Positions 1 to 64,000 of a DNA stretch of 64,000 bases are shown here, piece after piece. The notes beneath the pieces were generated by a model. It was not told the DNA's origin. It saw only the letters and a list, made by a program, of their open reading frames with translations, and searched no databases. Numbering within the stretch: the first letter of the stretch is position 1; each line of letters starts with the position of its first letter. The position numbers and the translations under genes were made by a program. Origin of the DNA: Klebsiella grimontii (lineage in GTDB: Bacteria; Pseudomonadota; Gammaproteobacteria; Enterobacterales; Enterobacteriaceae); NCBI RefSeq assembly GCF_900200035.1, contig NZ_FZTC01000015.1, positions 682,001-746,000 of the forward strand. Direction: 5' to 3'.

Positions 1-94
1 GGTTTTTCGCGACGGTAATATCGTTGCCGAACTCGAGAGCGACCAAATAAATTCCACTGTGATTATGCTGCACGCTGCCGGTAATATTATTTAG
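1..94 (+). CDS. Sugar ABC importer ATP-binding subunit, C-terminal end (partial)
   Basis: The window opens inside an open frame (reading from base 2) that ends at TAG 92-94; 30 residues are visible, beginning VFRDGNIVAELES. An 'F-R-D-G-x-I-V' strand close to the C-terminus is typical of the second nucleotide-binding half of RbsA/XylG-type ATPases. The gene lies 10 bases ahead of an RbsC-type permease, the usual order ATPase-permease. The assignment rests on context plus this short tail, so the family is likely but the sugar is not known. Confidence 0.6.
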   Translation, partial: VFRDGNIVAELESDQINSTVIMLHAAGNII

Positions 95-104
95 GGAGTA
101 TTAA

Positions 105-1091
105 ATGAGTAATGAAAACGTGTCATTAGCGCCCGCCGCATCTCCTGATAAAAATAAAAAGATGCTCCATGGTTTATTAAAAATGCCCGCGTTCCTGCCG
201 TTTGTTGGTCTGGTACTCCTGTTCTCCTGTATGGCTATTTTTAATGACTACTTTTTAACGGTCGATAACTTATCGACCGTCGCCCGCCAGGTCTCGATTA
301 ATGCCATCATTGCTATCGGGATGACCTTTGCCATCCTGACCGGCGGGATCGACCTCTCCGTCGGCGCGGTCATGGCCCTGGCCGGTACCCTGATGGCGGG
401 ATTAATGAAGTACTATGGTTTAGATCCGTGGTTAGCCATTCTTATCGGCCTGTTTTCCGGCGTCGCCTTTGGCGCGCTGAACGGCTTTTTAACCGCCTAC
501 GGTAAAATGCCGCCGATTATCGTGACCCTCGGGGCAATGATTATTGCGAAGGGACTGGCGCTGATCTATACCGGCGGCTACCCCATCTCCGGTTTACCGG
601 ATTCATTCGCTTTTTGGGGCCGCGAATATCTGTTCGGTATTCAGGTGCCTATTATTCTGATGGTGGTTTTATATCTCATCTTTTATATCGTCCTGAATCA
701 TATGCCGTTTGGTCGCTATGTTTATTCCCTCGGCGGTAATGAAGAAGCGGCGCGCCTGAGCGGGCTGCGGGTGAAATATTATAAATTGCTGGTTTACGTG
801 ATCAGCGGCTTTACCGCCAGTTTTGCCGGTCTTATTTTCACCTCGCGCGTGATGAGCGGCCAGCCGAATGCCGGCGTCGGATTTGAACTGGATGCAATTG
901 CCGCCGTGGTGCTCGGCGGGGCATCAATTGCCGGCGGCCGCGGAATGATTATCGGCACGCTGATTGGCGCCATGATGCTCGGCGTACTGAATAATGGTTT
1001 AAACCTCCTTGGGATCTCACCTTACGTTCAGTATGTGGTGAAAGGGCTTATTATTTGGGGCGCCACCTTTATTAGCTCAGCCAGACGTTAA
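105..1091 (+). CDS. RbsC-family sugar ABC transporter permease
   Basis: A 328-residue, strongly hydrophobic protein with about eight to ten membrane segments, the size of ribose/xylose/AI-2-type permeases (BPD_transp_2 family). Family hallmarks seen are AIGMTFAILTGGIDLSVGA near residues 71-89 and the EEAARLSGLRVKYYK cytoplasmic loop near 213-227, the coupling region for the ATPase, followed by a glycine-rich stretch (VVLGGASIAGGRG). It would form the inner-membrane channel of an importer whose ATPase ends just upstream; the periplasmic binding protein is presumably outside the window. The adjoining kinase and epimerases suggest a pentose or pentulose substrate, which is inference. AGGGAG-like bases precede the ATG. 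Confidence 0.9.
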   Translation: MSNENVSLAPAASPDKNKKMLHGLLKMPAFLPFVGLVLLFSCMAIFNDYFLTVDNLSTVARQVSINAIIAIGMTFAILTGGIDLSVGAVMALAGTLMAGLMKYYGLDPWLAILIGLFSGVAFGALNGFLTAYGKMPPIIVTLGAMIIAKGLALIYTGGYPISGLPDSFAFWGREYLFGIQVPIILMVVLYLIFYIVLNHMPFGRYVYSLGGNEEAARLSGLRVKYYKLLVYVISGFTASFAGLIFTSRVMSGQPNAGVGFELDAIAAVVLGGASIAGGRGMIIGTLIGAMMLGVLNNGLNLLGISPYVQYVVKGLIIWGATFISSARR

Positions 1092-1118
1092 TTTATTTTA
1101 AATATGAGGCGAAGGGAA

Positions 1119-2597
1119 ATGAATTTTATCGGGGTTGATATCGGTGGTACGGTCACCAAAGCCGGTATATATAATGAGTTAGGGCAAGAGATTCATGTGG
1201 CGTCGCAATATGCGCAGGTATTATCCGAACAGCCGGGCTTTACCGAGCGGAACATGCATGAGCTATGGGATACCGTTTGCAGCGTGATAAAAAAAGCGCT
1301 GTATGAAAGCCAGGTGCCGCCGCTAAGCATCGGCGGGATCGGTTTCTCCTCGCACGGCAAAGGGCTCTACGCGATTGACAAAAAAGGCGAGCCGGTGCGC
1401 AATGGGATTATTTCATCTGATACCCGGGCGCTTGAGTTTGTCAAAAAATGGTACCGTGAAGGTATCGACAAACTGGCCTATCCAAAAGGATTGCAGCAGT
1501 TGTGGACCGGACATCCGGTGTCGCTGCTGGCGTGGCTTAAAGAGTATGAGCCGGCCAATTACGACAGAATCGATGCCGTTTTGATGGTCCACGACTACAT
1601 CCGTTTCCGCCTGACCGGCGAAGCGACGGCAGAAATCACCAATATCTCCGGCAGTAATTTTTATAACCAGTTCACCTCTCGCTACGACAGCGACATGATG
1701 GCGCTATTTGGCATTGAGGAAGTGGTGGATAAAACCGCGCCGGTGGTGAACTCAACGGATTGCGTGGGCCACATTACCTTGCAGGCCTCGCTGGACTGCG
1801 GTTTATGCCCGGGGACGCCGGTTTTCGGCGGCTTTTTCGACGTGGTCGCCTCCGCCGTCTCCTCGGGCATTGATCGGGCGGATACCCTGAGCGCGGTGGC
1901 CGGAACCTGGAGTATCGCCACCTCGGTGACGGATAGCATTATTGCCAGCGACTTTCCCTACATCTGGGGGAAATACTGCATTCCGGGCAAATACTTCGTT
2001 CACGAGGGCAGCCCCACTTCGGCGAGCAATCTCTCCTGGTTTGTGAAGCAGTTTTTCCCTGACGATGACCGCTGCTACGACCATTTCGAAAGCTGGATCG
2101 CGCAAGATACCGACAGCAACCTCATTTTTTTACCCTATTTGTTCGGTTCCAATCTGGCGATGGATCTGCCCGGCGCGCTGGTGGGCCTCGCGGGGCATCA
2201 TACGAAAAAGGATATTATTGCGGCCATCTATCGCGGGATCGTTTTTTCTCACCTGGTGCATCAGGACCGCATTATTGAACTCAATCGGGATATTCAAAAA
2301 ATTCGCTTTACCGGCGGGCCGAGCCAGTCGAGAGGCTGGACGCAGATGTACGCCGATGCGGCCAATCTTCCGCTGGAAGTAGTGGATATCGAACAGGCCG
2401 GCTGTCGAGCCGCCGCGCTGTGCGCCGCGGCCGGCAGTGGCGCCTATGCTAACTTCAGCGAGGCGATTGCGGCCACGCAGCCCGAGGTGGTCTGCTATCA
2501 ACCCGATAGCAATCGGCATCAGCAGCTGCGCGAAGGCTACGCCCGTTACTTAGCTGTCGCGCAAAGCCTCTCCAGGGCGACGGGAGCGGCGCAATGA
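1119..2597 (+). CDS. lyxK: FGGY-family pentulokinase, LyxK (L-xylulose kinase)-like
   Basis: FGGY carbohydrate kinase of about 492 residues. The N-terminal phosphate-binding motif is GVDIGGTVTKAGIY, and a second ATP-domain motif (FTGGPSQSRGW) lies near the C-terminus. Segments such as LWTGHPVSLLAWLKEYEP, VHDYIRFRLTG, GGFFDVVASA and HEGSPTSASN line up well with E. coli LyxK, which phosphorylates L-xylulose to L-xylulose 5-phosphate. A longer frame opens at 1104, but the ATG at 1119 sits just behind GAGGCGAAGGGAA and starts the protein directly at the conserved MNFIGVDIGG, so 1119 is preferred. The stop overlaps the next ATG (ATGA), indicating coupled translation. Substrate specificity (L-xylulose against another ketopentose) cannot be proved from sequence. 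Confidence 0.85.
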   Translation: MNFIGVDIGGTVTKAGIYNELGQEIHVASQYAQVLSEQPGFTERNMHELWDTVCSVIKKALYESQVPPLSIGGIGFSSHGKGLYAIDKKGEPVRNGIISSDTRALEFVKKWYREGIDKLAYPKGLQQLWTGHPVSLLAWLKEYEPANYDRIDAVLMVHDYIRFRLTGEATAEITNISGSNFYNQFTSRYDSDMMALFGIEEVVDKTAPVVNSTDCVGHITLQASLDCGLCPGTPVFGGFFDVVASAVSSGIDRADTLSAVAGTWSIATSVTDSIIASDFPYIWGKYCIPGKYFVHEGSPTSASNLSWFVKQFFPDDDRCYDHFESWIAQDTDSNLIFLPYLFGSNLAMDLPGALVGLAGHHTKKDIIAAIYRGIVFSHLVHQDRIIELNRDIQKIRFTGGPSQSRGWTQMYADAANLPLEVVDIEQAGCRAAALCAAAGSGAYANFSEAIAATQPEVVCYQPDSNRHQQLREGYARYLAVAQSLSRATGAAQ

Positions 2598-3493
2598 AAC
2601 CCAGACTTGGCATCTACGAAAAAGCGCTCCCCGCAGCGCTGGACTGGCCGAAACGCTTCGAAATGGCGGCCGGCCTGGCGTTTGATTTTATCGAAATCTC
2701 CGTTGATGAAAGCCCCGAACGCCAGGCCAGGCTGCGCTGGAATCGGGGGCAGCGGCTGGCGTTCGTGGCGGACAAAATCAACAGCGGCATTGATGTGCCG
2801 AGCATGTGCCTCTCCGCGCACCGCAGCCATCCCTTTGGTAGCGTCAATCGCGATACCCGGCTCAAGGCGCGGGAACTGATGCTTGATGCGCTGGATTTTG
2901 CCAGCCACGTCGGGATCCGCAACATCCAGCTGGCAGGCTATGACGTCTATTACGAATCCTCTTCGGCACAGACCCGGGAATACTTTATTGAGGGCATCAA
3001 CTGGGCGGTGGCCGAAGCGGCGAAAGCACAGGTGATGCTGTCGATGGAGATTATGGATACCGCCTTTATGAGCAATATCTCGCGCTGGTTGGATCTCGAA
3101 CGGAAGGTTTGCAGTCCGTGGTTTTGCGTCTATCCGGACGTTGGCAACTTAAGCGCGTGGCAAAACGATGTTCCTGAAGAGTTGAGTAAGGGCATTCATA
3201 AAATCAGCGCCATCCATTTGAAAGACACCCAGCCCGTTTCACACGCCTCGCTGGGGCAGTTCCGCGATGTGCCGTTCGGCACCGGCTGCGTGGATTTCAG
3301 CGAGATCTTCCGTTCGCTTGCCGCGCTGAACTATCGCGGCGCATGGTTGATTGAGATGTGGGCCAAAAATGACGGGCTGGATAGCGAGAGAATTGCCGAG
3401 GCCAAAGCGTGGTTAACGGATAAATACCAGCAGGGTTTTCTTGCCCCGCAGCATGAAGTTAATGTGAATTCAGGAGTGAAGTATGCTGGATAA
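2594..3493 (+). CDS. L-xylulose-5-phosphate 3-epimerase, UlaE/SgbU type
   Basis: 299 residues of the xylose-isomerase-like TIM-barrel family; E. coli UlaE and SgbU are 284-286 residues. Matching segments are LGIYEKALP at the start, [12 protein letters not shown] near residues 76-87, [11 protein letters not shown] near 113-123, MEIMDT near 151 and [12 protein letters not shown], with His/Glu/Asp residues in the positions expected for metal binding. The enzyme would turn L-xylulose 5-phosphate into L-ribulose 5-phosphate, the step between the kinase upstream and the 4-epimerase downstream. It overlaps the kinase by 4 bases and the next gene by 11, so the three are one transcription and translation unit. 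UlaE and SgbU cannot be told apart here. Confidence 0.85.
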
Positions 3494-4178
3494 ACTCAAG
3501 CAGACGGTTCTTGACGCCAATCTGGCGCTGCCGAAATTTCATCTTGTGACCTTTACCTGGGGCAACGTCAGCGGTATCGATCGCGAGGCCGGGCTGGTGG
3601 TGATCAAACCCTCCGGCGTGGAATACGCCGTGATGACGGCCGAGGATATGGTGGTGGTGGAGCTGGCGACCGGCAGGGTGGTAGAGGGGCGCTATAAGCC
3701 CTCGTCGGATACGCCGACCCATCTGGAGCTGTATAAGGCGTTTAGCGGCGTGGGCGGAATTGTGCACACCCATTCGCGCCACGCGACGATTTGGGCGCAG
3801 TCGGGCAGGCCGCTGCTGGCGATGGGCACTACCCACGCCGACTATTTTTATGGGCCGATCCCCTGTACCCGCCCGCTCAGCGATGATGAAATCCGCGGTG
3901 ATTATGAAACCAATACCGGTCACGTGATTATCGAAACGCTGGGGGCGCAGCATACCGATCCGCTCAGCGTGCCCGCCGCGCTGGTCCACGGGCACGGCCC
4001 ATTTGCATGGGGAAAAGATCCGGCGAACGCGGTGCATAATGCGGTGGTGCTGGAGGAGATTGCCTATATGAATATGTGGACCCGTCAGCTGAGCATTGAT
4101 GAACAGCCGGTCTCTGCGACGCTGCTGGATAAACACTATTTGCGTAAACACGGGGCAGGGGCCTACTACGGGCAATAA
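3483..4178 (+). CDS. L-ribulose-5-phosphate 4-epimerase, AraD/UlaF/SgbE type
   Basis: 231 residues, the exact family size. Zinc-site motifs of class II aldolase-like epimerases are visible: [13 protein letters not shown] near residues 19-31, KPSGVEY near 42, [12 protein letters not shown] near 95-106 and [10 protein letters not shown] near 168-177. It converts L-ribulose 5-phosphate to D-xylulose 5-phosphate, which enters the pentose phosphate pathway, and closes the route begun by the two upstream genes. CAGGAG precedes the ATG, which lies inside the end of the 3-epimerase gene. Downstream is a REP cluster and then the convergent kdpE. Whether it is orthologous to araD, ulaF or sgbE is unresolved; the operon setting argues for the ulaF/sgbE role. 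Confidence 0.9.
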
Positions 4179-4189
4179 TCGCCTGCATT

Positions 4190-4405
4190 CCCCGGATTGC
4201 GGCGTAAACGCCTTATCCGGGCTACCGGCCCGCAGTTGGCGGTGAACCCTTAGCCCGGTCAGCGCAGCGCCACCGGGATGAAACAGCGTTGATTTATGAG
4301 GCCCGGCACATTTCCTGGAGGCGGCGCTTGACGCGCTTGTCCGGGCTACCGCCTGGCAGACGACGGCGGGCCTGTAGCCCGGCTAAGCAAAGCGCGAGCC
4401 GGGGA
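4190..4405. repeat. REP/BIME cluster between the epimerase gene and kdpE
   Basis: Several REP-type palindromic units alternate in orientation: CCCCGGATTGCGGCG...CCTTATCCGGGCTAC (about 4190-4224), TAGCCCGGTCAGCGCAGCGC...ACCGGGA (about 4251-4278), a TTTCCTGGAGGCGGCGC...GTCCGGGCTACC unit (about 4311-4350) and TAGCCCGGCTAAGC...GCGAGCCGGGG (about 4375-4404). It fills the space between two convergent genes, where REPs stabilise mRNA 3' ends or bind gyrase/IHF in enterobacteria. The same mosaic recurs at 36428-36587. Confidence 0.85.
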
Positions 4406-4409
4406 TCAG

Positions 4410-5087
4410 CTAGGGCATAAACCGATAGCCGATCCCGGTTTCGGTCAGCAGATGCTGCGGGCGCGCCGGGTCGGCCTCCAGCTTCTGTCGCAGATGTCCC
4501 ATATAGATCCGCAGATAGTGGCTGTGTTCCACCGCGTTCGGCCCCCAGACCTGGTTGAGCAACTGCCGCTGGGTCAGCACTTTGCCGGGATTATTCAGCA
4601 GTACCACCAGCAGGCGAAATTCAATGGGCGTCAGGTGGATCTCTTCGTCGCCGCGCACGATGCGGCGGGCGGGGATATCGACTTCGACATCGGCAAAACG
4701 CACCAGCGGCTCATCGGCCTGGGCGCCGGCATGGCGGCGCATTGCCACCCTCAGCCGCGCCTGCAGTTCACCGATACCAAAGGGTTTGCTGAGATAATCA
4801 TCGGCGCCGGCGTCAAGCGCGGCGATTTTGTCCTGCTCCTCGGTGCGCGCAGAGAGGACGATAATCGGCATCTGGCTCCACTGGCGAACCTCACGGATAA
4901 ACGCGTTGCCGTCACCATCGGGCAGGCCAAGATCGAGAATGGTTAAATCCGGCTTGCGGGTCGCGGCTTCGATCAGCCCGCGCTGCAGCGTTTCCGCTTC
5001 AAATACGCGCATGCCGTCGGCTTCCAGCGCGGTGCGCAGAAAGCGGCGGATAGCATGCTCATCTTCGATGATCAAAACGTTAATCAC
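4410..5087 (-). CDS. kdpE: Response regulator KdpE
   Basis: 225 residues, OmpR/PhoB family. The N-terminal receiver carries acidic residues IIEDEHAIRRFL, the phospho-acceptor Asp in TILDLGLPDGDG near residue 52 and the Lys in DDYLSKPFGIGEL. The C-terminal winged helix (ARRIVRGDEEIHLTPIEFRLL...GIGYRFM) binds DNA. Phosphorylated by KdpD under potassium limitation or osmotic stress, it activates kdpFABC. Its start overlaps the kdpD stop by 4 bases, giving coupled synthesis. The gene ends against a REP cluster and a convergent epimerase gene. Confidence 0.97.
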   Translation of the reverse strand: MINVLIIEDEHAIRRFLRTALEADGMRVFEAETLQRGLIEAATRKPDLTILDLGLPDGDGNAFIREVRQWSQMPIIVLSARTEEQDKIAALDAGADDYLSKPFGIGELQARLRVAMRRHAGAQADEPLVRFADVEVDIPARRIVRGDEEIHLTPIEFRLLVVLLNNPGKVLTQRQLLNQVWGPNAVEHSHYLRIYMGHLRQKLEADPARPQHLLTETGIGYRFMP

Positions 5088-7771
5088 ATTTCCTCGGCTA
5101 AATCTTCCAGTTCAGGGGGCGCTTCTCTCGGCAGTGTAACACGGAAACAGGCGCCGCCTTGCGGGCGCGTCGCGGCGCTAATCGTTCCGCCGTGCACCTC
5201 AACGATCGCCTGGCAAATCGCCAGGCCCAGACCGACGCCGGGGATCGCCGACTCTTTATTCCCGCGGGCGAATTTATCAAAGATAGCCTGTTCCTGGCCG
5301 GCAGGAATACCCGGTCCGTTATCCCAAACCTCAAGCAGTAAATTGTGCGGGTCGACGTGCGCGGTAATGCCGATGTGCGCCTCTGTTCCCGCGTACTTCA
5401 CCGCATTTTCCAGCAGATTAATCAGTACCCGTTCAAATAGCGGCCCGTCGACGTGAACCAGCAGCAGCGGGTCCGGCAGCGCGAGCTGAATATGCCGGCC
5501 GCCGAGCCCCGGCTCCAGCATACGCAGCGCGCTACCGACCACCTCTTCCAGAGTTAGCCACTCTTTATGCAAATTAAAGCCGCCGGACTGGATCCGCGCC
5601 ATATCGAGGAGATTATTTACCAGCCGGGTGGTGTTCAACACGTGCTGACGAATCTCATTGGCCTGCGGCGCGTGTTTCGACCCTTCGCTGGCGAGATCGA
5701 GCGTCAGGATTTCAGCCTGGCCGAACAGCACCGTTAACGGCGTCCGCAGATCGTGGGACAGCGCTGCCAGCAGCGAGTTACGCAGGCTTTCCCGTTCGCT
5801 GTTCAGCCGCGCCTGCTCTTCGCTGGCGGTAAGCGTCAGTCTCTCCAGCGCGCTGGCGACCAGCAGGGTGAAGGTTTCCAGCAGGCGCTGCTGTTCGGGG
5901 ATCATCAGCTGGCGGAGGTTGGCGGGTTCCACGACCAGCAGCCCCCAGGTGCGGGCGGCGCTTTTCAGCGGCAGGATTTGGTACGGCACGCCGGGTAGCG
6001 TATCGGTACCCGCCCCGGCGGGCTGCCCTTTATCGAAGCTCCAGCGGGCAATGGCGTCATCCCAGGTGATGGCCGCCGTTTGCGGAGTCAGCGGAGAGAG
6101 CCGGTTCGTTTCATCGGGCAGCAGCAGCTGGCTGCGCGCCTGAAACGTCGAGGCGATAAAGCGCTCGCTGGTGGCGGCGACGTCCTCACGGCTGCGGCCC
6201 ACCGCCAGCGCTTTTGACATTTCGTACAGATGCCGGGTGCGCTGTTCGCGATAGCGCGCCACCCGCGCCTGATAGCGTACGCCGGCGGTGAGGTTGCCGA
6301 TAAGCAGCCCGACGGTGAGCATCACGCTAAAGGTCAGCAGATACTGCACATCGGAAACCGCCAGCGTACCGCGCGGCGCGACAAAAAACAGGTCAAAGCT
6401 GACCACGTTAATCACCGTCGCCAGCACCGACGGCCAGCGTCCATACAACAGGGCGATAATTACCACGCCCAGCAGATACAGCATCACCAGGTTGGCGGCT
6501 TCAAAAGCCATCAGCCACTGCATGGCGACGACGGTTATCACCGCGCACAGGGCGATGGCGACGACGCATCCCTGGAGCTGCAAACGCCATTTTTCCATTG
6601 CGGTCCGGCCATCGCTGGCGCGAGCGGGCAGGGGGGCGGCTTTTTCATCCAGCGCGATCACGACCAGATCGAGGTCCGGCGCGTGGCGGGCCAGCCGATC
6701 GGCGAAGCCGCTGCGGTCCCACCAGCGCCTTTTTTGCTGGCGGCCAATCACTATCTTGCCGAGGTTATGCTCGCGGGCGTAGTGCAGAACGGCCCGCTCT
6801 TCAGAAGGATCGGCGAGGGTCGCGGTTTCCGCCCCCAGTTCCTGAGCCAGCCTGAGCGCGGCGAGGATCGCCCGCCGTTTCGCTTCCGGCAGGCGATGCA
6901 GAGAGGGGGTTTCCACATACACCGCATGCCAGACGCTCCCCAGCCTGGCCGCGAGGCGGGCGGCGGCGCGAACCAGCTTTTCGCTGCCGGTGTTGTGGCC
7001 GATGCAGAGCAAAATGGCGTCGCGGGTGTGCCAGACTTTTTCCTGTCCCTGACGATCGCGCCAGGCGCGCATTTGCTCATCGACCCGATCGGCGGTACGG
7101 CGCAGCGCCAGCTCGCGCAGGGCGATCAGGTTGCCCTTGCGAAAGAAGTTCTCAATAGCCCGCTCGGCCTGGCCGCCGATATAGACTTTCCCTTCATTGA
7201 GCCGCTGGCGGAGATCGTCGGGAGGCAGGTCGACCAGTACCACATCGTCGGCGGCGTCGAAGAACGGATCGGGGACGGTTTCACGGACCTGCACGCCGGT
7301 GATGCCGCTGACGACGTCGTTCAGGCTCTCGAGGTGCTGGACGTTAACGGTGGTAAACACGTCGATACCGGCTTCCAACAGCTCTTCGACGTCCTGCCAG
7401 CGTTTAGGATGACGGGAGCCGGGCGCGTTGCTGTGCGCCAGCTCATCGACGAGGATCAGCGCCGGGCGGCGGGCCAGGGCGCCGTCAAGGTCAAACTCTT
7501 TAACGTAGCGCCCGCGGTGGGAGAGGCGGCGCTGGGGCAGGGTGCAGAGCCCCTCAAGCATCGCCGCCGTCTCTTTACGCCCGTGGGTTTCCGCCACGCC
7601 AATCAGAATATCCAGCCCCTGGGCGCGCAGCCGCTGCGCTTCCGCCAGCATCGCCCAGGTTTTCCCCACCCCCGCGCAGGCGCCGAAAAAAACCTTTAAC
7701 TTACCGCGATGCGGGGCGGCGGTGTGTTGCAGCAGGCGATCGGGGTCCGGACGCAGCGGCTCGTCACTCAT
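5084..7771 (-). CDS. kdpD: Potassium-sensing histidine kinase KdpD
   Basis: 895 residues, as in E. coli (894). Order of domains: N-terminal KdpD domain with Walker-type FFGACAGVGKTWAML (about 29-43) and VDELAHSNAPGSRH (about 108-121), a universal-stress-protein domain (about 250-370), four close-set membrane helices (about 395-495), a GAF-like region, then the kinase core with SHDLRTPLTVL (phospho-acceptor His near 670), VNNLLDMARIQSG, and ATP-binding N/G boxes LLENAVKYAG, VWDNGPGIP and GVGLGLAIC. It senses low K+ and turgor changes and phosphorylates KdpE. It starts one base after the kdpC stop, so it is cotranscribed with the transporter. Confidence 0.97.
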   Translation of the reverse strand: MSDEPLRPDPDRLLQHTAAPHRGKLKVFFGACAGVGKTWAMLAEAQRLRAQGLDILIGVAETHGRKETAAMLEGLCTLPQRRLSHRGRYVKEFDLDGALARRPALILVDELAHSNAPGSRHPKRWQDVEELLEAGIDVFTTVNVQHLESLNDVVSGITGVQVRETVPDPFFDAADDVVLVDLPPDDLRQRLNEGKVYIGGQAERAIENFFRKGNLIALRELALRRTADRVDEQMRAWRDRQGQEKVWHTRDAILLCIGHNTGSEKLVRAAARLAARLGSVWHAVYVETPSLHRLPEAKRRAILAALRLAQELGAETATLADPSEERAVLHYAREHNLGKIVIGRQQKRRWWDRSGFADRLARHAPDLDLVVIALDEKAAPLPARASDGRTAMEKWRLQLQGCVVAIALCAVITVVAMQWLMAFEAANLVMLYLLGVVIIALLYGRWPSVLATVINVVSFDLFFVAPRGTLAVSDVQYLLTFSVMLTVGLLIGNLTAGVRYQARVARYREQRTRHLYEMSKALAVGRSREDVAATSERFIASTFQARSQLLLPDETNRLSPLTPQTAAITWDDAIARWSFDKGQPAGAGTDTLPGVPYQILPLKSAARTWGLLVVEPANLRQLMIPEQQRLLETFTLLVASALERLTLTASEEQARLNSERESLRNSLLAALSHDLRTPLTVLFGQAEILTLDLASEGSKHAPQANEIRQHVLNTTRLVNNLLDMARIQSGGFNLHKEWLTLEEVVGSALRMLEPGLGGRHIQLALPDPLLLVHVDGPLFERVLINLLENAVKYAGTEAHIGITAHVDPHNLLLEVWDNGPGIPAGQEQAIFDKFARGNKESAIPGVGLGLAICQAIVEVHGGTISAATRPQGGACFRVTLPREAPPELEDLAEEM

Positions 7772-7772
7772 T

Positions 7773-8348
7773 TCACTTATCCTTCAGGGCATCCAGCGAC
7801 ATATTCAGCTGCAGTATATTTACCACAGGTTGGCCGAGAAAGCTGAGCAACGGTTTTTGCGTTGCCTCGTTGACCAGTTGCGTGACCTGCTCCACGCTCA
7901 GCTGCCGGGCTTTGGCGACGCGCGGCGCCTGCCACAGGGCGGCGGCCGGGGTCAGGCTGTAATCCAGTCCGCTCGCCGAAGCGGTGACCAGCTCCACCGG
8001 AACCCTGGACGTGGCGTCCGGGTTGGCGACGCGCAGGGTCTGCACTCGTTCGCTGATGGCTTTATCCAGCGCCGGATTGCTGGCCGCGAGGTTGCTGCCG
8101 CCGGATGCCAGCGGATTATCCGGCATCTCCGCCGTGGCGGATGGGCGACCCTGGAAATAGCCCGGCGCGGTAAAGTTCTGCCCGATAAGGCTGGAACCGC
8201 GCACTTCGCCGTCAATCCTCAGCAGCGAGCCGTTGGCCTGCTGCGGGAACCACCACTGTCCTAGCGCGGTGGTTAATAGCGGATAGACGCCGCCGGTGAG
8301 CAGCGTTAACAGAATAAACAGCACAACAGCAGGACGAATCAATGACAT
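7773..8348 (-). CDS. kdpC: K+-transporting ATPase subunit KdpC
   Basis: 191 residues (E. coli 190). One N-terminal membrane helix ([20 protein letters not shown]) anchors a periplasmic domain with the conserved [17 protein letters not shown] and [13 protein letters not shown]-like segments (here [15 protein letters not shown]). KdpC is a catalytic chaperone that raises the affinity of the KdpFABC pump for K+ and ATP. It lies 10 bases downstream of kdpB and one base ahead of kdpD. Confidence 0.96.
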
Positions 8349-8358
8349 GGTTTTTTCC

Positions 8359-10407
8359 TCACATCAGCCCGGTCAGGGTCAGTAACAGGTCGATCGCTTT
8401 GATACCGATAAACGGCACCAGCAGTCCGCCCAGGCCATAGACCCACAGGTTGCGGCGCAGCATCGCCGAGGCCGTCAGCGGCTTATAGCTCACCCCCTTC
8501 AGCGCCAGCGGGATCAGGAAGATGATAATCAGCGCATTAAAAATCACCGCGCTCAGGATCGCCGAAGAGGGCGAGTGCAGATGCATCACGTTAAGCATCG
8601 CCAGCGGCGGATAGACCGCGGCAAAGGCGGCCGGAATGATGGCAAAGTACTTCGCCACGTCATTGGCGATACTGAAGGTGGTTAATGAACCGCGGGTCAT
8701 CAGCATCTGTTTACCGATGTGCACGACCTCGATCAGTTTGGTGGGGTTGGAGTCGAGGTCCACCATGTTACCCGCCTCTTTCGCCGCCTGGGTACCGGAG
8801 TTCATCGCCACCGCGACGTCGGCCTGCGCCAGCGCCGGGGCGTCGTTGGTACCGTCGCCGGTCATCGCCACCAGCCGTCCTTCCGACTGATACTGGCGGA
8901 TTAACGCCAGCTTGGCTTCCGGCGTCGCTTCGGCGAGAAAGTCGTCCACGCCCGCTTCCGCGGCGATAGCGGCGGCGGTCAGGCGGTTATCGCCGGTGAT
9001 CATCACCGTTTTAATCCCCATTTTACGCAGCTGGGCAAAACGCTCTTTGATGCCGCCTTTGACGATATCTTTCAGCGAAATAATCCCCAGCACCCGCTCG
9101 CCTTCGGCGACCACCAGCGGCGTGGCGCCAAGACGCGCCACGTCTTCAACCTGTTTATCGACATCGGCCGGGAAGTGGCCGCCGTTAGCCTCAACGTGGC
9201 GGCGAATGGCATCCACGGAACCTTTACGGATCATCCGCTGGTCGATGTTAATCCCGCTCATCCGGGTCTGGGCGGTAAAGGGCACGAAGGTGGCGTGCAG
9301 CGATTGCAGATCGCGCTCGCGCAGATTAAAGCGCTGCTTTGCCAGCACCACGATGCTGCGGCCTTCCGGCGTTTCGTCGGCCAGCGAAGAGAGCTGGGCG
9401 GCATCGGCAAGGGTTTTCTCTTCCACGCCCTGCGCGGGCAGGAACGCTGAAGCCTGGCGGTTGCCGAGGGTAATGGTGCCGGTTTTATCCAGCAGTAGAA
9501 CGTCGACATCGCCCGCCGCTTCAACCGCGCGTCCGCTGGTGGCAATCACGTTCGCGCCGAGCATGCGGCTCATCCCGGCGACGCCGATAGCCGACAGCAG
9601 GCCGCCGATAGTGGTCGGGATCAGGCACACCAGCAGCGCCACCAGCACCGTCACGCTGACCGCGTTACCGCTCCAGGCGGAGAAGGGCCAGATGGTGGCG
9701 GTGGCCAGCAGGAACACCAGGGTCAGGGCGATAAGCAGGATCGTCAGGGCGATTTCGTTCGGCGTCTTGCGGCGCTGGGCGCCTTCAACCATGGCGATCA
9801 TCCGGTCAAGGAAGGTTTCGCCCGGGTTGACGCTGCAGCGGATCACCAGCCAGTCGGAGAGAATACGCGTCCCGCCGGTCACCGAGGCGAAGTCGCCCCC
9901 GGATTCGCGGATAACCGGCGCGGATTCGCCGGTAATGGCGCTTTCATCCACGGATGCGCCGCCTTCGATAACCTCGCCGTCGCAGGGAATAATATCCCCC
10001 GCTTCGACCAGCACCACGTCGCCTTTACGCAGATCTTCAGCGGGTACGTGGTCAATTTGCGCATCGTGCTGCGGCGCGCGCAGCTTACGGGCAAAGGCGG
10101 TCTTTTTGACCCCCTTCAAGCTGTTGGCCTGCGCTTTACTGCGGCCTTCGGCCATCGCTTCGGCGAAATTGGCGAACAGGACGGTGAACCACAGCCAGAG
10201 ACTAATGGCGGCGGTAAAACCGGCGCTGCCGGCGATATGCCCGCTGGCCATGGCGATAGCGAGCAGGGTGGTCAGCAGGCTGCCGATCCAGACGATAAAC
10301 ATCACTGGGTTACGCCACTGTACGGCAGGGCTCAGTTTTTTCACGGCGTCCAGCAGCGCCTGGCGCACCAGCGTCGGCTCCAGCAGGGCTAATGATTTGC
10401 GACTCAT
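8359..10407 (-). CDS. kdpB: K+-transporting P-type ATPase KdpB
   Basis: 682 residues, the E. coli length. P-type ATPase motifs are all present: TGES in the actuator domain ([11 protein letters not shown] near 158-168), the phosphorylated Asp in [12 protein letters not shown] near residue 307, KGSVDAI in the nucleotide domain, [14 protein letters not shown] and [23 protein letters not shown] in the hinge. KdpB hydrolyses ATP in the inner membrane to drive K+ through KdpA. It sits between kdpA and kdpC with short gaps of 21 and 10 bases. Confidence 0.97.
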
Positions 10408-10428
10408 AACAGGTTGCTCCGCAATCGC

Positions 10429-12108
10429 TTAAAGTAAGGAAAAGTGTTCCGCCAGCGGGCCGAGCGCCAGCGCGGGAATAAAGGTCAGGGCGCCCACCAG
10501 CAGTACGGTGCCGATCAGCAGGCCGATAAACAGCGCGTCGTGGGTGGCGAGCGTGCCGCTGCCGGCGGGCTGAATTTTCTTGGTCACCAGCGAACCGGCA
10601 ATGGCCAGCACCGGGATAATCACCGCGAAGCGGCCAACCAGCATGCAGAACGCCAGCAGCAGGTTCCAGAACGGCGTCGCCGCGCTCAGGCCGCCAAAGG
10701 CGCTGCCGTTGTTGTTGGCCGCGGAGGTGACGGCGTACAGCACTTCGCTGAAGCCGTGCGGTCCGGGGTTGAACATGCCCGCGCGCCCGGCCTCGGTCAT
10801 CATTGCCAGCGCCGTACCGAGCAGCACCAGCGTTGGGGTCACGAGGATCGCCAGCGCGATCATTTTCATTTCGCGCACGTCGATCTTTTTGCCGAGGTAT
10901 TCCGGTGTGCGGCCAATCATCAGCCCGGCAATGAAGACCGCCAGCATGACGAACAGCAGCATGCCGTACAGGCCAGAGCCCACGCCGCCGAAGACCACTT
11001 CGCCTATCTGCATCAGCCACATCGGCACCATCCCGCCCAGCGCGGTAAAGGAGTCATGCATGGCGTTGACCGCGCCGCATGACGCGGCGGTGGTGACCAC
11101 GGCGAACAGGCTGCTGGCGAGAATGCCGAACCGGCTCTCTTTGCCTTCCATATTCAGGCTACTATCGGCGCCAAGGCTCAGCAGATGCGGGTTGCCGCGG
11201 GTCTCCGCCCACATCACTACCGCCACGCAGACGATGAAGATCAGCGTCATCGCCCACAGAATCGCGCGTCCCTGACGGCGGTCGCCCACCACCTCGCCGA
11301 AGGCGAAGCACAGCGCCGCCGGGATGAGAAAGATAGCCAGCATCTGCACCAGGTTGGTCAGCGCGGTGGGGTTTTCAAACGGATGCGCCGAGTTGGCGTT
11401 AAAGAAGCCGCCGCCGTTGGTCCCCAGCATTTTTATCGCTTCCTGCGAGGCCACCGGCCCCATCGGCAGCATCTGGCGTACCCCTTCAAGCGAGGTAAAT
11501 CCCTGATTGGGGGAAAAGCTCTGCGGTACGCCCTGCTGAATAAAGAACAGCGCGATGAGCAGAGAAATCGGCAGCAGCAGCCAGAGGGTGATGCGGGTCA
11601 GGTCGACCCAGGCGTTGCCCAGGGTGCTGACTTTCTGTCGGGCATAGGCGCGGGTGAGGGCAAAGATCACCGCGATGCCGGTGGCGGCGGAGAGGAAGTT
11701 TTGCACCGCCAGCCCGGCCATCTGGCTAAGACTACTCATGGTGGTTTCACCGGCATAGGCCTGCCAGTTGGTGTTGCTGACAAAGCTCACCGCCGTATTC
11801 AGCGCCAGGTCCCACGACAGGCCGGGCTGATGCTGCGGGTTAAGCGGCAGCGAGCCCTGGAACGTCAGCAGCGCGAACAGCGCCACCAGACCCAGCGCGT
11901 TAAACAGCAGGATAGCGAATAAATATTGATACCAGTTCATCTCCTGCGAACGAATGCCCGCCGCCCGCCATAAACCGCGTTCGATACCGGCCAGGCCCGG
12001 TAGCGGGGCATCATTGATCATGGTCGCCAGCGCCGCGCCCAGCGGACGCGCCAGGATCATCAGTAGCAGAATAAAGCTCGCAATGAGCAAAAATCCTTGA
12101 GCGGCCAT
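10429..12108 (-). CDS. kdpA: K+-transporting ATPase channel-like subunit KdpA
   Basis: About 559 residues (E. coli 557) with roughly ten membrane helices and the four pore-loop repeats of the SKT superfamily; recognisable parts are NAVSF-like [58 protein letters not shown] and [15 protein letters not shown]. It selects and passes K+. An upstream in-frame extension reaches 12252, but those 48 residues are the region coding kdpF in another frame; the ATG at 12108 gives the conserved [12 protein letters not shown] start. This ATG shares one base with the kdpF stop (TGATG). Confidence 0.97.
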
Positions 12109-12197
12109 CAGAATGCCTCCGCGTGTATCAGGGCATAAACCAGATAAACCAGCAACAGGAACACCAGCGCTACGCCAGCGATTACGCCTGCAGTCAC
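12108..12197 (-). CDS. kdpF: KdpF, small membrane subunit of the K+-ATPase
   Basis: A 29-residue peptide too short for routine ORF calling: GTG start at 12197, reading [19 protein letters not shown] followed by [10 protein letters not shown] and TGA. It is a near match to E. coli KdpF, which is also 29 residues: one hydrophobic helix that stabilises the KdpFABC complex. CCGGAGGTGG stands just before the GTG, and the stop overlaps the kdpA start. It is the first gene of the kdp operon. Confidence 0.93.
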
Positions 12198-12240
12198 AAT
12201 CCACCTCCGGGTGTCTTTTCGATTTACGAGGAGAATAGGC

Positions 12241-12300
12241 AGTCGGGCGCAAAGATTTCGCAAAAATCAGCGACGGGGGTGTAAAAAAAATATAAAAATC
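12241..12300 (-). promoter_or_regulatory. kdpFABC promoter region with KdpE-binding T-tract
   Basis: On the minus strand, bases 12299 to 12271 read a T-rich tract (ATTTTTATATTTTTTTTAC) followed by ACCCCC and then GATTTTTGCGAAATCTTTGCG. This reproduces the layout I know for the E. coli kdp promoter: the KdpE site (TTTATACTTTTTTTACACC) directly ahead of the TTTTTGCGAAATCTTTGC promoter segment. Conservation in noncoding DNA supports K+-dependent control by the KdpDE pair encoded in the same operon. Exact -35 and -10 elements were not assigned. The rest of the kdpF-ybfA gap (12301-12500) is AT-rich and shows nothing further that I can name. Confidence 0.75.
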
Positions 12301-12506
12301 ACCAAGCCCACAATTTAACTAATGATTAGTATTAATTTAACTTTTTTGTAACTAAGTTACCGGATGAATGTAAATAAAAGCTAAATAGGCGCTTTTTAGT
12401 GGTCGGATGAGTAGTAAAATTACAGCCAAAGCGGTACTATTTTAAGCAGAGAAACATTGTAACTTTTCCGGCCTTGCTTGCCGGCCTGACAAAGGGGAGA
12501 GAAATT

Positions 12507-12713
12507 ATGGCGTTGTACAAAACTTATCCTGCTCATATCATCTTTGCGCGTCGCGCTTTCGCCGTGACGGCTGGCGTGCTGGCGCTGCCGGTAATGCTGT
12601 TCTGGAAAGACCGCGCGCGTTTTTACAGCTGGCTGCACCGCGTGTGGGCAAAAACCAGCGAACAGCCGGTATGGATGGCGCAGGCGGAAAAGGCCTCCGC
12701 AGATTTTTATTAA
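12507..12713 (+). CDS. ybfA: YbfA, small conserved membrane protein
   Basis: 68 residues beginning [13 protein letters not shown], ending EKASADFY; closely similar to E. coli YbfA (68 residues) through [22 protein letters not shown]. One hydrophobic helix (about residues 14-30) suggests an inner-membrane protein; its function is unknown. The frame extends upstream to 12474, but AAAGGGGAGAG just before 12507 and family length favour this start. It is transcribed divergently from kdp, as in E. coli, and is followed by a rho-independent terminator. Confidence 0.88.
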
Positions 12714-12787
12714 CCTTTGCAGATGGCCGAACGGCTAAGCCTGCTGAAGCGCAGGCGCTGCGCCTAAGAATTTTGTTATCAATCACG

Positions 12788-12815
12788 CCGCCGGTTTATC
12801 CGGCGGTTTTTTTTT
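12788..12815 (+). terminator. Rho-independent terminator after ybfA
   Basis: CCGCCGG, loop TTTAT, CCGGCGG, then nine or more T residues. A stable 7-bp G+C stem with a long T tract ends the ybfA transcript before phr. Confidence 0.9.
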
Positions 12816-12915
12816 GCCTGGAGTGGCTTACACTTATTAACTTCCCGCAGGCTAAGCCCGGGGGATAGCTGTTTTAGACGTCGTATGTATCCATTTTAAT
12901 GATGAAAGGAATGTT

Positions 12916-14358
12916 ATGGCCACCCATCTGGTCTGGTTTCGCGCGGATTTGCGCATGCACGATAATCTGGCGCTCGCTGCCGCCTGCCGCGACCCCCATG
13001 CCAGGGTGCTGGGGGTGTTTATCGCCACGCCAGGGCAATGGCGCCAGCACGGGATGGCGGCGCGCCAGGCGGCATTTATCGTTAGCCATCTTCACAGCCT
13101 GCAAGCGGCGCTGGCGGAAAAGGGGATCCCGCTGCACGTTGAACAGGCGGAAGATTTTGCCGCCAGCGTAAAACGGCTCGCCAGCTTCTGCGGGCAGCAG
13201 CAGGTCACACATCTGTTTTACAACTATCAGTACGAAATTAACGAACGCCAGCGCGATGCCGCGGTGGAAAATACCCTGGCCGGAGTGACTTGTCAGGGTT
13301 TTGATGACAGCGTCCTGCTGCCGCCGGGCAGCGTGCTGACCGGCAATCGCGAAATGTATAAGGTGTTTACGCCGTTTAAAAATGCCTTTCTTCGCCGTTT
13401 ACAGGAAGCGCTGCCCGAGTGCGTCGCCGCGCCGAAAGTCCGCGCGAGTGGCCCCATCGCTGCCGCCTCTAATGTGGAAATAGACTATCCGCAGACGCCC
13501 TTTGATAGCGAGCTGTTCGCCGCGGATGAAAAAAGCGCTATCGCCCGGCTCCGCGGTTTCTGCCAGCAAAAAGCCGCCGATTATGAACAGCAGCGCGATC
13601 TTCCCGCCGTCGAAGGAACCAGCCGGCTGTCGCCGTGCCTGGCGGTGGGCGCGCTCTCGCCGCGCCAGTGCCTGCACCGTTTGCTGGTTGAGCAGCCGCG
13701 GGCGCTGGATGGCGAAGCCGGGGCAGTATGGCTCAACGAGCTTATCTGGCGCGAGTTTTACCGTCATCTGATGGTTTACTACCCAAACTTGTGTAAAGGT
13801 CGCCCTTTTATCGGCTGGACCGATAACGTGGCGTGGCTGGATGATAAATCCGCGCTGCAGGCCTGGCAGCGCGGGCAAACCGGTTTCCCGATTGTCGATG
13901 CCGCCATGCGTCAGCTCAATGCGACCGGCTGGATGCATAACCGCCTGCGGATGATTGTCGCCAGCTTTCTGGTTAAAGATCTGCGCATCGACTGGCGGCT
14001 GGGCGAACGCTACTTTATCGAACAGCTTATTGATGGCGATCTGGCGGCGAATAATGGCGGCTGGCAGTGGGCGGCCTCCACGGGTACCGATGCCGCGCCC
14101 TATTTTCGTATTTTTAACCCGACGACCCAGGGAGAACGCTTCGATAAAGCGGGGCGGTTTATTCGTCACTGGCTGCCGGAGCTGGCCGGAGTGCCAGAGA
14201 AAGCGGTGCATCAACCGTGGCTGTGGGCGGAAAAGCAGGGCGTAAAGCTGGATTATCCGCGCCCGATTGTTGACCACAAGCAGGCGCGGCTGGAGACGCT
14301 GGCGGCCTGGGAAGCCGCCAGAGAACTTAAGACTCCATCGCCAGGCGACGAGCCCTGA
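12916..14358 (+). CDS. phr: Deoxyribodipyrimidine photolyase (CPD photolyase)
   Basis: 480 residues (E. coli PhrB 472), class I photolyase/cryptochrome family. The N-terminal antenna domain starts [18 protein letters not shown]; the C-terminal FAD domain holds [54 protein letters not shown] and the [20 protein letters not shown] segment including the electron-transfer Trp chain. It repairs UV-made cyclobutane pyrimidine dimers using blue light. AAAGGAATGTT precedes the ATG. The 3' end overlaps the convergent dtpD by 32 bases. The ybgA gene that precedes phr in E. coli is absent here. Confidence 0.96.
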
Positions 14359-15808
14359 TCTTAACGGAGTGATACAGCCAGATCGCCAGCACCAGGCCGA
14401 CGCAGGCCAGCGCGCCCCAGGTTATCTGGCTGAACACCTCAATGTAGGCGTTAATCGAGTAGTTGATGGCCCCGGCGGCGTCGAACGACCCCTGCGAGGT
14501 CTGGTCGGCAATCACCCCCGCCAGATAGTTGGCGATTGCGCCGGAGAGCAGCATATAAATGCCGGTCAGCACGCCGGTCACGCCGGGGATCTGAATACGG
14601 GTGATTTGCGACATCGCAACCGGGTCGATAAACAGCTCGGCAAAGCCCATCACCGCCAGACCCAATACCATTAGCGGCATCGAGGAGTGGCCATAGGCGG
14701 CTGACCAGCGGGCGCTGAGGGTCAGGATGCAGAACCCGGCGCTCATCAGGCCGAGGCCCAACGCAAACTTGCCCCAGATGCGCACGGTACGGTTGCCGTT
14801 GATATTCTCTTTCACCAGCCACGCCAGCACCACTCCGCAGAGCATCACCGCAAAGGCGTTGACCGACTGGAACATCGCGGTCGGTATTTCATAGCCCATA
14901 AAATGGCGGTTAACGAAACGGTCGATATACAGGCTGATGGAACTGCCGCCCTGCTGCGCAAAGGCCCAGAACAGCAGGCTGAAGCAGGTGAGCACCATAA
15001 TCAGCCGCAGATCTTTACGCTGCCCGGCGGTCTCCGCGCGCAGGTAGATCCGCGTCAGTACCGCCAGGCCGATAACCGTCGCCACAATCAGCGCATAGAC
15101 CGACCACTCCTGCCAAAACAGCACGGTGATTAGCAGCGGAGCGGCGATCAGCAGCACCAGCAGCCAGCCCCAGTTTGGTAAAACAAAGCTCCGCGCCCGC
15201 AGCGCTTCGCGATTGACGCCCCGGGTATGGCGGAAATGGCGGTTGCCGCTGAGGAAAATGACCAGCCCGGCGATCATGCCTACCGCCGCCAGCGCAAAGC
15301 CCATCGCCCAGCTGTACTCCTCCTGCACGTAGCCGCAGGCGATTGGCGCAATGATAGACCCGACGTTGCCCGCCGCGTACATCAGCGAAAAACCGCCGTC
15401 GCGGCGCGGGTCGGTGGGTTCATACAGTTCGCCGAGCAGGCAGCTGACGTTGGATTTAAACAGCCCGTAGCCGCAGACAATAATCGCCAGCGACAGATAG
15501 AGGAAGGTGGGGGCGATTTCGCTGGCGCCGAGCACCAGATGGCCGATGGCCATCAACAGCGCGCCGAGCATCACCGCCATGCGGTTGCCCAGCAGCTTAT
15601 CGGCCAGGAAGCCGCCGAGAATCGGCGTGACGTAAACTAAAGAACAGTAGGCGCTGAACAGCGCATAAGCGTGATTATCGTCATACTTGAGCTGATTGGT
15701 GAGATAAAGAATCAGCAGCGCGCGCATGCCGTAAAAGCTGAAGTATTCCCAGATTTGCAGCGCGACGACGTAATAAATCGCCCGCGGCTGTGAGGATTGT
15801 GTGTTCAT
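14327..15808 (-). CDS. dtpD: Proton-dependent di/tripeptide permease DtpD (YbgH), POT family
   Basis: 493 residues (E. coli 493) with about 14 membrane segments. The POT signature is clear: [25 protein letters not shown]-type start (the ExxERFxYY-like E-Y-F-S-F-Y-G motif), [13 protein letters not shown] near 60-72, and [20 protein letters not shown] near 141-160. It imports small peptides with protons across the inner membrane. It is transcribed away from the pxp/ybgI genes and its 3' end runs antisense into the end of phr. Confidence 0.95.
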
Positions 15809-16078
15809 GTAATGCTTCGTCCTGCCATAAAAAAGAAAGTCGATCTTTCTGCATGAATAGCTATTAACTAGCGATATTCATGGCGTTATAGGCTTTCTGG
15901 TTATTTAATATGCTGTAATAGTGCATAAATATACACGAATGCGCGCAGGAGGGAGTAGACAAATTGCGGGATTTCGCGAAAAGTCAAAATGGACGGCGAA
16001 GCGGCAGAACTATCGACTGACCGGGCGGATACCGTTATGTTATCCCTCTGCATAGAATGATGACCTGGTGGAGCGGCA

Positions 16079-16822
16079 ATGAAAAATAGTGAACTGGAAC
16101 AACTGATTAATGAAAAGCTGAATAGCGCGGCCATCAGTGATTACGCCCCCAATGGGCTTCAGGTGGAAGGGCGCGAGACGATACAAAAAATCGTCACCGG
16201 CGTAACCGCCAGCCAGGCGCTGCTGGATGAAGCCGTGCGCCTGGAGGCCGATGCGGTGATCGTCCATCACGGCTACTTCTGGAAAGGTGAATCGCCGGTG
16301 ATTCGCGGCATGAAGCGCAACCGCCTCAAAACGCTGTTGGCTAACGACATTAACCTCTACGGCTGGCACCTGCCGCTTGATGCCCACCCGGAACTGGGCA
16401 ATAACGCCCAGCTGGCGTCGCTGCTCGGCATCAACGTGATGGGCGAAATCGAGCCGCTGGTGCCGTGGGGCGAACTGTCGATGGCGGTATCGGGTCTGGA
16501 ACTGGCTTCGTGGATTGAAGCGCGGCTGGGACGCAAACCGCTGTGGTGCGGCGACACCGGGCCGGACAAAGTCGCTCGCGTGGCGTGGTGCACCGGCGGC
16601 GGCCAGAGCTTTATCGACAGCGCCGCCCGCTTTGGCGTCGACGCGTTTATTACCGGTGAGGTTTCAGAGCAAACCATCCACTCGGCGCGCGAGCAGGGGC
16701 TGCATTTTTACGCCGCCGGGCACCATGCCACCGAGCGCGGCGGAATTCGCGCGTTAAGCGAATGGCTAACGGAAAATACCGAACTGGACGTCACGTTTAT
16801 TGATATCCCCAACCCGGCTTGA
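16079..16822 (+). CDS. ybgI: YbgI, NIF3/DUF34-family metal-binding protein
   Basis: 247 residues, identical in length to E. coli YbgI. NIF3 family metal ligands are in VIVHHGYFWKGE (His-His near 63-64), WHLPLDAHPELGNN (Asp/His near 97-101) and FYAAGHHATERGG near the end. The E. coli protein forms a toroidal hexamer with a dinuclear metal site; its physiological reaction is not settled. CTGGTGGAGCGGCA before the ATG supplies the binding site. It is 15 bases upstream of pxpB and likely cotranscribed. Confidence 0.93.
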   Translation: MKNSELEQLINEKLNSAAISDYAPNGLQVEGRETIQKIVTGVTASQALLDEAVRLEADAVIVHHGYFWKGESPVIRGMKRNRLKTLLANDINLYGWHLPLDAHPELGNNAQLASLLGINVMGEIEPLVPWGELSMAVSGLELASWIEARLGRKPLWCGDTGPDKVARVAWCTGGGQSFIDSAARFGVDAFITGEVSEQTIHSAREQGLHFYAAGHHATERGGIRALSEWLTENTELDVTFIDIPNPA

Positions 16823-16837
16823 TGAACGGAGGCAAAA

Positions 16838-17494
16838 GTGCAGCGAGCGCGTTGTTATTTGTTAGGTGAAACGGCAGTGGTACTGGAGCTTGAGCCGCCG
16901 GTAACGCTCGAAAGCCAGAAGCGGATCTGGCGGTTAGCCCAGCGGCTGGTTGGCCATACCGAGGTGGTGGAAGCCATCCCGGGTATGAACAACATTACCG
17001 TGATATTGCGTAATCCGCAGCAGACGGCGTGGGATGCGATTGAGCGCCTGCAGCTCTGGTGGGAGGAGTGCGATACGCTCGAACCGGAATCGCGGCAGGT
17101 GTCGGTTCCGGTGGTTTACGGCGGCGAATACGGACCGGATCTGGGGGAAATTGCCCGCCACAGCGGCCTGAGCGAGAAGCAGGTGGTTGAGCTGCATTCG
17201 TCGGTGGAGTACGTGGTGTGGTTCCTCGGCTTTCAGCCGGGTTTCCCGTATTTCGGCGGCCTGCCAGAAAAGCTGGCGATGCCGCGACGGGCGGAGCCGC
17301 GCCTGCTGGTGCCCGCCGGGTCCGTCGGTATTGGCGGCGCGCAAACCGGGATCTATCCGCTGGCGACGCCGGGGGGGTGGCAGCTGCTGGGGCGTACGCC
17401 GCTGGCGCTATTTGATCCGAAGCGCAAGGAACCGGTGCTGCTGCGTTCCGGCGACAGAGTGCGTTTCGTGCCGCAAAAGGAGGGCGTATGTTAA
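16838..17494 (+). CDS. pxpB: 5-oxoprolinase subunit PxpB (YbgJ)
   Basis: 218 residues (E. coli 218), allophanate hydrolase subunit 1 (KipI-like) family. Motifs include [37 protein letters not shown] and [30 protein letters not shown]. With PxpC and PxpA it forms the ATP-dependent 5-oxoprolinase that opens pyroglutamate to glutamate in the cytoplasm. The start codon is GTG after GGAGGC. It overlaps pxpC by 7 bases. Confidence 0.95.
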
Positions 17495-18420
17495 AAATTA
17501 TCCGCGCCGGAATGTATACCTCGGTGCAGGACGGCGGGCGTGAAGGGCTGCGTCAGCTGGGCATCAGCCGCTGCGGCGCGATGGATAAGCCGGCGCTGGT
17601 CACCGCCAATCTGCTGGTGGGTAACGGCGCCAACGCCGCGGCGCTGGAGATAACCCTGGGCCAGGTGGATATTCAGTTTGAGCGTAGCGGCTGGTTTGCG
17701 CTGACCGGCGCCGCCTGCGAGGCGAAGCTCGATGGCGAGCCGGTATGGGTGGGCTGGCGAACGGCGGTCAAGGCCGGGCAGCATCTGGTGCTCAAGAATC
17801 CCCAGCACGGCGTGCGCAGCTATCTGGCGGTGGCGGGGGGAATTGCGGTGCCGAAGGTGCTGGGTTCGCGCAGCACTGACCTGAAAGTGGGAATTGGCGG
17901 CCTTGAAGGGCGACGCTTGCAGGACGGCGACCGGCTGAAGCTGGGGAAATCGGATAAGCAGTTCCGCGGACCGCGCGGCGTGAAGCAGCTGCCCATCGGC
18001 AACCGCATCCGCGCGCTGCCCGGGCCGGAGTACCAGGAGTTCGATAGCGTGTCGCAGGACGCCTTCTGGCGTTCGCCGTGGCGGCTTAGCCCGCAGAGCA
18101 ATCGCATGGGCTACCGCCTGCAGGGGCAACCGCTGAAGCGAATGACCGATCGCGAGATGCTGTCCCACGGCCTGCTGCCTGGGGTGGTGCAGGTTCCGCA
18201 TAACGGCCAGCCCATCGTACTGATGAACGACGCGCAGACCACCGGCGGCTATCCGCGGATTGCGACCATTATCGAAGCCGACATGTACCAGCTGGCGCAG
18301 ATCCCGCTGGGACAACCGATCCACTTTGTTCCCTGCTCCCTGGAGGAAGCGCTGAAAGCGCGCGCCGACAGGCAACGTTACTTTGAACAACTGGCATGGA
18401 GACTTAACGATGAAGATTGA
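17488..18420 (+). CDS. pxpC: 5-oxoprolinase subunit PxpC (YbgK)
   Basis: 310 residues (E. coli 310), allophanate hydrolase subunit 2 (KipA-like) family. It begins [26 protein letters not shown] and carries [29 protein letters not shown] and [10 protein letters not shown]-type segments typical of the biotin-dependent-carboxylase-like fold. It partners PxpB in ATP-dependent activation of 5-oxoproline. AAAAGGAGGGCGT before the ATG lies in the pxpB end; the 3' end overlaps pxpA by 11 bases. Confidence 0.95.
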
Positions 18421-19156
18421 TTTAAACGCCGATCTCGGCGAAGGCTGCGCCAACGATAGCGCGCTGCTGCAGCTGGTCTCTTCCGCCAATATCGCCTGCG
18501 GTTTCCATGCGGGCGATGCGCTAATGATGCTGCAGTGCGTCCGCGAAGCGCTGAAATATGACGTCGCTGTGGGCGCGCATCCCAGCTTTCCCGACCGGGA
18601 AAGTTTTGGCCGTACGGCGATGCAGCTGCCGCCGGAAACGGTTTATGCGCAAACGCTGTATCAGGTTGGCGCGCTGGCGGCGCTGGTGCGCGCTCAGGGC
18701 GGCGAGCTGCGGCACGTCAAGCCGCACGGTATGCTCTATAACCAGGCGGCAAAAGATCCGCAGCTAGCTGACGCTATCGCCAAAGCGGTATATGACGTTG
18801 ACGCGGGTCTGGTGCTGGTGGGCCTGGCGGGCAGCGAGCTGATTCGCGCCGGGCAGCGTTATCAGCTGACCACTCGCCAGGAGGTCTTCGCCGACCGCGG
18901 CTATCTGGCGGACGGCAGCCTGGTGCCGCGTACCCAGCCCGGCGCGCTGATCGAAAGCGAAGAACAGTCGCTGGCGCAAACCCTGGAAATGGTGCAGCAC
19001 AGCCGGGTGCGCAGTATCACCGGCGAATGGGCGCACGTGGTGGCGGAAACCGTCTGCCTGCACGGTGACGGCGAGCACGCGCTGGATTTTGCGCGCCGCT
19101 TGCGCGCGGCATTTGCCGGGCGCAATATACAGGTCAGTGCGGAAGTGCAAGAATAA
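18410..19156 (+). CDS. pxpA: 5-oxoprolinase subunit PxpA (YbgL, LamB/YcsF family)
   Basis: 248 residues (E. coli 244). It starts [13 protein letters not shown], the family signature, followed by [28 protein letters not shown] and [12 protein letters not shown], which hold the conserved Asp/His residues. An in-frame extension to 18383 exists, but the conserved N-terminus starts at 18410. PxpA acts with PxpBC to hydrolyse 5-oxo-L-proline to L-glutamate. A gap of 62 bases with no clear terminator separates it from the DUF969 gene, so read-through is likely. Confidence 0.95.
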
Positions 19157-19218
19157 AAACAATAAAATCAATTTCTTAAAATTAGACAACAACTCACAAC
19201 AACATACAGGATGTTACT

Positions 19219-19944
19219 ATGGGAGAGTCATTATCTCTCTGGCCACTGATCGGCATTGCGGCGATCGTGGTCGGATTTGTTCTGCGTTTTAACCCGGTGC
19301 TGGTGGTTATTGTCTCCGGGATCATCACCGGTCTGACGGCGCATATGCCGATCGCGACCATTCTGGAAAAGCTGGGTGAAGGGTTTCTCAATACTCGCAA
19401 CCTGCCGTTTATTCTGCTGCTGCCGCTGGCGGTGATTGGCCTGCTGGAGCGGCACGGGCTGAAAGAGCGCGCGCAGATGTGGATCGCGAAGATCCGCAGC
19501 GCCACCGCCGGTCGTCTGCTTATCGTCTATCTGTTCGTGCGTGAAGTGACCGCGGCGATGGGCCTCACCAGCCTGGGCGGACATCCGCAGATGGTGCGCC
19601 CGCTGCTGGCGCCGATGGCGGAAGGGGCGGCGGAGAAAAACTTTGGCGCCTTGCCTGGCGAGGTCCGCTATCGCCTGCGCGCGATGTCGGCGGCGACCGA
19701 TAACGTCGGCCTGTTCTTCGGGGAAGATATTTTCGTCGCCTTCGGCGCGATTATCTTTATGCATAACTTTATGCTGGAGTCGGGCGGCATTCAGACCGAG
19801 CCGCTGCACATCGCCCTGTGGGGGATCCCCACGGCGGTCTGCGCTTTCCTGATCCACTCTGCCCGCCTGTGGCGCCTCGACCGCCATCTCCAGCGCGAGC
19901 TGGACAAGGTTAACGCCGGCCAGGCGAAAGGCGGTGCCGCATGA
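19219..19944 (+). CDS. DUF969-family inner-membrane protein
   Basis: 241 residues with about six hydrophobic segments, starting MGESLSLWPLIGIAAIVVGFVLRFNPVLVVIVSGIITGL. I recognise this as the DUF969 partner of the DUF969/DUF979 pair, which is thought to form a two-part transporter. ATGAATTTT of the next gene overlaps its stop by 4 bases, so the two are made together. Position between pxpABC and pcp makes 5-oxoproline or pyroglutamyl peptides the best substrate guess; that is inference. E. coli K-12 has no counterpart at this locus. Confidence 0.8.
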   Translation: MGESLSLWPLIGIAAIVVGFVLRFNPVLVVIVSGIITGLTAHMPIATILEKLGEGFLNTRNLPFILLLPLAVIGLLERHGLKERAQMWIAKIRSATAGRLLIVYLFVREVTAAMGLTSLGGHPQMVRPLLAPMAEGAAEKNFGALPGEVRYRLRAMSAATDNVGLFFGEDIFVAFGAIIFMHNFMLESGGIQTEPLHIALWGIPTAVCAFLIHSARLWRLDRHLQRELDKVNAGQAKGGAA

Positions 19945-20936
19945 ATTTTCAGCAAACCTGGCTTTACTGGCTGGCGGGCGTCGTTCTGCTGGTGGTAGCG
20001 GTGATGTCATGGCGCGATAAGGCCAACCCGCGCAGGCTGACAACCGGCCTGTTCTGGGGGCTGTACGGCCTGGTGTTTCTGTTTGGCGACTGGACCTATG
20101 AGCTGGTCGGCGACAAGCGCACCGTCAATATCGGCGTTGGCGTGGTGGTGGTGGTACTGGCGCTGATCGCCGGTTTTGGCGGCGTGCGCCTCGGTCGCTA
20201 TCATCAGCGCTCGCAGGAAGAACGTACCGCCAGCGCCGCGCGTCTTGGCAACCGGCTGTTTTTCCCGGCGCTGGCGATACCGGTGGTGACGGTGATCGGC
20301 GTGCTGCTGTTTAATAATCTCCCCTCGCTGCAGATCGCTATCTTTGGTCCGGGCAATCACGCCACGCTGATCACGCTGTTTTCAATGACCGCAGGTACGC
20401 TGCTCGGCCTGGTGATGGCTATCCGCATGACCCATGAAACGGCGGCGCAGCCGTTGCAGGAAGCTCGTCGCCTGCTGGATTCCGTGGGCTGGGCGTTTAT
20501 TTTGCCGCAGATCCTCGCGGTGCTCGGGCTGCTGTTTACCGCCGCGGGCGTCGGCAATAGCATCTCCTGGCTGACGCAGCACTATCTGGCGGTAGACAGC
20601 CGGTTTATCGCCGTGGCCGTCTATACCTTGGGTATGGCGCTGCTGACGATGGTGATGGGCAACGCTTTCGCCGCGTTTCCCATCGTGACGGCGGGCGTCG
20701 GGATCCCGATTCTGGTGCTGCAGCACGGCGGTAACCCGGCGGTGATGGCGGCAATTGGCATGTTCTCCGGCTACTGCGGGACCCTGATGACCCCAATGGC
20801 GGCGAACTTCAATATCGTCCCGGCCGCGCTGCTGGAGTTGCCGGATAAAAACGCGGTGATCAAAGCCCAGGTGCCGACCGGCGTTATGCTGCTTATCGTG
20901 AACGTATTTTTGCTCTATTTCCTGATGTTCCTGTAA
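19941..20936 (+). CDS. DUF979-family inner-membrane protein
   Basis: 331 residues with about nine to ten hydrophobic segments (for example WLYWLAGVVLLVVAVMSW, FFPALAIPVVTVIGVLLF, GVMLLIVNVFLLYFLMFL at the C-terminus). It is the larger member of the DUF969/DUF979 pair. Conserved-looking glycine and proline rich motifs are FGPGNHATLITLFSMTAGTL, GNAFAAFPIVTAGVGIP and FSGYCGTLMTPMAANFN, the kind of re-entrant segments seen in ion-coupled carriers. It overlaps the DUF969 gene by 4 bases and stops 9 bases before pcp, so one operon is likely. Transport of 5-oxoproline is an inference from context only. Confidence 0.8.
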   Translation: MNFQQTWLYWLAGVVLLVVAVMSWRDKANPRRLTTGLFWGLYGLVFLFGDWTYELVGDKRTVNIGVGVVVVVLALIAGFGGVRLGRYHQRSQEERTASAARLGNRLFFPALAIPVVTVIGVLLFNNLPSLQIAIFGPGNHATLITLFSMTAGTLLGLVMAIRMTHETAAQPLQEARRLLDSVGWAFILPQILAVLGLLFTAAGVGNSISWLTQHYLAVDSRFIAVAVYTLGMALLTMVMGNAFAAFPIVTAGVGIPILVLQHGGNPAVMAAIGMFSGYCGTLMTPMAANFNIVPAALLELPDKNAVIKAQVPTGVMLLIVNVFLLYFLMFL

Positions 20937-20945
20937 GGAGGGATC

Positions 20946-21590
20946 ATGGCTGGCGTACTGATTACCGGTTTTGAACCGTTTGGCGGCGAAGCGGTTAACC
21001 CTTCGTGGGAAGTGGTAAAGCGGCTGGACGGCGCTATCATCGCCGGGCAGCCGGTGGTGGCGCGGCAGCTGCCGTGCGTCTTTGGCGACGCCCTGACGGC
21101 GCTGAACGCCGCGCTGGATGAGCTGAAACCTGTCTTAACGCTGGCGATTGGCCAGGCGGGCGGTCGCGTCGACATCACCGTTGAACGGGTGGCGATCAAC
21201 GTCGATGATGCGCGGATCCCGGACAATAAAGGCCTGCAGCCGATCGACGTGCCGATCGTAGCCGGAGGCCCGGCGGCGTACTTCAGCACGCTGCCGATCA
21301 AAGCGATCGTGACCGCCCTGCGGAGCAAAGGCATTCCGGCGTCGGTGTCGCAGACGGCGGGGACGTTTGTCTGTAATCACGTGATGTATGGCCTGCTGCA
21401 TAGCCTGCGTCATCGCAGCGGCGCGAAGGGCGGGTTTATCCATATACCGTATTTGCCGGAGCAGGCCGCGGCTCACCCCGGCGAAGCGAGTATGGCGGTA
21501 GACACGGTGCGTGCGGCGCTGGAAACGGCTATCGCCGTTGCCCTGCAGCAGGACGGGGACGTGAAAGTCGGCGGCGGCGCAACGCATTAA
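20946..21590 (+). CDS. pcp: Pyrrolidone-carboxylate peptidase (pyroglutamyl peptidase I)
   Basis: 214 residues, peptidase family C15 (usual length 200-220). The start [19 protein letters not shown] is diagnostic; the active-site Glu is in [20 protein letters not shown], the Cys in [14 protein letters not shown] and the His in [12 protein letters not shown]. It removes N-terminal pyroglutamate from peptides in the cytoplasm, giving free 5-oxoproline, the substrate of the PxpABC enzyme encoded just upstream. GTAAGGAGGGATC is a strong binding site. This gene is not found in E. coli K-12. Confidence 0.95.
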
Positions 21591-21605
21591 CACAAGGATA
21601 AGATT

Positions 21606-22397
21606 ATGCCGGAAGGTCCGGAAATTCGCCGCGCGGCGGATAGCCTGGAAGCGGCGATTAAAGGCGAACCCCTGACCGGGGCGTGGTTCGCCTTCCCGCA
21701 GTTACAACAATACCAATCTCAGCTGGTCGGCCAGCGAGTGACGCACATTGAAACTCGCGGCAAGGCGCTGCTGACCCACTTCTCCGGCGGGCTAACGCTG
21801 TATAGCCACAATCAGCTGTACGGCGTCTGGCGAGTGGTGGACGCGGGAGAGCAGCCTGAAACGACGCGCGTTCTGCGCGTCCGGCTGCAGACCGCGCGCA
21901 GGGCGATTTTGCTCTACAGCGCCTCCGATATTGAAATGCTGACGCCCGAGCAGCTCGCCCGCCATCCGTTTTTGCTGCGGGTCGGGCCGGATGTGCTCGA
22001 TATGCGCCTTAGCGTTGAACAGGTTAAAGCGCGGCTGCTGTCGGCGAAATTTCGCAACCGCCAGTTCTCCGGTCTGCTGCTGGATCAGGCGTTTCTTGCC
22101 GGATTAGGCAACTATCTGCGCGTGGAGATCCTCTGGCAGGTGGGGCTGACCGGGCGGCATAAAGCCTCAGAACTGGATGAAAAACAGCTCGATGCGCTGG
22201 CGCATGCGCTGCTGGAGATCCCGCGATTGTCCTACAACACCCGCGGTCTGGCCGATGAGAATAAGCACCACGGCGCGCTGTTTCGCTTTAAGGTTTTTCA
22301 TCGCGAAGGGGAGGCCTGCGAGCGCTGCGGCGGGATTATCGAGAGGACCATGCTGTCGTCGCGGCCGTTTTACTGGTGCCCGGGATGCCAGCAATAA
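21606..22397 (+). CDS. nei: Endonuclease VIII (DNA glycosylase/AP lyase)
   Basis: 263 residues (E. coli Nei 263). The processed N-terminus [15 protein letters not shown] gives catalytic Pro2 and Glu3; Lys in [11 protein letters not shown] and the helix-two-turn-helix ([16 protein letters not shown]) follow; the C-terminal zinc finger is [12 protein letters not shown]...YWCPGCQ. It excises oxidised pyrimidines in base-excision repair. Fifteen bases separate it from pcp, and a bidirectional terminator stands between it and gltA. Confidence 0.96.
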
Positions 22398-22424
22398 AAA
22401 AACGCGCCAGAAGGCGCGTTTTTT
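22394..22424. terminator. Bidirectional terminator between nei and gltA
   Basis: A-rich run, AACGCGCC, loop AGAA, GGCGCGTT, T-rich run. The perfect 8-bp stem with A and T flanks can end both convergent transcripts. Confidence 0.92.
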
Positions 22425-22442
22425 GTCGTAGCGATAGCCGAC

Positions 22443-23726
22443 TTAGCGGGCGATATCGTTTTTGAAATCGCGCTTTTCATAGCCGGTATACAGCTGACGT
22501 GGACGGGCGATTTTCATGCCGTCGCTGTGCATTTCGTTCCAGTGCGCAATCCAGCCCACGGTACGCGCCATCGCAAAGATAACGGTAAACATGGAGGATG
22601 GGATGCCCATCGCTTTGAGGATGATACCGGAGTAGAAATCGACGTTCGGGTAAAGTTTCTTCTCGATGAAGTACGGGTCGTTGAGCGCGATGTGCTCAAG
22701 CTCCATGGCCACTTCCAGCAGATCGTCTTTGGTGCCCAGCTCTTTCAGCACTTCATGGCAGGTTTCACGCATAACGGTGGCGCGCGGGTCGTAGTTTTTG
22801 TACACCCGGTGGCCAAAGCCCATCAGGCGGAAAGAGTCGTTTTTGTCTTTCGCGCGACGGACGAATTCCGGAATGTGCTCAACGGAGCTGATCTCTTCGA
22901 GCATCTTCAGCGCCGCTTCGTTGGCGCCGCCGTGCGCCGGTCCCCACAGGGAGGCAATACCCGCAGCGATGCAGGCAAACGGGTTGGCGCCGGAAGAGCC
23001 GGCGGTACGCACGGTGGAAGTCGAAGCGTTTTGTTCATGGTCGGCGTGCAGGATCAGGATACGGTCCATGGCGCGTTCCAGAATCGGGTTCACTTCATAT
23101 TTTTCACACGGCGTGGAGAACATCATATTCAGGAAGTTACCCGCGTAGGAGAGGTCGTTGCGCGGATAAACGAAAGGCTGGCCGATAGAATATTTGTAAC
23201 ACATTGCCGCCATAGTCGGCATCTTGGAGAGCAGGCGGAATGCGGCGATATCGCGGTGGCGTGGGTTATTCACATCCAGCGAATCGTGATAGAAGGCGGC
23301 CAGCGCACCGGTGATACCGCACATAACGGCCATCGGATGTGAATCGCGGCGGAACGCGTGGAACAGACGGGTAATCTGTTCGTGAATCATAGTGTGGCGA
23401 GTAACGATAGTTTTGAATTCGTCGTACTGGGCCTGGGTCGGCTTCTCACCGTTCAGCAGGATGTAGCATACTTCCAGATAGTTGGAGTCGGTTGCTAACT
23501 GATCGATCGGAAAACCGCGGTGCAGCAGGATACCTTCATCACCGTCTATAAAGGTGATTTTAGATTCGCAGGATGCGGTTGAGGTGAAACCAGGGTCAAA
23601 AGTAAATACGCCTTTTGAACCAAGACTACGAATATCAATAACATCCTGACCGAGAGTGCCCTTTAGCACATCCAGTTCGATAGCAGTATCACCACCCAGG
23701 GTGATTTTTGCTTTAGCATCAGACAT
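22443..23726 (-). CDS. gltA: Citrate synthase (type II, NADH-sensitive)
   Basis: 427 residues, the same as E. coli GltA. Segments include [22 protein letters not shown], the active-site His region [31 protein letters not shown] with the second His, and the Asp in [11 protein letters not shown]. It condenses acetyl-CoA and oxaloacetate to citrate at the entry of the TCA cycle. TAAGGAGACC precedes the ATG. It is divergent from sdhC across a 650-base regulatory gap and terminates against nei. Confidence 0.98.
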
Positions 23727-24125
23727 TTATGGTCTCCTTAGCGCCTTTATTGCTTAAGACTGCCGGGTGGTGGATTTGCATTCGGCCCGTAGCAGATGAC
23801 GTTACCAGTTTGTTATGTTGCACATCGCTCTGCGTCGCGAAAGGGGCAGGGTACAGAGCAAGGGCGCTTGATGGTACGACTTCAGCCTACGATGAAACAA
23901 CAGCAAATCAGCGTTTTAGCAGCCCGAATATTTTAAAACTATATACCACTAATAACTGTCCTGATTACATCGGTCAATACTCTCTCACTGTTGCATAACT
24001 TATTCTCAGGTAAAAGAGTGACCCCATAACTTTTGCGTATTATTGCATTTATCTGGTAATGGTTGTAACAATAATGTTTAATATTTGTCAAATCAGATGA
24101 TTAAAAATTAAAAATATGTTGTTAT

Positions 24126-24141
24126 CGTGACATTGATCACT
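24126..24141. promoter_or_regulatory. CRP-like binding site in the gltA-sdhC gap
   Basis: CGTGA-CATTGA-TCACT fits the CRP consensus TGTGA-N6-TCACA with one mismatch at each outer position and is palindromic in its GTGA/TCAC cores. It lies about 53 bases ahead of the proposed sdhC -35 element. CRP control of both gltA and sdh is known in E. coli. Confidence 0.6.
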
Positions 24142-24178
24142 GTTCGGGAGAAAACCCGACAAACTATATGTAGGTTAA

Positions 24179-24207
24179 TTGTAATGATTTTGTGAACGGC
24201 CTATACT
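24179..24207 (+). promoter_or_regulatory. Probable sdhCDAB promoter
   Basis: TTGTAA (24179-24184), a 17-base spacer, then TATACT (24202-24207). Element quality and spacing fit sigma70. It would start transcription about 165 bases before the sdhC ATG. Confidence 0.65.
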
Positions 24208-24380
24208 GCCGCCAGGTCTCCGGAACACCCTGCAATCCCGAGCCACCCAGCGTTATTTTGTCACGCTTTAACTCCTGAAAAGGCGTTTTAACATGACTTT
24301 TAGTTATAGATAAGGACGCTGTCTGACCCGCAAGCAGACCGGAGGAAGGAAACAATAAGAACAGCATGTGGGCGTTATTC

Positions 24381-24770
24381 ATGGTAAGAAATGTGAAAAA
24401 ACAAAGACCTGTCAATCTGGATCTGCAAACGATCCGGTTCCCAATCACGGCGATAGCGTCCATTCTCCATCGCGTATCCGGAGTGATCACCTTCGTGGCG
24501 GTCGGGATTCTGCTTTGGCTGCTGGGCACCAGCCTTTCCTCTCCCGAAGGTTTTCTCACTGCGGCATCCATTATGGATAGCTTCTTTGTGAAGTTCATCA
24601 TGTGGGGCATCCTGACCGCGCTGGCGTATCACGCGGTGGTCGGTATTCGCCACCTGCTGATGGATTTTGGCTACCTTGAAGAAACCCTCGAAGTAGGGAC
24701 ACGCTCCGCCAAAATTTCTTTTGTTATTACTGTCGTGCTTTCACTTCTCGCAGGAGTCCTCGTATGGTAA
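24381..24770 (+). CDS. sdhC: Succinate dehydrogenase cytochrome b556 subunit SdhC
   Basis: 129 residues (E. coli 129), beginning [17 protein letters not shown] after the Met. Three membrane helices; His84 in [11 protein letters not shown] matches the known haem b ligand, and SILHRVSG holds the quinone-site Ser/Arg. It anchors complex II and binds ubiquinone with SdhD. The open frame extends upstream to 24366, but the conserved N-terminus begins at 24381. It overlaps sdhD by 7 bases. Confidence 0.97.
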
Positions 24771-25111
24771 GCAACGCCTCAGCACTAGGACGCAACGGCG
24801 TACATGACTTTATTCTGGTCCGTGCTACCGCTATCGTTCTGACCCTCTACATCATCTATATGGTGGGCTTTTTTGCCACCACCGGTGAAATTTCATGGGA
24901 AGTCTGGACGGGCTTTTTCTCCTCCGCGTTCACTAAAGTCTTCACCCTGCTGGCTCTCGTTTCCATTCTGATCCACGCCTGGATTGGGATGTGGCAGGTG
25001 TTAACGGACTACGTTAAACCACTGGCCGTGCGCTTAATTCTGCAACTGCTGATCGTTGTTGCGCTGGTGGCTTACGTTCTTTATGGATTTGTTGTGGTGT
25101 GGGGTGTGTAA
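24764..25111 (+). CDS. sdhD: Succinate dehydrogenase membrane anchor SdhD
   Basis: 115 residues, the E. coli length. Three membrane helices; the haem-ligand and quinone region is [15 protein letters not shown] with His71-like and the Asp-Tyr pair used in ubiquinone binding. GCAGGAG stands inside the sdhC end ahead of the ATG. Its stop shares one base with the sdhA start (TAATG). Confidence 0.96.
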
Positions 25112-26877
25112 TGAAATTGCCAGTCAGAGAATTTGATGCAGTTGTGATCGGTGCCGGCGGCGCAGGTATGCGCGCGGCGCTGCAGATTTCCCAAAGCGGC
25201 CAGACCTGTGCGCTGCTCTCCAAAGTCTTCCCGACCCGTTCCCATACCGTTTCCGCGCAGGGCGGCATCACCGTCGCGCTCGGTAATACCCATGAAGATA
25301 ACTGGGAATGGCATATGTACGACACCGTCAAGGGGTCGGACTACATTGGCGATCAGGACGCCATCGAATATATGTGTAAAACCGGCCCGGAAGCGATTCT
25401 GGAGCTGGACCATATGGGTCTGCCGTTCTCGCGTCTCGAAAATGGCACTATTTATCAGCGTCCGTTCGGCGGCCAGTCGAAAAACTTCGGCGGCGAGCAG
25501 GCGGCACGTACCGCTGCGGCGGCTGACCGTACCGGTCACGCCCTGCTGCACACCCTCTATCAGCAGAACCTGAAAAACCACACCACTATTTTCTCCGAGT
25601 GGTACGCGCTGGATCTGGTGAAAAACGCCGATGGCGCGGTGGTCGGCTGTACCGCCCTGTGCATCGAAACGGGTGAAGTGGTTTACTTTAAAGCTCGCGC
25701 CACCGTGCTGGCGACCGGCGGCGCAGGCCGTATTTACCAGTCCACCACCAACGCTCATATCAATACCGGCGACGGCGTGGGTATGGCGATCCGCGCCGGC
25801 GTTCCGGTGCAGGATATGGAAATGTGGCAGTTCCACCCGACCGGTATCGCCGGTGCGGGCGTTCTGGTGACCGAAGGCTGCCGCGGTGAAGGCGGCTATC
25901 TGCTGAATAAACACGGCGAGCGCTTTATGGAGCGTTATGCGCCGAACGCGAAAGACCTGGCGGGTCGTGACGTGGTGGCGCGTTCCATCATGATCGAAAT
26001 CCGTGAAGGTCGCGGCTGTGACGGTCCTTGGGGCCCGCACGCCAAGCTGAAGCTTGACCATCTCGGTAAAGAGGTTCTCGAATCCCGTCTGCCGGGTATT
26101 CTGGAACTCTCTCGTACCTTTGCTCACGTCGACCCGGTGAAAGAGCCGATTCCGGTTATCCCAACCTGCCACTATATGATGGGCGGTATTCCGACCAAAG
26201 TGAGCGGCCAGGCGCTGACCGTTAACGAGCAGGGCGAAGACGTGGTGATTCCGGGGCTGTTCGCGGTAGGCGAAATCGCCTGCGTATCGGTACACGGCGC
26301 GAACCGTCTGGGCGGCAACTCGCTGCTTGACCTGGTGGTCTTTGGCCGCGCGGTGGGCCTGCATCTGCAGGAGTCTATCGCCGAACAGGGCGTACTGCGC
26401 GATGCGACGGATGACGAGATCGATGCTTCGCTGGAACGTCTGAACCGCTGGAACGGCAACCGCAATGGTGAAGACCCGGTCGAAATCCGCAAAGCGCTGC
26501 AAGAGTGTATGCAGCATAACTTCTCGGTATTCCGCGAAGGGGACGCAATGGCGAAGGGCCTTGAGCAGCTGAAAGCGATCCGCGAGCGTCTGAAAAACGC
26601 CCGCCTGGATGATACTTCCAGCGAGTTCAACACTCAGCGCGTTGAGTGTCTGGAGCTGGATAACCTGATGGAAACCGCTTACGCCACCGCAATGTCTGCG
26701 AACTACCGTACCGAAAGCCGCGGTGCACATAGCCGCTTCGACTTCCCGGATCGTGATGATGAAAACTGGCTGTGCCATTCCCTGTATCTGCCAGAGTCGG
26801 AATCCATGACGCGTCGTAGCGTCAATATGGAACCGAAGCTGCGTCCGGCATTCCCGCCGAAGATTCGTACTTATTAA
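25111..26877 (+). CDS. sdhA: Succinate dehydrogenase flavoprotein SdhA
   Basis: 588 residues, as in E. coli. The FAD-binding start is [17 protein letters not shown]; His45 in SHTVSAQGG is the residue that carries covalent FAD. Catalytic segments are [34 protein letters not shown] (substrate His) and [13 protein letters not shown]. It oxidises succinate to fumarate in the cytoplasmic part of complex II. A frame start 12 bases earlier (25099) exists inside sdhD, but [12 protein letters not shown] at 25111 is the conserved start. Confidence 0.98.
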
Positions 26878-26892
26878 TGCGGAGACAGGAAT

Positions 26893-27609
26893 ATGAAACT
26901 CGAGTTTTCAGTTTATCGTTATAACCCGGACGTAGACGATGCTCCGCGCATGCAGGACTACACCCTCGAAGCGGAAGAAGGTCGTGACATGATGCTGCTG
27001 GATGCGTTAATCCAGCTGAAAGAGAAAGATCCGTCGCTGTCGTTCCGCCGCTCCTGCCGTGAAGGGGTATGTGGCTCCGACGGTCTGAACATGAACGGGA
27101 AAAATGGTCTGGCGTGCATCACGCCGATCTCGGCGCTGAATCAGCCGGGCAAGAAAATTGTTATCCGTCCGCTGCCAGGATTACCGGTTATCCGTGATTT
27201 GGTGGTAGACATGGGGCAATTCTATGCACAATATGAGAAGATTAAGCCTTACTTGTTGAATAATGGGCAAAATCCTCCTGCTCGCGAGCATCTGCAGTCG
27301 CCAGAGCAGCGTGAGAAACTCGATGGTCTGTACGAGTGTATTCTCTGCGCATGTTGTTCAACCTCTTGCCCGTCGTTCTGGTGGAACCCGGACAAGTTTA
27401 TCGGCCCGGCTGGCCTGCTGGCCGCGTATCGCTTCCTGATCGACAGCCGCGATACCGAAACCAGCGAGCGCCTCGAAGGGCTGAGCGATGCTTTCAGCGT
27501 ATTCCGCTGTCATAGCATTATGAACTGCGTCAGTGTGTGTCCTAAGGGGCTGAACCCGACGCGCGCCATCGGCCATATTAAGTCGATGCTGCTGCAGCGC
27601 AGTGCGTAA
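26893..27609 (+). CDS. sdhB: Succinate dehydrogenase iron-sulfur subunit SdhB
   Basis: 238 residues (E. coli 238). The [2Fe-2S] cysteines are in SCREGVCGSDGLNMNG and the following LAC; the [4Fe-4S] and [3Fe-4S] clusters use CILCACCSTSCPSFWW and CVSVCPKGLNP. It passes electrons from SdhA flavin to ubiquinone. It ends the sdh genes; REP and a palindromic element separate it from sucA. Confidence 0.98.
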   Translation: MKLEFSVYRYNPDVDDAPRMQDYTLEAEEGRDMMLLDALIQLKEKDPSLSFRRSCREGVCGSDGLNMNGKNGLACITPISALNQPGKKIVIRPLPGLPVIRDLVVDMGQFYAQYEKIKPYLLNNGQNPPAREHLQSPEQREKLDGLYECILCACCSTSCPSFWWNPDKFIGPAGLLAAYRFLIDSRDTETSERLEGLSDAFSVFRCHSIMNCVSVCPKGLNPTRAIGHIKSMLLQRSA

Positions 27610-27623
27610 GCAACCCGGTCTGT

Positions 27624-27650
27624 CCCGGATGGCGCTATCGCTTATCCGGG
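27624..27650. repeat. REP-like palindrome after sdhB
   Basis: CCCGGAT (27624-27630) and its complement ATCCGGG (27644-27650) enclose GGCGCTATCGCTT. This is the Y-type REP core also seen at the other REP clusters of the window. Confidence 0.75.
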
Positions 27651-27701
27651 CTACCCGAAGCAGTTGCCCCGGCAAGCGTTCGCGCCGCCGGGGGATATAG
27701 C

Positions 27702-27879
27702 AGGAAACCTCTAAAAACTGCCACATTAATAGTAATAATCGAGATGTTCAGCGCGAGACAAGGCGCGAGCAGAACGAATCTCCGGGAGCATAGTGAACGA
27801 TGTGACCGGAGTGAGTGAGGGTCGCAACACAGTCGCAGCCTGAACAAAGAAGATTATTAGACAGTTTTTAAAGGTTCCT
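27702..27879. repeat. 178-bp palindromic (MITE-like) element between sdhB and sucA
   Basis: The ends are inverted repeats: AGGAAACCTCTAAAAACTG at the left and CAGTTTTTAAAGGTTCCT at the right, followed inward by TAATAATC against GATTATTA. The interior has a G+C-rich core with ACAAGGCGCGAGCAGAACG and GACCGGAGTGAGTGAGGGTCGC, the look of ERIC-like intergenic repeats, but it does not match the ERIC consensus I know. No coding frame. It may fold in the sdhB-sucA transcript. Identity as a named family is not settled. Confidence 0.65.
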
Positions 27880-27989
27880 TAGCGGACGAAACCACAACTC
27901 CTCCGCAAAAAGTGAACCCCGGCACGTACAACTTCTGTGCGTGGTAGTTTCTACGGCGAAATAAGCATATAAATGCTTAAGGGATCACG

Positions 27990-30797
27990 ATGCAGAACGG
28001 CGCAATGAAAGCCTGGCTGGACTCTTCTTACCTCTCTGGTTCGAACCAGAGCTGGATAGAACAGCTCTATGAAGACTTCTTAACCGATCCTGACTCTGTT
28101 GACGCCAACTGGCGTTCTATGTTCCAGCAGTTACCTGGCACCGGAGTCAAACCGGATCAATTTCATTCCAAAACGCGTGATTATTTCCGCCGCCTGGCGA
28201 AGGATGCCTCGCGTTACACTTCTTCGATTTCCGACCCTGACACCAATGTGAAGCAGGTTAAAGTCCTGCAGCTCATCAACGCATACCGCTTCCGTGGTCA
28301 CCAGCATGCGAATCTCGATCCGCTGGGCCTGTGGCAGCAAGAGAGAGTGGCGGATCTCGATCCGGCTTACCACGATCTGACCGAGGCCGATTTCCAGGAG
28401 ATCTATAACGTAGGCTCTTTTGCCATCGGTAAAGACACGATGAAGCTGGGCGATCTGATCTCCGCCCTGAAGCAGACCTATTGCGGCTCCATCGGCGCGG
28501 AATATATGCACATTACCTCTACCGAAGAAAAACGCTGGATCCAGCAGCGTATTGAGTCGGTAGCGGGCAAAGCGAGCTTTAGCGCCGAAGAGAAAAAGCG
28601 CTTCCTCAGCGAGCTGACCGCGGCGGAAGGCCTGGAGCGCTACCTCGGCGCAAAATTCCCGGGCGCTAAACGCTTCTCGCTGGAAGGCGGCGATGCGCTG
28701 ATCCCGATGCTCAAAGAGATTATCCGCCACGCGGGTAAGAGCGGCACCCGCGAAGTGGTGCTGGGCATGGCGCACCGCGGTCGTCTGAACGTACTGGTCA
28801 ACGTGCTGGGTAAAAAACCGCAGGACCTGTTCGACGAATTCGCCGGTAAACATAAAGAGCACCTTGGTACCGGTGACGTGAAGTACCACATGGGCTTCTC
28901 GTCCGATATGGAAACCGAAGGCGGTCTGGTGCACCTGGCGCTGGCGTTTAACCCGTCGCACCTGGAAATCGTCAGCCCGGTGGTTATCGGCTCCGTACGC
29001 GCGCGTCTCGATCGTCTCGACGAACCGAGCAGCAACAAAGTTCTGCCGATCACTATTCACGGCGACGCCGCGGTTACCGGCCAGGGCGTGGTTCAGGAAA
29101 CCCTGAACATGTCCAAAGCGCGCGGTTACGAAGTGGGCGGTACCGTACGCATCGTTATCAACAACCAGGTTGGCTTCACCACCTCCAACCCGCTGGATGC
29201 GCGTTCTACCCCGTACTGCACCGACATCGGTAAGATGGTGCAGTCGCCGATTTTCCACGTTAATGCCGATGACCCGGAAGCCGTGGCTTTCGTGACCCGC
29301 CTGGCGCTGGATTTCCGTAATACCTTCAAACGCGATGTCTTCATCGACCTGGTGTGCTACCGCCGTCATGGCCACAACGAAGCCGACGAGCCGAGCGCGA
29401 CCCAGCCGCTGATGTACCAGAAAATCAAAAAGCATCCGACCCCGCGCAAAATCTACGCTGACAAGCTGGAAGCCGATAAGGTCGCGACGCTGGAAGACGC
29501 TACCGAGCAGGTGAACCTCTACCGCGACGCGCTGGATGCCGGCGAATGCGTGGTGCAGGAGTGGCGTCCGATGAACATGCACTCCTTTACCTGGTCCCCG
29601 TACCTCAACCACGAGTGGGATGAGAGCTACCCGGATAAAGTTGAACCTAAGCGTCTGCAGGAGCTGGCGAAACGCATCAGTACGGTGCCGGAAGCCGTTG
29701 AGATGCAGTCGCGCGTCGCAAAAATCTACGGCGACCGTCAGGCAATGGCCGCCGGTGAGAAGCTGTTCGACTGGGGCGGCGCGGAAAACCTCGCCTACGC
29801 TACGCTGGTCGATGAAGGCATTTCGGTGCGTCTGTCCGGCGAAGACTCCGGGCGCGGGACCTTCTTCCACCGCCACGCGGTGATCCACAACCAGAAAAAT
29901 GGTTCAACCTATACGCCGCTGCAGCACGTCCACAACGGCCAGGGCCATTTCAAAGTCTGGGACTCCGTACTGTCGGAAGAAGCGGTACTGGCGTTTGAAT
30001 ATGGCTACGCTACCGCGGAGCCGCGCACCCTGACCATCTGGGAAGCGCAGTTCGGCGACTTCGCTAACGGCGCGCAGGTGGTTATCGACCAGTTCATCAG
30101 CTCCGGCGAGCAGAAGTGGGGCCGTATGTGCGGTCTGGTGATGCTGCTGCCGCACGGCTACGAAGGCCAGGGACCGGAGCACTCCTCCGCGCGTCTGGAA
30201 CGCTATCTGCAGCTCTGCGCCGAGCAGAACATGCAGGTTTGCGTACCGTCCACGCCGGCGCAGGTTTACCATATGCTGCGTCGTCAGGCGCTGCGCGGTA
30301 TGCGTCGCCCGCTGATCGTGATGTCGCCGAAATCGCTGCTGCGTCACCCGCTGGCGGTGTCGAGCATGGACGAACTGGCGAACGGCACCTTCCAGCCGGC
30401 AATCGGTGAAATTGACGATCTCGACCCGAAAGCCGTGAAGCGTGTTGTGCTGTGCTCTGGTAAGGTTTACTACGACCTGCTGGAACAGCGCCGCAAGAAA
30501 GAGCAAAAAGATGTCGCTATCGTTCGCATAGAGCAGCTCTACCCGTTCCCGCACCAGGCGGTACAGGAAGCGCTGAAACCCTATGCGCACGTGCATGATT
30601 TTGTCTGGTGCCAGGAAGAACCGCTCAACCAGGGCGCGTGGTACTGCAGCCAGCATCACTTCCGTGAAGTGATTCCGTTTGGGGCCTCTCTGCGTTATGC
30701 AGGCCGCCCGGCCTCCGCCTCTCCGGCGGTAGGATACCTGTCCGTTCACCAGAAACAGCAACAAGATCTGGTCAATGACGCGCTGAACGTCGATTAA
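27990..30797 (+). CDS. sucA: 2-oxoglutarate dehydrogenase E1 component
   Basis: 935 residues (E. coli 933). It begins [17 protein letters not shown]; the thiamine-diphosphate fold shows [21 protein letters not shown] (about 253-273), [18 protein letters not shown], and the TPP motif region [16 protein letters not shown]; the transketolase-like half has [15 protein letters not shown] and [18 protein letters not shown]. It decarboxylates 2-oxoglutarate and passes the succinyl group to the lipoyl domain of SucB. The long gap upstream (27610-27989) holds repeats; a leader of about 100 bases precedes AAGGGATCACG and the ATG. Sequence agrees with E. coli throughout. Confidence 0.98.
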
Positions 30798-30811
30798 TTA
30801 AAGGATACATA

Positions 30812-32035
30812 ATGAGTAGCGTAGATATTCTGGTTCCCGACCTGCCTGAGTCCGTAGCTGACGCAACGGTTGCCACCTGGCATAAAAAACCGGGCGATGC
30901 GGTTGTTCGTGACGAAGTGCTGGTAGAAATCGAAACTGACAAAGTGGTACTGGAAGTACCGGCTTCAGCGGATGGCATTCTGGACGCGGTCATTGAAGAC
31001 GAGGGCGCTACCGTGCTCTCTCGTCAGATCCTCGGCCGCCTGCGTGAAGGCAACAGCGCGGGCAAAGAGTCCGGCGCGAAAGCCGATGCCAAAGAGTCGA
31101 CGCCGGCCCAGCGCCAGCAGGCTTCTCTGGAAGAACAAAACAACGATGCGCTGAGCCCGGCGATTCGCCGTCTGCTCGCGGAACATAGCCTCGACGCGGC
31201 GGCCATTAAAGGCACCGGCGTTGGCGGCCGCCTGACCCGCGAAGACGTAGAGAAACATCTGGCGAACGCTCCGGCTAAAGCTCCAGCCCCGGCGGCTGCG
31301 CCCGCTGCAGCTGCTCCGGCTCCGCAGCTGGGCCACCGCTCTGAAAAACGCGTGCCGATGACTCGTCTGCGCAAACGCGTTGCCGAGCGTCTGCTGGAAG
31401 CGAAAAACTCTACCGCCATGCTGACCACCTTCAACGAAGTCAACATGAAGCCGATTATGGATCTGCGTAAGCAGTATGGTGACGCGTTTGAAAAACGTCA
31501 CGGTATCCGTCTGGGCTTCATGTCCTTCTACGTGAAGGCGGTGGTTGAAGCGCTGAAACGCTATCCGGAAGTTAACGCCTCTATCGATGGCGATGACGTG
31601 GTATACCACAACTATTTCGACGTCAGCATGGCGGTCTCCACGCCGCGCGGCCTGGTTACCCCGGTTCTGCGCGATGTCGACCTGCTGGGCATGGCGGATA
31701 TCGAGAAGAAAATTAAAGAGCTGGCAGTAAAAGGCCGCGACGGCAAGCTCACCGTAGACGACCTGACCGGCGGTAACTTCACCATTACCAACGGCGGCGT
31801 ATTCGGTTCTCTGATGTCCACGCCGATCATCAACCCGCCGCAGAGCGCGATTCTGGGTATGCATGCCATTAAAGATCGTCCGATGGCAGTGAATGGTAAG
31901 GTCGAAATTCTGCCGATGATGTACCTGGCGCTCTCCTACGACCATCGTCTGATAGACGGACGTGAATCGGTAGGCTACCTGGTTGCGATTAAAGAGCTGC
32001 TGGAAGACCCGACTCGTCTGCTGCTGGACGTGTAG
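30812..32035 (+). CDS. sucB: Dihydrolipoyllysine succinyltransferase (E2)
   Basis: 407 residues (E. coli 405). N-terminal lipoyl domain with lipoylated Lys in [13 protein letters not shown] near residue 44; peripheral-subunit-binding domain ([34 protein letters not shown]) near 113-147; an Ala/Pro linker; catalytic domain with [20 protein letters not shown] and the active His in [13 protein letters not shown] near the C-terminus. It forms the core of the 2-oxoglutarate dehydrogenase complex. Fourteen bases separate it from sucA. Confidence 0.97.
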
Positions 32036-32054
32036 TCAGCAAGAGTATTACCTA

Positions 32055-32099
32055 CCGTAGGCCGGCTAACATGCGCTAGCGCCGTTATCAGGCCTACAG
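32055..32099. repeat. REP-like palindrome between sucB and sucC
   Basis: GTAGGCC and GGCCTAC frame a G+C-rich interior (GGCTAACATGCGCTAGCGCC), with the usual REP look. It lies in the 99-base sucB-sucC gap, where it can stabilise the upstream mRNA. Confidence 0.7.
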
Positions 32100-32134
32100 G
32101 TTTATAATTATTCCCTGAAGGATGGACTGAACAC

Positions 32135-33301
32135 ATGAACTTACATGAATATCAGGCAAAACAACTCTTTGCCCGCTATGGCTTACCGGCGCCGGTGGGT
32201 TATGCCTGTACTACTCCGCGTGAAGCAGAAGAAGCCGCTTCAAAAATCGGCGCGGGTCCGTGGGTAGTGAAATGTCAGGTTCACGCTGGTGGCCGCGGCA
32301 AAGCGGGCGGTGTGAAAGTAGTTAAGAGCAAAGAAGACATTCGCGCATTTGCTGAACACTGGCTGGGCAAACGCCTGGTGACCTACCAGACAGATGCAAA
32401 CGGCCAGCCGGTTAACCAGATCCTGGTGGAAGCGGCGACCGATATCGATAAAGAGCTGTACCTCGGCGCGGTCGTTGACCGTAGCTCCCGTCGTGTGGTC
32501 TTCATGGCCTCTACCGAAGGCGGCGTGGAAATCGAAAAAGTGGCGGAAGAGACCCCGCACCTGATCCACAAAATCGCCATCGATCCGCTGGCGGGTCCGA
32601 TGCCTTACCAGGGCCGTGAGCTGGCGTTCAAACTGGGTCTGGAAGGAAAACAGGTTCAGCAGTTCACCAAAATCTTTATGGGTCTGGCGACCATTTTCCT
32701 TGAGCGCGACCTGGCGCTGATCGAAATCAACCCGCTGGTGATCACCAGGCAGGGCGACCTGATCTGCCTCGACGGTAAACTGGGCGCTGACGGCAACGCG
32801 CTGTTCCGCCAGCCGGATCTGCGCGAAATGCGCGACCAGTCTCAGGAAGATCCGCGTGAAGCTCAGGCGGCGCAGTGGGAACTGAACTACGTCGCGCTGG
32901 ACGGCAACATCGGTTGCATGGTGAACGGCGCGGGCCTGGCGATGGGTACCATGGACATCGTTAAGCTGCACGGCGGCGAACCGGCTAACTTCCTTGACGT
33001 TGGCGGCGGCGCAACCAAAGAGCGCGTCACCGAAGCGTTCAAAATTATCCTCTCTGATGACAACGTTAAAGCGGTTCTGGTTAACATCTTCGGCGGTATC
33101 GTACGCTGCGACCTGATTGCCGACGGCATCATCGGCGCGGTAGCCGAAGTGGGCGTTAACGTCCCGGTAGTGGTTCGTCTGGAAGGTAACAACGCCGAAC
33201 TGGGCGCGAAGAAACTGGCTGACAGCGGCCTGAATATTATTGCAGCGAAAAGTCTGACGGATGCAGCTCAGCAGGTTGTTGCCGCAGTGGAGGGGAAATA
33301 A
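32135..33301 (+). CDS. sucC: Succinyl-CoA synthetase beta subunit
   Basis: 388 residues, as in E. coli. N-terminal ATP-grasp domain ([36 protein letters not shown]) and C-terminal ligase domain with [18 protein letters not shown] and [17 protein letters not shown]. With SucD it makes succinate and ATP from succinyl-CoA. CTGAAGGATGGAC precedes the ATG. Its stop overlaps the sucD ATG (TAATG). Confidence 0.98.
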
Positions 33302-34170
33302 TGTCCGTTTTAATTAATAAAGATACCAAGGTTATCTGCCAGGGCTTCACCGGTAGCCAGGGTACATTCCACTCTGAACAAGCCATTGCTTACGGTACGC
33401 AAATGGTTGGCGGCGTAACGCCGGGCAAAGGCGGCACCACCCATCTGGGCCTGCCGGTGTTCAACACCGTGCGCGAAGCGGTAGAAGCGACCGGTGCAAC
33501 CGCATCCGTTATCTACGTTCCGGCGCCGTTCTGCAAAGACTCCATCCTGGAAGCTATCGATGCGGGCATTAAACTGATTATCACCATCACCGAAGGTATC
33601 CCGACGCTGGATATGCTGACCGTGAAGGTGAAGCTGGACGAAGCGGGCGTGCGTATGATCGGGCCGAACTGCCCGGGCGTGATCACCCCAGGCGAATGCA
33701 AAATCGGCATCATGCCGGGCCACATTCACCAGCCGGGCAAAGTGGGCATCGTTTCCCGCTCCGGTACCCTGACCTATGAAGCGGTTAAGCAGACCACCGA
33801 CTACGGCTTCGGCCAGTCCACCTGCGTGGGCATCGGCGGCGACCCGATCCCGGGATCTAACTTCATCGATATCCTGAAGCTGTTCCAGGAAGACCCGCAG
33901 ACCGAAGCGATCGTCATGATCGGCGAGATCGGCGGTAGCGCGGAAGAAGAAGCGGCTGCTTACATCAAAGATCACGTGACCAAACCGGTTGTCGGCTACA
34001 TTGCCGGCGTGACCGCGCCGAAAGGCAAACGTATGGGTCACGCGGGCGCCATCATCGCGGGCGGCAAAGGCACTGCGGACGAGAAATTCGCGGCGCTGGA
34101 AGCAGCAGGCGTGAAAACCGTTCGCAGCCTGGCCGATATCGGCGAAGCGCTGAAAACCGTGATTAAGTAA
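33301..34170 (+). CDS. sucD: Succinyl-CoA synthetase alpha subunit
   Basis: 289 residues (E. coli 289). CoA-binding Rossmann domain ([21 protein letters not shown]) and the phospho-His in [21 protein letters not shown] near residue 247. It catalyses the CoA and phosphate chemistry of the succinyl-CoA synthetase heterotetramer. It is the last gene of the sdh-suc row; a strong terminator follows. Confidence 0.98.
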
Positions 34171-34232
34171 TAAGTAAAAAAACAGCCCTGACTTTCTGCA
34201 TGGTTAAGGGCTGGTCCAATTTCGACATGGTT

Positions 34233-34259
34233 GGCCATCTGATGATGGCCTTTTTTTTT
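34233..34259 (+). terminator. Rho-independent terminator after sucD
   Basis: GGCCATC, loop TGAT, GATGGCC, then nine T residues. It closes the sdhCDAB-sucABCD transcript. Confidence 0.93.
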
Positions 34260-34422
34260 GCCTGGCGATGAGCTATCCGGTATCACTCGGCTTCCGGCCG
34301 CACGTTCATGCAATTTAATCATTTTCACCTGCGCAAATGAGATTATTTTTTGCGTCCGGCATCATCCTTTTTATCCGCACTATTTTGCATATTAAGCGTT
34401 TGCAAAAGTTGTGGAGAATAAC

Positions 34423-35115
34423 GTGGCGCAAAAGAGCAAAGATGCAGTATTGGATTATTTCAGGGCGCTGGCAGAGGTTTTTTCTCGGGCAACAGGGCTG
34501 GTGGCAACGGTGATTGATGTGAAAGACAATCGATTGCCTGATTGCTATGGTAGCGGCAATTTCCTGGTCTTACCGCTGATTCAGGGCGATAAGTTATTCG
34601 GCTATATTATATGCGACCATCATAAATCGACCGATAATCATCATCGGGCGGCGGCAATAAGATTACTTAATTTTATCATTAATAATATTTCTGCGGCTGC
34701 AGAGGAAAAAGAAGAGGGCTCGAAAACATCGCTGGAGAAAAGGGGGTTTTATTATTCGCAAAAATCTCCGCATGAAATAAAATTAATATCGGCGCTACGC
34801 TATATTGATGAGAATTTATATGGCGAGTTGTCTCTGGAGTCTGTTGCCGCCCACGTCTGTCTGAGTGCGAATTATTTTAGCCGGTTTTTTAAAAAACGCC
34901 AGGGAGTGAATTTTAAAGTTTGGGTTAATCAGCGAAAAATGCAGCGGGCCGGGGAACTGCTCGCCGATCCGAGGTATTCGATAGATAGCGTAGCGCGTAA
35001 GCTTCAGTTCGCGCAAACCAGCTATTTTTGCCGGGTGTTTCGCGCGGCTCACCGCACCAGCCCGCAACTGTTCCGCGATCGGCGTCTCTCGGCGGCTTCT
35101 CCGCAGGCCGATTAG
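34423..35115 (+). CDS. AraC-family transcriptional regulator with short PocR-like sensor domain
   Basis: About 230 residues. The C-terminal 100 residues are a double helix-turn-helix AraC domain: HEIKLISALRYIDENLYGELSLES, CLSANYFSRFFKKRQGVNFKVWV, then the second HTH DSVARKLQFAQTSYFCRVFRA. The N-terminal part (DYFRALAEVFSRATGLVATVIDVKDN...LVLPLIQGDKLFGYIICDHH) looks like a shortened PocR-type ligand sensor, seen in regulators of B12-dependent catabolism; this is a judgement by eye. A frame opens at GTG 34411, but GGAG six bases before GTG 34423 favours the latter. Neighbours suggest it controls the glutamate-mutase island. Base composition is more AT-rich than the TCA genes before it. Confidence 0.75.
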   Translation: MAQKSKDAVLDYFRALAEVFSRATGLVATVIDVKDNRLPDCYGSGNFLVLPLIQGDKLFGYIICDHHKSTDNHHRAAAIRLLNFIINNISAAAEEKEEGSKTSLEKRGFYYSQKSPHEIKLISALRYIDENLYGELSLESVAAHVCLSANYFSRFFKKRQGVNFKVWVNQRKMQRAGELLADPRYSIDSVARKLQFAQTSYFCRVFRAAHRTSPQLFRDRRLSAASPQAD

Positions 35116-35498
35116 CCGCCGTTTAACCTTAATACAGATTTTTCCTGGAGCGTCCATTATGTGTGACCGATCGCGGAAAATTTTCCATTTATGTTCATCA
35201 GCGTATAATTAAATTTCACCGCCCATCGACTGACTTCGCAAATAAACAAGTTAATATGAAAAAATATTGACAACTTCTTGCCGTTATTTGCATGGCAATC
35301 ACATTGTTTAAATTGTGTTTATTGTAGCGCCTGGGTATCATTGGTTATTATTTGATCGATTATAGTATGCGTTAATCATGGAATAGATCAATGACATCTG
35401 AGGGTAAAATAAAATATAACACACGGGGCTAACCGGATGTCCTTGCGCGCTTTTTTTATCTATTAAACAATTTTTGCACGGCGTAAATGGAAGACGTT
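35116..35498. other. AT-rich regulatory gap between the AraC-type and LysR-type genes
   Basis: About 380 bases with no gene. The sequence is AT-rich with a weak CRP-like half site (GGCAATCACATTG near 35290-35302). No terminator with a T tract is seen after the AraC-type gene. Probably holds the LysR-type promoter. Confidence 0.4.
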
Positions 35499-36401
35499 AT
35501 GAGAGGAAAAATACCCAAAACTGAATTACTGGTGACCTTTGAGGTTGTGGCTCGCCACGAAAGTTATACGCGAGCTGCGGAAGAGTTGGCTTTAACACAA
35601 AGCGCCGTGTTCCGACAAGTCACGGCGCTGGAGGATTTCCTCCATACGTCATTATTTAACCATGCTAAAAAAAGGATTTTTTTAAATGAGGCTGGCAAGC
35701 ATTATTTGACTATCGTTAAGGAAACGCTTAACAAACTGGAGCGTGATACCAATTCGATTATGACATGGCAACCGACGGTGCAGGTTCTTGAGCTGGCCGT
35801 CAACCCTACCTTTAGCACCCACTGGCTGATCCCCAATCTGCGCGAGTTTAATAAATTACATGCGGGCATTATCGTTAATATTCATTCGCTGGCGAATATT
35901 GGCGATTTTCTTAGCCGCGAGTACGATGCCGCCATTATGCGCGAGGATTTTTGCTCGCCGTGGGCGGAGGTTGAGTATCTGTTCGAAGAGGAAATTCTGC
36001 CGGTGTGCGGCTGCGGGCTGCTGCCCGAACCCGGGCAGAAGCTGGCGGTGGAGGAGCTGCTGAGCGAGTTTCCGCTGCTGCATCAAAGCACGCGAATTCA
36101 CGGCTGGCAGGAGTGGTTTGCGCTGTCGAATATCACCAGCCCGCAGATCAACATTGGTCCGCGTTTTGACCTGCTCTCGATGCTGATTGCGGCGGTGCGT
36201 TCGAACCTGGGCGTTGCGTTGCTGCCGCGTTTTGCTATTCAACATGACCTGGATAGCGGCGAGATGGTGATCCCCTGCGATGTGCCGATTCGTACCGGAA
36301 ACCGCTTTATTATGACGTGGCAGGAGGATAAAGCGGAATCCCGGCATCTACAGGTATTCCGCGAGTGGCTGCTGCAAAAATCGGTGGTGTCGGCTGCCTG
36401 A
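35499..36401 (+). CDS. LysR-family transcriptional regulator
   Basis: About 300 residues. N-terminal winged HTH: LLVTFEVVARHESYTRAAEELALTQSAVFRQVTALEDFL near residues 8-46, then RIFLNEAGKHYL; C-terminal periplasmic-binding-protein-like effector domain, resembling the GcvA/PerR/AmpR branch (ELAVNPTFSTHWLIPNLREF...GVALLPRFAI). The frame starts at 35487, but GGAAG five bases before ATG 35499 makes 35499 the better start. It lies ahead of, and on the opposite strand from, the ten-gene glutamate island and may regulate it. Target and ligand are unknown. Confidence 0.82.
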   Translation: MRGKIPKTELLVTFEVVARHESYTRAAEELALTQSAVFRQVTALEDFLHTSLFNHAKKRIFLNEAGKHYLTIVKETLNKLERDTNSIMTWQPTVQVLELAVNPTFSTHWLIPNLREFNKLHAGIIVNIHSLANIGDFLSREYDAAIMREDFCSPWAEVEYLFEEEILPVCGCGLLPEPGQKLAVEELLSEFPLLHQSTRIHGWQEWFALSNITSPQINIGPRFDLLSMLIAAVRSNLGVALLPRFAIQHDLDSGEMVIPCDVPIRTGNRFIMTWQEDKAESRHLQVFREWLLQKSVVSAA

Positions 36402-36427
36402 TGGCGTTTCGCAGAACGCAGTGAACC

Positions 36428-36587
36428 CGTAGCCCGGTCAGCGCAGCGCCACCGGGAAGAAACCGCGCCGAGGTATCAGGCCGGGCACTTTCCCCGGAGG
36501 CGGCGCTGGCGCGCCTGTCCGGGCTACTGTCCCGCAGAACGCTGTGAACCCGTAGCCCGGCTAAGCGCAGCGCGAGCCGGATAAAGC
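36428..36587. repeat. REP/BIME cluster between the LysR gene and the adenosyltransferase gene
   Basis: Alternating REP units: TAGCCCGGTCAGCGCAGCGC...ACCGGGA, CCCCGGAGGCGGCGCTGGCGC...GTCCGGGCTAC, and TAGCCCGGCTAAGCGCAGC...GAGCCGGAT. The order and wording repeat the cluster at 4250-4405 closely. It fills the gap between two convergent genes. Confidence 0.85.
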
Positions 36588-37189
36588 TACCAGTCAATTC
36601 CTACCTGCGCCTGAATGCCCTTGTCAAAGGCATGCTTCACCGGGCGCAGCTCACTGACCGTATCGGCAAGCTCAAGCAATCGGGCGTGGCAGCCGCGGCC
36701 GGTGACAATCACGTTCTGCCCGGGCGGACGATTGACAATAGCGGCAATCACTTCCTGAGTATCCAGATAGCGATACGCCAGCATATAGGTGAGTTCATCC
36801 AGCACCACCAGATCGTAGCCCGGGTCGGCCAGCATCCGCTTGCTCTCATGCCATACGGCCGACGCCGCCTCAATATCCGCCTCCCGGTTTTGCGTTTCCC
36901 AGGTAAAACCGGTACCCATGATGTGAAACTCAACGCCGAGCGGTTGCAGAGTATTGTATTCACCGTTATCCCACTGGCCTTTGATGTACTGCGCGACGCC
37001 GACGGTTTTACCATGCCCGACGGCGCGCGTTGCGGTGCCAAAGGCGGCAGTGGATTTGCCTTTACCGTTGCCGGTAAAGACGATCAGAATACCTCTTTGC
37101 TCTGTAGCCGCCGCCACGCGGGTATCAACCTGCGTTTTCAGCTTTTGCTGGCGCTGACGGTGGCGGTCGGGATTTCCACGCGCGTGCAT
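36587..37189 (-). CDS. Corrinoid adenosyltransferase (CobA/BtuR type)
   Basis: 200 residues (E. coli BtuR 196). P-loop GNGKGKSTAAFGTATRA (about 40-56), then QYIKGQWDNGEYNTL, DLVVLDELTYMLAYRYL and VIVTGRGCHARLLELADTVSELRPVKHAFDKGIQAQVGIDW-type C-terminus seen in the BtuR family. It adenosylates cob(I)alamin to coenzyme B12. It is the last gene of the minus-strand island, nine bases after the fumarase gene, so it most likely supplies AdoCbl to the glutamate mutase encoded at the head of the operon. A housekeeping btuR is expected elsewhere in the genome, making this a second, dedicated copy (inference). Confidence 0.9.
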   Translation of the reverse strand: MHARGNPDRHRQRQQKLKTQVDTRVAAATEQRGILIVFTGNGKGKSTAAFGTATRAVGHGKTVGVAQYIKGQWDNGEYNTLQPLGVEFHIMGTGFTWETQNREADIEAASAVWHESKRMLADPGYDLVVLDELTYMLAYRYLDTQEVIAAIVNRPPGQNVIVTGRGCHARLLELADTVSELRPVKHAFDKGIQAQVGIDW

Positions 37190-37198
37190 AAACCCTCC

Positions 37199-38851
37199 TT
37201 AATGCCCCGCCGGGCAGGTTGCGCAGCGATGCTGATGCTCGAACTGGCTGAAGAAGTTATTGCCTTTATCGTCGACCAGCACAAACGCCGGCAGGTTATC
37301 GACTTCCATCATCCACACCGCTTCCATCCCCAGCTCCGGATACTCAAGGCAGCGTAAACTTTTCACATACTGCTGCGCCAGCAGGGCCGCCGCGCCGCCA
37401 ATACTGCCGAGATTAAAGCCGCCGTGTTTATGGCAGGCGTCGGTTACCTGCTGGCTGCGGTTGCCTTTGGAAAGCATGATGAGACTACCGCCTGCCGCCT
37501 GGAAAGCATCGACGTACCCATCCATGCGTCCGCCAGTGGTAGGGCCGAGTGAGCCGCAGGCCAGATTATTCGGCGTTTTCGCCGGGCCTGCGTAGTAAAC
37601 GATATGATTGCGCATGTACTCCGGCATCGGTTCGCCGTTATCGAGGCGCTCTTTGAGTTTGGCATGGGCGATGTCGCGGGCGACGACGATCGGACCGCTC
37701 AGCGACAGTCGGGTGCCCACGGGCAGCGTTGACATCTCGCGGAGAATTTCGCGCAGCGGCCGGTTCAGATCGAGCTGAACGCTTTGAGCCCCGTTTTCGA
37801 TACGCTGAGAATCAGGGATAAACTTGCCCGGATTATGCTCCAGCTTCTCCAGCCAGATGCCGTGTTTGTTGATTTTGGCTTTGATGTTCCGGTCGGCGGA
37901 GCAGGAAAGGGCCATTGCGATCGGGCAGGAGCCACCGTGCCGCGGCAGGCGAATCACGCGAATATCATGGGCGAAGTATTTGCCGCCAAACTGCGCGCCA
38001 ATGCCGAACTCGCGGCTGGCTTTGAGCAGCGCCGCTTCCAGCGACGTATCGCGAAACGCCTGCCCCAGTTCGTTTCCGCTGGTCGGCAGGTTGTCGTAAT
38101 ATTTTGTCGAAGCCAGTTTGGCAACCTTCAACGCCTGATCGGCCGAGAGACCGCCCACAACGAAGGCGATGTGGTACGGCGGACAGGCGGCGGTGCCCAG
38201 CGCTTTCATCTTTTCAGTCAGAAAGGCGGTGAGTTTTTCCGGCTGCAGGATAGATTTTGTTTCCTGAAATAGCGCGGCTTTGTTCGCCGAACCGCCGCCT
38301 TTATTGACGAAAAGGAAGCGGTATTCGCTCCCCGGCGCGGCGCTGATGTCGATCTGCGCGGGCAGGTTAGTCTGCGTGTTGACCTCAGTGTACATATCAA
38401 GGGGGGCATTTTGCGAATAGCGTAAATTGTTTTCCTGAAAGGTGGTGTAGATGCCCTGGCTCAGGGCCTCAGCGTCGTTGCCGCCGGTCCAGACGTTCTG
38501 GCCTTTGCTCGCGACGATGGTGGCGGTCCCGGTATCCTGGCAGTTTGGCAGCACGCCTTTTGCTGAGACTTCGGCGTTGCGCAGCAGCTGTAGCGCAACG
38601 TATTTATCGTTGCTGCTGGCCTGCGGGTCGTGCAGGATGCTGGCGATCTGCTTTAAATGCCCGGCGCGCAGGAAAAATGAAGCCTCATAAAATGCCTGCT
38701 GAGCCAGCAATGTTAACGCTTCCGGCGCAACCTTGATAACCTCTTCCCCATCTAACTCTGTCACTTTAACATGTTGATTTGTTAGTAATTCATATTCGGT
38801 ATTATCGTTACTCTGAACAAAAAGTTCCTGCCAGACAAAGGGTTTCGACAT
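37199..38851 (-). CDS. fumD: Class I fumarase, probable mesaconase (FumD-like)
   Basis: About 550 residues (E. coli FumA/FumB 548). Clear class I features: [57 protein letters not shown] with the Fe-S-ligand cysteines, [12 protein letters not shown], and [30 protein letters not shown]. Class I fumarases hydrate mesaconate as well as fumarate; the enzyme encoded with the methylaspartate genes in E. coli O157:H7 (FumD) is a mesaconase. Its position here supports the same role: mesaconate to (S)-citramalate. The frame opens with GTG at 38863, but ATG 38851 lies behind GTGAGAAGT and matches MSKPF. Differences from FumA at the C-terminus ([12 protein letters not shown]) are unremarkable. Confidence 0.88.
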
Positions 38852-38862
38852 TTTACTTCTCA

Positions 38863-39864
38863 CTATTTCGCTATAAAGAGATTGGCCTGCGTCGCATGCG
38901 CGACATACTCGATGGTCTGCTGGGCGCGGACGCTGTTACCAGCTGCATCCAGCGGAGGAGAGTAGACGGCGATAGCGTATTGCCCGGGAACGACGGCGAC
39001 CATTCCGCCGGCGACCCCCGATTTCGCCGGGATACCGACGGTGTAGAGCCATTTGCCGCTGCCGTCGTACAGTCCGGCAATCGCCATTTCCGCCAGCACC
39101 TGCGGGACGTAGCGTTCATTAAGCAACTGCTTGCCGTTGAACGGCGATTTGCCCTTATTGGCGAGTACGGCCCCCATTTTGGCGAGCTGCTCGACGGTGA
39201 CATCCACCGAACACTGGCGGGTATAGATTTCGACGGCTTCCTGAGGGTCGCCATAAAAGCTGTGGTATGACTTCATCAGCATCGCCAGCGCCTGGTTATG
39301 CTGGTTGGTCTCCATTTCGGATTGAAATACCGGCTCATTAACGCGCAGCGAGCTATCGGCCCAGGCGTTAAGGTTGTTGAGAATGTTGTTCCAGCGTTCG
39401 GTTTTGTCTTTCGCCGCAATCAGGCTCACGGTACTCATGGCGCCGGCGTTAACCAACGGGTTCTCCGGCGCGCCTTGCGTGAGCTCCACGGCTAAGCCGG
39501 AGTTAAAGGGCAGGCCGGTGGCATTGGCGCCAAGTTTATCCAGCACCTCCTGCGGCCCGCGCTGTTCCATCGCCAGCGCCAGGGTGAAGACTTTGCTCAG
39601 GGATTCCATCGGAAAGGCTTTTTTCACGTCGCCGGTCTGGTAAATTTTGCCTTCGACCGTGGCGAGCGTAATGGCGAAATTATTCGGGCTATAGCTCGCC
39701 AGAGCAGGGATATAGTCGGCGACTTTACCATCGTGGTTGCTCTTATATTTCTGATGCGCCTGCTCGATAATGCCGGCGTAGTCCGGCTCGCTTTGCGCCT
39801 GCGCGGCGGCGCCAAACAGTAAGCTGGCGGTTAAGATGCAGGCGCCGAGAAATTTTACGTTCAT
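38863..39864 (-). CDS. Exported glutaminase (GlsA family with signal peptide)
   Basis: 333 residues. A signal peptide ([20 protein letters not shown] then AQAQS) with a likely AQA cleavage site precedes a serine-type glutaminase domain; cytoplasmic bacterial glutaminases such as YbaS are about 310 residues and lack it. Active-site motifs are [17 protein letters not shown] (the Ser-x-x-Lys pair), [10 protein letters not shown], the N-x-x-Q/E region around [15 protein letters not shown], Tyr in MKSYHSFYG and the [10 protein letters not shown] turn near the C-terminus. It would deamidate glutamine to glutamate in the periplasm, feeding the glutamate symporter gene just upstream. Its stop lies 11 bases ahead of the fumarase ATG. 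Confidence 0.88.
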
Positions 39865-39938
39865 GGTGTGTCCTGTTGGGATGATTGGAGGGAACCGGGC
39901 CGGACGTATCCGGCCTGGGGCTCATAGCCATGTTGCTG

Positions 39939-41246
39939 TCAGGACATCGCCACTTCGGACGTTTCGCTGGCAGGGCGATCCTGCTCCGGTTTTTTGACCG
40001 GGGCGGTGCCGCGGCAGCCTTCACCGTAATGCTCGCCTTCCCAGCGGCCAACGATGGCGGCGCCCATGGCGTTACTCATCACGTTGGTGGCGGAGCGTCC
40101 CATATCGAGGAACGGATCGACGCCCATCAGCAAAATCAGGCCCGCTTCCGGAATGTTGAACTGGTTCAGCGTCGCGGCGATAACCACCATTGACGCGCGC
40201 GGCACGCCCGCCATTCCTTTCGAGGTCAGCATCAGGATCAGCAGCATGGTGATCTGCTCGCCCATGCTAAGATGGACGTTGCAGGCCTGGGCGATAAACA
40301 CCGTGGCGAACGAGCAGTAGGCCATGGAGCCCACCAGGTTAAAGGAGTAACCGATGGGGAGGACGAAGCTGGCGATTTTGGAAGAGACGCCAAATTTTTC
40401 CAGCTTATCGAGGGTGCCTGGGAAGGCGGCTTCTGAGCTGGATGTGGTGAAAGCCAGCAGCGCGGGCTCGAAGATCGCTTTGGTCAGACGGCTGATGCAC
40501 GGGCCGACAATCACCGTCGACAGGCCAATCAGGATCGCCCACAGCATGCCCAGCGTCAGGTAGAACTCGCCCATAAAGATCCCGGCGCTGACCATCACAC
40601 CCAGACCGCGTTCGGCAATCAGCCCGGAGATGGCGGCGAAAACGGTCAACGGCGCGAACAGCATGACGTATCCCGTTAGCTTCAGCATCACGTGCACCAG
40701 TGAATCAAGCACCTTCACGATGGGCTCGGCTTTTTCGCCGATCGCCGCCAGGCTGCAGCCGAGGAAAATGGAGAACACCACGATTTGCAGAATTTCGTTG
40801 CGCGCCATCGCATCAACGATGCTGGTTGGCACCGCGTGCGAGATAAACACTTTCAGGGTGAAGGGTTCGGACTGAACGGCGGCCACGGCTCCGGCATCGT
40901 GGGGGACGAAGTTGATGCCCGCGCCTGGCTGGAACAGATTGACGATCACCAGACCCAGCGCAATCGACAGCAGCGAGGCGCAAATAAACAGGAAAAAGGT
41001 TTTAGAGAATATGCGCCCGAGCGTTTTCGCATCGCCCATTTTGGCGATACCGACCACCAGCGTTGATATTACCAGCGGGGCGATAATCATTTTTACCATG
41101 CGTAAAAATATAGTGGTAAAGATGGAGATATCCTGCGCATAGGATTTTGCTGTATCTGCTGATGCCATATTATTAATGATCACCCCGGCAATCATGCCGA
41201 GTATCAGGCCTAATATGATCATTTTGGTTAAACTTATTTTTTTCAT
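39939..41246 (-). CDS. Dicarboxylate/glutamate:cation symporter (DAACS family, GltP-like)
   Basis: 435 residues with eight membrane helices and two re-entrant loops expected for the family. Signatures are LRMVKMIIAPLVISTLVVGIA, the serine-rich loop AFTTSSSEAAFPGTLDKLEKFGV near 285-307, PIGYSFNLVGSMAYCSFATVFIAQA, and MLTSKGMAGVPRASMVVIAATL with GVDPFLDMGRSATNVMSNA. It would import glutamate (or aspartate) with protons or sodium. Lying between the glutaminase gene and the glutamate-mutase genes, glutamate is the probable substrate. The C-terminal tail (EQDRPASETSEVAMS) is short and polar. Confidence 0.9.
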   Translation of the reverse strand: MKKISLTKMIILGLILGMIAGVIINNMASADTAKSYAQDISIFTTIFLRMVKMIIAPLVISTLVVGIAKMGDAKTLGRIFSKTFFLFICASLLSIALGLVIVNLFQPGAGINFVPHDAGAVAAVQSEPFTLKVFISHAVPTSIVDAMARNEILQIVVFSIFLGCSLAAIGEKAEPIVKVLDSLVHVMLKLTGYVMLFAPLTVFAAISGLIAERGLGVMVSAGIFMGEFYLTLGMLWAILIGLSTVIVGPCISRLTKAIFEPALLAFTTSSSEAAFPGTLDKLEKFGVSSKIASFVLPIGYSFNLVGSMAYCSFATVFIAQACNVHLSMGEQITMLLILMLTSKGMAGVPRASMVVIAATLNQFNIPEAGLILLMGVDPFLDMGRSATNVMSNAMGAAIVGRWEGEHYGEGCRGTAPVKKPEQDRPASETSEVAMS

Positions 41247-41415
41247 ATTTACTCCATCGGAACAGGGTTAGTCGGTGAAGTGGTGTAGGGCGGCGTACGC
41301 CCGCGCCAGGTAGCAGCGCAGACGTACGCCTGTGGTGACCAACCGCATAAATTGTCTGGAATACAGTGATACAGCGAAATCCTGTACCCCAATGGATGTT
41401 GTTGTATTTTAGAAA

Positions 41416-41733
41416 TTACAGGTCGAACTCAATACTTAATAACGGCGCATGCTGCTGAGCGCCATAAACATCATTGTCTCCGACGTTGCCGGAAATAATA
41501 GTCCGTGGCATGACGATTTTTACCGCGTTGGCCGGATCGAACCAGACAATACGATGAATAAAATCAGGCTTCACGTTATATAAACCGGCAATGAGCTGCG
41601 GAGTTAATAGTTCAGAACGTTTTACCCGCTGATAATCCTCCCGGGTTTTAAATAAAATATCTAAAACCAGTTCGTACGGTCCGGCGTTTTTGGAACGGAT
41701 CACCTGCGCCAGTGAGCATAGGGATTGTTTCAT
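41416..41733 (-). CDS. DUF4387-family protein
   Basis: 105 residues, beginning MKQSLCSLAQVIRSKNAGPYELVLDILF; I recognise the RSKNAGPYELTLD-type segment as the mark of DUF4387, whose function is unknown. Acidic and aromatic residues follow (IVWFDPANAVKIVMPR, GNVGDNDVYGAQQHAPLL). It overlaps the upstream AtuA-like gene by 4 bases; the two families regularly occur together or fused, so they probably form one enzyme or complex. Its setting suggests a step of glutamate/methylaspartate breakdown, which is inference. Confidence 0.78.
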   Translation of the reverse strand: MKQSLCSLAQVIRSKNAGPYELVLDILFKTREDYQRVKRSELLTPQLIAGLYNVKPDFIHRIVWFDPANAVKIVMPRTIISGNVGDNDVYGAQQHAPLLSIEFDL

Positions 41734-43100
41734 GCCTGAACTCCTTCTGGCGTCACCTGTTCGATATGGAAGTCAAAGCGCAGCGCGTCGCTGGCTTCAA
41801 TCAGGTGATAAATTGAGAACTCGTATACCGGGCCGCTCTGAATATCGGAAGGCGAGAACGGGAAGGCGAGGTTACCCGCGGTCGCAATGCGGTTTTCATA
41901 GCCGTAGTGCAGCAGGGTAGAGCGCACCAACGAGCAGACGCTATTGGCGATATCCTGGGTCGGCGCAACGACATCGAGCAAAATGCCCAGTTCATGCCCG
42001 GCGGTTTTCATCGGCTCGTGATTGCCCATCACGCCGTTTTTTCCATACAGATGGAAGGTCATGCGGATGCTGTCGTCAGCGAGCGAGAGGTTGCGCTTAA
42101 CGCTGGCCTGTACCTCTTCGAGAATCGTGTCGATCCCGGCAATCATGATCGGATCGCGCGTTCCGGCAATGGTCAGGCAGCGGAAGCCGACCTGGCGTGC
42201 GCCTTCCAGCTTCAGCGCGTACGGCGTCGTTTCATGACGAGAACCGCTGACGTACACTTCGCCCTCGTTGACGGCTGTGAAGGTGCATCCTTTCAGGTTC
42301 AGCACGCCGCCCGGACCGGGCAGGAAATACGGATCGGACTTCTCGTACAGCGTATGCGCCGCCGCAGACGTTTCGGTAAACTTACGCTTTGGATTGAACG
42401 CTTTCAGCGTAAAGCCGTTGTCGTCGATAATCCCCATAGCGCAATCGGATCCGGAGCCCGGCGTGGCGGCTATGGCCGCGCACTCGAGAATTTTGCCGCA
42501 GTGCAGGGCCAGACCTTCATCAAAGCCCTGCATGATCGGCAGCGCCGCGAAGCAGGCCGGATCGTACGCCCGCCCGCCCAGCACTACCTGGGCGCCGGCC
42601 TTCAGCGCCCGCTGGAAGGGTTCGATCCCCATCTGGGCGACGATATAGGTGCTCTCTTCAATGGCCTCATGAGTCAGCTCCGGCACAAAATCCAGGGCAG
42701 TGATTTTGCCGTTATCCAGCGCCTGATGAACGATCGCTTTATCGACATCAGACGGAATCAACGCCAGGGAGAATGACAGATGTTCTTCCTGCGCAATCTC
42801 ATGGATTATCTGCCGACACCACTCCAGATGCGGCGCGGCGCCGGATCCTCCGGCGGTGCCGATCACCACCGGGATATTGTTTTTCACGCCGGCCACGATC
42901 ATATAGCGCAGATCGCGTTTCACCCCGGCCCGGTCGGTAAAGGGTTTGCCCGCCCCCAGGTAGTGGGGGCCAGGATCGGATGAACCGGCGTCAACGGCAA
43001 TCAGATCCGGCGACTCTTCCATGGCTTTACGAAAGCTCTCTTCCGGGAAGCCATAGCCGAGGATAGCCGTGGGCGATAAGATCTTAAAGGTACGAGCCAT
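41730..43100 (-). CDS. AtuA-like (DUF1446) protein
   Basis: 456 residues. Features are ILSPTAILGYGFPEESF near the start, DAGSSDPGPHYLGAGKPF, VVIGTAGGSGAAPHLEW, and TPGSGSDCAMGIIDDNGFTL: the glycine-rich and acidic motifs of the DUF1446/AtuA family, named from acyclic terpene utilisation but of unproved activity. It starts three bases after the methylaspartate ammonia-lyase stop and overlaps the DUF4387 gene, so it is translated with the pathway enzymes. It may serve the step after mesaconate hydration, or handle a side product; no direct evidence distinguishes these. Confidence 0.8.
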   Translation of the reverse strand: MARTFKILSPTAILGYGFPEESFRKAMEESPDLIAVDAGSSDPGPHYLGAGKPFTDRAGVKRDLRYMIVAGVKNNIPVVIGTAGGSGAAPHLEWCRQIIHEIAQEEHLSFSLALIPSDVDKAIVHQALDNGKITALDFVPELTHEAIEESTYIVAQMGIEPFQRALKAGAQVVLGGRAYDPACFAALPIMQGFDEGLALHCGKILECAAIAATPGSGSDCAMGIIDDNGFTLKAFNPKRKFTETSAAAHTLYEKSDPYFLPGPGGVLNLKGCTFTAVNEGEVYVSGSRHETTPYALKLEGARQVGFRCLTIAGTRDPIMIAGIDTILEEVQASVKRNLSLADDSIRMTFHLYGKNGVMGNHEPMKTAGHELGILLDVVAPTQDIANSVCSLVRSTLLHYGYENRIATAGNLAFPFSPSDIQSGPVYEFSIYHLIEASDALRFDFHIEQVTPEGVQA

Positions 43101-43103
43101 CTC

Positions 43104-44345
43104 TTAATCCTTAGCCTGCAACAGCGCGATGGTGCGGTTCATTTCGTTAAACACGATGTTGAGACCTTCGTCGAAGCCCATACCTGGCTTGATCAGCATG
43201 CGCATCGGACGCGCGGCCAGCGCGACGTGAACGCAGGTGCGGGCGCTGATCTCGGTTTCGTTACAGGTACCGCCCTGATAGGCTTCCATCGCGTGTTTGT
43301 TGCAGTACAGCACCGCGTCCACGATGTTATGAATGCCGCCGAGATCCGGGGTTTTGATCTGCACCATGTGGCAGCTGCCGGCATCGGTAAAGTCAACGAT
43401 GTCCTGGTAGGTGTTGCACCACTCGTCGGCGACAATTTTTACGCCGGAACCGAGGCGGGTCAGCTCTTTGGTAATGGCGGTCAGCATGCGGATCTGGTCC
43501 GGTTTGTTACCCGCATCCACCGGGCCTTCTATATACAGCGGTAGACCCTGCGCCTCTTTCTCCAGGCTGGCGATATAGTCGGCGCAGCGAACCGGGTCCA
43601 TATCGAAAATCAGGCCGATGGTGCCGTATACGTCGATATGCAGCGTCGGGCGATAGCGGGGGCTGGCGCGCAGGCTCAGGATGCGATCGGACAGCCAGCG
43701 CACGTACTCACGCAGCTTTTCGCCTTTCAGGCCCAGCTTCTCTTCGACGTTGTTGATCAGCGCATGCGGCAGGACGTCAACGCCCTTGAGGATCATTTTG
43801 TCCACGGCGATGTAGCGATCGTCGCCGCTCTGACCAAATAACGGAATCGCTTCCGGGATGCAGGGCAGCTGCCATTCGTCGCAAACCACCTCCGCCTTCA
43901 GGCGACCGCTGGCCAGCGCGGTCGCATCGAGCAGCGCCTGGGAAAGACCATAGCGGACGGCAGTATGCAGCAGATGGCCGTCGATGCGCAGCTTGTCGAA
44001 GAAGCGGGCGTTCGGCAGGAAGGTATCGACATCGCGGCCTTCCAGCAGCGGTTTAATATGATCGTTGAGGAACGGGATAAAATTTTCCGCGAGGAACAGC
44101 GGGTCGCGGCCGCCCGCGCCCGAGTACTGTACGGCGGCACAGTCGCCGACCGCCACCGCGCCGTTTTCCAGAATCAGCTGGACGGACACGCATTCACCCG
44201 CCTGGCGTACCGAGGTGAAGCCTGGCGTTACCGGAGCACCGGTATAAATGAATCCATCATGACCCGCGCCGTTTTTAATCGCCTGCTGATCGTCAAAATA
44301 GAATGAAGAGTAGCCAGCGGTGAAAAGGGCCTGTTTAATTTTCAT
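43104..44345 (-). CDS. Methylaspartate ammonia-lyase (3-methylaspartase)
   Basis: 413 residues (Citrobacter amalonaticus enzyme 413), enolase superfamily. All residues known for the Citrobacter enzyme fall at the same numbers: catalytic His194 (DVLPHALINN) and Lys331 (MVQIKTPDLGG), and Mg2+ ligands Asp238 (LHIDVYG), Glu273 (YIEGPVD) and Asp307 (IVADEWC). It eliminates ammonia from (2S,3S)-3-methylaspartate to give mesaconate. The ATG shares one base with the glmE stop region, and the AtuA-like gene begins three bases downstream. Confidence 0.97.
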   Translation of the reverse strand: MKIKQALFTAGYSSFYFDDQQAIKNGAGHDGFIYTGAPVTPGFTSVRQAGECVSVQLILENGAVAVGDCAAVQYSGAGGRDPLFLAENFIPFLNDHIKPLLEGRDVDTFLPNARFFDKLRIDGHLLHTAVRYGLSQALLDATALASGRLKAEVVCDEWQLPCIPEAIPLFGQSGDDRYIAVDKMILKGVDVLPHALINNVEEKLGLKGEKLREYVRWLSDRILSLRASPRYRPTLHIDVYGTIGLIFDMDPVRCADYIASLEKEAQGLPLYIEGPVDAGNKPDQIRMLTAITKELTRLGSGVKIVADEWCNTYQDIVDFTDAGSCHMVQIKTPDLGGIHNIVDAVLYCNKHAMEAYQGGTCNETEISARTCVHVALAARPMRMLIKPGMGFDEGLNIVFNEMNRTIALLQAKD

Positions 44346-45790
44346 TATGGTCTTCCTATTAATTTACTGTGGGATACCGCGTTAATGTCATCAACAACCA
44401 TCTGGAATGAGGGTTTGCGTCCTTCAAATTGCGCGCGTTCGGCGACGTAATCGTGGTGCAGGGCGAGGATGTCTTTCGGCAGCGGTACCGCGCCGGCTTC
44501 AAGCACGCGGATAGCGCCGGAATTGTCGCGAACCGGCAGAATTTTGCCGGCGTTGCAGGAAGCCGGAGCGAAAGGCACGTCCAGAACGCCCGCCTCGAAG
44601 GCCAGCACCGTACCGCGGGCGATATCGCCGTTGCCCAGCTCGAACACTTTCTTCAGTACTGCGCGGACTTCGCTTTTAATCAGTTCCACTTCTTGATCAA
44701 CGGCGGCGCACGGCGGGAACTTCTGATCGCTGACCATATTGAGCATCTGGCGGGAGGCCTTCAGCCCCTGCGCGTTGGCTGCCGCGGTGGGAATACCGAA
44801 CGCTTCGTGCGGGCTCTTGGTGATTACTTTAGTGGCGCCGGACATCCCGGCTACCGCCGCGCCCCAGGAGATAATGGCGAACGCTTTCGATTCATCTTCC
44901 GGAAAGCCGCCCATCCACTGGTGGAAGACGGTACTCAGCTCATAATCGTCGAAACCGTAATTGCCGAAGTACTCGTGGGAGAGCTCGCGAAGAGATCGAA
45001 TGGCTGCGATGTCCTGGGTCAGGCTGCCGACCTGGCCGTAGCCGACGGTGATCGACTTGACGCCCTGTTCCAGCGCCAGCAGGCCTTCGATAATCGCCAC
45101 CGCGTGGGACATAAACGGCGGGATCAGGGTTCCGGTCAGCGGGCCGAACGGTTCGCGGTTAATACGGATACCGTGCTCTTCATACAGGCCCATCAGGCGG
45201 TCGCAGTACTGCCAGTCGCGAATCGACTTCTCCAGAGTGACGCGCTTGGCGTAGGGAATGTTGTAGGAGATACCGCCGCCTTCGTAGCTGGTAAAGCCGC
45301 TGGCCATGGAGATTTCCGCCAGCAGGCGCGCGTCCGGCGTACCGTGGCGTACCTGGACCGGTTTTTCCAGCGCTTCGGTCATCCGCCGGCATTCGGCGAC
45401 GCCGTGGTTAACCACCGGCAGGCCGTTCAGTTTGGAGGTCCCCGCCTCGATGGATTTCTGGATCCCGACCGCCGCTTCTTCGTAGCGGTTGAGGCGGGTA
45501 TAGGCATCGATGGTGCTCGGCAGCAGATCGCACTCTTCCTGCAGGGTTTTGAGCAGCGCGATGTGTTCATCCATCAGCGCCACGCCCGCGCGCGGCTGGC
45601 TCAGGGTTTTACCTTCCTGGTCGGCCTTCAGCAGAGCGTGAGAAAAGCGTTTTTTCTCAGGAATGGTTTGCTGGTACTTCACGCCATCTTCGAAGTGCTC
45701 AACGTCCTTGCCGGTATGCCAGGTCTGCAATACCTGATGCCGCTCGGTCATGAATTCGTCATGGGTTAATTTTTTATTTCGAAGTTCCAT
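44345..45790 (-). CDS. glmE: Glutamate mutase (methylaspartate mutase) E subunit
   Basis: 481 residues (Clostridium cochlearium GlmE 483). TIM-barrel catalytic subunit with SQPRAGVALMDEH (Arg67), RHGTPDARLLAEI (Arg148), FTSYEGGGISYNIPYAK and REPFGPLTGTLIPP; Arg67 and Arg148 lie within a residue of the arginine-claw positions known from the clostridial enzyme that hold the substrate carboxylates. With GlmS and AdoCbl it rearranges L-glutamate to 3-methylaspartate through a radical. Sixteen bases after glmL. Confidence 0.95.
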   Translation of the reverse strand: MELRNKKLTHDEFMTERHQVLQTWHTGKDVEHFEDGVKYQQTIPEKKRFSHALLKADQEGKTLSQPRAGVALMDEHIALLKTLQEECDLLPSTIDAYTRLNRYEEAAVGIQKSIEAGTSKLNGLPVVNHGVAECRRMTEALEKPVQVRHGTPDARLLAEISMASGFTSYEGGGISYNIPYAKRVTLEKSIRDWQYCDRLMGLYEEHGIRINREPFGPLTGTLIPPFMSHAVAIIEGLLALEQGVKSITVGYGQVGSLTQDIAAIRSLRELSHEYFGNYGFDDYELSTVFHQWMGGFPEDESKAFAIISWGAAVAGMSGATKVITKSPHEAFGIPTAAANAQGLKASRQMLNMVSDQKFPPCAAVDQEVELIKSEVRAVLKKVFELGNGDIARGTVLAFEAGVLDVPFAPASCNAGKILPVRDNSGAIRVLEAGAVPLPKDILALHHDYVAERAQFEGRKPSFQMVVDDINAVSHSKLIGRP

Positions 45791-45806
45791 TCGTAGCTGC
45801 CTTCAT

Positions 45807-47195
45807 TTATAGGGTTAAACAGTGAATGCTGGTGCGAGCGGCGAGCTCGGGGTAGAGCCTGGCAACGTTTGCCAGCAGCGGAAGCAGGCCTTTTGCATCG
45901 CGGTAATAGTCAAACCGGGTCGGTAAGAGAATGCGTCGGCCGTCGTCATCCAGTTCGCGGTATTTCAGCCAGCTCTGGATGTCGAAGCGGCTGGCGCGGG
46001 AGAGCCATCCGCCGGAACCCACGACTTTGCGCACCGTGGTCAGATCGCGGCCCATCTGTAAATCGACGTTGCCCACGCAGGTGCACACCTGTTTTTTGGT
46101 GCCCGCGTGGCGTTCGCTGGCGTAGCCAACGCACAGCCCGGCCAGCACGGTGTCGAAATATTTTTCTTCCTCGTTAACCGGCAGATAATCCGGCTGCGCG
46201 ACCAGATGGCGCAGGTAGCGGTAAAAGGCCTCCTGACGCTGCGGCTGGTGGGCAAACACCGCATTCACCAGCTCCCGGGTACTTTCACCGACCACGACCG
46301 CCGAAACGCGCATGCCGAGATCGCCTTCCACCGTCCGTTTCACAAACGGTTCCGGCACCCCGTGCAGAACGGTATCCGGGGAGAGCGTGTTGGCGCAGGC
46401 GGAGTAGACGTCGGTGGTGGCCCCGCCCATGTCAATCAGCATGAACTCTTTCCATGCGCTGTCGTAATGGCTGATGGTTTTCACCAGCTCGTAGACGGTC
46501 CACGGCGTCGGCATCGGTTCTTCGCCGGTTTCAGCGACGATAACGTCCAGCCCTTTGCCTTTGACGATACGGGATAAGAAGACATCGCAAATCGCCTTGC
46601 GGGCAGCGTACGGGTTCGGGTGATCGAGGTCGGGCAGAATATTGTCTACCGTGGTCAACTCTTTGTGGCCGAGGATGGCCTGAACCTCGTCCTGAATATC
46701 GCGGTTTCCGGCATAGATAATGGCGCAGTCAAGCTTTGACTCCGCCAGCGCGTGGGCGTTGGCCAGGCCGTAGCTCTCCTCGCCGCCGTCGGTGCCGCCG
46801 GTAAACAGCAGGATATCCGGCGGCGTGGCTTCCAGTTCCTGGATATCGTGACGGTTGAGCTTGTAGGCGTAGTATTGGGCGATTTTGGCCCCCGCCGAGT
46901 GGGCAGTGACTTTCGCTGATTCCAGGGTAATAGACGGCACCAGCCCCATCGCCGCGACGGCAAGGCCGCCTTTTGCCGATGAAGAGTATTTCAGCGTCAC
47001 GTCACCGCGGTTCAGCAGCGGGCGCGCATCGGCAACGTTGAGCACCTGGTTCAGGCTGGCAAAAAAGCCTTCCGCCAGGTGATGGGTAGTGGTCGGGGTC
47101 AGAACGTGGTTTACCAGCGTCAGCTCATCCCCCTCCTGTGCGAAGAGGGCCGCTTTGGTCCACGTCGAGCCGATATCGACAGAGACGGTTTGCAT
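45807..47195 (-). CDS. glmL: GlmL/MutL-family glutamate-mutase-associated ATPase
   Basis: About 462 residues, actin/Hsp70-like ATPase fold. Phosphate-binding loops are SVDIGSTWTKAALF at the N-terminus and LIDMGGATTDVYS near 260; TGGTDGGEES and VGSGGWLSR follow. GlmL is thought to reactivate the mutase by exchanging damaged cobalamin. The frame runs upstream to 47216, but ATG 47195 overlaps the glmS stop (ATGA) and gives the conserved [11 protein letters not shown] start. Not related to the mismatch-repair protein also called MutL. Confidence 0.92.
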   Translation of the reverse strand: MQTVSVDIGSTWTKAALFAQEGDELTLVNHVLTPTTTHHLAEGFFASLNQVLNVADARPLLNRGDVTLKYSSSAKGGLAVAAMGLVPSITLESAKVTAHSAGAKIAQYYAYKLNRHDIQELEATPPDILLFTGGTDGGEESYGLANAHALAESKLDCAIIYAGNRDIQDEVQAILGHKELTTVDNILPDLDHPNPYAARKAICDVFLSRIVKGKGLDVIVAETGEEPMPTPWTVYELVKTISHYDSAWKEFMLIDMGGATTDVYSACANTLSPDTVLHGVPEPFVKRTVEGDLGMRVSAVVVGESTRELVNAVFAHQPQRQEAFYRYLRHLVAQPDYLPVNEEEKYFDTVLAGLCVGYASERHAGTKKQVCTCVGNVDLQMGRDLTTVRKVVGSGGWLSRASRFDIQSWLKYRELDDDGRRILLPTRFDYYRDAKGLLPLLANVARLYPELAARTSIHCLTL

Positions 47196-47644
47196 CAGAT
47201 AGCCTCTTCCAGACACTGCTGTTCAACGCCGTGGCGCTGGTTGATATCGTTCGCCATCAGCTGGCAGACGTCTTCCAGATCGTGGCTTGGGGCAAAGACG
47301 CGATTGAAACCCATCTCTTTGAATTTGGCCTCGACGTCGGCAAAATCATGTTTACCAACCACCAGGTTGCCGCCAACGTAAAGGAGGATGTCGCCAATAC
47401 CGCGCTCGATGCAGCGTTCGCGCAGCCCCAGGCAGTCGATGTCGCCGTGGCCGTAAATAGACGACACGACGATGGCATCCGCGCCGGTTTCGATGGCGGC
47501 ATCAATATATTCATCCTGACTGACCATCACGCCCAGATTGATTACGCGAAAATCATGGGCAGTAAAAACGCGGTCCAGGACTTTGTTGCCTACTGCATGG
47601 CAGTCAGCACCAATGACGCCAATAACAAGTGTTGATTTCTTCAT
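47195..47644 (-). CDS. glmS: Glutamate mutase S (B12-binding) subunit
   Basis: 149 residues (clostridial GlmS 137). The cobalamin motif Asp14-Cys-His16-Ala-Val-Gly19 gives the cobalt-ligating His at the classical position, followed by [20 protein letters not shown] and [16 protein letters not shown] of the B12 fold. It carries AdoCbl for GlmE. It is the first gene of the minus-strand island; an AAGAGGATTACCC-like stretch precedes the ATG on the minus strand. It is unrelated to the glucosamine synthase of the same symbol. Confidence 0.94.
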
Positions 47645-48859
47645 GGGTAATCCTCTGTAAGGCTAATGGTAAAAAATAAAAACGACTTTCTAATATTTGC
47701 AGCGTTGATGATGGCCGCCTGTTAATAGGGCTGGAGTGTCTGTGGTTCGCAGAGGGGAAGCAATTGATCTATTTTCAGAATATCTTTCAAAAAACTCTCG
47801 TTTTTGATTTTGCGTGAAAAACTTCTTTTATATCATGATGTTATATTTTTATTTATTGTCTGGATTTATTTCTGCTTGAATCCTGGTAATAAATATAATG
47901 CGATGTTTGTGAGCAAGGTCTTATTTTATATTTCGTCTTGATTTTGCCTTCGCTAATAAGCGATGAATACACTTCTTTAAATTTTTCTGTGAGCGTAGTA
48001 ACGGAATTTATGTGCTGATTTTTATATGTGGCGCGGGCAATTTGTTAGATTAAAGATATAAAATGGTGATTTGTGCAATTTATATTTCATTTTTGTTGAT
48101 GAAAGGGGGAGGGCCGGCAAGCGTCACGTGGCGAGGATAAAAGCGCGATGTAGATGATACCGCGAAAGAGAAGGACGCTTTGCATCACCAAAAGAAAAAA
48201 AAGGCGCTGCGTTTACTTGATAATGAGATAGTTACGCAATTGTGTTAATTTTAAGTAAATGCAATGATAAATCTAATAAGAAAAAAATTTATGGCGTTAA
48301 CTTGATAAAAAAAATCTGTGAGCTACGCGGCATTATCGACTGATAACCACATTTACGCGATCAGCGTTCAGCTCATTAAATTCCCCTCAGCGACGAAATA
48401 AATGGACTATCATTTTCAGTAACTGATGATACTCTTGAAAAACATATTGTTAACTTGGTGTTTACCTGTGAGGTACACGATATACATAATTAACATTTAA
48501 AATGAAAATTGATTTAAATCAATGTTTAAAACTTGGAAAAGACCGCGAAATGGAGTTAAATTGTCGCGGATCAAATTGACCGAAATCTGGTATTTTCGCT
48601 AAAAATTGATCGCTGTCGAAAACTGCAAATTTATCACAATAAAAACCTATTTATTGTAAGGGTTTTGCAGCGTAATATAATCACGGGATCAATTTGGGTG
48701 TTTTGTTAACATGTTTGTAACTTTTCAGTACCTCCGCATTCTTGAAAGAGAAAACGGGCGTAGTGAGAAGAAGCAAATAAATTTGTATTGGGGCATGCGT
48801 GTGACCCTTTCTAACGGGGTTCACTCTCGGAGTCTTCATGCGATGAGCAAGGAGTCATG
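47645..48859. other. 1.2-kb AT-rich gap between glmS and cydA
   Basis: No credible gene on either strand. It must hold the promoter of the glm island (left part) and the long cydAB control region (right part). The region is AT-rich except a short G+C-rich patch at about 48103-48140. I looked for a cobalamin riboswitch B12 box on the minus strand ahead of glmS and saw none. An ArcA-like and an FNR-like site lie at 48486-48522. Confidence 0.6.
48486..48522. promoter_or_regulatory. ArcA-like and FNR sites upstream of cydA
   Basis: TTGATTTAAATCAA (48509-48522) is a perfect match to the FNR palindrome TTGAT-N4-ATCAA. Just left, ATAATTAACA (48486-48495) reads TGTTAATTAT on the other strand, the ArcA core. 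The E. coli cydAB operon is activated by ArcA and repressed by FNR from such sites. The distance to cydA (about 340 bases) implies a long leader. Confidence 0.75.
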
Positions 48860-50428
48860 ATGTTAGATATAGTCGAACTGTCGCGCTTACAGTTTGCCTT
48901 GACCGCGATGTACCACTTCCTGTTTGTGCCACTGACGCTAGGTATGGCGTTCCTGCTGGCCATCATGGAAACGGTCTACGTCCTTTCCGGCAAACAGATT
49001 TATAAAGATATGACCAAGTTCTGGGGCAAGTTGTTTGGTATCAACTTTGCGCTGGGTGTGGCAACCGGTCTGACCATGGAGTTCCAGTTCGGGACTAACT
49101 GGTCTTACTACTCTCACTACGTGGGCGATATCTTCGGTGCGCCGCTGGCCATTGAAGGTTTGATGGCCTTCTTCCTCGAATCTACCTTTGTAGGTCTGTT
49201 CTTCTTCGGTTGGGATCGTCTGGGCAAAGTTCAGCACATGGCCGTTACCTGGCTGGTGGCGCTGGGCTCCAACCTGTCGGCTCTATGGATCCTTGTCGCT
49301 AACGGCTGGATGCAGAACCCGATTGCGTCGGACTTCAACTTTGAAACCATGCGTATGGAGATGGTCAGCTTCTCCGAGCTGGTTCTGAACCCGGTCGCTC
49401 AGGTTAAGTTCGTTCACACCGTGGCGTCAGGCTACGTGACCGGCGCGATGTTCATTCTTGCCATCAGCTCCTGGTATATGCTCAAAGGCCGCGACTTTGC
49501 TTTCGCCAAGCGCTCCTTCGCTATCGCAGCCAGCTTCGGTATGGCGGCGATTCTCTCCGTTATTGTTCTCGGTGATGAATCCGGCTACGAAATGGGCGAC
49601 GTGCAGAAAACCAAATTGGCGGCTATCGAAGCGGAATGGGAAACTCAGCCTGCTCCGGCGGCCTTTACCCTGTTTGGTATTCCTGACCAGAAGGCGCAGG
49701 AGAACCGCTTCGCGATTCAAATCCCTTTCGCGTTGGGCATTATTGCGACTCGCTCCGTGGATAAACAGGTTACCGGCCTGAAAGACCTGATGGTTCAGCA
49801 CGAAGAGCGTATTCGTAACGGGATGAAAGCGTACGCGCTGCTGGAGCAATTGCGTGCCGGTTCAACCGACCAGGCCGTTCGCGATCGGTTTAACGACGTG
49901 AAGAAGGATCTTGGCTACGGTCTGCTGCTAAAACGCTATACCGACAACGTTTCTGACGCGACGGAAGAGCAGATTGCGCTGGCGACCAAGGACTCTATTC
50001 CTGCCGTTGCGCCGCTGTACTTCGCCTTCCGTATCATGGTGGCGTGCGGCGTGCTGATGCTGTTGATTATCGGCGCTTCCTTCTGGAGCGTGATTCGCAA
50101 CCGCATTGGTGAGAAAAAATGGCTGCTGCGCGCTGCGTTTTATGGTCTGCCGCTGCCGTGGATTGCCGTTGAATCCGGCTGGTTTGTCGCCGAATATGGT
50201 CGCCAGCCGTGGGCTATCGGTGAGGTGCTGCCAACGGCTGTCGCGAACTCGTCGCTGACCGCAGGCGACCTGATCTTCTCAATGGTGCTGATCTGTGGCC
50301 TGTACACGCTGTTCCTGGTGGCTGAACTGTTCCTCATGTTCAAGTTTGCCCGTAAAGGACCAAGCAGCCTGAAAACCGGTCGCTATCACTTTGAACAGTC
50401 CTCTGCGGCTATTCAGTCGGCACGCTAA
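48860..50428 (+). CDS. cydA: Cytochrome bd-I ubiquinol oxidase subunit I
   Basis: 522 residues (E. coli 522). His19 (LTAMYH) is the haem b595/d-side ligand; the quinol-binding Q-loop is long, as in E. coli ([20 protein letters not shown]...), and [14 protein letters not shown] near 445 is conserved. It is a high-affinity terminal oxidase that reduces oxygen to water with quinol. Two ATGs lie in a row (48857, 48860); the second has five bases after AAGGAG and matches MLDIVELSR. Confidence 0.97.
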
Positions 50429-50443
50429 GACAGGAGTCGTCAA

Positions 50444-51583
50444 ATGATCGATTATGAAGTATTGCGTTTTATCTGGTGGCTGCTGATTGGCATTCTGCTC
50501 ATTGGTTTTGCTGTCGCCGATGGCTTCGACATGGGGGTGGGGATGCTCACCCGTTTCCTCGGTCGTAACGACACCGAGCGTCGAATTATGATCAACGCCA
50601 TCGCCCCGCACTGGGATGGAAACCAGGTGTGGCTGATCACCGCCGGCGGCGCGCTGTTTGCCGCCTGGCCGATGGTCTATGCCGCCGCGTTTTCCGGCTT
50701 CTATGTGGCAATGATCCTGGTGCTGGCGTCGTTATTCTTCCGCCCGGTAGGTTTCGACTACCGCTCGAAGATTGAGGACAACCGCTGGCGCAACATGTGG
50801 GACTGGGGCATCTTCGTCGGCAGCTTCGTGCCGCCGCTGGTGATTGGCGTGGCGTTCGGTAACCTGCTGCAGGGCGTTCCGTTCCACGTTGATGAATATC
50901 TGCGCCTGTACTACACCGGCAACTTCTTCCAGCTGCTGAATCCGTTTGGCCTGCTGACCGGTATTGTCAGTGTGGCGATGATCCTGACGCAGGGCGCGAC
51001 CTACCTGCAGATGCGTACCGTGGGTGAACTGCACCTGCGCACCCGCTCCGTTTCTACGGTGGCGGCGCTGGTGACGCTGATCGGCTTCGCACTGGCGGGC
51101 GTTTGGGTCTACTACGGCATCGACGGTTATGTGGTGAAATCGGTGATGGATCATACCGGTCCGTCTAACCCGCTGACCAAAGAAGTGGCTCGTGAGGCCG
51201 GTGCGTGGATGGTGAACTTTAATAACATGCCGGCGCTGTGGGCGATTCCTGCCCTGGGCGTGGCGCTGCCGCTGCTGACCGTCATCTCGACCAAAGCGGA
51301 CAAAGGCGCGTGGGCGTTTCTGTTCTCCTCGTTGACGCTGGCGTGCATCATTCTGACTGCCGGTATCGCCATGTTCCCATTCATTATGCCGTCAAGCACG
51401 GCGATGAACGCGAGCCTGACCATGTGGGACGCGACCTCCAGCCAGCTGACGCTGAACGTGATGACTTACGTAGCGATTGTCTTCGTACCGATTATTCTGG
51501 CCTACACCACCTGGTGTTACTGGAAAATGTTCGGTCGCATTACGCGCGAAGACATCGAAAAGAACACCCATTCGCTGTACTAA
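50444..51583 (+). CDS. cydB: Cytochrome bd-I ubiquinol oxidase subunit II
   Basis: 379 residues, as in E. coli. Membrane protein starting MIDYEVLRFIWWLLIGILL with GFAVADGFDMGVGML, NGNQVWL-like DGNQVWLITAGGALFAAWP and the C-terminal YTTWCYWKMFGRITREDIEKN. It pairs with CydA to hold the haem d site. GACAGGAGTCGTCAA precedes the ATG, 15 bases after cydA. Confidence 0.97.
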   Translation: MIDYEVLRFIWWLLIGILLIGFAVADGFDMGVGMLTRFLGRNDTERRIMINAIAPHWDGNQVWLITAGGALFAAWPMVYAAAFSGFYVAMILVLASLFFRPVGFDYRSKIEDNRWRNMWDWGIFVGSFVPPLVIGVAFGNLLQGVPFHVDEYLRLYYTGNFFQLLNPFGLLTGIVSVAMILTQGATYLQMRTVGELHLRTRSVSTVAALVTLIGFALAGVWVYYGIDGYVVKSVMDHTGPSNPLTKEVAREAGAWMVNFNNMPALWAIPALGVALPLLTVISTKADKGAWAFLFSSLTLACIILTAGIAMFPFIMPSSTAMNASLTMWDATSSQLTLNVMTYVAIVFVPIILAYTTWCYWKMFGRITREDIEKNTHSLY

Positions 51584-51598
51584 GGTAAGGAGCTATAT

Positions 51599-51712
51599 AT
51601 GTGGTATTTCGCATGGATTTTGGGAACGCTTCTTGCTTGTGCCTTTGGGGTGATTACCGCGCTGGCGCTCGAGCACGTGGAAGCGACCAAAGCAGGTAAA
51701 GAAGAACACTGA
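51599..51712 (+). CDS. cydX: CydX, small subunit of cytochrome bd-I oxidase
   Basis: 37-residue peptide below usual ORF cut-offs: MWYFAWILGTLLACAFGVIT, then ALALEHVEATKAGKEEH and TGA. It differs from E. coli CydX by few residues. A single membrane helix stabilises haem d in the CydAB complex. TAAGGAGCTATAT precedes it, 15 bases after cydB; the stop shares a base with the ybgE ATG (TGATG). Confidence 0.93.
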   Translation: MWYFAWILGTLLACAFGVITALALEHVEATKAGKEEH

Positions 51713-52002
51713 TGAGTATTATCGCTACTCTGTATGCGATAATGGACAAGCGCCCGTTAAGGGCGCTTTCCTTATTGATGGCGCTGGCTTTGGCGGGCTG
51801 CATCTTCTGGGATCCGTCGCGCTTTGCGGCCAAAACCAGCGAGCTGGAAATCTGGCACGGTTTCCTGCTGATGTGGGCGGTTTGTACCGGCGTTATCCAC
51901 GGCGTGGGCTTCCGTCCGCGCGCCATTCACTGGCAGGGAATTTTTTGTCCGCTTATCGCTGATATTGTGCTCGTTTTAGGCCTGTTCTTTTTCTTCTTTT
52001 GA
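51712..52002 (+). CDS. ybgE: YbgE, cyd-operon membrane protein
   Basis: 96 residues (E. coli 97) with about three membrane helices: RALSLLMALALAGCIFW, FLLMWAVCTGVIHGVGF and a C-terminal FCPLIADIVLVLGLFFFFF. It is part of the cyd operon in enterobacteria; function unknown. Coupled to cydX by overlap. A 150-base gap then precedes ybgC. Confidence 0.92.
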   Translation: MSIIATLYAIMDKRPLRALSLLMALALAGCIFWDPSRFAAKTSELEIWHGFLLMWAVCTGVIHGVGFRPRAIHWQGIFCPLIADIVLVLGLFFFFF

Positions 52003-52151
52003 ATAAGAAATCTCTGTTAACCATATGGGCTTGCATAAGCCCATAAAAATTTACTCCTCGTTTACTTTCCCCCATTCCAAACCACGATTCCCGCGCGTAT
52101 AGTAGCGAAGTTTGAAAGCACTAACCTTTTGTTGCATTACCGGGATGTAAA

Positions 52152-53245
<1,094 letters not shown>

Positions 53246-53248
53246 GCC

Positions 53249-53677
53249 ATGGCCAGAGCACGTGGACGCGGGCGTCGCGAACTGAAGTCCGAGATCAACA
53301 TCGTTCCGCTGCTGGATGTCCTGTTGGTGCTGCTGCTGATCTTTATGGCGACAGCGCCGATCATTACGCAGAGCGTAGAGGTCGACCTACCGGACGCAAC
53401 GGAATCGCAGGCGGTGAAAAGCAATGATGAGCCGCCGGTGATCGTTGAAGTTTCCGGCGTCGGGCAGTACAGCGTGAAAGTTGGCCCGGAAACGCTATCG
53501 CAGCTGCCGCCGGAACAGGTTATTGCGGAAGCCAGGCGTCGACTTGAGGCGAATGAGAAAACGGTGTTCCTGATCGGCGGCGCTAAAGAGGTGCCATACG
53601 ATGAGATTATTAAAGCGCTTAACCTGTTGCATAGCGCAGGGGTTAAATCGGTTGGCTTGATGACCAAGCCGATCTAA
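53249..53677 (+). CDS. tolR: Tol-Pal system subunit TolR
   Basis: 142 residues (E. coli 142). One N-terminal membrane helix with the proton-carrying Asp in NIVPLLDVLLVLLLIFMATAP near residue 23, then a periplasmic ExbD-like domain (VSGVGQYSVKVG...VFLIGGAKEVPYDEIIKALN). Works with TolQ to energise TolA. Starts three bases after tolQ. Confidence 0.97.
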   Translation: MARARGRGRRELKSEINIVPLLDVLLVLLLIFMATAPIITQSVEVDLPDATESQAVKSNDEPPVIVEVSGVGQYSVKVGPETLSQLPPEQVIAEARRRLEANEKTVFLIGGAKEVPYDEIIKALNLLHSAGVKSVGLMTKPI

Positions 53678-53782
53678 TCGCTCGCAATATGCACGCCCGT
53701 CAGCATGTCGGCTTTGGGACAACAGCGTCCCGCGGCGGACGTCGTATAACGGGAACAGGCGAACAGTTTTTGGGAACCGATA

Positions 53783-55108
53783 GTGTCAAAGGCAACCGAA
53801 CAAAACGACAAGCTTAAACGAGCGATCATAGTATCAGTCGCGCTGCACATCGTATTGATAGCGCTGCTGATCTGGAGTTCGTTTGACGAGCATCTGGATG
53901 CTTCTGCCGGCGGCGGCGGGGGGTCCTCTATCGATGCGGTAATGGTCGATCCGGGGGCGGTTGTGAAGAATTATGACCGCCAACAGCAGCAGCAGGCCAG
54001 CGCCCGTCGCGCTGCCGAGCAGCGTGAAAAGCAGGCTCAGCAGCAGGCGGAAGAGCTACGTGAAAAACAGGCCGCCGAGCAGGAACGGCTGAAACAGCTG
54101 GAACAGGATCGTCTGCAGGCGCAGGAAGCGGCTAAAGAGGCGAAAGAGCAGCAGAAACAGGCGGAAGAAGCCGCGGCGAAAGCCGCCGCAGCGGCCAAAG
54201 CCAAAGCGGACGCACAGGCGAAAGAGGCGCAGGAAGCTGCCGCCAAAGCCGCCGCTGACGCGAAAGCGAAGGCCGATGCTCAGGCGAAAGCCGCCGAAGC
54301 GGCCGCGGCGAAAGCGGCGGCGGATGCGAAGAAACAGGCAGAAGCGGAAGCCGCGAAAGCGGCTGCGGACGCGCAGAAGAAAGCCGAAGCCGATGCGGCG
54401 AAGAAAGCTCAGCAGGAAGCTGAGAAGAAAGCGCAGCAGCAGGCAGAGAAAAAAGCGCAGCAGGAAGCGGCGAAACAGGCCGCTGCAGAAAAAGCGGCCG
54501 CCGAAAAAGCGGCAGAAAAAGCCGCCGCGCAGAAAGCCGCTGCCGAGAAAGCGGCAGCCGACAAAGCCGCCGCTGCGGAAAAAGCCGCCGCCGAGAAAGC
54601 CGCGGCAGCTAAAGCCGCAGCAGCAGAGAAGGCCGCCGCGGACAAAGCGGCGAAAGCCGCCGCCGCTAAGGCCGCCGCCGCGAAGAAAGCCGCTGCGGCC
54701 AAAGAGGCCAACGGCGTTGACGATCTTCTCGGCGACCTGAGCTCCGGTAAGAATGCGCCGAAAGGTAATACCAGCGGTAGCGCTGGGGGCTCATCTCCTG
54801 CTAAAGGAAGTAAGCAGGGGCAGGGTGGGGCATCCCAGGCTGAGATTAACAGCTATATTTCACAGGTTCAGGCTGCGATTAAAGGTCATCTCTATGACTG
54901 GGATACCTATAAGGGTAAAACCTGTACTTTACGTGTGAATCTGGCTCAGGATGGAACGCTGTTAAGTGTGAAATCGGAAGGCGGCGATCCGGCGTTCTGT
55001 CAGCAAATGCTGGCGGCAACGAGCCGGATGACGAAGTTCCCTAAACCGCCGTCGCAGGCTGTTTATGAAACATTCAAAAATGCGCCACTGGACTTCAAAC
55101 CTCAGTAA
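53783..55108 (+). CDS. tolA: TolA, periplasm-spanning envelope protein
   Basis: 441 residues against 421 in E. coli. Domain I: one membrane helix (IIVSVALHIVLIALLIWSSF, about 15-34). Domain II: a very long Ala/Lys/Glu helix from about residue 65 to 310, made of KAAAEKAAA and KAKADAQAK-like repeats. Domain III: C-terminal fold (about 345-441) with DWDTYKGKTCTLRVNLAQDGT and two cysteines, which contacts Pal, TolB and colicins or phage. The extra length sits in the repetitive helix. Start codon is GTG (GTGTCAAAGGCAACC). It has 105 bases of spacing from tolR. Confidence 0.96.
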   Translation: MSKATEQNDKLKRAIIVSVALHIVLIALLIWSSFDEHLDASAGGGGGSSIDAVMVDPGAVVKNYDRQQQQQASARRAAEQREKQAQQQAEELREKQAAEQERLKQLEQDRLQAQEAAKEAKEQQKQAEEAAAKAAAAAKAKADAQAKEAQEAAAKAAADAKAKADAQAKAAEAAAAKAAADAKKQAEAEAAKAAADAQKKAEADAAKKAQQEAEKKAQQQAEKKAQQEAAKQAAAEKAAAEKAAEKAAAQKAAAEKAAADKAAAAEKAAAEKAAAAKAAAAEKAAADKAAKAAAAKAAAAKKAAAAKEANGVDDLLGDLSSGKNAPKGNTSGSAGGSSPAKGSKQGQGGASQAEINSYISQVQAAIKGHLYDWDTYKGKTCTLRVNLAQDGTLLSVKSEGGDPAFCQQMLAATSRMTKFPKPPSQAVYETFKNAPLDFKPQ

Positions 55109-55110
55109 TC

Positions 55111-55136
55111 GTTTTCCCCGTTTATGCGGGGAAAAC
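55111..55136. other. Perfect 10-bp hairpin between tolA and tolB
   Basis: GTTTTCCCCG, loop TTTATG, CGGGGAAAAC. It begins two bases after the tolA stop. There is no T tract, so it looks like an mRNA 3'-end or processing hairpin rather than a complete terminator; tolB has been described as having its own promoter in E. coli. Confidence 0.7.
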
Positions 55137-55236
55137 AAACTTCGGTAGTCCCAGGGTTTTGGTAGTTTTGTGTATTTGAGTTTGTTAACATTCTGCTAAA
55201 TTATCGTGGGCTTTCCGCCTGGATAAGGGAGATATG

Positions 55237-56529
55237 ATGAAGCAGGCATTACGAGTAGCATTTGGTTTTTTAATGCTGTGGGCGGCAGTGCTGCACGCAG
55301 AAGTACGCATCGAGATTACCCAAGGGGTCGACTCGGCACGCCCAATCGGCGTTGTGCCGTTCCAGTGGGCGGGGCAGGGTGCTGCGCCGGAAGATGTGGG
55401 CGGTATCGTGGCGGCTGACCTGCGCAACAGCGGCAAGTTTAATCCGCTCGATCGCTCGCGTCTGCCTCAGCAGCCGGGCAGCGCTCAGGAAGTGCAGCCA
55501 GCGGCATGGTCTGCGCTGGGCGTTGACGCCGTCGTAGTGGGTCAGGTTACGCAAAACCCTGACGGCTCCTACAACGTGGCCTACCAGTTGGTTGATACCG
55601 GCGGCGCGCCGGGTACCGTGCTGGCGCAGAACTCATTTAAAGTCACAAAACAGTATCTGCGCTATGCCGCGCATGCTGCCAGCGACGCTGTATTTGAGAA
55701 GCTGACCGGCATCAAGGGCGCCTTCCGTACCCGTATCGCCTATGTGGTGCAGACCAACGGCGGCCAGTTCCCGTACGAACTGCGCGTATCCGACTACGAT
55801 GGCTACAACCAGTTCCTCGTTCACCGCTCCACCCAGCCGCTGATGTCTCCGGCCTGGTCTCCGGACGGCGCGAAGCTGGCCTATGTAACCTTCGAAAGCG
55901 GTCGTTCTGCGCTGGTTGTGCAGACGCTGGCTAACGGCTCCGTTCGTCAGATTGCTTCGTTCCCGCAGCACAACGGCGCGCCGGCATTCTCGCCGGACGG
56001 CAGCAAACTGGCCTTCGCCCTGTCGAAAACCGGTAGCCTGAACCTGTACGTGATGGATCTGGGCTCTGGTCAGATTCGTCAGGTGACCAACGGTCGTAGC
56101 AACAACACCGAACCAAGCTGGTTCCCGGATAGCCAGAACCTGGCCTTTACCTCCGACCAGGCGGGTCGTCCGCAGGTGTATAAAGTCAATATTAACGGCG
56201 GTACGCCGCAGCGTATTACCTGGGAAGGTTCACAAAACCAGGACGCTGACGTGAGCGCTGATGGTAAAACTATGGTAATGGTAAGCTCGGCCGGCGGTCA
56301 GCAGCACATTGCCAAACAAGATCTGGAAGCGGGTGGTGTACAGGTTCTGTCATCAACGTTTTTAGATGAAACGCCAAGTCTGGCACCTAACGGCACTATG
56401 GTAATCTACAGCTCTTCTCAGGGGATGGGATCCGTGCTGAATCTGGTTTCTACAGATGGGCGTTTCAAAGCGCGTCTTCCGGCAACTGATGGACAGGTAA
56501 AATCACCTGCCTGGTCGCCGTATCTGTGA
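55237..56529 (+). CDS. tolB: TolB, periplasmic beta-propeller of the Tol-Pal system
   Basis: 430 residues (E. coli 430). Sec signal peptide [21 protein letters not shown] then EVRIEIT, an N-terminal alpha/beta domain, and a six-blade propeller with repeats such as [34 protein letters not shown] and [16 protein letters not shown]. It binds Pal and TolA. Of two consecutive ATGs (55234, 55237) the second has better spacing from AAGGGAG and matches the E. coli start. Confidence 0.97.
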
Positions 56530-56539
56530 TAATAAATAA

Positions 56540-57088
<549 letters not shown>

Positions 57089-57097
57089 GAGAATTGC

Positions 57098-57883
57098 ATG
57101 AGCAGTAACTTCAGACATCATCTGTTGAGTCTGTCGTTACTGGTTGGCATAGCGGCCCCCTGGGCCGCTTTTGCTCAGGCGCCAATCAGTAGTGTCGGCT
57201 CAGGCTCGGTCGAAGACCGCGTCACTCAACTCGAGCGTATTTCCAATGCGCACAGCCAGCTTTTAACCCAACTCCAGCAGCAACTCTCCGATAATCAGTC
57301 CGATATTGATTCCCTGCGCGGTCAAATTCAGGAAAGCCAGTATCAGCTGAATCAGGTTGTTGAGCGCCAGAAGCAGATCCTGCTGCAGATCGATGGTCTG
57401 AGCAGCGGCGGCGGCGCAACGGGTGCGCAAACCCAGACCTCAGCGGGCGATCAGGGGGCTGCGGCTAGCGCGCCGGCGGCTTCGTCAGGCGCTCCGGCGT
57501 CAACCGGCGATGCCAACACCGATTACAACGCGGCTATTGCGCTGGTGAAGGATCCTTCCCGCCAGGACGACGCCATGGCGGCTTTCCAGAACTTCGTCAA
57601 AAAGTATCCTGATTCAACCTACCAGCCGAACGCCAACTACTGGCTCGGTCAGCTGAATTACAACAAGGGTAAAAAAGACGATGCGGCGTACTATTTCGCT
57701 TCCGTGGTGAAAAACTACCCTAAATCCCCGAAGGCGCCCGATGCGATGTTTAAAGTCGGCGTTATCATGCAGGACAAAGGCGATACCGCAAAAGCGAAGG
57801 CGGTTTACCAGCAGGTGGTCAGTAAATTTCCTGGCACCGATGGGGCCAAACAAGCGCAAAAACGCCTTAACGCACTCGGATGA
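57098..57883 (+). CDS. cpoB: CpoB (YbgF), cell-division coordinator
   Basis: 261 residues (E. coli 263). Signal peptide to about residue 26 (AAPWAAFAQA), an N-terminal coiled coil that trimerises (VEDRVTQLERISNAHSQLLTQ to about residue 100), a Gln/Ala/Ser-rich linker, then TPR repeats (DYNAAIALVKDPSRQDDAM, PDSTYQPNANYWLGQL, APDAMFKVGVIM). It links peptidoglycan synthesis by PBP1b to Tol-driven outer-membrane constriction. Nine bases after pal. Confidence 0.95.
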   Translation: MSSNFRHHLLSLSLLVGIAAPWAAFAQAPISSVGSGSVEDRVTQLERISNAHSQLLTQLQQQLSDNQSDIDSLRGQIQESQYQLNQVVERQKQILLQIDGLSSGGGATGAQTQTSAGDQGAAASAPAASSGAPASTGDANTDYNAAIALVKDPSRQDDAMAAFQNFVKKYPDSTYQPNANYWLGQLNYNKGKKDDAAYYFASVVKNYPKSPKAPDAMFKVGVIMQDKGDTAKAKAVYQQVVSKFPGTDGAKQAQKRLNALG

Positions 57884-58045
57884 TTATGGCATGACCAGAA
57901 ATCGCATCATTTCTGGTCTTGTCGCATGAATCCTAAGCAGTTAAGCAATCTTTATCTAAATTGTTGTTGCGCTGAATTCTTAAATCAGTAATATATGCCG
58001 CCGTTGCCAAGGGATATCGAATAAGCCCAAAGCGGCAAAAATAGT

Positions 58046-58121
58046 GGGTCGTTAGCTCAGTTGGTAGAGCAGTTGACTTTTAATCAATTGGTCGCAGGTT
58101 CGAATCCTGCACGACCCACCA
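58046..58121 (+). tRNA. tRNA-Lys (anticodon TTT), copy 1
   Basis: 76 bases with encoded CCA: acceptor GGGTCGT pairs with ACGACCC; D-arm GCTCAGTTGGTAGAGC; anticodon arm TTGACTTTTAATCAA; T-arm CAGGTTCGAATCCTG. First gene of the lys-val-lys-lys-lys cluster. Confidence 0.98.
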
Positions 58122-58147
58122 CTAAAAGATGTATCCAGCGCTGTATC

Positions 58148-58223
58148 GGGTGATTAGCTCAGCTGGGAGAGCACCTCCCTTACAAGGAGGGGGTCGGCGG
58201 TTCGATCCCGTCATCACCCACCA
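58148..58223 (+). tRNA. tRNA-Val (anticodon TAC)
   Basis: 76 bases with CCA: acceptor GGGTGAT pairs with ATCACCC; anticodon arm CCTCCCTTACAAGGAGG; T-arm GGCGGTTCGATCCCGTC. Only one Val gene is present, against two in the corresponding E. coli cluster. Confidence 0.98.
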
Positions 58224-58226
58224 CTC

Positions 58227-58302
58227 GGGTCGTTAGCTCAGTTGGTAGAGCAGTTGACTTTTAATCAATTGGTCGCAGGTTCGAATCCTGCACGACCCAC
58301 CA
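58227..58302 (+). tRNA. tRNA-Lys (anticodon TTT), copy 2
   Basis: Identical 76-base sequence to copy 1; begins three bases after the tRNA-Val gene, so both come from one precursor. Confidence 0.98.
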
Positions 58303-58340
58303 ATTTAACATCGAACTCAGATGTTAAGCGTGAAGGATAA

Positions 58341-58400
58341 CGTTGCGCCAGCAACGGCCCGTAGGGCGAGCGAAAGCGAGTCATCCTGCACGACCCACCA
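58341..58400 (+). repeat. REP-like unit ending in an orphan tRNA-Lys 3' tail, copy A
   Basis: GTTGCGCCAGCAACGGCCCG, TAGGGCGAGCGAAAGCGAGTC, then ATCCTGCACGACCCACCA, which are the last 18 bases of the tRNA-Lys gene. No 5' half of a tRNA precedes it. The same arrangement recurs at 58731-58788. Confidence 0.8.
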
Positions 58401-58446
58401 ATTATAAATTGGTGACGAGTGAAGAATATTCAGGAAGTACCCGAGC

Positions 58447-58522
58447 GGGTCGTTAGCTCAGTTGGTAGAGCAGTTGACTTTTAATCAATTGGTCGCAGGT
58501 TCGAATCCTGCACGACCCACCA
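58447..58522 (+). tRNA. tRNA-Lys (anticodon TTT), copy 3
   Basis: Identical 76-base sequence to copies 1 and 2, with encoded CCA. Confidence 0.98.
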
Positions 58523-58557
58523 TCCTGAATCGTTCCAGTTAGCAGTAAACCCGCAAG

Positions 58558-58633
58558 GGGTCGTTAGCTCAGTTGGTAGAGCAGTTGACTTTTAATCAAT
58601 TGGTCGCAGGTTCGAATCCTGCACGACCCACCA
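58558..58633 (+). tRNA. tRNA-Lys (anticodon TTT), copy 4
   Basis: Identical 76-base sequence; last tRNA of the cluster, directly followed by a terminator. Confidence 0.98.
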
Positions 58634-58635
58634 AT

Positions 58636-58664
58636 GTAAAAAAGCGCCCTAAAGGCGCTTTTTT
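58636..58664 (+). terminator. Terminator of the tRNA cluster
   Basis: A-rich run, AGCGCC, loop CTAAA, GGCGCT, six T residues. Ends the tRNA transcript. A degenerate second copy (GGCGCTGGCGGCGCTTTTTT) stands at about 58799-58817. Confidence 0.88.
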
Positions 58665-58730
58665 GCTATCTGCGATATCCAAGATTCGAACCTGCCGCAG
58701 GTTTGAGTCGAACGAAGAGAGACAACGGAG

Positions 58731-58788
58731 CCGCCTGCGGCGACGGCCCGAAGGGCGAGCGAAGCGAGTCATCCTGCACGACCCACCA
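58731..58788 (+). repeat. REP-like unit ending in an orphan tRNA-Lys 3' tail, copy B
   Basis: GCCTGCGGCGACGGCCCG, AAGGGCGAGCGAAGCGAGTC and then the 18-base tRNA-Lys tail ATCCTGCACGACCCACCA, followed by AATGTAAAAA as after the real tRNA copy 4. Just upstream (58683-58708) GATTCGAACCTGC faces GCAGGTTTGAGTC, an inverted pair made from the tRNA T-arm. Confidence 0.8.
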
Positions 58789-58899
58789 ATGTAAAAATGG
58801 CGCTGGCGGCGCTTTTTTGCTATCCAGCCTTCGCTTAAATATTACAACTATCCCATACTGCGCTATTCCATCTTATCGTTGTGCGCACCCGTGCACGGG

Positions 58900-58937
58900 C
58901 CGGTAGCCCGGACAGATGCGCAGCATCGCCTCCGGGA
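58900..58937. repeat. REP-like element upstream of nadA
   Basis: GGTAGCCCGGACAGATGCGCAG and GCATCGCCTCCGGG form the usual REP stem. It lies between the tRNA cluster and the nadA promoter. Confidence 0.65.
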
Positions 58938-58998
58938 AATGCTCCTGCTCCCTGAGGGGCAAAATTCCTCACGACATTTTCCGCACAATCGGCTATCT

Positions 58999-59016
58999 TG
59001 TTTAGCATATAAAACA
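58999..59016. promoter_or_regulatory. NadR box upstream of nadA
   Basis: TGTTTA-GCATAT-AAAACA matches the NadR operator TGTTTA-N6-TAAACA with one mismatch. It lies 74 bases before the nadA ATG. NadR represses nadA when NAD is plentiful. Confidence 0.75.
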
Positions 59017-59089
59017 CTATGGCCGACTAATACCTCTCTGCAGGCATTATCACGGTCTGAAAGTTAAGCCAGCGAAACGAGACTGCAAG

Positions 59090-60133
59090 ATGAGCGTAAT
59101 GTTTGACCCGGAAGCGGCGATTTACCCTTTTCCTCCGAAGCCAATGCCGTTAAACCGCGATGAGAAGCACTTTTATCGTGAAAAAATTAAACGCCTGCTG
59201 CGCGAGCGCGATGCGGTGATGGTGGCTCATTACTACACCGACCCCGAAATCCAGCAACTGGCCGAAGAGACCGGCGGCTGTATCTCAGATTCCCTGGAGA
59301 TGGCGCGCTTCGGCGCCCGACATTCCGCCTCAACGCTGCTGGTTGCCGGCGTGCGCTTTATGGGAGAAACGGCAAAAATCCTCAGTCCGGAAAAAACCAT
59401 CCTGATGCCCACGCTGCATGCGGAGTGTTCGCTCGATCTGGGCTGTCCGATCGAGGCGTTTAGCACTTTCTGCGACGCTCATCCGGATCGTACGGTCGTG
59501 GTCTACGCCAATACTTCAGCGGCGGTCAAGGCGCGCGCCGATTGGGTTGTGACGTCGAGCATCGCCGTGGAACTCATTGAGCATCTTGATAGCTTGGGTG
59601 AAAAAATCATCTGGGCGCCGGACCGCCATTTAGGCAGCTATGTGCAAAAACAGACCGGCGCCGACGTGCTGTGCTGGCAGGGCGCCTGTATAGTTCATGA
59701 TGAATTCAAAACTCAAGCGCTGGCAAGAATGAAGGCGCTTTATCCCCAGGCCGCGGTGCTGGTTCACCCGGAATCACCGCAGGCGATTGTTGATATGGCT
59801 GACGCGGTGGGGTCAACCAGCCAGTTGATCAATGCCGCTAAAACGCTGCCGCACACGCAGCTCATCGTCGCCACCGATCGCGGTATTTTCTACAAAATGC
59901 AGCAGGCGGTACCGGAAAAAGAGCTGCTGGAAGCGCCCACGGCAGGCGAAGGGGCAACCTGCCGGAGCTGCGCGCACTGTCCATGGATGGCGATGAACGG
60001 CCTGCAGGCGATTGCTGAAGCGCTGGAGAAGGGGGGCGCTGAACATGAAATTCATGTTGATGAGCAGCTGCGGACCGGGGCGCTGGTTCCGCTAAACAGA
60101 ATGCTCGATTTTGCGGCTACACTTCGGGGATAG
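59090..60133 (+). CDS. nadA: Quinolinate synthase A
   Basis: 347 residues (E. coli 347). Three-fold pseudo-symmetric enzyme with one [4Fe-4S] cluster; ligand cysteines are in [11 protein letters not shown] (near 113), [13 protein letters not shown] (near 200) and [16 protein letters not shown] (near 297). It condenses iminoaspartate with dihydroxyacetone phosphate to quinolinate in de novo NAD synthesis. A NadR box lies upstream, and pnuC follows after 35 bases, so both are under NAD control. Confidence 0.97.
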
Positions 60134-60168
60134 ATCATTACTGCGTTACAGAACGCTCTGGGGATAAG

Positions 60169-60888
60169 ATGGATTTTTTTAGTACGCAGAACATATTAGT
60201 GCATATACCAATTGGCGCCGGGGGATATGACCTGTCGTGGATTGAAGCGGTCGGCACCGTCGCTGGCCTGCTGTGCATCTGGCTGGCGAGCCTGGAGAAG
60301 ATCGCTAACTATGCCTTCGGGCTGATCAACGTCACGCTGTTTGCCATTATCTTCTTTCAGATCCAGCTCTACGCCAGCCTTCTGCTGCAGATCTTTTTCT
60401 TCGCGGCCAACGTCTACGGCTGGTACGCCTGGTCGCGGCAAACCAGTGATAATCAGGCGGAACTGCAAATCCGCTGGCTACCGCTGCCGAAAGCGTTAGG
60501 CTGGCTGGCGGCCTGCGTGGTGGCGATTGGCCTGATGACGATATTTATTAACCCGGTGTTCGCGTTTTTGACGCGGATTGCCGTGGCGCTGATGCAAACC
60601 CTGGGCCTGCAGGTCGCCATGCCGGAGCTGCAGCCGGACGCCTTCCCGTTCTGGGACTCCTGCATGATGGTGCTCTCCGTCGTAGCGATGATTCTGATGA
60701 CGCGCAAATATGTCGAAAACTGGCTGCTGTGGGTGATTATAAACGTCATTAGCGTGGTGATTTTCGCCCTGCAGGGCGTCTATGCGATGTCGCTCGAATA
60801 CCTGCTGCTGACATTTATCGCGCTCAACGGCAGCCGTATGTGGATTAACAGCGCGCGTGAGCGCGGCTCTCACGCGTTTTCCCGTTAA
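60169..60888 (+). CDS. pnuC: Nicotinamide riboside transporter PnuC
   Basis: 239 residues (E. coli 239) with seven membrane helices. Conserved segments are [37 protein letters not shown] near 84-97 and [15 protein letters not shown] at the end. It takes up nicotinamide riboside by facilitated diffusion, trapped by NadR kinase. Cotranscribed with nadA; its 3' end overlaps the convergent zitB by 4 bases. Confidence 0.96.
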
Positions 60889-61829
60889 TGGTGGTGATGA
60901 TGTCCATGCCCGGCGTGCGTCATGTTCAGACGGCACTCCGGGCCGCTACAGGGCTGATACTCCATCTGCACCGTAATATGTTCAATCTCATACTTATGCT
61001 CCAGGAAGTCGAGGATCCGGTCCAGAAGACCGTCGTGATCGTGCGGCGGTACCACCTGCACGTGCAGCGTCATCACCGTTTTTTCTCCTACCAGCCAGGC
61101 ATGAACGTGGTGTACGTCGCGAACTTCCGGTATCGAGCGGCGCAAATCGCGTTTTAATGCGTCGACGTTAAGCGAACGCGGCGCGCCCTCCAGCAGTTCA
61201 TTGACGCTCTCCTGCAGCAGACGCCAGGCGCTGCGCAGAACCAGGCACGACACCAGCACGGACAGAATAGGATCGATAGGCGTCCAGCCGGTGGTGAGGA
61301 TCACTATCGCGGCAATAATGGCGCCAACCGAACCGAGCAAATCCCCCAGCACGTGCAGCGCGGCGGCGCGCACGTTGAGGTTGCGCTCCTCGCTGCCGCG
61401 ATGCAGGATCCAGAAGGCCAGAATATTGGCCAGCAGCCCGGCAACGGCGATGATCACCATGGTTTTACCGGCAACCGGCTGCGGATGGTGAAAGCGCTGA
61501 ATGGCCTCCCAGACGATCAAAATAGTAATGACCACTAAGGCGATGGCGTTGAGGAAGGCCGCAAGGGTAGTCAGGCGCAGCCAGCCAAAGGTGTGTTGGG
61601 CGTTGGGCGGGCGACTGGCGAAACGCACGGCCAGAAAGGCGAACAGCAGCGCCGCGGCGTCCGTCAGCATATGTCCGGCATCGGCCAGCAGCGCCAGCGA
61701 ACCTGAAATGAGCCCGCCTGCGACCTCAATCAACATGAATCCGGCCGTGACGCAGAACGCCAGCAGCAGCCGACGGGCATTCTTATCTTCGGCGGATGGT
61801 GGAGAACGATGCGAGTGCGATTGCCCCAT
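60885..61829 (-). CDS. zitB: Zinc exporter ZitB (cation diffusion facilitator)
   Basis: 314 residues (E. coli 313). Six membrane helices; metal sites [15 protein letters not shown] (HxxxD in TM2) and [13 protein letters not shown] (HxxxD in TM5); a cytoplasmic C-terminal domain ([21 protein letters not shown]); His-rich ends, HSHRS at the N-terminus and [10 protein letters not shown] at the C-terminus. It exports Zn2+ in exchange for protons. Confidence 0.96.
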
Positions 61830-61947
61830 GGTGACATCCCTACATTATTATTTTGATGATTACTTTATGACATGATTCGCGTTTTGGGGTGAATAAAATG
61901 AAAAAAGGAGAGCCTTAGCTCTCCTTAACGCTGGCATCCCACCTTGA

Positions 61948-62319
61948 TTACTGCGTGGTACCATCGGTTTTTGTCGCGTCTTCCTGGCCGACTTTTTTAT
62001 CGGTATCCGGGCAGCGGCCATCCTTACACATTGAGTTCTTGTGCACTTCATCGCTCGACATCCCGTCATGGTTCATGGTCGAGCCGTTAGGGTGGAGCAT
62101 TGTGCCGCCGGTATCAGTGGAACCGGAGTTGATCTTGCCGTTATCGACGTTGTTGGGCGCCACGTTTTCACGCGCGTCGGGGGCGACCTGACCCGCGTCT
62201 GCCGCTGAATTGGCCTGCCCGTTATTCGACTGCGCGCCGGTATCGGCAGCCAGCGCCGCGCCGCTGGCCAGACCCAGGGTTGCTGCGAGGAGAAGACTGG
62301 TTAGCTTGTTCATTTTCAT
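61948..62319 (-). CDS. ybgS: YbgS, small exported protein
   Basis: 123 residues (E. coli YbgS about 126). Signal peptide [20 protein letters not shown] followed by AALA cleavage; the mature part is low-complexity, rich in Asn, Asp, Gly and Thr ([29 protein letters not shown]), ending with two Cys in [13 protein letters not shown]. Predicted periplasmic; function unknown. Transcribed against aroG across a 315-base gap. Confidence 0.88.
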
Positions 62320-62546
62320 TGGATGCTCCTGTTATGTCGATTTATCGCATTACCTCTTCCAACAGTGCATTTGCCGGAGGTTCTACTCGTTGTGGTTTAA
62401 GCTTCGGTATTAGCGAACGGCATTAATATATAATGCTGAATGCTAAAGAAAATTAAGTTCTAACAGTTAAAAATTATAGCTTGTGGCCATTATTCCGCGA
62501 CTTTATGGCGTTTTTTAGCCCATTTCCAGGAATATTCTGCCGCTAC

Positions 62547-62564
62547 TGTAAAATCATGTTTACA
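62547..62564. promoter_or_regulatory. TyrR box upstream of aroG
   Basis: TGTAAA-ATCATG-TTTACA is an exact match to the TyrR consensus TGTAAA-N6-TTTACA. It lies 71 bases before the aroG ATG. In E. coli TyrR with phenylalanine represses aroG from a single strong box. The remainder of the ybgS-aroG gap (62320-62634) is AT-rich and shows no gene. Confidence 0.85.
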
Positions 62565-62634
62565 CTTTTTGACCGAAGAGATAGATTGGAGGGATTGCAA
62601 TTAACTAGATAAGTATGGCAACGCTGGAAATAAG

Positions 62635-63687
62635 ATGAATTATCAGAACGACGATTTACGCATTAAAGAGATCAACGAATTATTACCTCCCGTTGCGCTC
62701 CTGGAAAAATTCCCTGCTACCGAAAATGCCGCCAATACCGTTGCGCATGCGCGCAAAGCGATCCACCAGATCCTGAAAGGTAACGACGATCGGCTGCTGG
62801 TGGTGATTGGCCCGTGCTCCATCCACGATCCGGCGGCGGCGAAAGAGTATGCCGAACGCCTGCTTAAGCTTCGCGAGGAGCTTAAAGGGGAGCTGGAAAT
62901 CGTGATGCGCGTTTATTTTGAAAAACCGCGCACCACCGTGGGCTGGAAAGGGCTGATCAACGATCCGCATATGGATAATAGTTTCCGCATCAACGATGGC
63001 CTGCGGATCGCGCGTAAGCTGCTGCTGGACATTAACGACAGCGGTCTGCCTGCGGCCGGGGAGTTCCTCGATATGATCACCCCGCAGTATCTTGCCGACC
63101 TGATGAGCTGGGGCGCGATTGGCGCGCGTACCACTGAGTCACAGGTGCATCGCGAGCTCTCTTCCGGCCTCTCCTGTCCGGTAGGTTTTAAAAATGGCAC
63201 TGATGGAACCATCAAAGTCGCGATTGACGCTATCAACGCCGCCGGCGCGCCGCACTGTTTCCTGTCGGTGACCAAATGGGGGCATTCGGCGATTGTGAAT
63301 ACCAGCGGTAATAGCGATTGCCATATTATCCTGCGCGGCGGTAAAGAGCCGAACTACAGCGCGCAGCACGTGGCCGAAGTGAAGGTCGGTCTGGCGAAAG
63401 CAGGCCTGCCCGCTCAGATCATGATCGATTTCAGCCACGCCAACTCCAGCAAGCAGTTTAAAAAGCAGATGGAGGTCGGCGCAGACGTATGCCAGCAGGT
63501 TGCCGGCGGCGAGCGGTCGATTATGGGCGTGATGATCGAAAGCCATCTGGTGGAAGGCAATCAGAGTCTCGACAGCGGCGAGCCGCTGGCCTACGGCAAA
63601 AGCATTACCGATGCCTGTATTGGCTGGGAAGATACCGATACGCTTCTTCGTCAGCTGGCGAATGCGGTAAAAGCGCGTCGCGGCTAA
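62635..63687 (+). CDS. aroG: DAHP synthase, phenylalanine-sensitive
   Basis: 350 residues (E. coli AroG 350). Start MNYQNDDLRIKEINELLPP; metal and substrate motifs VIGPCSIHDP (Cys61), RVYFEKPRTTVGWKGLIND, GARTTESQ, PVGFKNGTDG, MIDFSHANSSKQ and ACIGWEDTD. It joins phosphoenolpyruvate and erythrose 4-phosphate, the first step of aromatic amino-acid synthesis. Sequence follows E. coli AroG rather than AroF or AroH. Confidence 0.98.
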   Translation: MNYQNDDLRIKEINELLPPVALLEKFPATENAANTVAHARKAIHQILKGNDDRLLVVIGPCSIHDPAAAKEYAERLLKLREELKGELEIVMRVYFEKPRTTVGWKGLINDPHMDNSFRINDGLRIARKLLLDINDSGLPAAGEFLDMITPQYLADLMSWGAIGARTTESQVHRELSSGLSCPVGFKNGTDGTIKVAIDAINAAGAPHCFLSVTKWGHSAIVNTSGNSDCHIILRGGKEPNYSAQHVAEVKVGLAKAGLPAQIMIDFSHANSSKQFKKQMEVGADVCQQVAGGERSIMGVMIESHLVEGNQSLDSGEPLAYGKSITDACIGWEDTDTLLRQLANAVKARRG

Positions 63688-63705
63688 GCTTTACGCCGAG
63701 TCTCA

Positions 63706-63742
63706 AAATAAAAAAAAGCGTGGATAGCTCCACGCTTTTTTT
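63706..63742. terminator. Bidirectional terminator between aroG and gpmA
   Basis: A-run, AGCGTGGA, loop TAGC, TCCACGCT, T-run. The perfect 8-bp stem with A and T flanks serves both convergent genes. Confidence 0.93.
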
Positions 63743-63756
63743 ACATCCCGCGAAAA

Positions 63757-64000
63757 TTACTTCGCTTTACCCTGGTTGGCTACGGCCGCGGCTTTCGCGG
63801 CGATCTCGTCGGCGTTGCCCAGATAGTAATGTTTGATAGGCTTGAAGTTCTCGTCGAACTCATACACCAGCGGTACGCCGGTCGGGATGTTCAGTTCGAG
63901 GATCTCTGCTTCGCCCATATTGTCGAGGTATTTCACCAGCGCGCGCAGGGAGTTGCCGTGAGCGGCGATAATCACGCGCTCACCGCTTTTCAGACGCGGC
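63757..64000 (-). CDS. gpmA: 2,3-bisphosphoglycerate-dependent phosphoglycerate mutase, C-terminal part
   Basis: About 80 C-terminal residues are in the window; the gene runs off the right edge. [20 protein letters not shown] contains the second catalytic His (AAHGNS), followed by [19 protein letters not shown] and the C-terminus [17 protein letters not shown], nearly the same as E. coli GpmA (250 residues). It interconverts 2- and 3-phosphoglycerate in glycolysis. Confidence 0.96.

Follow-up and report, generated by a model that had tools for sequence, protein, structure and literature searches.

In the window, the 64,000-nucleotide stretch of Klebsiella grimontii DNA analysed here (genome of 6.17 Mb), ten minus-strand open reading frames lie at 36587..47644 between sucD and cydA in the window ORF list. 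The locus raises the questions of whether these genes encode a whole route for the breakdown of glutamine and glutamate, where such a route would end, and whether the genes reached this site recently.

Gene content of the sucD-cydA interval

Family-model and Pfam searches matched all ten reading frames to curated families (Table 1). Every enzyme family named in a first-pass annotation of the sequence was present by these matches, and the families found make a glutamate-degrading route, as proposed there, the best reading of the locus. The annotation had missed a predicted citramalate lyase pair, and LysR and AraC genes that fall within the same variable segment.

Table 1 Features of the locus and its surroundings (positions are those of the window)
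Feature	Position	Strand	Basis or remark
AraC-type regulator, weak GAF match, possible segment member	34411..35115	+	ORF and Pfam search
LysR-type regulator, likely controls cluster	35487..36401	+	ORF and Pfam search
Corrinoid adenosyltransferase cobA/cobO, one of two genome copies	36587..37189	-	TIGR00708, 237 bits
fumD, class I fumarase, expected mesaconase	37199..38851	-	NF011921, 1210 bits
glsA, glutaminase, likely signal peptide, optional module	38863..39864	-	family match, motifs
SDF-family symporter, probably for glutamate	39939..41246	-	PF00375
cmlB, DUF4387, small subunit of predicted citramalate lyase	41416..41733	-	101/104 identical to 9ERQ chain B
cmlA, AtuA/DUF1446, large subunit of predicted citramalate lyase	41730..43100	-	444/456 identical to 9ERQ chain A
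mal, methylaspartate ammonia-lyase	43104..44345	-	TIGR01502, 549 bits; 1KKO match
glmE, glutamate mutase epsilon subunit	44345..45790	-	TIGR01503, 839 bits; full-length match to 6H9E
glmL, mutase accessory protein	45807..47195	-	NF040745, 508 bits; E. coli copy length
glmS, cobalamin-binding subunit	47195..47644	-	TIGR01501, 238 bits; DxHxxG at residue 14
Conserved box TGAAAATAGATCAATTGC, putative LysR site	47760..47777	-	18 bp, 133 bp upstream of glmS
CRP-like half-conserved candidate site TAAGA-N6-TCACA	47908..47923	-	279 bp upstream of glmS
Variable segment, approximate ends	34270..48208		presence/absence in 20 Klebsiella genomes

The genes had been described as joined by overlaps or short gaps. 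This holds for the ten minus-strand genes at most junctions, which from cobA to glmS measure 9, -1, 74, 169, -4, 3, -1, 16 and -22 bp, but not for the gaps of 74 and 169 bp (2 of the 9 junctions), which could hold promoters. The fumD and glmL reading frames open at GTG codons (38863 and 47216, respectively); by comparison of length with the E. coli copies, the true starts are probably internal ATGs near 38851 and 47195, and the overlap of glmL with glmS would therefore be 1 bp. We infer that the ten genes are read as a single transcript.

The ammonia-lyase residues quoted in the annotation (H194, D238, E273, D307 and K331) were all found, within an ungapped 413-residue match to PDB 1KKO, and we take them, as it did, to be the catalytic residues; the cobalamin motif that it reported for GlmS was likewise located (Table 1). 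The fumD product scored above the cut-off of NF011921 (1060 bits) and below those of NF011920 and NF011919 (FumA), in agreement with the proposal of a class I fumarase suited to act as mesaconase, a role that is predicted here; it is 86% identical to the copy in E. coli LR-28. The hydrophobic N-terminus of GlsA, which ends in AQA, resembles a Sec signal by eye, and an SLSK motif is present at 88. The clusters of K. spallanzanii, S. enterica arizonae and E. coli LR-28 gave no glutaminase match, and the glutaminase is an optional part of the cluster. The symporter scored below the model cut-offs of both GltP and DctA, giving no assignment by score; its substrate is probably glutamate, because its motif LDMGR is nearer to that of GltP (LDMAR) than to that of DctA (MSEAR). 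The Asp of the LDMGR/LDMAR motif has a recognised role in symporters of this kind. Elsewhere, the genome encodes a second CobA (68% identical, on contig C6), CbiD of cobalamin synthesis and a second glutaminase (38% identical), and its CitF gene lies on a contig other than that of the cluster.

Taken together, the locus very probably constitutes a complete catabolic cluster for glutamine and glutamate by the methylaspartate pathway, with activities, regulation and physiological use deduced from the sequence. Secreted glutaminase would convert glutamine to glutamate outside the cytoplasm, and the SDF symporter would bring the glutamate in. Adenosylcobalamin-dependent GlmES, helped by GlmL and supplied with its cofactor by the extra CobA, would then rearrange glutamate to 3-methylaspartate, from which the ammonia-lyase would release ammonia and mesaconate. 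Hydration of mesaconate by FumD would give (S)-citramalate, to be split into pyruvate and acetate by CmlA and CmlB.

The predicted citramalate-cleaving step

The last of these steps was assigned to the DUF4387 and AtuA/DUF1446 genes that the first-pass annotation had left unnamed. Their products, CmlB and CmlA, matched one solved complex only, PDB 9ERQ/9EVF (E ≤ 0.001; an unrelated chain also appeared in the CmlA structure search, at E 0.6), whose chains carry the depositors' names citramalate lyase subunits cmlA and cmlB. Each of the two proteins is 97% identical to its counterpart (456 and 104 residues), so that adjacent genes of the window encode near-identical copies of the two parts of the complex, and 9ERQ chain A is itself identical to the protein encoded at this locus in K. 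michiganensis (456/456 residues). No paper on the CmlAB enzyme or behind 9ERQ/9EVF was found in the open-access literature. CmlAB is thus predicted, by the depositors' naming, to cleave citramalate, so that the route would reach pyruvate and acetate. The earlier claim of a whole route stands because of this match, whereas the enzyme list given with it stops at mesaconase and citramalate.

In order to compare the endings of the pathway, profiles built from the loci were applied to the best 80 of at least 563 confirmed GlmE loci from a profile search of genome contigs. An ammonia-lyase gene was present in 80/80 of these best loci, CmlA with CmlB in 50, CitE with CitF in 18, and a class III CoA-transferase with a CitE homologue after the ammonia-lyase in six (L123, L127, L131, L137, L143 and L149; two of the six CoA-transferases were confirmed by Pfam). 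Three more of the best 80 had CmlA without CmlB: the examined stretches of L138 and L158 end 706 and 1507 bases past the ammonia-lyase match, whereas L135 has 4740 bases of room, so that CmlB was really not found there. A further three had no citramalate-cleaving module; two of these stretches end 2 and 677 bases past the ammonia-lyase (L132 and L142), and in L136, with sufficient room and with mesaconase and CitG genes present, no lyase was found. CmlA and CitE occurred together in none of the best 80 loci, and in all 53 CmlA loci among them the CmlA match starts 7-154 bases past that of the ammonia-lyase. CmlAB therefore appears to fill the slot of the other citramalate-cleaving modules, an argument that is independent of biochemistry. 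The split between CmlAB and CitEF follows phylogeny in part; the 18 CitE+CitF loci bear names of what we take to be Bacillota groups. The CmlA match is split in L106 and L150, each time into two parts, possibly by frameshifts or errors of assembly.

Two other readings of the pathway were weighed against these data. Excretion of citramalate as the end product, in place of pyruvate and acetate, could not be excluded by Kronen and Berg (2015; PMC4682846), who, in the text of that paper, detected no citramalate lyase activity in E. coli ATCC 700728. Their citramalate assays, however, used cells grown on citrate, acetate or propionate, and the same strain showed neither anoxic growth on glutamate nor ammonia-lyase activity in glutamate cultures (PMC4682846), so the E. 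coli cluster may simply have been unexpressed. Moreover, mal is followed by cmlAB both in the window and in E. coli LR-28, as it is in the 50 loci counted above, and the pair matches a deposited lyase; we regard an ending in excretion as highly improbable. Barely less improbable is a role in which ammonia release and acid resistance, and not carbon or energy, are the main benefit: the glutaminase and the ammonia-lyase each release ammonia, and the text of PMC4682846 mentions glutaminase in acid resistance, but the mutase, mesaconase and lyase would not be needed for this purpose, and otherwise similar clusters lack the glutaminase. Catabolism to pyruvate and acetate remains the preferred reading. 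With the deposited CmlAB structure assigned to this cluster, the pathway has no missing step on paper, and a route by which glutamine and glutamate yield acetate is predicted for several enterobacterial genera; together with pyruvate formate-lyase, such a route would be redox-balanced. The assignment also suggests how to name proteins recorded as 'AtuA family' or 'DUF4387' when they are encoded after a methylaspartate ammonia-lyase gene.

DUF4387 occurred in 25 of 398 genomes of a phylum sample, and wide stretches (17-20 kb) were examined for 14 of the 24 loci outside our own genome. One of these 14 (L040) has the full cluster, and GlmE gave no match in the other 13 wide non-Klebsiella stretches; the CmlAB pair is therefore also found in other settings. 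A Pfam search of ten chosen neighbour proteins, eight of them near distant CmlAB pairs, revealed no common theme. One distant pair has a CoA-transferase III gene and two CitE-like stretches in its vicinity, with no glutamate mutase match (L043:14466-19831), and another is followed by an aconitase-family gene (L052:8016-11641). Feeder genes vary in the enterobacteria, with a secreted glutaminase in many and histidine-degradation genes beside the cluster in E. coli LR-28. A general scheme, which we put forward tentatively and at slightly less than even odds, would have at least three interchangeable endings of the glutamate-mutase route (CmlAB, CitE+CitF, and class III CoA-transferase with a CitE homologue), optional feeders on an enterobacterial CmlAB core, and CmlAB-like pairs without a mutase nearby acting as lyases of related hydroxy acids.

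Distribution, age and control of the locus

Among 20 Klebsiella genomes, DUF4387 was found in seven, including our own, and the cluster adjoins cydA in all seven. In the remaining 13, no cluster gene was matched between sucD and cydA, and the matches to these two genes lie 791-841 bp apart in nine genomes and 1274-6345 bp apart in four. These empty sites match the window beside sucD in 12/13 genomes (up to about 99 bp) and before cydA in 13/13 (the last 370-650 bp or so). Because the match is confined to the two ends, the variable segment can be placed approximately as in Table 1, and it includes the AraC and LysR genes. The AraC gene is 65-76% identical among six Klebsiella relatives, as against 88-100% for the other cluster genes, and it had no match in the E. 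coli LR-28 locus. In a genus mate (G016, L038:15245-17355) a stretch of about 1.2 kb, with an ORF that by eye resembles a transposase, interrupts the LysR gene. The window cluster was matched in 1089 of 5426 E. coli genomes, and E. coli cmlA in 1081. Beyond LysR, the E. coli LR-28 locus continues with histidine-utilisation genes, namely hutI, hutG and one for an ammonia-lyase of the HAL/PAL/TAL family (L002:96-3978); this last gene is present in 142 of the 5426 genomes, the adjacency being seen in LR-28.

The first-pass annotation had called the cluster inserted. Its position between sucD and cydA stands, whereas recent gain is weakened by the cydA site shared by four genera and by the main genus groups that recur in the cydA tree. 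Recent acquisition of the cluster as a foreign island seems unlikely, although there are several points in its favour: presence in only seven of the 20 Klebsiella genomes, 13 empty sites in which no remnants were detected, and no cydA match in the examined stretches of the Lelliottia, Enterobacter, Yersinia and Morganella loci, so that the site varies. Third-codon GC is also lower in cmlB (0.48) and in araC (0.50; outside the ten) than in the flanks (0.65-0.77), but nine of the ten cluster genes (0.62-0.74) overlap the flanks, which is not the composition expected of a recent island. The nearest tRNA was found at 58046. Records of Klebsiella, Salmonella, Citrobacter and Escherichia alike place the cluster beside cydA, and FastTree trees (18 rows) of six cluster genes and of cydA, the only flank gene used, have four groupings in common: Klebsiella, Salmonella, E. 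coli with E. whittamii, and the Pseudescherichia pair; they differ in deeper branching, in the Citrobacter rows and in the order inside Klebsiella (placements of K. spallanzanii and K. oxytoca). Third-position identity at conserved codons was 0.71-0.91 by gene between the window and K. michiganensis, which makes the host a near relative of K. michiganensis and probably a separate species within the K. oxytoca group. Relative to E. coli it was 0.39-0.58 for cluster genes and 0.62 for cydA, a difference that can be counted for a recent island; as the cluster diverges more than cydA, however, it does not look younger than cydA. On these comparisons we favour an old locus, retained in some lineages and lost from others, over a recent insertion, and exchange between genera by homologous recombination may have taken place.

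The LysR protein, which shares 84% identity with its E. coli counterpart at the corresponding position, probably controls this locus through the conserved box upstream of glmS, which it may bind. TGAAAATAGATCAATTGC was identical in 22 of 76 upstream regions, including those of the window and E. coli, at -119 to -135 in 21 regions and at -241 in one, while 40 letter shuffles of each region gave best matches with 3-5 mismatches in these 22. TGAAAATAGATCA shows the T-N11-A form that we take to be typical of LysR sites. All 22 loci with the identical box carry a LysR gene; five Yersinia regions differ at three positions with LysR present, and three Morganella regions have six mismatches (no match) and no LysR match. 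Against a strict link, the Budvicia locus L105 (two mismatches) and the locus L116 (three) have a box-like string and no LysR match in the examined stretch. In beta-proteobacterial loci whose LysR match is at 47-51%, the nearest string differs from the box at 5-7 positions, within the range of the shuffles.

The pattern TNNGAN6TCACA of the CRP-like candidate occurs in 18 of 25 enterobacterial upstream regions chosen for that look, and the full CRP consensus allowing one mismatch was not found in the window. A scan for sigma-70 promoters and terminators yielded site numbers no higher than those of shuffled sequence (12 versus 11.1 on average, and 19 versus 18.1, respectively). A perfect FNR-type site at 48509-48522 was considered as a cluster signal and assigned to cydA, since its cydA-adjoining stretch is common to the empty sites. 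Rfam matches at gathering scores included no riboswitch in the cluster; outside it they comprised two RtT RNAs (58234-58400 and 58663-58788) within a tRNA-Lys/Val cluster and a CpoB/ybgF thermometer (56989-57127).

Comparison with known systems

The locus is a well-preserved copy of a known cluster of gut bacteria. It was reported by Kronen and Berg (2015; PMC4682846) from E. coli O157:H7 and further Enterobacteriaceae, K. oxytoca among them, and the same gene set is present in the window, which bears out the earlier remark that a related set with FumD exists in E. coli O157:H7. The legend of their Fig. 5 gives GltP, FumD, CobA, a LysR-family regulator, GlsA and DUF1446 (PMC4682846). Their FumD from E. 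coli O157:H7 was measured as a mesaconase that prefers this reaction to that with fumarate; according to the text of the paper, no condition expressing the E. coli cluster was found and the fate of citramalate in enterobacteria was left open (PMC4682846). DUF1446 has no assigned role there and DUF4387 is absent from the main text (PMC4682846), whereas in the window the two correspond to CmlAB. No substantial difference was seen between the window pair and CmlA and CmlB of 9ERQ/9EVF.

Clostridial methylaspartate clusters have the GlmS-GlmL-GlmE-ammonia-lyase core in common with the window. They cleave citramalate by a CitDEF-type lyase (CitE+CitF in 18 loci among the best 80), in contrast to CmlAB in the window, and their mesaconase consists of two separate subunits, unlike FumD (PMC4682846). 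The haloarchaeal methylaspartate cycle differs in activating mesaconate to mesaconyl-CoA (PMC4682846), whereas family searches found no CoA-transferase among the ten genes of the window.
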